IMG/VR virus record: IMGVR_UViG_3300031997_000652
Span: 1 to 31,177 of that record
Reading direction: 5' to 3' (one strand)
Length of the DNA stretch: 31,177 nucleotides
Source: a virus
The translations under genes and the position numbers were made by a program. Below the pieces are notes generated by a model, which did not search any database, was not told the origin of the DNA, and worked only from the letters and a program-made list of their open reading frames with translations. Positions 1 through 31,177 of the stretch are shown in pieces; the first letter of the stretch is position 1; every line of letters starts with the position of its first letter.

Positions 1-1
1 T

Positions 2-967
2 TCAAAATCCCACATTTATGTGGTTGATGACAAATCCACTGATAATACAGCCGAGATTGCCAGTTCGACCGGTGTTAATGTGTATACCGTTGACGAGAAT
101 GGTGGCAAGGCAAACGCACAAAAGAAAGCAATTGAATATTTCCTGTTATTGGAAAGATATGATTGGCTAATCTTTATGGATGGTGATACGAAGGTTGATA
201 AGGACTTCCTAAAAGCATTCAATGATGCTATTTACAACGATTCCGGTGTTGGATTATATGTCGGCCAGGTAAAATCTGTTAAGAATAATCACATTTACTC
301 AGCAGCCCGAGCGTTTGAATATACTTACGGTCAGGACGTTGCAAAGCAAGGACAGAGTAACTTCAATGTAATATATGTTTCCCCCGGATGTACATCGATG
401 TATAAGACTTCTGTTTTGAAATTATTGTATATCGATCACCTAACACTGGCTGAAGATATGGATTTAACGATGCAGGTTCATAGGGCAGGATATAAGGTAG
501 CATATGTCCCGGCAGCAATTGTAAACACGCAAGATCCTAGCACATTTAGTGATTATTATAAGCAGGTGCTGAGGTGGAGCAGGGGACTTTGGCAGGTTGT
601 AAAAAAACACGGGGTCTTTTCTTTTAAGAAGAAACAGGCAGTTGATTTCTATTTAATGCTACTAATTTCAGATTCGATAATCCTTAATAGAATACTTTGG
701 CTGATTGTCATTGGAATAACAATGCCTGCCTCCATGTATATGGTAATGTTAATCGATATTGGATGTTGTGCATTAATTGCCCTTTATGCATCATTCAGGA
801 CGAAACGACTTGACGTCATATATAAATTTCCAGTATACTATTGGCTAAGTTACGTAAATTTCTACGCATATATGCGTGCCTTCGTAGAGATTATTGTATG
901 CAAGAAAGAATTACTTGCATGGAATAAGGTAAAAAGGTACGATTTTAATTCACACATTAACACTTAA
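2..967 (+). CDS. Processive family-2 glycosyltransferase (PgaC/NfrB-like), 5' end missing
   Basis: The reading frame is open to the left edge, so the start lies outside the window; the GTG at 20 falls inside the conserved VVDDKSTDNT nucleotide-binding motif and is not the start. GT-A landmarks follow in order: DGD (metal binding) at 179-187, an ED pair at 452-457 (catalytic base region), and the QVLRW signature of processive synthases at 563-577. A hydrophobic stretch at about 650-820 should form two or more membrane helices. This layout fits inner-membrane polysaccharide synthases such as PgaC/IcaA (poly-GlcNAc) or NfrB; the sugar cannot be read from the sequence. A NodB deacetylase and a GH16 hydrolase encoded downstream support a role in exopolysaccharide synthesis. 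It is the first visible gene of a co-directional cassette ending at 3715. Confidence 0.85.
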   Translation, partial: SKSHIYVVDDKSTDNTAEIASSTGVNVYTVDENGGKANAQKKAIEYFLLLERYDWLIFMDGDTKVDKDFLKAFNDAIYNDSGVGLYVGQVKSVKNNHIYSAARAFEYTYGQDVAKQGQSNFNVIYVSPGCTSMYKTSVLKLLYIDHLTLAEDMDLTMQVHRAGYKVAYVPAAIVNTQDPSTFSDYYKQVLRWSRGLWQVVKKHGVFSFKKKQAVDFYLMLLISDSIILNRILWLIVIGITMPASMYMVMLIDIGCCALIALYASFRTKRLDVIYKFPVYYWLSYVNFYAYMRAFVEIIVCKKELLAWNKVKRYDFNSHINT

Positions 968-982
968 CTAAAGGAAATAGAA

Positions 983-1426
983 ATGAAGAAACTTTTGATT
1001 GCAACGGCTATTACGGCTCTTGCTATGTCTGCAAATGCTCAGAGCACCTCTTATCCGGGTTCTGCCTGGGCCAACATGACGGTGAATCCGTCGGTTGTCA
1101 AGAATACTGCTGAGTCTGACAACGTTCTCCTACAAGGCCGCGTTGAACAAGGCATGATCGTTGGTCATGTTGGTGCTTTCCGCATCAACACATTCGGCGC
1201 GCTGAATTACAGCGTTGACCGCAATGGGCTAGATTACAACAACAAGGTTGCACCGATGGTCGGTGTTAAGATGCAGCGCGATCTTAGTTCGCAAGGTATC
1301 GTTGAATTTGGTGTCCAGGCTGTCCATGAGCGTCATTTCCGTGGCGTTTCGGCAGGCAATCCGAGCAGCGGAACCGGTGTCCAAGCGTTTGTTAGCGTTT
1401 GGTCCGGCTGGGATTTGAAGAAATAA
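983..1426 (+). CDS. Exported small protein, probable outer-membrane beta-barrel-like
   Basis: 147 residues with a clear Sec signal peptide (MKKLL, then an alanine-rich core ending in ANAQ at about residue 20). The mature part alternates polar and hydrophobic residues and ends in an aromatic-rich strand (FVSVWSGWDL), as in small outer-membrane barrels. I noticed a resemblance to C-terminal barrel domains of polysaccharide-export porins (NfrA/BcsC type), but only by eye. An AAGGAAAT ribosome site precedes the ATG, 16 bases after the GT2 stop, so the two are probably co-transcribed. The gene is visibly richer in G+C than the deacetylase gene downstream, which could mean recent capture or codon adaptation for high expression. 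An outer-membrane partner for the GT2 is inference. Confidence 0.6.
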   Translation: MKKLLIATAITALAMSANAQSTSYPGSAWANMTVNPSVVKNTAESDNVLLQGRVEQGMIVGHVGAFRINTFGALNYSVDRNGLDYNNKVAPMVGVKMQRDLSSQGIVEFGVQAVHERHFRGVSAGNPSSGTGVQAFVSVWSGWDLKK

Positions 1427-1436
1427 GGAAAATAAT

Positions 1437-1700
1437 ATGACAATGCCAATCGCAGGTAATGCGGTTGTGGCTAACTTCCTGATGCGTTTTCCGGTACTTA
1501 TTCCGGTCGCAGCAGCAGTTGGTATCGCAACCGTTGTAATGGTCCCTAAAGAGGATCCGAAGCCACCCGTAGTAGTGGTACAGAAGGTTGAGGCCCCGTT
1601 GCCTCCTCCGGTTTTGGTTGAGAAGGTAGTTCCTGTAGCAGTTCCTGCTTCAGCACCTACTCCTCCGGTTCTTCCTCCGAAAAAGAAGAAGAAGGGTTGA
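1437..1700 (+). CDS. Small membrane-anchored proline/valine-rich protein (TonB-like layout)
   Basis: 87 residues. Residues 5-38 are hydrophobic and should form a single N-terminal membrane anchor. The rest is a proline/valine/alanine-rich stretch with repeated PPV and PAP elements that ends in a lysine run (KKKKKG). Such extended segments cross the periplasm in TonB and spanin-type proteins; no C-terminal folded domain is present. An AAGGAAA site precedes the ATG at 1437; ATG 1443 is a possible alternative start. The stop overlaps the next start (TGATG at 1698-1702), indicating translational coupling with the L,D-transpeptidase gene. A periplasm-spanning scaffold in the envelope cassette is plausible, but the function is not recognised. 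Confidence 0.6.
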   Translation: MTMPIAGNAVVANFLMRFPVLIPVAAAVGIATVVMVPKEDPKPPVVVVQKVEAPLPPPVLVEKVVPVAVPASAPTPPVLPPKKKKKG

Positions 1701-2050
1701 TGTTTCCTGATGTACTTGTAGATATAGCATTTGCTACCATCTGCTTTGCATCATCATGTTATCCCGTGTTAGTTGGTGTTGAGACTCCTCGAGGGGAGTT
1801 TCAACTTCAACATTATAGTACACTAACACCGGGATACGGTGGTGATTTACTTGTATTTAAGGATACAGGTGATTCGGTTTTTGCAATTCATAGAGTTTTA
1901 GATATTTCTGGTGAGCAACGTATTGCTCGTCTTCGTAGTCCATATCCTCGTCATAGAACAATGATAACAGCAGGATGTGTAAATGTGGATCCAGAGACAT
2001 ATAAATTGTTAATGGAATGTTGCTATTCATCGAAAGTTATAATCAAATGA
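1700..2050 (+). CDS. L,D-transpeptidase-like (YkuD-type) protein
   Basis: 116 residues. The start is taken as ATG 1700, which overlaps the previous stop; the TTG at 1697 is less likely. The YkuD-type signature is recognisable: TPxGxFxL near residue 29, a GG-L-F strand, the catalytic-site AIHRV (His64) and ITAGCVNV with Cys93 as nucleophile, followed by a D-P-x-x-Y turn. Known family members form or exchange 3-3 peptidoglycan crosslinks or attach proteins to the wall. The N-terminus is hydrophobic (residues 5-22) and contains Cys20, so it is probably exported or membrane-tethered; a weak lipobox-like ASSC is present. No wall-binding domain is seen. It lies between the proline-rich anchor protein and the deacetylase, with overlaps at both ends. 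Phage-encoded members are unusual. Confidence 0.65.
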   Translation: MFPDVLVDIAFATICFASSCYPVLVGVETPRGEFQLQHYSTLTPGYGGDLLVFKDTGDSVFAIHRVLDISGEQRIARLRSPYPRHRTMITAGCVNVDPETYKLLMECCYSSKVIIK

Positions 2051-2928
2051 AACGTGTTCTTGTTGCAGTATCATCCATATTGATTGCATTCAGTGCCGGC
2101 GCCGTCTGCGTTAGAACTGGTTCCGATGTTATTGATATGGCTAATATCGAATGTCGACCCGGCTTTCAATTACAGGAAATTCCAAAAACTCCTGTTGAGG
2201 GTCTGCAAGAGATTCCTGTATTGATGTATCACCAATTTACCTCGAATAAGGAATTAGGAAACGAGGTAATTACACCTTCGAGATTTAGAGAACAGGTGGC
2301 CTTTCTGAAAATGGAAGGTTATACAACGATTAATATGCACGAATTAACTGAATTCATGCTTGGAAAAATTCAATTACCAGAAAAAACAATAGCTATTACT
2401 ATTGATGACGGCTGGAGATCGAGTTTAGAAGCAGCAAGGATATTGCTCGATTTTAACTCAACTGCTACCTTCTATATTATTACAAATAGCTTTGATGATC
2501 CACAATATCTTGATCGCGGCGAGGTGGGGATGTTATCTCGTACCGCTAATTTCGAGATCGGTGCCCACTCCCATACACATTTTATGGAATGGATAAACTC
2601 ATTGAGTAGAATAGATCTCGAAATAATGAATTATGAGGTTTCCTTATCGAAATCTTCAATTGAGCAAGTTATCGGTAAACCGGTGACTAGCTTTTCTTGG
2701 CCATTTGGTGTATACAAAGATGCATCTATTAAATATGCAGAAAATCTCGGAATTACATCCACGGTAATGGTAAACAATGAGAGTCGTAATTCAATTGGCA
2801 TGTCACCTTTACAAGTTCATCGGATAAATATAGATGGACGATGCACAATTTCTGATTTCCAGAAAATGCTGCAAACTAAAAAAGTAAAGGTATGTAATGA
2901 TGAAGATGATAAGAAGATTCCTCGATAG
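2047..2928 (+). CDS. Exported NodB-family polysaccharide deacetylase (PgaB N-domain-like)
   Basis: 293 residues from ATG 2047, which overlaps the upstream stop as ATGA and begins directly with a signal peptide (MKRVLVAVSS...AGA); an upstream in-frame ATG at 2017 would bury that signal. NodB motifs are intact: ITIDDGW with catalytic Asp120 and metal-binding Asp121, HSHTH with metal ligands His174 and His178, and SWPFG at 217-221. The preceding VLMYHQF and FLKMEGY...INMHEL elements resemble the N-terminal domain of PgaB/IcaB, which remove acetyl groups from poly-GlcNAc in the periplasm. The PgaB C-terminal hydrolase domain is absent; a separate GH16 gene follows immediately. With the GT2 upstream this suggests synthesis followed by deacetylation of a phage-specified polymer (inference). 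Confidence 0.88.
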   Translation: MKRVLVAVSSILIAFSAGAVCVRTGSDVIDMANIECRPGFQLQEIPKTPVEGLQEIPVLMYHQFTSNKELGNEVITPSRFREQVAFLKMEGYTTINMHELTEFMLGKIQLPEKTIAITIDDGWRSSLEAARILLDFNSTATFYIITNSFDDPQYLDRGEVGMLSRTANFEIGAHSHTHFMEWINSLSRIDLEIMNYEVSLSKSSIEQVIGKPVTSFSWPFGVYKDASIKYAENLGITSTVMVNNESRNSIGMSPLQVHRINIDGRCTISDFQKMLQTKKVKVCNDEDDKKIPR

Positions 2929-3715
2929 ATTATTAGGCAGAAATACAGCACCTGCCCCAGCCCCAGCCACAGCCCCTGCCCCAGCCCCAGCCCCAGCCCC
3001 TGCCCCTGCCCCTGCACCAGCACCAGCAAAGAGTCCAACCTTCACAGATGGTTTTGATTCTGGTAAAATTGATCTAACAAAATGGGTCATCTCAACCTGG
3101 CAAGCGCCAATGTCAACAGCGACGCACAAGGGTACATTTTTAGCCAAAAATGCCACAATTGTTAACGGTGTGTTGTGTCTAACGCTTACGCAATCGACCA
3201 TGTCGTATGGTATCTCATCAAAGGGTGGCGAGATCTCTACCATTGAGAAATTTGGATATGGTACGTATGAATACTCTGTAAGAGCGAGTTCAACGGCCGC
3301 AACATCGGATGTTGTAGGAACTCCTGTAAGTGGATCTATTACTGGTTGTTTCAATTATCTTACTGCATCAGCAACCGAAATCGATATTGAAGTTGAAGGT
3401 AACGAACGAAATCGTACTACACAACTTACAAGTTGGGTAAACGAAGGAAAGCCGAATGAACATACAGATGTTTCTCCGGCCGGTCCGTTACCACACGAAG
3501 CTTTCTTTGATTATAAATTTGTTTGGACACCGGGAAAAATTCTATTCTATAGAAATGGTGTGCTAATTGGTACACATACAAAGGTTGTACCAACAGAACC
3601 AGCACCATTCTTGTTTAATCACTGGGGTACAAACGATACAAACTGGGGTGGTTTAGCGACACCCGATGTTACCCGTTATATGTGGGTAAAGAATTTTAGA
3701 TTCACACCTCTCTAA
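2897..3715 (+). CDS. GH16 family glycoside hydrolase with Pro-Ala linker
   Basis: 272 residues. A short basic N-terminus (MMKMIRRFLDRLLGRN) is followed by a low-complexity Ala-Pro linker (residues 18-42) and a GH16 jelly-roll domain. The family active-site motif E-I-D-I-E is complete at 159-163 (Glu159 nucleophile, Asp161, Glu163 acid/base). Typical strands precede it (GGEIST, FGYGTYEYSVRA) and follow it (FFDYKFVWTPGKILFYRNG, length and order as in family). GH16 enzymes cleave beta-1,3 or beta-1,4 glucans, galactans and related polymers; the substrate here is unknown. The start overlaps the deacetylase by 32 bases, with an AAAGG site 6 bases upstream; ATG 2900 is an alternative. No signal peptide is seen, so it may be released at lysis or be carried on virions. 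Confidence 0.88.
   Translation: MMKMIRRFLDRLLGRNTAPAPAPATAPAPAPAPAPAPAPAPAPAKSPTFTDGFDSGKIDLTKWVISTWQAPMSTATHKGTFLAKNATIVNGVLCLTLTQSTMSYGISSKGGEISTIEKFGYGTYEYSVRASSTAATSDVVGTPVSGSITGCFNYLTASATEIDIEVEGNERNRTTQLTSWVNEGKPNEHTDVSPAGPLPHEAFFDYKFVWTPGKILFYRNGVLIGTHTKVVPTEPAPFLFNHWGTNDTNWGGLATPDVTRYMWVKNFRFTPL
2947..3027 (+). repeat. Hexanucleotide tandem repeat coding Ala-Pro linker
   Basis: Imperfect tandem copies of a CCAGCC/CCTGCC unit run in frame through the GH16 gene and encode an alternating Pro-Ala hinge. Such tracts are prone to slip in units of six bases, which lengthens or shortens the linker without shifting the frame. Confidence 0.9.
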
Positions 3716-3720
3716 AGAGA

Positions 3721-3728
3721 GATAAATA
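3721..3728 (+). promoter_or_regulatory. T4-type late promoter box (GATAAATA)
   Basis: GATAAATA differs from the T4 late -10 consensus TATAAATA only at the first base. It lies just after the GH16 stop and 80 bases before the Hsp20 start. The leader between (3729-3808) can form small GC hairpins (GCCC/GGGC near 3740 and GCGCAT/ATGCGC near 3765). There is no -35 element, as expected for late promoters read by a gp55-type sigma factor. Confidence 0.6.
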
Positions 3729-3808
3729 ATTTTGCAGGGTGCCCATGGTGGGGCCTTGCGAAATCGCGCATGATGCGCAACTTAACTTGCTATATTTAGG
3801 AGTAAACT

Positions 3809-4216
3809 ATGTCTAGAAACGACTTTTCGCGCCTCTTTGATCAACTCGAGGCACTCTCAATTGGATTTGGTCCCGTATTTAGGGATTTTCAGAGTCCAAC
3901 ATCAAATTATCCTCCACACAACATTGTTTCCATTTCAGATACCGAATTCAACCTTGAACTCGCTGTCGCAGGATTCAAGAAGAGTGAGGTTAAGATGGAA
4001 GAACATCAGGGCTTATTGACTATTAGTGCTACAAAGGAAACACCTGATCCTACATACCAATATCGTGGTATTGCTGCTCGCACCTTCTCTAAAACATTCC
4101 GTATTGCTGAATTCTTTGAAGTCAGTAATGCTGTACTCGAAGATGGCATCCTTACCGTCTCGTTTGTAAAGAATGTACCAGAGGAAGCTAGACCTAAGCT
4201 TATCGCCATCAAGTAA
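3809..4216 (+). CDS. Hsp20/IbpA-type small heat-shock protein
   Basis: 135 residues with an alpha-crystallin domain: YPPHNIV, FNLELAVAGFKKSEV, GLLTISA, the arginine-containing IAARTFSKTFRI core strand, LEDGILTVSF, and a C-terminal PKLIAIK tail resembling the I-x-I/V oligomerisation motif. This fits an IbpA-size ATP-independent holdase that keeps unfolding proteins soluble. A TAGGAG site precedes the ATG by 6 bases. It is preceded by a late-type promoter and followed by the sigma70-like promoter of clpS. Small Hsps are recurrent in T4-like marine and freshwater phages, where they are thought to aid virion protein folding. Confidence 0.93.
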   Translation: MSRNDFSRLFDQLEALSIGFGPVFRDFQSPTSNYPPHNIVSISDTEFNLELAVAGFKKSEVKMEEHQGLLTISATKETPDPTYQYRGIAARTFSKTFRIAEFFEVSNAVLEDGILTVSFVKNVPEEARPKLIAIK

Positions 4217-4222
4217 TATTTC

Positions 4223-4251
4223 TTGACAAGAGGGCCCTGGGAGTGTAAAAT
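4223..4251 (+). promoter_or_regulatory. Sigma70-like promoter for clpS
   Basis: TTGACA at 4223-4228 and TAAAAT at 4246-4251 are separated by exactly 17 bases. The start codon follows 29 bases later. The same architecture recurs at six other places in the window. Confidence 0.8.
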
Positions 4252-4280
4252 ATACAAATTACCTCCTGGGGATTTAGATT

Positions 4281-4589
4281 ATGGCAACTGAAATCGAAGT
4301 CATTGAAAAGATAGACGAGACTATTAAAGTACAGATTCCAAAGATGTACAAGGTCTTGCTTCATAACGACGATACAACGACATTTGATTTCGTGATACTT
4401 GTCCTTGTACAGATCTTTCACAGAACGGTCGAAGATGCTATTGAAATCACGCAGGCTATCCATCTTACTCAACAAGGTATTGCAGGTGCGCCATATACAA
4501 GAGAGGTTGCTGAGGAAAAGACAATTGAAACTATTTCTTTCTCTAGGGCAAGCGGATTTCCTCTTACAGCAACATTTGAAGAATTATAA
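4281..4589 (+). CDS. clpS: ClpS-like N-end-rule adaptor
   Basis: 102 residues. The ClpS fold signature is clear: YKVLLHNDD (Asn29, Asp30, Asp31, the residues that hold the substrate alpha-amino group), then T33, FDFVILVLVQIF, and His61 in QAIHLTQQGIAG, with the terminal Y-T-x-E-V-A-E-x-K motif. These correspond to Asn34, Asp35, Asp36 and His66 of the E. coli protein. ClpS delivers N-degron substrates to ClpAP and blocks other substrates. The acidic N-terminal extension that contacts ClpA is present (residues 1-20). It has its own sigma70-like promoter. A phage ClpP is encoded at 16049, but no ClpA or ClpX is visible, so it must work with a host unfoldase or one encoded elsewhere. Confidence 0.92.
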   Translation: MATEIEVIEKIDETIKVQIPKMYKVLLHNDDTTTFDFVILVLVQIFHRTVEDAIEITQAIHLTQQGIAGAPYTREVAEEKTIETISFSRASGFPLTATFEEL

Positions 4590-4590
4590 C

Positions 4591-4598
4591 CATAAATA
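4591..4598 (+). promoter_or_regulatory. T4-type late promoter box (CATAAATA)
   Basis: CATAAATA sits directly after the clpS stop, 25 bases before the start at 4624, leaving room for a short leader with an ACAGGAAACAG ribosome site. Confidence 0.65.
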
Positions 4599-4623
4599 AT
4601 CCTGTAGAAGATACAGGAAACAG

Positions 4624-5661
4624 ATGTCAGACAACCTTATACCCATTAAAGCCTTTCTAGGAAAATATTATCCTGAATTAAGCTACTCATCCATTCAGGA
4701 AAAATATAAGAATACTGGTCTAGGTACATTTTTCGAACAACGATTCTTTATTCAGGGTAATAAGGCGCAGATGGTTGTGGATTCGAGTTTACGTGGATTA
4801 ATTGCTATTATCTCCGGAAACGAAGTACAGATTAGTCAGGAACTTTATGACCATCCGAATATTACAATAACTAATTCTCTAGAAAATAAGAATCAAAATA
4901 GTAATCCACGAAGTTTATATAATCCTGATGTATTCTCTACAGTGGCATATCTTATATGTCAGAATCATACTATGTTTCAAATTGTTGGCGAAGTAGATGA
5001 ACCCATATATCTGAAATATAGATCGGATTACGAAACCTTTTATAGCTCGGTAGTGGTAGTTGAAATACCCACTAATATCGAAGTTGAGATTGTAGAGGAA
5101 ATTGAAAGTTATAGTGCCTTGAATGCTGTGACAAATTATATCTTACAACCTACAGCAAAACTAAATCTTAGAACATTCTACCAGAATCATGTATCGGCAT
5201 TGTCGTATTTCTATAGGAACATAATAGCACAAGATAATTCATCCTTTACTCATATATTATTTGGTAAGGGTTCATCGAATGTTATTGATGAAAATAAAAT
5301 CCATAGCCACCATCAATCTAAGTCAGAATTCTTAGGAATTGTAAATTCTGATGGAAAGAATTTTCATTCTCTTTTATTTGTACAACCCGGAAGCGAAACA
5401 TATTCCATAAATGTAGATTATCGAGATGTTCTATTTGGTAAGGCGAATGTAACTTTCTTTCCGGTAATTTTAGGACAAGAACCATCTAATTCTGCAACAA
5501 TATCAGTATCAAATATAACATTAGAAGAAGTTCCATCTGAACAGACTGATGTAGCGATTAAGAAATATCTTAATGATATAATTGAAAGAGCAACACTTGA
5601 TAGAATGGTTGGTGTAGAGAGGTTTTATAATAACAAATCTAAGTTCCTCCATTTTCCATAA
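4624..5661 (+). CDS. Late protein with possible SufB/SufD-like beta-helix (tentative)
   Basis: 345 residues, soluble, rich in beta-prone segments. The middle to C-terminal part (about 150-300) reads like a SufBD core: an aromatic N-H-x-S-x-L-S-Y-F-Y-R strand, a gly/ser-rich turn, IHSHHQSKSEFLGIV, where SufBD proteins have H-x-x-p-x-x-x-S-x-x-x-x-K-G-V, then a regular set of strands ending in a FFPVI element where the family has a P-x-L-E motif. The usual C-terminal SHG motif is not found, so activity like SufD scaffold function is doubtful. It follows a late promoter and precedes SOD. The A-type Fe-S carrier at 16642 makes an Fe-S role more plausible. It could also be an unrelated beta-helical virion protein. 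Confidence 0.35.
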   Translation: MSDNLIPIKAFLGKYYPELSYSSIQEKYKNTGLGTFFEQRFFIQGNKAQMVVDSSLRGLIAIISGNEVQISQELYDHPNITITNSLENKNQNSNPRSLYNPDVFSTVAYLICQNHTMFQIVGEVDEPIYLKYRSDYETFYSSVVVVEIPTNIEVEIVEEIESYSALNAVTNYILQPTAKLNLRTFYQNHVSALSYFYRNIIAQDNSSFTHILFGKGSSNVIDENKIHSHHQSKSEFLGIVNSDGKNFHSLLFVQPGSETYSINVDYRDVLFGKANVTFFPVILGQEPSNSATISVSNITLEEVPSEQTDVAIKKYLNDIIERATLDRMVGVERFYNNKSKFLHFP

Positions 5662-5664
5662 ATA
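5657..5664 (+). promoter_or_regulatory. T4-type late promoter box (CATAAATA) abutting SOD start
   Basis: CATAAATA overlaps the upstream stop codon and ends only 4 bases before the ATG at 5669. With usual late-promoter geometry the transcript would begin at about the ATG itself, i.e. a leaderless message. No Shine-Dalgarno sequence is seen upstream of that ATG. Confidence 0.5.
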
Positions 5665-5668
5665 CAAT

Positions 5669-6223
5669 ATGAATGATCCGACCTCCTTTCGGACTCTGAT
5701 TGAAAAAATATCAGCAGAGAATGAAGTATACAAAATAAAGTTACCGGTTCCGGTGAACCAACTTGCTAATGTCTTTTCTAAAGAGGCAATGGATCTACAT
5801 TATGGTACACTATATGGAAATTATGTAAAGAACGCCCTTGCAGGCGATGGCGAATTTCAGATAGCTGGAGCAAAACTCCATACATTGTTTTTTGAACAAT
5901 TTCAGGAAGCAATTTCCACAAATAACCCAGTTGGTGAAGCACTGACACTTATTAATGATAAATTTGGTAGCTATAAAGCATTCAAAGATGCCTTTATAGA
6001 ATCAGCCATGGGTGTACACGGATCCGGATGGGCATATCTTGATACAAAAGGAAATATTAAGACGATAGCAAATCATAAGGATGTTGGTAATATAGCTCTA
6101 TTGATAGATATGTGGGAACACAGTTACATTTTGGACTTTGGTTCTGATAAGGGCAAATATCTTAAAGATATTTGGAAAATTATTAACTGGAGTGTTATAA
6201 ATAATCGATTAAATAATGGCTAA
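5669..6223 (+). CDS. Fe/Mn superoxide dismutase
   Basis: 184 residues, close to usual Fe/Mn-SOD length once a 20-residue N-terminal extension is set aside. All four metal ligands are present: His44, His71, Asp147 and His151, the last two in the family signature DMWEHSY. Tyr52 matches gateway Tyr34 of the E. coli enzymes, but the gateway His30 position is Leu48. The second-sphere glutamine sites are Gly67 (Mn-type) and His136 (neither classic Fe nor Mn choice, reported in some cambialistic and archaeal enzymes), so metal use is unclear. The enzyme converts superoxide to peroxide and oxygen in the cytoplasm. The C-terminus looks complete (INWSVINNRL) although the HNH gene overlaps its last 8 bases. 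Confidence 0.92.
   Translation: MNDPTSFRTLIEKISAENEVYKIKLPVPVNQLANVFSKEAMDLHYGTLYGNYVKNALAGDGEFQIAGAKLHTLFFEQFQEAISTNNPVGEALTLINDKFGSYKAFKDAFIESAMGVHGSGWAYLDTKGNIKTIANHKDVGNIALLIDMWEHSYILDFGSDKGKYLKDIWKIINWSVINNRLNNG
6196..6203 (+). promoter_or_regulatory. Perfect T4 late box TATAAATA inside end of SOD gene
   Basis: This is the only exact TATAAATA seen near a start on the + strand; it lies 12 bases before the HNH endonuclease ATG. It is also coding sequence (Val-Ile-Asn-Asn) for SOD, so chance is possible. Confidence 0.4.
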
Positions 6224-6671
6224 TTATAGAAAAATTTACGAAGAGCATTATGAATGTTCTTTATTACCATATATTGAAATACACCATATCGACGGAAATC
6301 ATAATAATGATGGAATTGATAATTTAATGGCGGTAACTACAGAGGAACACTATGATATACATATATCTCAAAAAGATTATTCTGCAGCACTAATGATAGC
6401 GTCGAGACTCGATATTAGCCAAGAACAAAGATTTTGGTTAAATAAAGAACAGGCAACTCAGAATAATAAGATAGGTAAAGTCGGATTTTCTTTAGGACAT
6501 GCATCCCGCGCAGGGAAACTTGGCGGAATAAAGGGCGGGAAATATGCCAAAGAAAATAAAATAGGAATACATAGTATTTCGAAAGAGGCAGAATACAGAC
6601 GCCAACTAAATTCTAAAACAACTAAGGCAATAAGGGCCGGTAAGGCATCTTTAATATTAATGCGAGGTTAA
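6216..6671 (+). CDS. HNH homing-type endonuclease
   Basis: 151 residues. The HNH core is at residues 21-45: IEIHHIDGN, followed by NNDGIDNLMAV and EEHYDIH, with paired His and the Asn-Asn-Asp-Gly loop typical of phage HNH enzymes. The C-terminal half is basic (GKLGGIKGGKYAKEN, then Lys/Arg-rich), suitable for DNA binding. Free-standing HNH genes are usually selfish elements that spread by cutting relatives lacking them. The ATG overlaps the SOD stop by 8 bases and there is no clear ribosome site, so translation is probably coupled to SOD. Confidence 0.85.
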   Translation: MANYRKIYEEHYECSLLPYIEIHHIDGNHNNDGIDNLMAVTTEEHYDIHISQKDYSAALMIASRLDISQEQRFWLNKEQATQNNKIGKVGFSLGHASRAGKLGGIKGGKYAKENKIGIHSISKEAEYRRQLNSKTTKAIRAGKASLILMRG

Positions 6672-6677
6672 ACTAAC

Positions 6678-7004
6678 ATGTTCAAAATTACAAATATAGA
6701 GTCACTAGGTTCAGATTACACCATTACCGACCAAACCGGTAAGGTGATTAAAACTATCCAAGTTATTCCTCATACAGAAATATTAGAAGCAGCACTAGGT
6801 ACATTTACAGAAGATTTTGGATCAATCTCTTCTTATCTAGAAAAATCAATTGCTGTACTTTCTGGTTGTGATAAGGTAGATCATTATAAAGTCCTATGGT
6901 ATGCCACCACCGAAGAAGAAGTCGTTCTATCAGAGATTATTGAATTTGCTATCCAGAATGGATATGACAAAATCATTCTTGAACACCTTGAAGAATTAGA
7001 ATAA
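6678..7004 (+). CDS. Hypothetical protein, 108 aa
   Basis: Not recognised. The N-terminus is beta-rich (FKITNIESLGSDYTITDQTGKVIKTI) and the rest is acidic and alpha-prone, ending in EHLEELE. No signal peptide or membrane segment. A GAGG element 9-10 bases upstream can serve as ribosome site, 6 bases after the HNH stop. The last codons contain the -35 element of the promoter for the tRNA-like RNA. Confidence 0.6.
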   Translation: MFKITNIESLGSDYTITDQTGKVIKTIQVIPHTEILEAALGTFTEDFGSISSYLEKSIAVLSGCDKVDHYKVLWYATTEEEVVLSEIIEFAIQNGYDKIILEHLEELE

Positions 7005-7016
7005 ATCTGTTACAAT
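6988..7016 (+). promoter_or_regulatory. Sigma70-like promoter for tRNA-like RNA
   Basis: TTGAAG (6988-6993), a 17-base spacer and TACAAT (7011-7016). The expected start site, about 7 bases after the -10, coincides with G7023, the first base of the acceptor-like stem of the RNA. Confidence 0.7.
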
Positions 7017-7022
7017 TACACT

Positions 7023-7164
7023 GCCCTATTAGCTCAGAAAAACGAACGACCTCTAGACATAAGGCGGCGCCGCCGGCTCAATGACGTTTCTAGTTACACT
7101 GTAGAGAGCAGCCGGCACTTAACCGGACGGACGGTGGTTTGAAGTGTTTCACCATGGGGCACCA
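7023..7164 (+). ncRNA. tRNA-like RNA (tRNA-Lys(CUU)-like ends) with about 63-nt D-loop insertion
   Basis: The ends form a full 7-bp acceptor stem (GCCCUAU with AUGGGGC, one G-U) followed by A plus encoded CCA at 7162-7164. TAGCTCAG (7030-7037) and GTAGAGAGCAG (7101-7111) are the two sides of a normal tRNA D-arm, but about 63 extra bases lie between them, including the perfect palindrome GGCGGCGCCGCC (7063-7074). The anticodon-like arm is CCGG-CACUUAA-CCGG; this would read CUU but has A where U33 is invariant. The T-arm-like part has a 5-bp stem (GGTGG/TCACC) but an 11-base loop. A working elongator tRNA is unlikely; it may be a decayed tRNA or a tRNA-mimicking regulatory RNA. No tmRNA tag frame was found. 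Confidence 0.55.
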
Positions 7165-7176
7165 GATTAAGAGAAT

Positions 7177-7368
7177 ATGAAAAAAGAATTAGAAAAAAGA
7201 AGTATTTGTGCGTGGATTGGAGAAGGTGAACAATGCCGACATCCAACCATCTTTGGAAAATCTTATTGTGAGACACATCATGAAAGAGTGTATCTAACAT
7301 TATTTCCAGAGATGGCAACTTATATAATTGAGCAAGAACTTAATTCTACATCGCAAAATACCAATTGA
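7177..7368 (+). CDS. Small probable zinc-binding protein, 63 aa
   Basis: Contains a C-x9-C-x10-C-x2-HH pattern (SICAWIGEGEQC, HPTIFGKSYC, ETHHERV) that could bind one zinc ion, followed by a short helix. Similar one-finger proteins are common in large phages, but I know of no established function. It starts 12 bases after the encoded CCA of the tRNA-like RNA, so a read-through transcript would carry the RNA as its leader. The ribosome site is poor (TTAAGAGAAT). Confidence 0.65.
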   Translation: MKKELEKRSICAWIGEGEQCRHPTIFGKSYCETHHERVYLTLFPEMATYIIEQELNSTSQNTN

Positions 7369-7393
7369 CATTGCACCCGTAGGCCATTACAAT
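7365..7393 (+). promoter_or_regulatory. Sigma70-like promoter for DNA ligase operon
   Basis: TTGACA (7365-7370), 17-base spacer, TACAAT (7388-7393). The -35 overlaps the stop of the preceding small gene. The ligase ATG is 20 bases downstream with a CAGGGGAA ribosome site. Confidence 0.85.
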
Positions 7394-7413
7394 AGTGGTA
7401 TACAGGGGAAATT

Positions 7414-8775
7414 ATGATTCTGCAAATTCTCGAAGAGATTGAATCGGACTCTAAGCGGACACACAAAGAGTCCGTCATTGAGAAATACAAGGAAAATCAA
7501 CTTTTCCTTCGGGTTCTTACATTGGCACTCGATCCTTATGTCAATTTTTATATCAGGAAAATCCCCGATTACACATTCAAATTCCTCACAGCCGGAGAAA
7601 CACACCAGACCCTCGACTGGGCGTTGGCTGAACTTGAGAAGTTGTCGTCTAGACAACTCACCGGCCACGCAGGTATTGAGCATCTGCGCAGTGTGCTTAG
7701 TAGCCTTTCCAACGATGATGCTATTGTTATTGAGCGCATTATTGGTAAGGATCTTCGTTGTGGTGCGGGCGATGGTACGGTAAATCGGGTAATTGATAAA
7801 TTCATTCCTAGCTATCCCTGTTTACTTGCTCGTCCCTATGACGAGAAGAACATTAAGAACATTACCTATCCTGCTATTAGTCAGCTAAAGGCCGATGGTC
7901 TTCGCGTAAATTTCCATATTGACGGTAACAAGGTTTCTATCTGTGGTCGGAGCGGTCGCGCAATCGATCTTCTCGGATACATGGAGCCGGAACTTGTTCA
8001 ACTTGGAACTTGTTTTTCTGTGCCTGTTATTATTGATGGTGAATTGGTGGTAGTTGACGATAACGGCAATCTCTTATCACGAAAAATTGGTAATGGTATT
8101 ATCAACAAGGCAATCAAGGGGACAATTGGTCCCGAAGAAGCCAAAATGGTTCGTGCCCAAATTTGGGATATTATTCCTGCAAGTGAATTCAAGACAGGTA
8201 TTTCCAAATTCACATACGATAAAAGATTTGGTATGTTGGATGCGGCAGTTCAGTCTATTACTCCGCGGGCCGAAGATGCTTTGGCGGCAAAACTTAAGGG
8301 CCAGACGGCAGCATTCTGGATGATTCCATCGAAAGTAGTTAATAGTCTCCCAGAGGCTGTCGCTCACTTTGAAGAATTGCTTGCTTCTGGCGAAGAAGGA
8401 ACCATCCTGAAGAATTATTGTGGTCTCTGGGAAGATACTCGCAGTAAGCACCTGGTTAAATTCAAGGCTGAAAAAGATGCCGATCTGGAAGTTATTGGAT
8501 ACAATCCCGGCGAAGGAAAATTTGTAGGCCAGATTGGTAGTTTGATTTGTGCGTCCAGTGACCGTAAGGTGGAAGTTTCGATTAGCGGCTTCTCTGATGC
8601 ACTTCGTTTAGAAATCACCAAGGATATTAGTGAGTGGATTGGTAGCATTGTCACGGTTCTTTACAACGAAAGAATCACAAGTCAACAACGAGATGTAGAT
8701 AGTTTGTTTCTTCCGCGATTTGCGGAGCGTAGGTCAGATAAGTCGGTTGCTAATTCCTCAAAGGAAATTAAATGA
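7414..8775 (+). CDS. ATP-dependent DNA ligase (T4 gp30-like)
   Basis: 453 residues, near the 487 of T4 gp30. The N-terminal helical region (ILEEIESDSKRTHKESVIEKYK) matches that type. The adenylated lysine is Lys159 in QLKADGLR. Later nucleotidyltransferase motifs follow in order: CGRSGR, IDGELVVVD, EEGTILKNY and HLVKFKAE, then an OB-type C-terminal domain. It seals nicks during phage replication and recombination using ATP. It is driven by its own sigma70-like promoter, hence probably early or middle expression. The stop overlaps the start of the next gene (ATGA), and RNA ligase follows two genes on. Confidence 0.95.
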   Translation: MILQILEEIESDSKRTHKESVIEKYKENQLFLRVLTLALDPYVNFYIRKIPDYTFKFLTAGETHQTLDWALAELEKLSSRQLTGHAGIEHLRSVLSSLSNDDAIVIERIIGKDLRCGAGDGTVNRVIDKFIPSYPCLLARPYDEKNIKNITYPAISQLKADGLRVNFHIDGNKVSICGRSGRAIDLLGYMEPELVQLGTCFSVPVIIDGELVVVDDNGNLLSRKIGNGIINKAIKGTIGPEEAKMVRAQIWDIIPASEFKTGISKFTYDKRFGMLDAAVQSITPRAEDALAAKLKGQTAAFWMIPSKVVNSLPEAVAHFEELLASGEEGTILKNYCGLWEDTRSKHLVKFKAEKDADLEVIGYNPGEGKFVGQIGSLICASSDRKVEVSISGFSDALRLEITKDISEWIGSIVTVLYNERITSQQRDVDSLFLPRFAERRSDKSVANSSKEIK

Positions 8776-9245
8776 TTAAAAATCTCTTGTTTGTTGCGGT
8801 ATTGACAATTTCGACACCAGCACTCTGCGACAGCCTTGTATTTCATTTACAATCCCATCATAAAGACGGCAATCACGATGTAACTGAAACATGGACCGAT
8901 AAAGATAATAATTCTTATAGCAAAACACATTACGCACTCAATAATAATAACTACGGAATTGGGTATAAAACCGACAATGGATATTCCATCGGTATATATA
9001 AGAATTCTTTTTACAAGACATCTGCTTACGCTGGCAAAGAATTTATGTATAATAGGTATCTCGGTGGATTCGTTGGTATAGCAAGTGGATATAAGGAAGA
9101 ATCTGGTAAAGCTTTTATTCCTTTTGTCTCCGGCACCGTAAAGATTCCAATTGACAACAAGTATGGTTTAATGTTTAATGTTATTCCAACTAAAAATTTT
9201 AAGGACTATGTTGTTATCAACATGGCGTTAGAAAGAAAGTTTTAA
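8772..9245 (+). CDS. Exported small beta-barrel-like protein, 157 aa
   Basis: N-terminal signal peptide (MIKNLLFVAVLTISTPALCDS). The mature part has alternating strands rich in Gly, Tyr and Asn (NNYGIGYKTDNGYSIGIYKN, then YLGGFVGIASGY and a terminal strand ending VVINMALERKF with the C-terminal Phe typical of outer-membrane barrels). Layout recalls PagP-size barrels, but no catalytic residues could be matched. It sits between the DNA and RNA ligases with overlapping or abutting codons on both sides, an odd place for an envelope protein. A role in altering the host surface during infection is inference. Confidence 0.6.
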   Translation: MIKNLLFVAVLTISTPALCDSLVFHLQSHHKDGNHDVTETWTDKDNNSYSKTHYALNNNNYGIGYKTDNGYSIGIYKNSFYKTSAYAGKEFMYNRYLGGFVGIASGYKEESGKAFIPFVSGTVKIPIDNKYGLMFNVIPTKNFKDYVVINMALERKF

Positions 9246-9875
9246 ATGTCTACCGTAAAATATCCACGGACATATCATTTGCCGTGGAGCCTAGGAGTAA
9301 CAGACGATGATAAGGTCCTAACAGACCTTTCGTCTTTTGCTGGCCGTCGGATTATTGCTACTAAAAAAGTGGATGGCGAGAATACATCCATGTATAGACA
9401 TAGCATACATGCTCGTAGTTTGGACTCACGTGGCGGGCCCGATCGTGATTGGGTTAAGCAGTTCTGGTCCACTATTGCACATGACATACCGCAGGATTGG
9501 CGTGTTTGTGGTGAAAATTTGTGGGCACAGCACTCTATACATTACACAGACCTACCGTCTTACTTCCTTGGTTTTTCTGTCTGGAATGAGATGAATGTTT
9601 GTTTAAGTTGGGATGATACCTTGCAATATTTTACCTTGCTTGGAATTGCACCTGTTGAAGTCATTTATGATGACATATGGGATGAGAAGAAAATAGCAGC
9701 ATTGGAAAAATCTTTATTAAAGGATAAGGACGAGGGTTATGTAATTCGTCTCGCTGATTCTTTCACCTATGATGACTTCAAAACCTCTGTTGCTAAATTT
9801 GTAAGGAGAAATCATGTGCAGACCGACAAGCATTGGCGCCTGCAAGAATTTATTCCAAACGAATTAAAGAAGTAA
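9246..9875 (+). CDS. RNA ligase family protein
   Basis: 209 residues. The adenylation motif is KVDGENT with Lys41 as likely nucleophile. Further nucleotidyltransferase motifs: RSLDSRGG, WRVCGENLWAQHSI (motif III region), KDEGYVIRL (motif IV) and VAKFVRRNHV (motif V). It lacks the C-terminal domain of T4 Rnl1/Rnl2 and is closer to the compact RNA_ligase family. Likely task is repair of nicked RNA such as tRNA cut by host defence nucleases (known for T4 Rnl1; inferred here). It abuts the previous stop with no gap and ends the operon before a strong terminator. Confidence 0.88.
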   Translation: MSTVKYPRTYHLPWSLGVTDDDKVLTDLSSFAGRRIIATKKVDGENTSMYRHSIHARSLDSRGGPDRDWVKQFWSTIAHDIPQDWRVCGENLWAQHSIHYTDLPSYFLGFSVWNEMNVCLSWDDTLQYFTLLGIAPVEVIYDDIWDEKKIAALEKSLLKDKDEGYVIRLADSFTYDDFKTSVAKFVRRNHVQTDKHWRLQEFIPNELKK

Positions 9876-9890
9876 TTCATGTCAATCCTC

Positions 9891-9916
9891 AAAGGGCGCC
9901 CTGGGCGCCCTTTTTT
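9891..9916 (+). terminator. Rho-independent terminator after RNA ligase
   Basis: A perfect 10-bp stem (AAAGGGCGCC / GGCGCCCTTT) with a CTG loop is followed by a run of six T. It separates the ligase operon from the late operon starting at 9942. Confidence 0.95.
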
Positions 9917-9941
9917 AATGGCCAGAAACTCCATAGACCTT

Positions 9942-9949
9942 GATAAATA
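9942..9949 (+). promoter_or_regulatory. T4-type late promoter box (GATAAATA)
   Basis: GATAAATA, 26 bases before the ATG at 9976, with CAAGGGA as ribosome site in the leader. Confidence 0.75.
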
Positions 9950-9975
9950 CAATATTGAATAACAAGGGACTTCCG

Positions 9976-12900
9976 ATGTCAGAAATTAGAAAATGGTTAA
10001 AGATTATGGAAAGCATTCCGGCAATTTTCCCAGACCAGGATCCAAAGCATGCACTTATTAAGAAAGATGCTACTGTAATGGTGAATCCGAGTGTCGGCGG
10101 GGGTACTGCAAGATACATGAATAGCACACCCGATGGTGCTATGGTTGATATCAAAGGTATTGCTAAAGAATTGGGCCAAGATGAATTTAGTCTCCCAGAG
10201 CGTGATTACGAAGATGGGTATCAAAAAGGCAATGATTGGTTTCATATGAGCACTAATCCCGATACACCGGGAACAATAAATGACAAGCCAGAATTTCGTG
10301 CAGGCGATATGGTTAAGATTGCAGATGTTTATGGTTCTGTCATCGGTCCGGGAATGGGAGTTTTCATTGCTTATAGCACAAGTGGACAAGAATGCATTAT
10401 TAGTTTTGATAATAAGGAAATTGTGGTCCCGACAGCAAATGTTGGTTCAGTTCTAGAACAAAACGCAAAAGATAATTTCGGAGAGATGGACAATGATGGT
10501 AATTTGTCACCAATGTCGATGGGCTCAAAGAATGTAAAAATAGAGGAACCTGAAATGGATCAAAGAGATGAATTTTCAAAATGGATGTCAGCTGTTGAAG
10601 AAGCACTTAAGAGTGAGGGTAAACCCGATCTTGCAGAATCTGTGCCTATGATGAACGAATGCGGTTGCGGTGCATGGAACTGCCCTGTTTGCTTTCCAGA
10701 AATGGATGCAGAAGTTGCTCCTATGGATCCTATGCACGATCATGGACAAGATGGCACCGGATGCCCACAATGCGATGGTCAAGGCTGCTCGGATTGCGAT
10801 GGTTCGGAATTAGAAGTCGACGGCCTAGAAATAATGGATAATGACACAATGGATGGCATGGTCGATGAAGAAGATAATGAATTCGTCGAGAAGCCAAAGT
10901 CCGGAAAGGGCGTAAAGCTTGGCGATATTGTTCATAAGACAGAATTTAGAAAAACTGGTGGACAGAATTCCCCAATGACTTACGGCGATGATAATTTAGA
11001 CGAAGAATTGCCAGATGGTGCTAATCCAGCAGATTACGGCAAGGCTGGTCGATACATTGATAAGCATTCCTTTGGTGATACTCCGGAAGTCGATGAAGGC
11101 AATTGGTATGAGCCAGATCAGGAAGATGTTTCAACTTCGCAATTTAGCGACGAAGATGACATGCATAAACAGGAAATGGCTCAACAAATAATGAATATCC
11201 AAGATATGGGATTCAGTAAAGATAATCGTCATTATTCAAAAGAAGAATTGCTAGCATATAGTCCAGAAGAAATGAAGGCTTGCTATGATAGAGTTATGGG
11301 TGATGTCACCGAAGCAAAGCCAACTATGACAAAGCAAAAGCATCACCTCGATGATATCGAGGATATTCTAAGTCCGCGTCATGCTGATCTTCCAACAACA
11401 GTAGATACAGATGATGGTGAAGTAGTCGGGGACGAACAACCGATGAATCTTCCTATAGCATCGCGTGCAGATACTCAGCGCAGAGTAGGTGCTATTACTC
11501 CTACAGATACAATGCGTGATTTAATGAATCGAATCAATCCGATGGTAGGAGCAGGTGAGGCAGATGTCGATGCAGGCCCTGGCATGGCTGATAATGCGGT
11601 AGCATTAAGAACAGCAGCAGATGTACCAGCAGTTATTAGCAACGCAATGCAAGTATCTGGAATGCAAACACCAGATTGGCACACAGTCAATAATCTGCCA
11701 GGATATTCGCAACGCAATACACGCGGTATGGGTCGTCAGATGTTCAGTATGTTTACATCAACACCATTAGAGAATATCCAAACACTTGCTAATGTAAACG
11801 GCCAAGGACCAAATACAGATGCAGAAATGCGTGCTGTAGCTGGATGGTTGAGAGACAATGCAGAAGACCTCGGCGTAGTTAATGTTAGCCACGGAGAAGC
11901 AATTCCCGGATATACTCCAGACGTTAAGGAATATAGAGCAAATGGAGTTAGATTCCAACTTGTAAGAGATCCAATGGGACAATACATCTATGCTTATCCG
12001 GATACAGATGCAAGATTAGGTGGTCCACAGCAAGGACAAGCACAGGTCGCAGGCCCGCAGGCCGGCATGCCTAGGTTGCGTGAATCAATGCTAAAACCAA
12101 CCTTGCTAGAGCAGATGAAGTGGGACGAGGAGATTGATGAGGCGTTTATTGAAGAAAGCTCTCTAAGTAAGTTGATTGGAAAGCAAAAGGGTGGCCAGAA
12201 GCTTGTTCAATGGTTACACAGAAAGCATCAACTTAGCAATGAGGCTAATCTAGAACCAGCACCATTTAGTGAAAGAATGCTGTGGAAAGAATTTAAGGCT
12301 CACCCAGATAATTTTGTTGTTGTTTCAGCAGCAAATGGTGTGGCCGGTGTCAAACCATACAAGAAATTCATCGACGATAGAACAAAGGAATTTGCTAAAA
12401 AGGGCAAGACATATAATCCATCTGGAGATAGCACATTGCCTTATCAGATTATTGCTTTTACTGATGATGGTCAACAAGTTGACCCAGCTCTATTCCGTCA
12501 ACCTACAGAACCGGGTGAAGAACCAGAACAACGCTATTCGGATCCAACTGTTATGAAGGCACGTATGGGTAAACACAGCGGTAAGGATATGCAGAATCCA
12601 AATAATACCTTTAACCTACTTGCAGATGAAATCGGTGCATTAAAAACCGTATGGATGACTACAGGCGCAGTTGAAAGAGAGAAAATTGGTAAGCGTGCCG
12701 ATATGAAGAAGTCGGATGAAATGAGACCGCAGGATGCTGTACAGAAGATTTTTACAAGAGTAAGGCCTGTTCTTAAGACACTTGCCAATCAAGCAATTCT
12801 TCAAATCAATAAGAGAGCCCAGCGTTATATTGAGGGTGGAAATTTTGAAGGCGCACAGAAAGTTGCCGCAAGTGGACAGAAACTAAAGCAATTGTTAGTG

Positions 12901-13116
12901 TCGTTGGATACATCGGGTAATGTTGGCATTGATTCAGGATATGGATCTAGGACATCAGAATTATCATCTGCCATTACTAAGGCAATTGCACAGGCATCTG
13001 GCGGGCACGCACGTTCAGACAAGTTTAACAAATATGCTGCTGAAGCTGCTGCCGGCAATGCTGCACAATTGCGTCCAATCTTAGATGCATTAAGGGATAA
13101 TCTCGTCGGACTATAA
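9976..13116 (+). CDS. Large acidic late protein with zinc-knuckle module, probable virion/assembly protein
   Basis: 1046 residues from ATG 9976; the in-frame TTG at 9940 lies upstream of and across the late promoter and is rejected. The N-terminal half is acidic and includes a KOW-like stretch (FRAGDMVKIADVYGSVIGPGMG). Residues 229-239 are CGCGAWNCPVC, and 263-274 CPQCDGQGCSDC, a CxxCxGxG pattern as in half of a DnaJ zinc domain. The middle is Met/Asp-rich and low in complexity; the C-terminal part (from about 720) is basic and helical (KLIGKQKGGQKLVQWLHRK). A late promoter, large size and the next gene's similar make-up suggest a structural or internal head protein. I do not recognise a family for the whole chain. 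Confidence 0.75.
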   Translation: MSEIRKWLKIMESIPAIFPDQDPKHALIKKDATVMVNPSVGGGTARYMNSTPDGAMVDIKGIAKELGQDEFSLPERDYEDGYQKGNDWFHMSTNPDTPGTINDKPEFRAGDMVKIADVYGSVIGPGMGVFIAYSTSGQECIISFDNKEIVVPTANVGSVLEQNAKDNFGEMDNDGNLSPMSMGSKNVKIEEPEMDQRDEFSKWMSAVEEALKSEGKPDLAESVPMMNECGCGAWNCPVCFPEMDAEVAPMDPMHDHGQDGTGCPQCDGQGCSDCDGSELEVDGLEIMDNDTMDGMVDEEDNEFVEKPKSGKGVKLGDIVHKTEFRKTGGQNSPMTYGDDNLDEELPDGANPADYGKAGRYIDKHSFGDTPEVDEGNWYEPDQEDVSTSQFSDEDDMHKQEMAQQIMNIQDMGFSKDNRHYSKEELLAYSPEEMKACYDRVMGDVTEAKPTMTKQKHHLDDIEDILSPRHADLPTTVDTDDGEVVGDEQPMNLPIASRADTQRRVGAITPTDTMRDLMNRINPMVGAGEADVDAGPGMADNAVALRTAADVPAVISNAMQVSGMQTPDWHTVNNLPGYSQRNTRGMGRQMFSMFTSTPLENIQTLANVNGQGPNTDAEMRAVAGWLRDNAEDLGVVNVSHGEAIPGYTPDVKEYRANGVRFQLVRDPMGQYIYAYPDTDARLGGPQQGQAQVAGPQAGMPRLRESMLKPTLLEQMKWDEEIDEAFIEESSLSKLIGKQKGGQKLVQWLHRKHQLSNEANLEPAPFSERMLWKEFKAHPDNFVVVSAANGVAGVKPYKKFIDDRTKEFAKKGKTYNPSGDSTLPYQIIAFTDDGQQVDPALFRQPTEPGEEPEQRYSDPTVMKARMGKHSGKDMQNPNNTFNLLADEIGALKTVWMTTGAVEREKIGKRADMKKSDEMRPQDAVQKIFTRVRPVLKTLANQAILQINKRAQRYIEGGNFEGAQKVAASGQKLKQLLVSLDTSGNVGIDSGYGSRTSELSSAITKAIAQASGGHARSDKFNKYAAEAAAGNAAQLRPILDALRDNLVGL

Positions 13117-14552
13117 TGAATTTCATTCAGTATCTTAAAGAGATGTTTCTAACCGAAGCGATTGCCCTGACAAAGGGCAGTCAGCGTGTTCTTGCTGATA
13201 AAAAACTTGTTGTGGGACTTGCTGATGCAATGCGCGATGATGCACGTTCACATCCACAGAATTTTCCAGCCAATTCTAGTAGAACTTTCCAGAAAGCACC
13301 AGACGAAGAACTTGCTCAATGGTTTCTAGAAAACCTAGATAAAATTGAGAAGGCAGGTTATGAGGGGACAATTTATTCACGTGATGGTGCTTACAGCGAA
13401 TGGATTGTTCGTCGCTATATTGCAGGAAGTCATAACTGGGAAGATATCACAGGTGTTATGAATATGAATATGAGAGATTGGACTCTCTTAAAGAATCGTG
13501 ATATGCTTGATGCAACTCATAAAGATATTCCAAAATTTAATAGTGTGAGAGATTTAGGAAAATATCTAGCAACACATTATCATGATAAACTAGACCAGAT
13601 TAGAGACGCCGCCAAGAATGCCGCCGTAAACAAAATTGCCAAGCGTGCGAAAATTGTTGATAATGAGGATTATTCAATTTATACAGTATTCAATTGGGCT
13701 GCTGCTAGAGCATTAGGATTAGGAACACAGTGGTGTACGGCTAATTCGACCTATGACGGTAATTATCAAAATTACTCGTCGAGAGCAATGCTATTTCAAG
13801 TCTACCCAAAAGATCCAGAGCATATTGATCGAGATGGCAGAGTATTAGGGAAACGAACCACAGGACCCGAAAAATATCAATTTGATGCCGGGACACCATG
13901 TTTTCATGATATCGCCGATGACCCTGCAAACAAGGCAGAGATTAAAGAAAAGTTTCCATACATTTATTCAGATTTAGTTAAAGGACTCAAACAGCATAGT
14001 GCTCAATTAGAAAAATTGATGGTAGAAATGAATGAAGATCCTCACCTTATGAATAGTAAGGAAGGTAAAACAAAAGTTTATAGTATAGATGATGAGATAA
14101 AGAAACTAAAGAAATTAGAAAATATTGGATATTTTACAGATCAGGTTCGTCCAAAGTCAGGCGGATCATCGGCCGAAGAACCAGCAGGGGATCAACCACA
14201 GGCCCTACCTGCACCACAGCAACCACAAGGAAATCCACAAATGGAAAATGTAGACAAAGATGTAGCAGCAATGCTCAATTCGTTAAAGAAATATGACATG
14301 CTAAAGGAATCGGTTTCTCCTGTTCTCGGCATGGTAACTTTAGGTGAAAAGAAAGGCGACAAGCCCGATTTCCTAGACTTCGACAAAGACGAAGATAAGA
14401 AAGAACCAATGACAAAGGCGCTTAAGGATAAGAAAGAGCAAGAATCCGATTCCGAAGGCGGAGAAATTGATGAGTCTAAGGAAGGTGCGGATCAAGAAGT
14501 GCTAACCTGGATGAAGCGTTTTGCCAGTCTCGGTAAAATGTCAGGATATTGA
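13116..14552 (+). CDS. Late protein with WCTA motif and EF-hand-like tail, probable virion-associated
   Basis: 478 residues; the ATG shares its first base with the previous stop. Residues 1-340 form a mixed helical domain with ALGLGTQWCTANS (Trp206-Cys207-Thr208), a G-T-x-W-C-T motif that recurs in phage proteins of unknown function. A Pro/Gln-rich linker (about 350-375) follows, then a repeat-like tail: KPDFLDFDKDEDKKEPM, which has the Asp spacing of a calcium-binding loop, and a charged Lys/Glu region. The tail type is common in phage structural proteins (by recollection). It is co-transcribed with the 1046-residue gene from the late promoter at 9942. Confidence 0.7.
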   Translation: MNFIQYLKEMFLTEAIALTKGSQRVLADKKLVVGLADAMRDDARSHPQNFPANSSRTFQKAPDEELAQWFLENLDKIEKAGYEGTIYSRDGAYSEWIVRRYIAGSHNWEDITGVMNMNMRDWTLLKNRDMLDATHKDIPKFNSVRDLGKYLATHYHDKLDQIRDAAKNAAVNKIAKRAKIVDNEDYSIYTVFNWAAARALGLGTQWCTANSTYDGNYQNYSSRAMLFQVYPKDPEHIDRDGRVLGKRTTGPEKYQFDAGTPCFHDIADDPANKAEIKEKFPYIYSDLVKGLKQHSAQLEKLMVEMNEDPHLMNSKEGKTKVYSIDDEIKKLKKLENIGYFTDQVRPKSGGSSAEEPAGDQPQALPAPQQPQGNPQMENVDKDVAAMLNSLKKYDMLKESVSPVLGMVTLGEKKGDKPDFLDFDKDEDKKEPMTKALKDKKEQESDSEGGEIDESKEGADQEVLTWMKRFASLGKMSGY

Positions 14553-14575
14553 TATCTTTATTCTTTAGTGGTTGA

Positions 14576-14604
14576 TTGACTTTTCAGTAAGTAGTTGTTA
14601 CACT
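14576..14604 (+). promoter_or_regulatory. Sigma70-like promoter for exonuclease gene
   Basis: TTGACT (14576-14581), 17-base spacer, TACACT (14599-14604) with an upstream TG. The start at 14628 follows with TGGAGAG as ribosome site. Confidence 0.8.
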
Positions 14605-14627
14605 ATTGCTTACTGGAGAGTTTCACG

Positions 14628-15395
14628 ATGTCACATAAAGAAGATTTCTTACAGAGTTGTTTAGTTTTAGATACTGAAACCAATTCTGATGATTATAAAA
14701 TTGCTGAAATTGTAGAATCTGGCTTCGTTATTAGAGAAGACGATGATTGGACAATTTTTCAAGAATTACACAAGCCTGTCGATCGTCCTATTCCACCCAA
14801 GGTAGAATCAATTTGCTACATCACAAATAGTATGGTTGAAGATAAACCATCCTTTGTCGATTCAAGCGAAGTATTTCAATCAGTAATAAATGGTTATACT
14901 GGTGGTTATCTTGTAGCCCATAATCATTTCTATGATATGCGTGTTTTAGAAAGACACGGTATTGATACATCAAAACACAATTGGATTTGTACCTGGAGAA
15001 TGGCAAAGAAGCTATTCAATGGCGTAGAGGCAATTGAAGAAACAAATCTCCCATATTTACGATTTGCACTTGAGTTGGATATTCCAATCGAGATGCGTTG
15101 CCATCGTGCTGGCAATGATTCCTATATCACCGCGAAGTTGCTTGAGGCACTTGTAAGTTATATGGAGGAAATGAATCTAATTGATAAGGATCAACCATAT
15201 GGCCCACAAATTGCAAAATGGGCAGCTGAACCTATTATCTATGAAAGAATGCCTTTTGGAAAACATAAAGGCGAACTAATGACTTCAGTTCCTCATTCAT
15301 ATTGGAGTTGGGCTATGAAGAGTACTGATTGGTTCAACGAAGATGCCGACAATCACGATCCGGATTTAGCAGCGAGTATCAATGCTGTTCTATAA
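14628..15395 (+). CDS. DEDDh 3'-5' exonuclease (ExoX/DnaQ-like)
   Basis: 255 residues from ATG 14628; an upstream in-frame TTG at 14595 lies inside the promoter and is rejected. Exo I is LDTET (Asp15, Glu17), Exo II is VAHNHFYDMRVL, Exo III is CHRAGNDSYIT, giving the DEDDh set. After the nuclease domain comes YERMPFGKHKGELMTSVPHSYWSWAM, a small domain (DUF3820 type) also fused to exodeoxyribonuclease X. Such enzymes degrade or proofread single-stranded DNA ends. It has its own sigma70-like promoter and is followed without gap by a small gene. Confidence 0.9.
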   Translation: MSHKEDFLQSCLVLDTETNSDDYKIAEIVESGFVIREDDDWTIFQELHKPVDRPIPPKVESICYITNSMVEDKPSFVDSSEVFQSVINGYTGGYLVAHNHFYDMRVLERHGIDTSKHNWICTWRMAKKLFNGVEAIEETNLPYLRFALELDIPIEMRCHRAGNDSYITAKLLEALVSYMEEMNLIDKDQPYGPQIAKWAAEPIIYERMPFGKHKGELMTSVPHSYWSWAMKSTDWFNEDADNHDPDLAASINAVL

Positions 15396-15398
15396 TTG

Positions 15399-15638
15399 AT
15401 GTACGGAATAATGACCCAGGACGGCCATAGAGTATTATGCCAGCGATCCGGAACTAATGTCTATATAATTAAGCGTTGGGACAGGGCAGCAATGCCGGCA
15501 ATACGCAAATCTGCAATTGAAATTGATCAATTATTGCAGGATATGATGTCATTTGCAAATCGTTATGATTTAAGGGTATTTGAATTCACAGAAGATGATC
15601 TAGAAAGATTACTAATTAAGAAATTACAAGGTTACTGA
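15399..15638 (+). CDS. Hypothetical small protein, 79 aa
   Basis: Starts at ATG 15399, three bases after the exonuclease stop (TTG 15396 possible). Not recognised. A beta-rich first half (GHRVLCQRSGTNVYIIKRWD) is followed by a helix and the C-terminal VFEFTEDDLERLLIKKL, which faintly resembles the acidic-stretch-plus-FKL ending of the small-protein family at 20102-20801. No ribosome site is evident, so translation is probably coupled. Its end overlaps the convergent minus-strand gene by 7 bases. Confidence 0.55.
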   Translation: MYGIMTQDGHRVLCQRSGTNVYIIKRWDRAAMPAIRKSAIEIDQLLQDMMSFANRYDLRVFEFTEDDLERLLIKKLQGY

Positions 15639-16021
15639 CCGTTGTTATTCCTAGCACCGTCCATAGTTTGTGCTGCAAGAACACGCTGTGGATCAGGTTT
15701 GTATGCTTGTACATTGTGGTTATAAGGTAGATTCGCAGCAGCTAACGCATACTGCAAGCCACGATAGCCAGGGGATTGGAGCTTGCCCTGTTTAGGCATA
15801 TTAGTGTATTCTGCTTGTGGCTTGGTGACTGGCTTGGTGAAGACTGGAACTACTTCTTCACTAAACCATTGTTTGAAGTGCTCATCGTAATATTCTTTAT
15901 TTTGATTTTTGTATTTTACATCTTCAGGATTATAAAATTTGTCCATATCAGCAGACGCCTCTTTATAGAAACGAGCAACGACATCGGTAGCACTTTCACC
16001 TAAGAATTCTTTAATTTTCAT
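15632..16021 (-). CDS. Conserved-looking late protein on minus strand, 129 aa
   Basis: Start taken at ATG 16021 ([10 protein letters not shown]); the longer frame to 16084 would cross the late promoter and the clpP start. Not recognised; the N-terminus is helical and charged, the C-terminal half is Pro/Gln/Asn-rich ([19 protein letters not shown]). A late box on the minus strand ends 5 bases before the ATG and no ribosome site is visible. It is one of only two minus-strand genes here and converges with the small gene ending at 15638. A minor virion protein is possible. Confidence 0.65.
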
Positions 16022-16026
16022 AACAC

Positions 16027-16034
16027 TATTTATC
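16027..16034 (-). promoter_or_regulatory. T4-type late promoter box on minus strand (GATAAATA)
   Basis: Reads GATAAATA on the minus strand, 5 bases before the ATG at 16021, implying a transcript start at or next to the start codon. It lies in the short space between this gene and the divergent clpP. Confidence 0.55.
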
Positions 16035-16048
16035 AAAGGAAAACAAAA

Positions 16049-16645
16049 ATGAGAAACGCATTGGTTCCAATCGTAGTTGAACAAACCGCCCGTGGTGAGC
16101 GTTCATATGATCTATATTCACGCTTGATGAAAGAAAGAGTTATTTTCTTTACAGGTGAAGTTGAAGAAAATATGTGTGATGTTATCGTGGCACAATTACT
16201 CTTCTTGGAAGCTGAAAATCCAGAGCAACCGATAAGTATGTATGTCAAGTCTCCCGGTGGCTCTGTCTATGATGGATTAGCGGTATATGATGTCATGCAA
16301 TACATTAAGTGCCCGGTTCATACATATGCTATCGGTTGGGCGGCAAGTATGGGATCGTTTATTGCCCAAGCTGGCGCACCAGGCCACAGATATTTGCTTC
16401 CGCGGACAATGACAATGATACACCAACCCGCATCTGGTACAAGGGGTAAGGTTTCTGATATGGAAATTGACCTCAGGGAAAGTCTTCGAATGAAGAAAGA
16501 GATGACGGAATTGTATGTTAAGCACAATTCCAAGGGTGTAACATACGATCAGTTTGTAACATTGCTTGACAGAGATAAATGGCTAACTGCACCTGAAGCT
16601 GTTGAGCTTGGGTTGGCAGATCACATTGTGGATAAGAGAATATGA
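16049..16645 (+). CDS. clpP: ClpP serine protease
   Basis: 198 residues, close to the usual size and without an obvious propeptide. It begins at once with [22 protein letters not shown]. The catalytic triad is complete: Ser100 in WAASMGS, His125 in MIHQP, Asp176 in LDRDKW; the SPGGSV oxyanion loop is at 68-73. ClpP forms a two-ring chamber fed by ClpA or ClpX. Phage copies may replace the host subunit to change degradation during infection. An AAAGGAAAA site lies upstream. No sigma70-like promoter was found between it and the divergent minus-strand gene. The stop overlaps the next start (ATGA). A phage ClpS is encoded at 4281. Confidence 0.95.
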
Positions 16646-16962
16646 TTACAATTACAGAAAAAGCAAAAGAAAAAATTATATCAGTCCTCACCGAAGAAAA
16701 AGCAACAATGATTCGCTTTGGATTGCAAGGCGGCGGCTGCAACGGATTTACTTATTTCTTTGCAGTTGAAGAAAAACAGGAAGACGATGATTTTGAGTTT
16801 CCTCTTAGCGAGTCGCATAAGATGGTAGTAGATGCGGCGAGTAGTATGTATTTAGAGGAAGCGACGATTGATTACAAGAAAGATATGATGGGTGAGAGTT
16901 TTATATTCAACAACCCGTCGCAGAAAACAAGTTGCGGATGTGGTAATTCTGTAGGTTTTTAA
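16642..16962 (+). CDS. A-type iron-sulfur carrier (IscA/ErpA/SufA-like)
   Basis: 106 residues, the family's usual length. The three cluster-binding cysteines are present: Cys33 in GGGCNGF, Cys98 and Cys100 in the C-terminal [11 protein letters not shown]. The fold elements I-T-I-T-E-K-A and [10 protein letters not shown] match. A-type carriers pass Fe-S clusters to target enzymes. It is translationally coupled to clpP (ATGA overlap), so the two are made together. Phage-borne A-type carriers are known from marine phages; which host or phage enzyme is served is unknown. Confidence 0.93.
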
Positions 16963-16968
16963 TAAATA
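16961..16968 (+). promoter_or_regulatory. T4-type late promoter box (AATAAATA)
   Basis: AATAAATA at the end of the Fe-S carrier gene, 23 bases before the ATG at 16992, with GAAAGGTAG as ribosome site between. Confidence 0.55.
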
Positions 16969-16991
16969 CATATATTATAGAAAGGTAGTAC

Positions 16992-17723
16992 ATGGCAAGT
17001 CCATCAAAGATGCTATTAGGATTAGAGGCAGCAAGATGCATATATGAATATGGTCTTGGCTGGCTTTTAAACTCACCTCTACAATTTATTGCACCACCGG
17101 GAGATGGGCATCCAGTTTTGGTTATTCCTGGTCTCGGTGGATCTGATGGTTCCACTCAATATATTAGGAATTTTATTGATGGAATCGGTTACCATTCACA
17201 TACGTGGGGCTTAGGACGAAACTTAGGTCCACGCCAGGGAATGGAGAAATTACTCAAAGACCTAACTGATCGTGTTGCTGAGATATCAGAAGCATCTAAT
17301 GGCGCACAGATTAGCCTAATAGGGTGGAGTTTAGGCGGTATCTATAGCAGGGAAATAGCTAAGTTGTGCCCCGATCTTATAAGACAAGTCATTACACTTG
17401 GTTCGCCATTTAAATCTGTAGATGATGGAACCAATGCTGCTCGTGTATATGAAATCTTGAGTAAGGATAAGACTTATAAGAATCCTACCATAGTAAAGCA
17501 GATTAGTGAGCCGCCACCGGTTCCGTTCACATCTCTATATAGTAAAACAGATGGTGTGGTACACTGGAAATGTTCCATTGAGGATGAAAACGATCAATCT
17601 GAAAATATCGAAGTTCCTGGCGCAAGCCATATGGGTATAGGTCATAATCCTATTGCGATGTATGTTATTGCTGATAGATTAAAGCAGACAAGGTCGAATT
17701 GGACACCATATAGATCAAAATAA
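16992..17723 (+). CDS. Alpha/beta hydrolase, lipase/esterase-like
   Basis: 243 residues. The serine-hydrolase elements are in order: VLVIPGLGGSDGS (oxyanion region near 40-50), the nucleophile elbow G-W-S-L-G-G near residue 113-118, SKTDGVVHW carrying the likely acid, and GASHMGIGHNP carrying the catalytic His. Overall it resembles triacylglycerol lipase or PGAP1-like esterases that act on hydrophobic esters. The N-terminus is not a clear signal peptide, although residues 8-30 are fairly hydrophobic. It is preceded by a late-type box and followed by a terminator, so it may be a single-gene late unit. Membrane lipid attack at lysis or a virion role are both possible. Confidence 0.83.
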   Translation: MASPSKMLLGLEAARCIYEYGLGWLLNSPLQFIAPPGDGHPVLVIPGLGGSDGSTQYIRNFIDGIGYHSHTWGLGRNLGPRQGMEKLLKDLTDRVAEISEASNGAQISLIGWSLGGIYSREIAKLCPDLIRQVITLGSPFKSVDDGTNAARVYEILSKDKTYKNPTIVKQISEPPPVPFTSLYSKTDGVVHWKCSIEDENDQSENIEVPGASHMGIGHNPIAMYVIADRLKQTRSNWTPYRSK

Positions 17724-17737
17724 TAATCAAATATAAC

Positions 17738-17760
17738 AAAAGGGCCTTAGGGCCCTTTTT
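17738..17760 (+). terminator. Rho-independent terminator after hydrolase gene
   Basis: Stem AAAAGGGCC / GGCCCTTTT with a TTAG loop and a T run. It insulates the hydrolase unit from the promoter at 17769. Confidence 0.92.
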
Positions 17761-17768
17761 GCATGATC

Positions 17769-17797
17769 TTGACATAATACATAAATTATGTTACAAT
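17769..17797 (+). promoter_or_regulatory. Sigma70-like promoter for the small-gene region
   Basis: TTGACA (17769-17774), 17-base spacer, TACAAT (17792-17797), directly after the terminator. Confidence 0.88.
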
Positions 17798-17823
17798 GTA
17801 TTATATTAGCAATATAGGATAAG

Positions 17824-18054
17824 ATGGATAAGAATACATACGTACCGATGAATGAATTGATTCGCGATAAGGATACATCATGGACATTTACACATATAAA
17901 TCTTCCTTATCACGAAATTGCTAGTAGGGGAATTGTTATTTGGTGTGTACAGAACCTCGAAGGGCGCTGGACTATGCTAGGTGGCAATAAATTTGGCTTT
18001 GAGGACGCGCCTGATGCCACAATGTTTAGAATACAGTTTGGGTTAGGTGCATAA
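17824..18054 (+). CDS. Small protein with DAxxF(K/R) C-terminal signature, 76 aa
   Basis: Not recognised by function. The C-terminus reads GFEDAPDATMFRIQFG, which matches the acidic stretch plus D-A-x-x-F-K-L-x-W/F ending of other small proteins encoded at 20102, 20332, 20580 and 22591, so I place it in that family. No membrane segment or signal peptide. An ATAGGATAAG ribosome site and a strong sigma70-like promoter precede it, suggesting early expression. Confidence 0.7.
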   Translation: MDKNTYVPMNELIRDKDTSWTFTHINLPYHEIASRGIVIWCVQNLEGRWTMLGGNKFGFEDAPDATMFRIQFGLGA

Positions 18055-18057
18055 ATA
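18050..18057 (+). promoter_or_regulatory. T4-type late promoter box (CATAAATA)
   Basis: CATAAATA overlaps the stop of the previous gene and lies 26 bases before the ATG at 18084, with CGAGGTGA as ribosome site. Confidence 0.65.
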
Positions 18058-18083
18058 GTTTTGACTACAATCGAGGTGATACT

Positions 18084-18281
18084 ATGTACGGAGTTCAAGA
18101 ATTAAAGCAACGTCTAATCATTATCAAACATTCGGATCTTGATGATGCAACTATCCTCGACGAAAATTATCTCCAGCTTATTAAGGAAACACCAAATCCT
18201 GACGAGAAGGAACAATTTATAGTCTTACGATCTATTGTCCACCGCAGGATTAAACATTTAATAAGCGATAACGGAAAATAA
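18084..18281 (+). CDS. Hypothetical small protein, 65 aa
   Basis: Mostly helical and charged (VQELKQRLIIIKHSDLDDATILDENYLQ), no motif recognised. A strong GAGGTGA ribosome site and a late-type promoter upstream. It is followed three bases later by the 386-residue gene, so the two probably form one late unit. Confidence 0.65.
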   Translation: MYGVQELKQRLIIIKHSDLDDATILDENYLQLIKETPNPDEKEQFIVLRSIVHRRIKHLISDNGK

Positions 18282-18284
18282 TTA

Positions 18285-19445
18285 ATGCTCAATATTGCAA
18301 AACAGATTTACTCAGGATGGAATACAACAAGTACAAAACACGAATTACCAGAAGCAGAAGTTATTCCTTTTGGAAATTCATCCAATGAGAAAAAGAGATT
18401 AGAAAATATAACAAAGAAGTACACGGTACTTAAAGAACATAATAATATTCCTCTACCGGGATTTACATTACATAAGACAGATAGAAAAAACTGGGGATCT
18501 TTAGATCAGGCCTGGCTTGTTATCGACCCGCGTGGATATCTAGTCAGAATCAGTAATGATAATTTAGAAAATATTCTTCATGTTACCGGAGTCACAGAAG
18601 GACTGATCCAGGAGAAATGTGTTTGGGCTAGAGAAGATAGTCAAACTAAGATGGTTTTAGTTCCTGTTAGTTCCCCGACATATCTCGAAGCTTCACAGAA
18701 TACAGAACTCATTGAGGGTAAGGTTAATCTTAAGGATGTACAGATTGGTGATACGGTCCTACTTCAAAATGAATTAGTTGGAACATATATGGGTGTCTTA
18801 TCTCTCTATGCCCCATTTGATTCTTTAGGATACGTATACAAACCGCAGGTATTTCTGCGTAGGCAAATTATTAGGATTGAAGATGCCAAATATCATTACC
18901 AGACAGATCTGAAGATCCTAAAGGTATTGAAGAAAACAGATAATCCACTCACACGAGAGGAATCTATGGCATATCTAAACAAGGATATTGCCGGTGGAGC
19001 TTCGTATTTTACTAATATCCCCAGTATGCCTAGTTCGGGTTATTATTCATCGCGTGGAATGATCAAACTAGCATCGATTCACGCAGTTCCGAAAGTACAT
19101 TTTACCTTAGATGAAATTACTCTTCCCGAAGCAACAGATTTATTTCACACTGCCTTAGCAATTTGCGATTCGGGTATGTTGATTCTTGAGAATACTCATG
19201 GTCGAAAAGTAATGATCGATTTTCCTTATAGTTTTTCAAGTTTTTCAGGAAGAACGCCAACAACAATTAATTCCTTTGAAATTGATCATATTGAAGAACT
19301 TGTTGATGAGCCGTATGATAGGCTTACACAAATAAAAGATCCAAGTAAATCTTCTTACGGTAAAACCAGAACACGGTATTCACTTGACAAATTTGTGAAA
19401 TTCTATAAAATAGTCAAACATGTAAAACAAGACACTTATGTCTGA
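18285..19445 (+). CDS. Hypothetical late protein, 386 aa
   Basis: Not recognised. Soluble, mixed alpha/beta. The middle contains an element resembling an OB or SH3-like barrel (NLKDVQIGDTVLLQNELVGTYMGVLSLY), and a Ser/Gly/Tyr-rich loop near 235-255. The C-terminus is basic (KFVKFYKIVKHVKQ). The ribosome site is weak (CGGAAA 8 bases upstream), consistent with coupling to the preceding gene. Position behind a late box suggests virion or assembly function. Confidence 0.65.
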   Translation: MLNIAKQIYSGWNTTSTKHELPEAEVIPFGNSSNEKKRLENITKKYTVLKEHNNIPLPGFTLHKTDRKNWGSLDQAWLVIDPRGYLVRISNDNLENILHVTGVTEGLIQEKCVWAREDSQTKMVLVPVSSPTYLEASQNTELIEGKVNLKDVQIGDTVLLQNELVGTYMGVLSLYAPFDSLGYVYKPQVFLRRQIIRIEDAKYHYQTDLKILKVLKKTDNPLTREESMAYLNKDIAGGASYFTNIPSMPSSGYYSSRGMIKLASIHAVPKVHFTLDEITLPEATDLFHTALAICDSGMLILENTHGRKVMIDFPYSFSSFSGRTPTTINSFEIDHIEELVDEPYDRLTQIKDPSKSSYGKTRTRYSLDKFVKFYKIVKHVKQDTYV

Positions 19446-19459
19446 CTATAAAGGAATTC

Positions 19460-19867
19460 ATGGACAAAACTATTCTAAACAACTATGCCACATTCGTTGA
19501 TGGCGTTACCAGCCCAGTAAGTAAAAACACAGACCTCTTTATCGAGCGAATCAAATTTCTACAATCACAGGGGTGTGATGTAGCACGTTTAACAACTGCC
19601 GGCGTCGGCTTAGCAAGCGAAGGCGGCGAGTTCGACGAAATCGTTAAGAAGATTCTCTTTCACGGTAAGGAATATAACGAAGATAATATTTTCCATATGA
19701 AACGCGAACTAGGCGATATCATTTGGTATTGGATGAATGCTTGTATCGCACTGGGATTTGATCCTAATCAAGTCATTGAAGAAAATGTCAATAAGCTTGA
19801 GGCACGTTATCCGGGTGGAAAATTCTCTGTTTGGCATTCTGAAAACAGGGTAGAAAACGATATCTGA
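19460..19867 (+). CDS. MazG-like nucleotide pyrophosphohydrolase
   Basis: 135 residues. The all-alpha NTP-PPase metal motif is present: GLASEGGEFDEIVKK (E-G-G-E-x-x-E arrangement) followed by KRELGDIIWYWMNACIALG (E-x-x-D), and a PNQVIEENVNKLEARYPGG helix typical of phage MazG proteins. These enzymes hydrolyse (d)NTPs or alarmone-type nucleotides to monophosphates and pyrophosphate; in phages they are thought to tune host nucleotide pools. A ribosome site AAAGGAATT precedes it. Neighbour of other nucleotide genes (dCMP deaminase at 21096). Confidence 0.9.
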   Translation: MDKTILNNYATFVDGVTSPVSKNTDLFIERIKFLQSQGCDVARLTTAGVGLASEGGEFDEIVKKILFHGKEYNEDNIFHMKRELGDIIWYWMNACIALGFDPNQVIEENVNKLEARYPGGKFSVWHSENRVENDI

Positions 19868-19868
19868 T

Positions 19869-20105
19869 ATGTCCTTAACTTGGGTACTTAATAGACCATC
19901 AACTCCACAAATAGGAGATTGTTGGTATGATAGTTACAGAGAGCAGACTTATATGTGGCAAGGTACAACCTGGATGCCTTTAATGGTGAATCCAATGCCT
20001 GTGCCACCATTTATACCACCTACGGAAGAACAGCTAGAAAAACATCCGGCATTAAAACAATCATGGGAAGAATTCTTAGTTGTTAGAAGATTATTGGGTA
20101 TATGA
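19869..20105 (+). CDS. Conserved-type small phage protein, 78 aa
   Basis: Begins with P-x-x-G-D-C-W-Y-D and Y-M-W-Q-G-T-T-W, a short Trp-rich beta motif frequent in phage tail-associated and orphan proteins. It continues with a proline-rich stretch and the helix EEQLEKHPALKQSWEEF. No function known. It follows MazG by one base and its stop overlaps the next start (ATGA), so it is part of a tightly packed operon. Confidence 0.7.
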   Translation: MSLTWVLNRPSTPQIGDCWYDSYREQTYMWQGTTWMPLMVNPMPVPPFIPPTEEQLEKHPALKQSWEEFLVVRRLLGI

Positions 20106-20341
20106 CTAAACCAATCTATAAATTTAACTGGCCAAAGAATCGCTGTGAGATAATATTAGCTGATCTCTCGCCGGAAGAAGTTAATTCAATGGTTGACTAT
20201 TGCGACGAACTTAATATAGAATTAGAATCTTTTGGTCAGCTTGATGTTAGTGATGTATCTGGATATGATACTTTAGCAATATTTAAATTTAAGAATGAAG
20301 AAGACGCGTTAATATTCAAATTAAGGTTCAAATGCAAGTAA
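20102..20341 (+). CDS. Small protein of DALIFKLxF family, 79 aa
   Basis: Starts with a W-P-K-N-R-C beta element, then a DLSPEEVNSMVDYCDEL helix, a strand and the C-terminal signature KNEEDALIFKLRF. The same ending occurs in the next two genes and others nearby; I read them as tandem paralogues with a ferredoxin-like beta-alpha-beta plan (inference). Overlaps both neighbours by a few bases. Confidence 0.75.
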   Translation: MTKPIYKFNWPKNRCEIILADLSPEEVNSMVDYCDELNIELESFGQLDVSDVSGYDTLAIFKFKNEEDALIFKLRFKCK

Positions 20342-20589
20342 ATGTTCGCCACTGGCGATATGAAGATGGCTGGCATAATATTCTTCACACAGAAACTAAA
20401 GAATTTAGAGAAGATATGGTAGGTTGGCATTGCTGGGCTTATGCAGATTCTGATTTTGAAAAATGGATGGAACAAAATATGAAGGGCCAGTATGATTGTA
20501 CATGGCGATTCAACAGCGGCGATCCAATGTATACCATCCACATATATGATGGCGAAGACGCAACACTTTTTAAATTGACTTGGATGTGA
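20332..20589 (+). CDS. Small protein of DALIFKLxF family, 85 aa
   Basis: Same size class and ending (YDGEDATLFKLTW) as its neighbours; the first half is rich in Trp and His (RHWRYEDGWHNI, GWHCWAY). The start lies inside the previous gene (10-base overlap). No catalytic motif recognised. Confidence 0.75.
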   Translation: MQVNVRHWRYEDGWHNILHTETKEFREDMVGWHCWAYADSDFEKWMEQNMKGQYDCTWRFNSGDPMYTIHIYDGEDATLFKLTWM

Positions 20590-20801
20590 GAGTTCTTAAA
20601 AAAGAAATTTGGCCACACCGAATTATTATTAAAACATTAGACGAGAGTATTCAGGATACCTGGTGCAATAAAATGCTTGGTAGAAAATTTGATGATTGGT
20701 ATGGATATAATATAGACAATGATAAACGAGTATATGCTTTCAAGGATGAGGCAACTTTACTTGTTTTTAAATTAACATGGGGACAATATGGAATTAGGTA
20801 G
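20580..20801 (+). CDS. Small protein of DALIFKLxF family, 73 aa
   Basis: Ends AFKDEATLLVFKLTWG, a variant of the family signature. The N-terminal half (WPHRIIIKTLDESIQDTWCN) parallels the W-P-K start of the gene at 20102. Overlaps both neighbours, so it is translated from the same message. Confidence 0.72.
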   Translation: MDVRVLKKEIWPHRIIIKTLDESIQDTWCNKMLGRKFDDWYGYNIDNDKRVYAFKDEATLLVFKLTWGQYGIR

Positions 20802-21096
20802 ATATATAAAGAAGATGGTAAAGACCGTAGTTAAATGGTCTGTAAGCGAGGATAAGAGATATTATACTGAAGATTCATGTGCGCAATCACCGGTAACAAA
20901 AGGTTCAAGTATCGGTGATAGATCAAATGGTATGAATTTTACCGTGCATGCTGCTACAGGTGGCAAGGTAATTCAGGTTAGCGTATATGATCCTCGAACC
21001 GATCGGCATAATACCAGTCTGTATGTAATTACAGATAAAGAGGATCTCGGCGAAGAACTTGCTCAAATTATTACAAAAGAAAGTTTATCTAGATAA
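20788..21096 (+). CDS. Hypothetical protein, 102 aa
   Basis: Not recognised. The N-terminus is basic (IKKMVKTVVKWSV), the middle is Gly/Ser/Thr-rich, then beta strands (KVIQVSVYDPRT) and a C-terminal helix. No family signature. The start overlaps the preceding gene by 14 bases and the stop shares a base with the dCMP deaminase start. Confidence 0.6.
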   Translation: MELGRYIKKMVKTVVKWSVSEDKRYYTEDSCAQSPVTKGSSIGDRSNGMNFTVHAATGGKVIQVSVYDPRTDRHNTSLYVITDKEDLGEELAQIITKESLSR

Positions 21097-21551
21097 TGGA
21101 AAATACTCTAAAATGGGATCTTAGATTTCTAGATCTGGCAAAGCTAGTTTCCACTTGGTCCAAAGATCCAAGCACCAAAACCGGTGCTGTAATTGTGTCA
21201 CCTGATCGCCGCGTTGTTTCGGTCGGATTCAATGGTTTTCCAAAAAACATGTTAGACTTACCGGAAAACTATTCCAACCGCGAAGAAAAATATAGTCGAA
21301 TAGTTCATTGCGAGATGAATGCACTTTTGTTTGCAAAAGAAAGTACCGCCGGATGTACACTGTACACCTGGCCGTTAATATCGTGTGATAGATGCTTTGT
21401 ACATATGGCTCAAGCCGGATTAACAAGATTTGTTGCACCAAAACCATCTTTGGAAATTCTTACCAGATGGGGAGACGCACTGGACCGTGTGCGTAAATAT
21501 ATAAAAGAGACTGGGTTAGAACTAGTGGAATTAGATATAGAGTTAACATAG
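21096..21551 (+). CDS. dCMP/cytidine deaminase family enzyme
   Basis: 151 residues. Zinc ligands and catalytic residue are in place: His71 and Glu73 in HCEMNALL, Cys97 and Cys100 in ISCDRC; the usual Pro of the PCxxC motif is Ser96 here. The substrate end contains SKDPSTKTGAVIVSPD and GFNGFP, typical of phage and bacterial dCMP deaminases (T4 gpcd type). It converts dCMP to dUMP for thymidylate synthesis. The extra zinc site of T4 dCMP deaminase is not obvious. It belongs to the operon that includes MazG. Confidence 0.9.
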   Translation: MENTLKWDLRFLDLAKLVSTWSKDPSTKTGAVIVSPDRRVVSVGFNGFPKNMLDLPENYSNREEKYSRIVHCEMNALLFAKESTAGCTLYTWPLISCDRCFVHMAQAGLTRFVAPKPSLEILTRWGDALDRVRKYIKETGLELVELDIELT

Positions 21552-21556
21552 CCGTC

Positions 21557-21730
21557 GTGGAATTAGATGATAACGAGATGGACAGGATCCTAACGCCTTC
21601 AGAAGAGGAGCAGACCATTCTAATATTGGCAGGGAAATGTCCACACAATAAGGGGTGGCGATATTCGGGGCATGGGCATAATGACGATGCATATGAATGT
21701 AAGCTTTGTAAAGAAATCAAGTGGTGGTAA
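21557..21730 (+). CDS. Small zinc-ribbon-like protein, about 57 aa
   Basis: Found by reading the gap after the deaminase. From GTG 21557 (ATG 21578 is an alternative giving 50 residues) to TAA 21728-21730. The chain has an acidic helix (MDRILTPSEEEQTILILA) and then CPHNKGWRYSGHGHND, ECKLC, ending KWW. The C-P-H and C-x-x-C pairs with a G-H-G-H-N-D centre suggest a one-zinc ribbon as in many small phage proteins. No clear ribosome site; likely coupled to the deaminase. Confidence 0.65.
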   Translation: MELDDNEMDRILTPSEEEQTILILAGKCPHNKGWRYSGHGHNDDAYECKLCKEIKWW

Positions 21731-21736
21731 ATCCAG

Positions 21737-21765
21737 TTGACAACAATCTTAGTCTAGTATAAAAT
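21737..21765 (+). promoter_or_regulatory. Sigma70-like promoter
   Basis: TTGACA (21737-21742), 17-base spacer, TAAAAT (21760-21765), ahead of the gene at 21802. Confidence 0.78.
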
Positions 21766-21801
21766 ATAAGCTCAACAACCCAACTTTACAGAAAGTGTAA
21801 T

Positions 21802-22071
21802 ATGAACAAGCAAACTACCCCTAAGGCCACTCCGGTGAACCTGAAAGAGCAGAACGCGGCTCATACCTTCCGTGTTACGATTCGTGATCGCGAACATTTC
21901 TACAAGCTTGTCAATTGGCTCAATGCCAACGTCGGCAAGGGCGAAGATAAGTGGACAATGGAAGGCCGTGTACTGAAGACACTGAAGGGCGGCAAATCGG
22001 TTAGCCCAAAGATCTATATTTTCAAACAGGATTTTGATCCGGCGTCTTCGCTGTACCTTAGCCTTCTGTAA
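21802..22071 (+). CDS. Hypothetical protein, 89 aa
   Basis: Not recognised. FRVTIRDREHFYKLVNWLNANVGKG suggests a beta strand and an amphipathic helix, followed by Lys/Gly-rich strands and an ending (IFKQDFDPASSLYLSLL) loosely like the small-protein family. It is more G+C-rich than neighbours. The message starts from its own promoter with an AGAAAGTGTAAT leader. The stop shares a base with the next ATG, which lies in a long hairpin. Confidence 0.65.
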   Translation: MNKQTTPKATPVNLKEQNAAHTFRVTIRDREHFYKLVNWLNANVGKGEDKWTMEGRVLKTLKGGKSVSPKIYIFKQDFDPASSLYLSLL

Positions 22072-22117
22072 TGTCATCTTTCCACGGTCATTCGGTTGTG
22101 ACCGTGGATGATGACAT
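22071..22117 (+). promoter_or_regulatory. Long inverted repeat enclosing the start codon of the next gene
   Basis: Arms ATGTCATC (22071-22078) and GATGACAT (22110-22117) pair perfectly; inside them TCCACGGTCA (22081-22090) and TGACCGTGGA (22099-22108) also pair perfectly, with an 8-base loop and only a 2/1 internal mismatch. The first arm begins with the ATG of the gene at 22071. No T run follows, so it is not a terminator. Confidence 0.75.
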
Positions 22118-22340
22118 TGTCCTCTTTAAGTTTATTGAATCCATTAATGTCAGAGATGCTGAGGATATGGTGGTAGATAAACTTAAAGGGGATGTCACTC
22201 TCTCAATAAGAACCATATCCGGAAAAGAACACATTGTATCAATGAATAGAATGTGGAATGTAATTGGTGGAGGAACAATTCGTGGACAAGAATTGGCTTC
22301 TAGCATATGCGAAAAATGGCTATGGATTAATAAACCGTAA
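22071..22340 (+). CDS. Hypothetical protein, 89 aa
   Basis: Not recognised. The N-terminus contains TVDDDIVLFKFIE, recalling the FKL element of the small-protein family but at the other end of the chain. Mixed alpha/beta, no signal peptide. Its start codon and first 15 codons form an 18-bp-stem hairpin, so initiation may depend on ribosomes finishing the upstream gene (TAATG coupling). Confidence 0.65.
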   Translation: MSSFHGHSVVTVDDDIVLFKFIESINVRDAEDMVVDKLKGDVTLSIRTISGKEHIVSMNRMWNVIGGGTIRGQELASSICEKWLWINKP

Positions 22341-22351
22341 TGGAGATATAA

Positions 22352-22594
22352 ATGAAACAGCAAGGAAGATGCATTGTTGGTGATCTACGTGTGGTAGATA
22401 GTTATACCTCTGATTGGATGTCTATTAAGATGCATCCTGCTACTTTTTATCGTCGCCAGGCTGACATTCTTCCTACCTTAGAAAAAATTAAGGGCCTATA
22501 TGCTGAACTCGACATGGGTCAGTATATTCTTCTGCGATTTTCTGAGAAGGATGATGTCACTGCCTTTCATAAGCGCCATCACGAATACATATGA
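22352..22594 (+). CDS. Small protein, possible member of the DAxxFKL family, 80 aa
   Basis: Ends ILLRFSEKDDVTAFHKRHHEYI, a degenerate form of the family ending. The first half is unremarkable (CIVGDLRVVDSYTSDWMSI). A TGGAGATATAA ribosome site precedes the ATG. The stop overlaps the next start. Confidence 0.65.
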   Translation: MKQQGRCIVGDLRVVDSYTSDWMSIKMHPATFYRRQADILPTLEKIKGLYAELDMGQYILLRFSEKDDVTAFHKRHHEYI

Positions 22595-23025
22595 GCGTTA
22601 AGAAACTTCATTCGCGAACTAAAATATTCTTTCCTAAACCATATGTGGTTAGGTTGGATTATTCTAATATTGTAGCGGATGAGGCAATGACCGATTATAG
22701 GAAACTCACAAGACAAGCCTATAAGTTGCTTAAGGGGACCTGGGGTTATTGTCAACTTGAATATGAACAAGTGAAAATAAAGGATGAATTTAAGCATCCT
22801 GCTCCTCCGGGACCTAATCATTTTGCTGTAATGATTCCTCCGGGTATTGGCGTTTCTTCATTTGATTCCGATTATCAGCGTGTCGCGCGCGGATATATCT
22901 GTTTCGCTGATGAATTGGATGCATTACAATTCAGACTCTCTATTTCTGCAAATGCTATTCAGGTATTGATGTGGCCTGAAAGATGGTTCACTATCCACGA
23001 GATAGTAGAAGCGGATGAGTCTTAG
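22591..23025 (+). CDS. Hypothetical protein with DALQFRL element, 144 aa
   Basis: Contains the family element ICFADELDALQFRLSI at about residues 106-121, but with an extra Trp-containing tail (VLMWPERWFTIHEI), as in phage relatives where the signature is followed by a second strand. The N-terminus is basic. No enzyme motif recognised. Overlaps the previous gene by 4 bases. Confidence 0.7.
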   Translation: MSVKKLHSRTKIFFPKPYVVRLDYSNIVADEAMTDYRKLTRQAYKLLKGTWGYCQLEYEQVKIKDEFKHPAPPGPNHFAVMIPPGIGVSSFDSDYQRVARGYICFADELDALQFRLSISANAIQVLMWPERWFTIHEIVEADES

Positions 23026-23062
23026 ATCTGTGTCATCTTTTGTAAGACTGGTCTGAACCTGC

Positions 23063-23070
23063 CATAAATA
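23063..23070 (+). promoter_or_regulatory. T4-type late promoter box (CATAAATA)
   Basis: CATAAATA, 21 bases before the ATG at 23092, with AAGAGGACA as ribosome site. Confidence 0.72.
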
Positions 23071-23091
23071 CAGATAATAAGAGGACACCGT

Positions 23092-23340
23092 ATGCACCCG
23101 TTTTTAGATGTTGCCAAACTAACCGACGAAGAGATTATCGAAAGGTTGGGGAGAGCCTACACCTTTATGAACATGCAGAAAACACTTGGACATTCACCGG
23201 CGGTTCTTAGCATTAGAGAAGTTATTCAACATCTTGAGGACGAAAGAGCCAAAAGAATGCAGAAGATGATGGATGATGAATATTCAAGAAAGTTTCCAGA
23301 AGCTAATAAACCGATTGAATTAGGTAAGATCGAGGACTAA
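23092..23340 (+). CDS. Hypothetical late protein, 82 aa
   Basis: Almost entirely helical and charged (KLTDEEIIERLGRAYTFMNM, EDERAKRMQKMMDDEYSRK), likely a small coiled-coil or assembly factor. A strong late promoter and ribosome site precede it; the next gene begins 5 bases after its stop. Not recognised further. Confidence 0.7.
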   Translation: MHPFLDVAKLTDEEIIERLGRAYTFMNMQKTLGHSPAVLSIREVIQHLEDERAKRMQKMMDDEYSRKFPEANKPIELGKIED

Positions 23341-23345
23341 TAACT

Positions 23346-24062
23346 ATGATGAAACGAGGGAAAAGCATCATCAGAAATTATATGACCCTGAGTTATGAAT
23401 TTGCTGGAACAAGAATACAAGAAGGATTTCTTACTCCTGTTGATTGGGAACTATCTGTCAACTTAATTGTTTCGGGTAAGAAGTCTAAATCAAAAGAAGA
23501 TATTGAATATAGAGCAAGTGTTATATATCAGAAATTATATTTTTGGTTAGATACTAATTTATCTTATATAACAATGGTGGATGTGGGTAACGAAGATGAT
23601 TTATACCTTGCGAATCTATCATCCAATATTATGTTATATTGTCCTGGAAATCCCAGTGATGATTTAATTATAAGATTGATACATTCAAAACTCTCTGCAT
23701 TATCCGGCTCGGATATGGAGATCGGCGAAATTAAATTAAAGGCAAGTGATACATCATTGCAGTACACTTATGATTGTCCCGAACACGAATATGAATTGCC
23801 AGCAACCACAACAGAATACTACACAGAAGGTACCTGCAGGGATATAGAACCTTGGTGGACAAGAAATGATGGATTCTGTTTTGAATTTGTTCGCCCAGAA
23901 GAATCAGAAGCTACAGACGAAGAAATTTTTGCAGGAATTACTGATCCAATGGATGAATTTGAAAGAGTAGTTTCTGAAATGGATGATACACATATCGGTA
24001 TGGTAAGAGAACCAGCAAGAATTGTTCAGGTGGAAAAGTGGAAGCCACGGAAGGTCGAATGA
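23346..24062 (+). CDS. Hypothetical late protein, 238 aa
   Basis: Not recognised. N-terminal beta region (NYMTLSYEFAGTRIQEGFLTPVDWELSVNLIV), a helix, then mixed strands, and an acidic C-terminus (PEESEATDEEIFAGI). ATG 23349 is an alternative start. Transcribed with the 82-residue gene from the late promoter, and overlaps the DnaE-like gene (ATGA). Confidence 0.68.
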   Translation: MMKRGKSIIRNYMTLSYEFAGTRIQEGFLTPVDWELSVNLIVSGKKSKSKEDIEYRASVIYQKLYFWLDTNLSYITMVDVGNEDDLYLANLSSNIMLYCPGNPSDDLIIRLIHSKLSALSGSDMEIGEIKLKASDTSLQYTYDCPEHEYELPATTTEYYTEGTCRDIEPWWTRNDGFCFEFVRPEESEATDEEIFAGITDPMDEFERVVSEMDDTHIGMVREPARIVQVEKWKPRKVE

Positions 24063-24574
24063 AAACAAATATGTACGGTCAAGCCATACTTTCCAGTAAT
24101 GAATTGAGAGAATTATTACTGCAAGGAAAGAGCATAAGTCACTTGAATGTTATATTTGATGAGGAAATAAACCTCTTTAAAGAACACCAGGCCGAACTAC
24201 TGCAAGAAACAATTACATTTTTAGATGCACCAGAGGAACTTTTAACGTTTGACGAGTTTCACCAAAAATGTGCCGATGAATGGATTTTCCCAGAAATTTA
24301 TCAGCAAATAGATGTAAAGAAATGGCTATTCGATAAATGTAAAACAAATGCCGAAGTAGACAGAGTAGAATTAGAATATGAACTCTATGAAGAGCGTGAT
24401 TTAATTATGTTACTTCGATTGTTTATATTCCTTGTAGATTATATGAGGAAGAATAAATTTATTTGGGGTGTAGGAAGAGGTTCAAGTGTTTCATCGTACA
24501 TTCTGTATTTGATAGGTGTTCATAGAGTAGATTCGCTGAAATATGGATTCGATATCAAAGACTATTTAAAATGA
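24059..24574 (+). CDS. Short protein ending in a DnaE-like GRGS motif
   Basis: 171 residues from ATG 24059, overlapping the previous stop. The last third reads IWGVGRGSSVSSYILYLIGVHRVDSLKYG, matching the bacterial Pol III alpha segment G-P-G-R-G-S-x-x-x-S-x-x-x-Y-x-L-x-I-x-x-x-D-P-L-x-Y (GRGS at 139-142). In DnaE this is followed at once by the catalytic P-D-x-D-x-D-F; here the protein ends at IKDYLK, so the catalytic aspartates are missing. The first 100 residues are helical and acidic and resemble nothing I know. It may bind the clamp, DNA or nucleotides without polymerising. A homing endonuclease gene follows with overlap. Confidence 0.7.
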   Translation: MKTNMYGQAILSSNELRELLLQGKSISHLNVIFDEEINLFKEHQAELLQETITFLDAPEELLTFDEFHQKCADEWIFPEIYQQIDVKKWLFDKCKTNAEVDRVELEYELYEERDLIMLLRLFIFLVDYMRKNKFIWGVGRGSSVSSYILYLIGVHRVDSLKYGFDIKDYLK

Positions 24575-25248
24575 AGGAATTTAAACCCACCTGGTTATAT
24601 ATTAAACAACATAATATAACCGGATTGAAATATTTTGGTAAGACAATTTCTGATCCAATTAAGTATAGAGGATCTGGTATAGTTTGGACGAGGCATCTTA
24701 ATAAACACGGAGATGATGTATCTACATTATGGACACAATTTTTTGAAGATAAAGAAGCTATAACAGAATATGCAGTAAATTTTTCTAAGGAAAATAACAT
24801 AGTAGAATCTAAAGAATGGGCTAATCTTAAAATAGAAGACGGACATATGGGCGGTTATTACGGAGAGGTTACAGCCGAGACAAGGAAAAAGCTAAGTGAT
24901 AAGAGTAAACAGCACAAACATTCAGAAGAATCTAAGGAGAAAATATCTGCTAAATTAAAAGGGAGAACGTTTTCAGAAGAATGGATAGAAAAATTAAAAG
25001 TATCCAGCAAAGGTAGAAAACACACAGAAGAATCAAAGCTAAAGATGTCTGAATCTAAGAAGGGATTTAAGCATACTGAAGAAACTAAATTAAAAATTAG
25101 TAAAATGGTTAAGGGTAAGAATATAGGTAGCGATAATCCATTCTTTGGTAAAACACATACACCGGAAGTAATGGAAAAAATTAAAGCAACAAAGAAACTA
25201 AAATTAGAAAAATTAGGAGAAAATCATGTCACGCCACGTTACATATAG
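24571..25248 (+). CDS. GIY-YIG homing endonuclease with NUMOD3 repeats
   Basis: 225 residues. The N-terminal domain has the variant WLYIKQHNITGLKYFGKT, in which Y-I and Y-F-G take the place of GIY and YIG, followed by Y-R-G-S-G. The C-terminal half has four or more NUMOD3-type DNA-binding repeats (HSEESKEKISAKLKGR, HTEESKLKMSESKKG, HTEETKLKISKMVKG), ending GKTHTPEVMEKIK. This is the layout of T4 Seg/Tev-like enzymes. It overlaps the DnaE-like gene (ATGA) and its 3' end runs 23 bases into the next gene, so it is wedged between two phage genes without disrupting either. Confidence 0.9.
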   Translation: MKEFKPTWLYIKQHNITGLKYFGKTISDPIKYRGSGIVWTRHLNKHGDDVSTLWTQFFEDKEAITEYAVNFSKENNIVESKEWANLKIEDGHMGGYYGEVTAETRKKLSDKSKQHKHSEESKEKISAKLKGRTFSEEWIEKLKVSSKGRKHTEESKLKMSESKKGFKHTEETKLKISKMVKGKNIGSDNPFFGKTHTPEVMEKIKATKKLKLEKLGENHVTPRYI

Positions 25249-25564
25249 AGGCACGACATTGGATATGGATTCCATTCGTCGTGAAAATGAGAAAGTTCCA
25301 GCAATTGGAAATATGAAAGTAAATGCCAAGGGTGATCAAATTAAGGATGGCCGCGTAACCAAGACTGCTGATCAGATTGCTCGCGAAAATCACAGAGTTC
25401 AATCTACCATAGTAAATACTGGCCTGAAGGGCCCTGTTCCCGCAGCACCTGCAACGGTATTAGAGGCACCAAAGGCATCCAGAGTTGCAAAGACAACAAA
25501 GGCAATGAAAGAAGTAGAGTTGCCCAGTGGCGACATTGTTATGAAAGAAGACGATGAAAATTAA
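25226..25564 (+). CDS. T4-like conserved small virion-type protein, 112 aa
   Basis: Starts inside the end of the GIY-YIG gene with its own AGGAG site. The N-terminus (RHVTYRGTTLDMDSIRRENE, then IGNMKVNAKGD) is a pattern I associate with a conserved protein of T4-like phages; KTADQIARENHRVQ follows, then an Ala/Pro-rich linker and acidic end. Function not established. Its stop lies 8 bases inside the co-chaperonin gene. Confidence 0.7.
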   Translation: MSRHVTYRGTTLDMDSIRRENEKVPAIGNMKVNAKGDQIKDGRVTKTADQIARENHRVQSTIVNTGLKGPVPAAPATVLEAPKASRVAKTTKAMKEVELPSGDIVMKEDDEN

Positions 25565-25907
25565 AGCACTCAAAGGTAAAGTCCTTGTTACCGACCTGGA
25601 ACGAGGATCGCGTGTAGTCAATGGAATTATTATTCCGAGCGATGATGGTAAGAGTGAGGGTATACGCCCACGCTGGTGTAAAGTATATTCTGTTGGAGAA
25701 GACATCACAGATATTACACCCGGACAATGGATTCTTGTTGAACATCTACGATGGACTCGTATGATTAAGATCAGACAGGAGGACGGTACATATCTTCAAT
25801 TATTTGGAGTAGAATGGCCACAGGCATGTATGCTTGTTTCTGACGATGATCCAGAGACAGCAATTTTCTCCGTATTTTCACAGGCAAACGAACGCGCTCA
25901 GACTTGA
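25554..25907 (+). CDS. GroES-like co-chaperonin (T4 gp31 analogue)
   Basis: 117 residues. It has the GroES plan: KIKALKGKVLVTDLERGSRVVNGIIIPSD (start strand plus mobile loop region ending in the G-I-I-I-P turn), WCKVYSVGEDITDITPGQWILVEHLRW (V-G-x-G and P-G-D equivalents). The mobile loop G-S-R-V-V-N-G-I-I-I contains the hydrophobic I-I-I that contacts GroEL. T4 gp31 replaces GroES for capsid protein folding; the same role is likely here. The extra C-terminal 20 residues are not typical of GroES. Confidence 0.85.
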   Translation: MKIKALKGKVLVTDLERGSRVVNGIIIPSDDGKSEGIRPRWCKVYSVGEDITDITPGQWILVEHLRWTRMIKIRQEDGTYLQLFGVEWPQACMLVSDDDPETAIFSVFSQANERAQT

Positions 25908-25932
25908 CATTTCTATTGTTCATAGTTATACT
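25904..25932 (+). promoter_or_regulatory. Sigma70-like promoter for clamp loader gene
   Basis: TTGACA (25904-25909), 17-base spacer, TATACT (25927-25932), beginning at the stop of the co-chaperonin gene. Confidence 0.88.
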
Positions 25933-25957
25933 TGTTACAAATTAGAAAGGTCAGTCT

Positions 25958-26896
25958 GTGAAAGAATTATGGGTCGAAAAATACCGTCCACCTACACTTG
26001 ACGGTTATGTCTTCAAAGACAAAAATCAGAAAAAGCAAATTGAACGATGGATTGCAGGTGGTGCATTGCCGCATATGCTTCTGTCTGGTTCGCCAGGCAC
26101 TGGCAAGTCCACACTTATTAAAATCCTGTTGAATGAATTAAAGATTAATGCATTTGATATTCTTGATGTAAATGCATCCAAGGATAATGGTGTTGATTAC
26201 ATTCGTGATACAATTACACGATTCTCCGAAACCATGGGATATGGTGAAATTCGTTATGTATTTTTAGACGAGGCTGATGGATTATCTCCACCAGCACAAA
26301 ATACATTGCGTGGCACAATGGAAAAATACGCAAAGAATGTACGCTTCTTGCTGACATGTAATTATCCACACAAGATTATCCAAGCTATTCATTCTCGTTG
26401 CGAAACAGGTCGTATGCATATTGAGAGTTTGAATAAAGACGAATTTGATATGCGTCTTATTGATATCTTACAAAAAGAAAACACTGAAATTGACATTGAC
26501 GCATTAGAAGAAATCTCCAAAAAAACTTATCCCGACTTACGCAGGGGTATAAGTATGGTGCAGGCCAATGTATTAGACGGTAAATTGCAAAAACCTGGCG
26601 AAGGTATCGAGAATGTTGCTGACTACAGACTGGACATGGTTGCATTGTTTAGATCTAAGAGATTTAAGGAAGCAAGGCAACTAATTTGCACACAGGCACA
26701 GCAAGAAGAATATGAAGATATTTACAAATTCATGTATCAGAATTTGGATGTCTGGGCCGATGGTAATGATTCTAAAGAAGATCGCTGTATTTTAGTAATA
26801 CGTGACGGATTGGTAAAACATACAATGTGCGCAGATATTGAAATCAATCTAAGTGCAACTATGGTAGAGCTTGAAATAATTGCAAAAGAAGCATAA
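25958..26896 (+). CDS. 44: Clamp-loader large subunit (T4 gp44/RFC small-subunit-like AAA+ ATPase)
   Basis: 312 residues from GTG 25958 (AGAAAGG ribosome site). It begins LWVEKYRPPTLDGYV, the RFC-box I hallmark. Walker A is SGSPGTGKST (43-52), Walker B is FLDEADG, sensor/SRC element is IHSRCE. Length matches T4 gp44 (319). It loads the sliding clamp on primed DNA with ATP. A gp62 partner is not recognisable immediately downstream. Its own sigma70-like promoter fits early replication expression. Confidence 0.95.
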   Translation: MKELWVEKYRPPTLDGYVFKDKNQKKQIERWIAGGALPHMLLSGSPGTGKSTLIKILLNELKINAFDILDVNASKDNGVDYIRDTITRFSETMGYGEIRYVFLDEADGLSPPAQNTLRGTMEKYAKNVRFLLTCNYPHKIIQAIHSRCETGRMHIESLNKDEFDMRLIDILQKENTEIDIDALEEISKKTYPDLRRGISMVQANVLDGKLQKPGEGIENVADYRLDMVALFRSKRFKEARQLICTQAQQEEYEDIYKFMYQNLDVWADGNDSKEDRCILVIRDGLVKHTMCADIEINLSATMVELEIIAKEA

Positions 26897-27158
26897 TCAG
26901 ATTATATATTCTCGATTTGAGTATTTTATAGGAGATACACCATCCCACGAAATATTTAACGAATATGATAATATGTTCAATAACATACTTGAGAACGGTG
27001 TTCAGGTTAGTGGGGCACAGGCAGCTATTAATATGGATTTAAGAACTGCCATAGTCCTAACATATTCGGAAGAAGCAGATAACTTTTTGCGTCTAAAATT
27101 CTGTAATAGAAAAGATGTAAAATTTCATGATTGTAGACCAAAAAAGGAAAAAGAATGA
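26880..27158 (+). CDS. Small protein, possible DAxxFKL family member, about 92 aa (start uncertain)
   Basis: The frame opens at TTG 26880 inside the clamp loader gene; no ATG occurs before residue 31, so the true start may be this TTG or an unusual codon near 26900. The body reads RFEYFIGDTPSHEIFNEYDN and ends TYSEEADNFLRLKF, similar to the acidic stretch plus FxLKF of the small-protein family. The last residues are basic. Stop overlaps the next ATG. Confidence 0.6.
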   Translation: MQKKHNQIIYSRFEYFIGDTPSHEIFNEYDNMFNNILENGVQVSGAQAAINMDLRTAIVLTYSEEADNFLRLKFCNRKDVKFHDCRPKKEKE

Positions 27159-27529
27159 GCAAAGAAAAAGTTTTTATTATTGTATCGCACAAGAATAGCC
27201 TTAAGAAGGATCCTAAGACAGGTAAGGGTCTTAAGGATCAATGGGAAGTTGCAGAATCTGTAGAATTTGTAAACCAAGTTAGAGATAGACATATTTCTGT
27301 AGGTAGTGCTATTGGCGATTACATCAATAGAAAAATGATTACCGGTTCGCGATATGGTATAACCGAATACGATAAATTTGAAGAGTATGTCCGCACAAAA
27401 TATAAGAAGCAAATGGATGAATTAGATGCTGCTTATCGTGAAGTTCAAATTCAACCAGAGGAAAGCCCCGAAGTCTTTGTCGACCAATTCGGCAATATAA
27501 GAGCCAAGACTGTTTTTGACGTAGCATGA
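27155..27529 (+). CDS. Conserved T4-like hypothetical protein, 124 aa
   Basis: Starts with VFIIVSHKNSLKKDPKTGKG, followed by a helix and VGSAIGDYINRKMITGSRYGI, a stretch I associate with an uncharacterised gene of T4-like cyanophages beside replication genes. Soluble, charged, helical C-terminal third. Could occupy the clamp-loader partner position but does not look like gp62. Overlaps neighbours by 4 bases on both sides. Confidence 0.7.
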   Translation: MSKEKVFIIVSHKNSLKKDPKTGKGLKDQWEVAESVEFVNQVRDRHISVGSAIGDYINRKMITGSRYGITEYDKFEEYVRTKYKKQMDELDAAYREVQIQPEESPEVFVDQFGNIRAKTVFDVA

Positions 27530-28131
27530 AGCCTAAAATAATATTAACCGATGCCGATGGTGTATTAGTTTGGTGGTTTGGCGGATTTGAAAAGTTTATG
27601 GCCGATAAGGGCCATAAATTAATCCCTGGCACAGATCAACATTATTCAATGAGTGCTCGTTATGATATAAATGATGACCAGGCGTATCAGCTAATCAACG
27701 AATACAACGAGAGTCCATATATTGCTGATTTAGAACCATATGAAGATGCTGCTGAGTATGTTAAAAAATTAGCCGGTCATGGATTTAAATTTGTCTGTAT
27801 TACTAGTCTGAGTGCTAATCCGACTGCCAAGAAACATAGAAAAGAAAATCTAGAAAAACTATTTGGAAATATGTTCATTGAACTTATTTGTTTAGAGACA
27901 GGGTCCTCGAAAAGAAATGCTCTGTTTCCCTGGGAAGGATCTGATTTATTCTGGATTGAAGATCATATCAAGAATGCCGAAGCCGGCTATCAAATGGGTC
28001 TTAGAACGGTATTAATTCAACAAGACCATAACGACCATTATGAGACAGAACATTTTGCTATTGTAGGTCCTAAACATCCGTGGAAAGAAATCTACGAAAT
28101 GGTTTGCAAGGAATATAATCTAATATCGTGA
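27526..28131 (+). CDS. HAD-superfamily phosphatase (5'-deoxynucleotidase-like)
   Basis: 201 residues. Motif I is LTDADGVLVWW (Asp9 nucleophile, Asp11), motif II is ICITS-like VCITSLS, motif IV is FWIEDHIKNAEAG. This pattern fits HAD enzymes related to 5'(3')-deoxyribonucleotidases found in phages. It probably hydrolyses a phosphorylated nucleotide or similar small substrate. It is in an overlap-coupled run with the P-loop kinase that follows. Confidence 0.82.
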   Translation: MKPKIILTDADGVLVWWFGGFEKFMADKGHKLIPGTDQHYSMSARYDINDDQAYQLINEYNESPYIADLEPYEDAAEYVKKLAGHGFKFVCITSLSANPTAKKHRKENLEKLFGNMFIELICLETGSSKRNALFPWEGSDLFWIEDHIKNAEAGYQMGLRTVLIQQDHNDHYETEHFAIVGPKHPWKEIYEMVCKEYNLIS

Positions 28132-28577
28132 CACAACGAATTCTTGTTATGGGCCTTCCGGGTGCCGGAAAGACAACACTTGCAGAAAAGCTTAGGATAT
28201 ATTTTGAGCATTATGAAAAGAAAGTAATCTGGCTAAATGCCGATAGAGTTAGAAAAGAATACAACGATTGGGATTTTAGTCACGAAGGTCGAATCAGGCA
28301 GAGTCATAGAATGCGCGAACTTGCAGATAAGATTGAATGTGATTTTGTTATTTGTGATTTTGTTGCGCCATTGGTTGAGATGAGAAATAATTTCAATGCA
28401 CATTGGACTATTTGGGTAGATACGATTGAAAGGGGGCGGTTCGACAATACAAACAGAGTATTTGTTCCACCCGATGTATATGATTTCAGGGTGATAGAAC
28501 AGGATGCCGAAAAATGGGCTACGTTCATAACAAATCATATCCTAAAACTCAGCATGACTAAATTAGGACTTAAATAG
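28128..28577 (+). CDS. P-loop kinase (adenylylsulfate-kinase-like)
   Basis: 149 residues from GTG 28128, overlapping the HAD gene stop. Walker A is GLPGAGKTT (9-17); next come VIWLNADRVRKEYNDWDFS and IRQSHRMRELAD, as in APS kinases (L-D-G-D-x-x-R segment), and DFVICDFVAPLVEMRNN. It is shorter than cellular CysC and lacks some substrate residues, so true APS kinase activity is uncertain; it may phosphorylate another small molecule. Paired kinase and HAD phosphatase genes suggest a linked modification pathway (inference). Confidence 0.8.
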   Translation: MTQRILVMGLPGAGKTTLAEKLRIYFEHYEKKVIWLNADRVRKEYNDWDFSHEGRIRQSHRMRELADKIECDFVICDFVAPLVEMRNNFNAHWTIWVDTIERGRFDNTNRVFVPPDVYDFRVIEQDAEKWATFITNHILKLSMTKLGLK

Positions 28578-28598
28578 GTATTAGAATTCCTAATCTTT

Positions 28599-28606
28599 GA
28601 TAAATA
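28599..28606 (+). promoter_or_regulatory. T4-type late promoter box (GATAAATA)
   Basis: GATAAATA, 23 bases before the ATG at 28630, with an AAGAGGAAAC ribosome site. Confidence 0.72.
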
Positions 28607-28629
28607 CTGCTACCATAAGAGGAAACGGT

Positions 28630-28959
28630 ATGCAAGTAATGCAGACAATCAAAGAAAATCAATGGAAAATCTTATTAGGTTCTTCCGGCACTATCATTAC
28701 GCTAGTGGCAACCCTTTTTACGCTCGATGCACGTTATGCCCATGCCGCAGATGTCGAGAAGGATAAGCAACAAATTCATTTAGCAGTTAAATCAGCGGTA
28801 TCTAATCTACGAAAACAGAATCTCGAAGATAAATTATTTGAATTAGATATTAAGAGGGAGCAAGCACCTAATCAACGCCTATCTCCTATAGATGCAGCAT
28901 TAGCAGCAAGATATAAAAGACAATTAGAAGAAATTATACAAAAGAAGGATAATAATTAA
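28630..28959 (+). CDS. Membrane-anchored coiled-coil protein, DARY paralogue 1, 109 aa
   Basis: Start at ATG 28630 behind a good ribosome site; the upstream in-frame start at 28597 would precede the late promoter. Residues 13-32 form one membrane helix (ILLGSSGTIITLVATLF), then LDARYAHA and a charged coiled-coil. The next gene has the same order (KILTGTTGTIIF...FFSDARYVH), so they are tandem paralogues. Late expression and a single N-terminal anchor suggest a membrane role such as lysis control or virion insertion; no proof in sequence. Confidence 0.75.
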   Translation: MQVMQTIKENQWKILLGSSGTIITLVATLFTLDARYAHAADVEKDKQQIHLAVKSAVSNLRKQNLEDKLFELDIKREQAPNQRLSPIDAALAARYKRQLEEIIQKKDNN

Positions 28960-29151
28960 ATGTTAGAATTTCTCAAGAATCATTATGGAAAAATCTTAAC
29001 TGGTACTACCGGAACAATTATTTTTACCGTTGTCGGTATTTTCTTTTCAGATGCAAGATATGTACATCAGACTAAAGAAAAAGAATATAGAGAATCAGTA
29101 CAGAAACAAATAGATACTATTCAAAAACGTATAGACGAACTTAAAAAATAA
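28960..29151 (+). CDS. Membrane-anchored protein, DARY paralogue 2, 63 aa
   Basis: Begins immediately after the stop of paralogue 1. One membrane helix (ILTGTTGTIIFTVVGIFF), SDARYVH, then a Glu/Lys-rich short coiled-coil. Shorter than paralogue 1 at the C-terminus. A bidirectional terminator follows 8 bases after the stop. Confidence 0.75.
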   Translation: MLEFLKNHYGKILTGTTGTIIFTVVGIFFSDARYVHQTKEKEYRESVQKQIDTIQKRIDELKK

Positions 29152-29158
29152 GAACATT

Positions 29159-29182
29159 AAAAAGGGCCCTTGGGGCCCTTTT
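29159..29182. terminator. Bidirectional terminator between DARY genes and phoH
   Basis: AAAAAGGGCCC and GGGCCCTTTT flank a TTG loop, with A/T runs at both ends, so the hairpin can end transcription from either side. It lies between convergent genes. Confidence 0.92.
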
Positions 29183-29183
29183 G

Positions 29184-29942
29184 TTATTCATCCTCCCCAT
29201 ATACGTCAAGGACTTCCGCTACTAACGGATCTCGTTCAATGTGGCATCTCTGAAATGTACATACTGCCATCGACCTAGTTTTGTACGAAGCTAGTTTCTC
29301 TAAGAAATCTTTTAGACCATTCTTATCAAATCCACGATCATGTTGTTTTAAGTCACCGGTAATAACCATACTGCTACCGTCGCCAATACGTGTCAATAAC
29401 ATCTTAGTTTGATCTGGCGTTGCGTTTTGCATTTCATCAGCAATAATATAGGCATACTTGAATGTGCGGCCGCGCATAAAGCCCAAGGGCGCAATTTCGA
29501 TGGTGCCCTCATCAAGCATTCTCTTTGTCTCTTGTAGTCCGTAATACTCTTCAAATACATCAAAGATCGGGCGTGTCCAAGGTTCCATTTTTGCATTTAA
29601 ATCTCCCGGTAAAAATCCATGTTTTTCGTCTACACTCACTGCCGGACGTGTTAGGATAATTTTTGTTACTTCTTGTTCTCTTAATGCCTTAATAGCACGT
29701 AAGACCGCAAGTAATGTCTTACCTGTACCTGCAGGACCTACTGCAAATACCATTCTTTTTTCTAGCAAGGCTTCGATGTATGTTTCTTGTGCCGTATTAC
29801 GTGGGAGCATTTCTACTCTTTTATAATTACGATTACCAAGCTTGACTACATTTGTGGACTGTGACTCATCTACGAAATTTTTTACTTGACGTGATGAACG
29901 TGATTGTGGCTGTGCCTTCGCCATTCTGCGATTTTTGCTCAA
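29184..29942 (-). CDS. phoH: PhoH-family ATPase
   Basis: 252 residues if started at TTG 29942, which has AAGGAG 7 bases upstream on the minus strand; the longer ATG start at 30044 (286 residues) has a poor ribosome site and adds 34 unusual residues. Motifs: Walker A GPAGTGKT, TRPAVS, the Walker B-like AYIIADEMQNATPDQ, and VITGDLKQHD, all standard in PhoH. PhoH proteins are P-loop NTPases with proposed RNA helicase or RNA metabolism roles; they are very common in T4-like aquatic phages. One of two minus-strand genes. Confidence 0.92.
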   Translation of the reverse strand: MSKNRRMAKAQPQSRSSRQVKNFVDESQSTNVVKLGNRNYKRVEMLPRNTAQETYIEALLEKRMVFAVGPAGTGKTLLAVLRAIKALREQEVTKIILTRPAVSVDEKHGFLPGDLNAKMEPWTRPIFDVFEEYYGLQETKRMLDEGTIEIAPLGFMRGRTFKYAYIIADEMQNATPDQTKMLLTRIGDGSSMVITGDLKQHDRGFDKNGLKDFLEKLASYKTRSMAVCTFQRCHIERDPLVAEVLDVYGEDE

Positions 29943-30124
29943 GGTTATGCTCCTTAGTAGTGGTTTTTGTGGAGTTAGCGGAATTCTGGGCAGGGAGTGC
30001 CCATCCGCGGAAACGTCGATAATAGTACCGAGTGTATTTTGCATACCTATTACTTATGACTTTCTAAAGGTAGAGGATTGGATTGAGGTGTCTTTTCAAA
30101 ACTTTCAAAATCTCTCAAGTTATA

Positions 30125-30132
30125 GATAAATA
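30125..30132 (+). promoter_or_regulatory. T4-type late promoter box (GATAAATA)
   Basis: GATAAATA, 18 bases before the ATG at 30151, with AGAGGGTAAC as ribosome site. Confidence 0.75.
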
Positions 30133-30150
30133 ATCAAAAGAGGGTAACGG

Positions 30151-30723
30151 ATGACAACTGATCTAGATAGCATCAAGCAGACTTTAGTAGGAATTTCAAA
30201 GGGTGATACAATTTTGGACACCTTGTTGGAGTTTGAGCGCACATTAGATAATGCTGAAATCTTTGCCTATAAGAATTGGATTCTTGGAGAATTGGTAGAA
30301 GGTCCGGAGATTGGAAGATACTGGTATAAGACTGTGTGGATGTATCCATACGCAATGATGCCAGATCCAGATGCAGGATTGCGTTTAACCAAGCTCGGCG
30401 CCAAAGTAAATTTTAGAAAAGGAATCTTCAAGAGACCTGTTAAGGTTAAGGGACCAGAGGATTGGGTAGATCCACAAAGTAAGAGAGCCAAGATGGTTGA
30501 CAGCGATGTCTGGCTTGTAACAATAGAATTGCCGATTAAGTATATCAATCGCGGATTGCAGGATTTAGATGATATCATCCAAAAAGATATTGATGATACA
30601 AATGAAGAGATAGCAAGTGCATTCGCGGATGAAGCACCACCAGAACAGGAAGCACCAGAACAGGATATTACACCAGACGATATGGGTGGTCCTGGAGAGA
30701 TGCCACCAGAGGAAGAAGTATGA
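30151..30723 (+). CDS. Conserved T4-like late protein, 190 aa
   Basis: FERTLDNAEIFAYKNWILGELVEGPEIGRYWYKTVWMYPY is a stretch I associate with a conserved, uncharacterised protein of large T4-like aquatic phages. The core continues with GLRLTKLGAKVNFRKG and the tail is acidic and Pro-rich (APPEQEAPEQ). A late promoter and strong ribosome site fit a virion or assembly protein. Its stop overlaps the next start. Confidence 0.78.
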   Translation: MTTDLDSIKQTLVGISKGDTILDTLLEFERTLDNAEIFAYKNWILGELVEGPEIGRYWYKTVWMYPYAMMPDPDAGLRLTKLGAKVNFRKGIFKRPVKVKGPEDWVDPQSKRAKMVDSDVWLVTIELPIKYINRGLQDLDDIIQKDIDDTNEEIASAFADEAPPEQEAPEQDITPDDMGGPGEMPPEEEV

Positions 30724-31177
30724 GCTTAAAGAATGGCGATCTAGCAGGCACCATCTTGCCAGACGTTTCGATCGACGAGTTTGAACCTAAGGCCGGTGAT
30801 GAAAAAGATGTTATTGTTGTAGCCTTCTATCTCAATGATCAAAACCCTGCTGATGACCTAAATACATTCATCCAACGAGGGTTTATCGACACCCTGGATG
30901 TTGAAGTAAGTCCCAATACAGATGAAGAAGGGCGCTATCTCGTCTTTGTCGAAATGTCGAGAGATGATACCTTCCCTAACAAGTTCCAAGCCTTATTAAA
31001 GGACATTGGTAACTTATCTGGTAATATGGATTGGACCGTAAAAACATACCTTGCAGACGACAGAGCGTTCAAGTTTAATGATCCGGAACTATTCAATTAC
31101 TTAATTCTTCAACCAGAAGCATATGTACCTAAGGACGAATTTAAAATGCAAGATATGAAAGAAAGTATCAATCAATT
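30720..31177 (+). CDS. Late protein, 3' end outside window
   Basis: Reads from ATG 30720 (ATGA overlap) to the window end without a stop, 152 residues. Begins MSLKNGDLAGTILPDVSIDE, with VIVVAFYLNDQNPADDL, YLVFVEMSRDDTFPNKF and later ELFNYLILQPEAYV. Acidic, soluble, no motif recognised. It is co-transcribed with the 190-residue gene and probably also virion-related. Confidence 0.75.
   Translation, partial: MSLKNGDLAGTILPDVSIDEFEPKAGDEKDVIVVAFYLNDQNPADDLNTFIQRGFIDTLDVEVSPNTDEEGRYLVFVEMSRDDTFPNKFQALLKDIGNLSGNMDWTVKTYLADDRAFKFNDPELFNYLILQPEAYVPKDEFKMQDMKESINQ

What the first reader, a model, noticed from the sequence alone, without database searches (positions are those of the whole stretch)
6988..7164. 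Promoter-driven tRNA-like RNA with giant D-loop
A sigma70-like promoter places its start exactly on the acceptor 5' base. A 7-bp acceptor stem, encoded CCA, D-arm halves and a CUU-type anticodon arm are present, but about 63 extra bases fill the D-loop, U33 is replaced and the T-loop is 11 bases. The segment GCCGGCT (7072-7078) can also pair with AGCCGGC (7110-7116), which would compete with the anticodon arm. The 8-mer TTACACTG occurs at 7016-7023 and 7094-7101, bracketing the extra part. It could be a mimic that occupies tRNA-binding proteins, a switch for the downstream gene, or a decaying tRNA.
Basis: partly seen in the sequence, partly recalled or inferred. Interest (0 to 1): 0.7.

Follow-up and report, generated by a model that had tools for sequence, protein, structure and literature searches.

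The report
Phage tRNA-mimic RNA with giant D-arm
A group of very large bacterial viruses makes a stable-looking RNA that copies the shape of a transfer RNA but carries a large extra folded arm and, in most copies, cannot read codons normally, so it is probably a tRNA impostor that keeps a host enzyme busy rather than a working tRNA.

Summary
Window 7023-7164 (+) encodes a 142-nt tRNA-like RNA. I found 25 other distinct copies in related large-phage contigs, almost all at the same locus. Acceptor, anticodon and T stems are kept by compensatory changes. The 70-nt D-loop contains a conserved three-helix arm. The 11-nt T-loop holds a GTGT insert that pairs with ACAC in the D-loop. This pairing co-varies (ATGT/ACAT, GCGT/TCGC) and replaces the normal tRNA elbow contact. 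A sigma70-type promoter with a 17-nt spacer starts transcription at the acceptor base in nearly all copies. The gene behind the RNA differs in at least four contexts, so it is not a switch for one gene, and free decay is excluded. Two relatives of 363-385 kb carry near-complete tRNA sets, including tRNA-Lys(CUU), so it fills no decoding gap. Anticodon-loop positions 32-35 change often, while U36-A37-A38 never changes. The best reading is a non-decoding tRNA mimic acting in trans, most plausibly a decoy for an enzyme that reads ANN-decoding tRNAs, such as PARIS/PrrC-type nucleases. The decoy step is inference. There is no Rfam match. The closest known thing is T4 RNA C, similar in layout and also of unknown function.

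The parts
6988..7016 (+). sigma70-type promoter TTGAAG-17-TACAAT with TGn extended -10; 6 nt before the acceptor base
   Evidence: 17-nt spacer in 22 of 24 relatives, TGn in 18 of 24. L010 and L012 keep near-consensus hexamers (TTGACA/TATTAT, TTGACC/TAAAAT) although the overlapping coding sequence differs; L024 has no recognisable promoter
7023..7029 (+). acceptor stem 5' strand (pairs with 7154-7160)
   Evidence: double changes at all 7 positions, 98% paired
7032..7035 (+). D stem 5' strand GCTC (pairs with 7106-7109); preceded by invariant U8 A9
   Evidence: invariant in all copies
7036..7105 (+). giant D-loop, 70 nt (64-73 in relatives, 101 in L025)
7036..7043 (+). near-invariant single-strand motif AGAAARAY
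7044..7049 (+). insert helix PD1 5' strand (pairs with 7084-7089)
   Evidence: 88% paired, double changes at 6 of 6 positions
7054..7057 (+). insert helix PD2 5' strand (pairs with 7078-7081)
   Evidence: 86% paired, double changes at 3 of 4 positions; one A-A mismatch in the window copy
7063..7074 (+). insert hairpin PD3, palindromic GGCG-GCGC-CGCC
   Evidence: 98% paired, double changes at 3 of 4 positions
7096..7099 (+). D-loop half (ACAC) of the D-loop/T-loop kissing helix
   Evidence: pairs with 7144-7147; covaries in L018, L025/L031 and L012
7111..7127 (+). anticodon arm, loop CACUUAA: A33, anticodon CUU, U36-A37-A38
   Evidence: stem has double changes at 5 of 5 positions; loop positions 32-35 change 5-7 times, 36-38 never
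7128..7132 (+). variable region CGGAC (G46 and C48 kept)
7133..7153 (+). T arm with 11-nt loop; insert GTGT at 7144-7147 between positions 59 and 60
7154..7164 (+). acceptor 3' strand, discriminator A and encoded CCA
   Evidence: ACCA in 15 of 24 copies

Best explanation
It is a phage-encoded, independently transcribed noncoding RNA that folds as a tRNA mimic. It has a complete tRNA frame with a three-helix arm inserted into the D-loop, and its elbow is locked by a D-loop/T-loop kissing helix. Shown by comparative sequence: the fold, its conservation and the promoter. Inferred from these: it is not a normal elongator tRNA in most copies, and it acts in trans rather than on the next gene. Inferred, not shown: it works as a decoy or trap for a host factor that recognises ANN-decoding tRNAs through U36-A37-A38, most plausibly an anticodon nuclease of anti-phage defence (PARIS-AriB or PrrC type). 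The giant arm and rigid elbow would keep it off the ribosome or make it resistant to cleavage. My estimates: new structured tRNA-like RNA 0.97; non-decoding trans-acting mimic about 0.7; nuclease decoy specifically about 0.35.
For: Covariation in all variable helices. Kissing helix: ACAC/GTGT, ACAT/ATGT in L018, TCGC/GCGT in L025; L018 and L019 differ by a matched change on both sides. tRNA tertiary marks kept: U8, A9, A14, G15, A21, A26, G46, C48, T54, T55, G57 (G46 is T in L016 only). A33 in 13 of 24 copies and an 8-nt anticodon loop in 3. The 385-kb and 363-kb relatives each carry one copy, far from 44-49 other tRNA matches that include tRNA-Lys(CTT), Lys(TTT), Arg(TCT), Ile(GAT) and Thr. 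Positions 32-35 change 5-7 times on the tree, 36-38 zero times. L055 and L070 differ only in a compensated acceptor stretch and in anticodon TTT versus GAT. AriB cleaves tRNA-Lys(UUU), Thr(UGU) and Asn(GUU) at U36AAUC|A41 or close variants and appears to contact the D-loop (PMC12409363). The phage encodes an RNA ligase 2 kb away. A second family (L107/L116, L129) shows the same plan, including T-loop/D-loop complementarity.
Against: No expression data. No known nuclease, host or defence system has been linked to these phages. U33 is kept in 8 of 24 copies with a 7-nt loop, and CCA is encoded in 15, so some copies might still be charged or even decode. U36-A37-A38 invariance could serve modification or folding. 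The conserved single-stranded motifs of the insert (AGAAARAY, UG, palindromic loop) suggest a partner that the decoy idea does not explain. Relatives L017 and L023 keep the flanking genes but lack the RNA, so it is dispensable.
Confidence: 0.42

Rival explanations
1. It is the RNA core of a phage ribonucleoprotein or regulatory RNA: the tRNA frame gives stability and 3' processing, and the D-arm (AGAAARAY, UG bulge, palindromic GCGC hairpin loop) binds a protein, another RNA or a second copy of itself.
For: Insert motifs are among the most conserved parts. The PD3 loop stays self-complementary in 23 of 24 copies (GCGC or GGCC). The upstream 108-aa gene of unknown function is next to it wherever it was looked for.
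Against: Does not explain why U36-A37-A38 is frozen and the anticodon arm is kept. The 108-aa protein has no significant fold match.
Confidence: 0.25
2. It is a functional but unusual tRNA that is charged and decodes ANN codons.
For: All stems, A73 and CCA in most copies; anticodons CUU, UUU, UCU, GAU with U33 in 8 copies; ARAGORN of 24 a tRNA once both inserts are cut out.
Against: A33 in 13 and an 8-nt loop in 3 copies; position 56 is not C in nearly all, so the G19-C56 elbow contact is lost; a 70-nt D-loop; redundant with canonical tRNAs in the same phages; not in the tRNA cluster.
Confidence: 0.13
3. It is a precursor whose D-loop insert is spliced out, with a phage RNA ligase sealing a tRNA.
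For: RNA ligase gene at 9246-9875.
Against: The T-loop insert and A33 would remain; ARAGORN finds no tRNA when only the D insert is removed (0 of 24); insert structure and sequence are conserved as for a functional domain; no splicing signals seen.
Confidence: 0.03
4. It is a cis-acting leader controlling the next gene, for example through processing or a competing helix.
For: The next start codon often lies 3-14 nt after the RNA.
Against: The next gene is a zinc-finger-like ORF, a different ORF with its own promoter, an unrelated ORF or the ligase, depending on the phage, while the RNA is kept; the competing helix is not conserved.
Confidence: 0.08
5. It is a decaying tRNA pseudogene.
For: No tRNA call.
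Against: Strong compensatory evolution in 26 sequences, a conserved promoter, invariant loops.
Confidence: 0.01

Closest known systems
T4 RNA C (rnaC, species I RNA) of Tevenvirinae
   Same: 139-nt phage RNA of unknown function; acceptor-like stem, a 3-bp D-like stem enclosing 64 nt, an anticodon-like arm and a T arm, with compensatory changes in 5 phages (PMC9697503, PMC3014915)
   Different: canonical T-loop without GTGT insert, two U-U mismatches in the acceptor, 10-bp anticodon-like arm with loop CGUCAA, sits in the tRNA cluster; model R1 does not match it
canonical bacterial/phage tRNA (RF00005)
   Same: all four stems, most tertiary marks, CCA in most copies
   Different: 70-nt D-loop with three helices, 11-nt T-loop, D/T kissing helix, A33 in most; no Rfam or ARAGORN call
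phage tRNAs that evade tRNA-targeting defences (T5 tRNA-Lys/Thr/Asn against PARIS)
   Same: phage RNA of the ANN-decoding class, proposed counter to tRNA nucleases (PMC12409363, PMC10264068)
   Different: those are true tRNAs that replace the cleaved ones; this one most likely does not decode
tmRNA
   Same: tRNA-like ends around a large insertion
   Different: no tag reading frame or tmRNA model match; the insertion is in the D-loop; the 363-kb relative has a separate tmRNA

Membership tests
canonical tRNA | acceptor, D, anticodon and T stems | tested here: met
canonical tRNA | short D-loop and 7-nt T-loop, recognised by tRNA models | tested here: not met
   70-nt D-loop, 11-nt T-loop; no hit
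canonical tRNA | U33 and 7-nt anticodon loop | tested here: not met
   window has A33; A33 in 13 of 24, 8-nt loop in 3, U33 with 7-nt loop in 8
canonical tRNA | is aminoacylated and decodes | not testable with these tools
   needs biochemistry
T4 RNA C | sequence/structure homology to rnaC | tested here: not met
   R1 run with filters off finds T4 tRNAs but not rnaC at E below 10
T4 RNA C | tRNA-like frame with giant D domain | tested here: met
   (analogy of layout only)
tmRNA | matches tmRNA models and has a tag reading frame | tested here: not met
any Rfam 15 family | match at or near gathering score | tested here: not met
anti-defence decoy RNA | protects the phage by binding a defence protein | not testable with these tools
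   inference only

The most novel reading that the evidence does not exclude
A recurrent class of phage 'giant-D' tRNA mimics, of which this family, a second family in unrelated contigs, and T4 RNA C are examples, serves as decoys against host nucleases that target ANN-decoding tRNAs.
Probability: 0.25. Interest if true: 0.92.

Novelty: new variant of a known kind. Interest (0 to 1): 0.76.

Why it matters
This is a covariation-supported structured RNA family with no Rfam entry and a tRNA architecture I found no description of in the papers searched: an extra arm in the D-loop and a Watson-Crick D-loop/T-loop lock. It recurs in at least one other phage group. It also offers a way into a long-open question, the role of T4 RNA C, and gives testable predictions for tRNA-targeting phage defences.

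Tried and rejected
MFE folding of the single sequence gave no signal, because the kissing pair and multi-branch fold are not found by energy alone. Rfam at permissive thresholds gave only chance matches. The T-arm pattern in bacterial genomes gave five hits, all chance, without a tRNA-like context. No homolog was found by blastn in isolated phages, and the nearest isolate by ligase, Paride (relative of PA5oct, 43.6% identity), lacks it. The upstream 108-aa protein was modelled with high confidence (pLDDT 91) but has no significant PDB match. A splicing model was considered and set aside. The zinc-finger-like downstream ORF as the regulated gene was set aside because it is replaced in several phages. 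One pattern had a spacing error of one base and so missed most members, but it found the second family.

Full report
What the window is. The window is a 31-kb fragment of a large tailed phage. Nearest isolates by DNA ligase are Pseudomonas phages of the Paride/PA5oct group at about 43% identity, with part of the neighbourhood shared (Hsp20, a ClpS-like gene, ligase, exonuclease, dCMP deaminase, MazG). Related environmental contigs reach 385 and 363 kb. The host is unknown.

Observation. ARAGORN and Rfam see nothing, and single-sequence folding is no better than shuffled sequence. The case therefore had to be decided by comparison.

Homologs. A search with the ligase gave 37 loci. The RNA lies between the same 108-aa gene and, usually, the ligase region. 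Pattern scans added more, giving 26 distinct sequences in all. I aligned 24 of them by hand and verified each against its contig. A covariance model scores all 26 at 77-163 bits.

Structure. On the model-made alignment 92.2% of cells pair, against 80.7% in shuffles and 34-45% when partners are slid; 23 of 39 pairs have changes on both sides. By hand alignment, double changes occur at 7/7 acceptor, 5/5 anticodon-stem, 6/6 PD1, 3/4 PD2, 3/4 PD3, 2/5 T-stem and 2/4 kissing positions. The D stem never varies, so it is neither supported nor opposed by covariation. The insert folds into a three-part arm: PD1 (6 bp), PD2 (4 bp) and a hairpin PD3. PD1 and PD2 hold 88% and 86% of cells paired and contain mismatches in some phages. 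These registers were set by eye, but strand-swap and sliding controls support them. The T-loop has GTGT inserted between positions 59 and 60, and it pairs with ACAC in the D-loop. This pair was not part of the covariance model, yet it co-varies: ATGT/ACAT in L018, GCGT/TCGC in L025/L031, and GGG/CCC in L012 by the hand alignment (the model alignment places L012 differently, and misaligns L025/L031 in this region). Position 56, which pairs with G19 in tRNAs, is not C in most copies. The kissing helix therefore seems to replace the usual elbow contact (inference). Other tRNA marks are invariant or nearly so: U8, A9, A14, G15, A21, A26, G46, C48, T54, T55, G57.

Expression. The promoter has a 17-nt spacer in 22 of 24 copies, and the -10 ends 5-7 nt before the acceptor base in those with a promoter. 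TGn is present in 18. In L010 and L012 the hexamers remain near-consensus although the overlapping coding sequence has changed. L024 has no recognisable promoter. A consensus scan alone would not be significant (3 sites against 2.9 expected); the conservation is the evidence. No transcript has been measured.

What it is not. It is not a pseudogene. A switch for one downstream gene is unlikely: the next gene is a zinc-finger-like ORF in most, but a different ORF in L003, L008, L024 and L025, another in L021 and L032, and the ligase itself in L054; several have their own promoter. It does not fill a missing tRNA: the 385-kb and 363-kb relatives carry 49 and 44 tRNA matches in all, among them tRNA-Lys(CTT), Lys(TTT), Arg(TCT), Ile(GAT) and Thr, and the mimic is a single copy far from the tRNA region. 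Removing only the D insert does not yield a tRNA call in any copy; removing both inserts does so in 8 of 24.

A clue to function. On a tree of the neighbouring protein, anticodon-loop positions 32-35 change 5-7 times each but 36-38 never change. Two nearly identical copies (L055, L070) differ only in compensated acceptor positions and in the anticodon, UUU against GAU. All loops therefore end in U36-A37-A38, the signature of tRNAs that read ANN codons (Lys, Arg, Ile here; Thr and Arg in the second family). U33 is replaced by A in 13 of 24. These facts fit an RNA that must be seen as an ANN-type tRNA by some protein but need not decode. [quoted passage not shown] PrrC cuts tRNA-Lys, and phages are argued to use tRNAs against such enzymes (PMC10264068). 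That it is a decoy for such an enzyme is my inference; I give it about 0.35. A ribonucleoprotein or regulatory role built on the conserved insert motifs is the main rival.

Related things elsewhere. The same search found a second set with the same plan in other phage contigs (L107/L116 and L129): 6-7-bp acceptor, GCUC/GAGC, a D-loop of about 60 nt with a PD1-like helix that differs compensatorily between the two, and a T-loop AGAGGC complementary to GCC(U) in the D-loop. With only two distinct sequences this is suggestive, not proven. L123 has a tRNA-Thr(UGU)-like frame with a canonical T-loop and a long D-loop. T4 RNA C, a small RNA of unknown function (PMC9697503, PMC3014915), also shows a tRNA-like frame with a 3-bp D-like stem enclosing 64 nt, with compensatory changes among five Tevenvirinae. 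It is not a homolog by the model, and its relation is one of layout only.

Verdict. A new structured RNA family with a tRNA-like body, very likely functional; the molecular partner is not identified.

Noticed in passing
L107:179-309, L116:234-364, L129:793-924: Second giant-D-loop tRNA-like RNA family in other phage contigs, with T-loop/D-loop complementarity and a conserved GGTACC motif in the insert.
   Followed up: partly
L123:750-873: tRNA-Thr(UGU)-like frame with C33, a canonical T-loop and a D-loop of about 56 nt, not called by ARAGORN.
   Followed up: partly
L095:1409-1547 (T4 rnaC): T4 species I RNA can be drawn as a tRNA-like RNA with a 64-nt D domain; compensatory changes in five phages support the acceptor, anticodon-like and T arms.
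   Followed up: partly
L141:13088-13164 and L145:4485-4561: The 385-kb and 363-kb relatives carry a tRNA with CUA anticodon (called Pyl by ARAGORN), a possible amber suppressor.
   Followed up: no
L145:7527-8040: The 363-kb relative carries a tmRNA gene with tag AANDAVFALAA.
   Followed up: no
L025:3416-3588, L031: About 35-40 extra bases sit between the kissing segment and the D stem in this pair of copies.
   Followed up: no
window 4624-6220: A SufBD-core-like protein directly followed by an Fe/Mn superoxide dismutase in a phage genome, with a gene at 16642-16962 that looks like an iron-sulphur carrier (HesB/IscA type, from its sequence only).
   Followed up: no
window 6678-7004: 108-aa protein upstream of the RNA; confident AlphaFold model, no significant PDB match, no Pfam or PHROG match.
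   Followed up: yes
L017 and L023, before the ligase: Flanking genes kept but the RNA is missing, so it can be lost.
   Followed up: no
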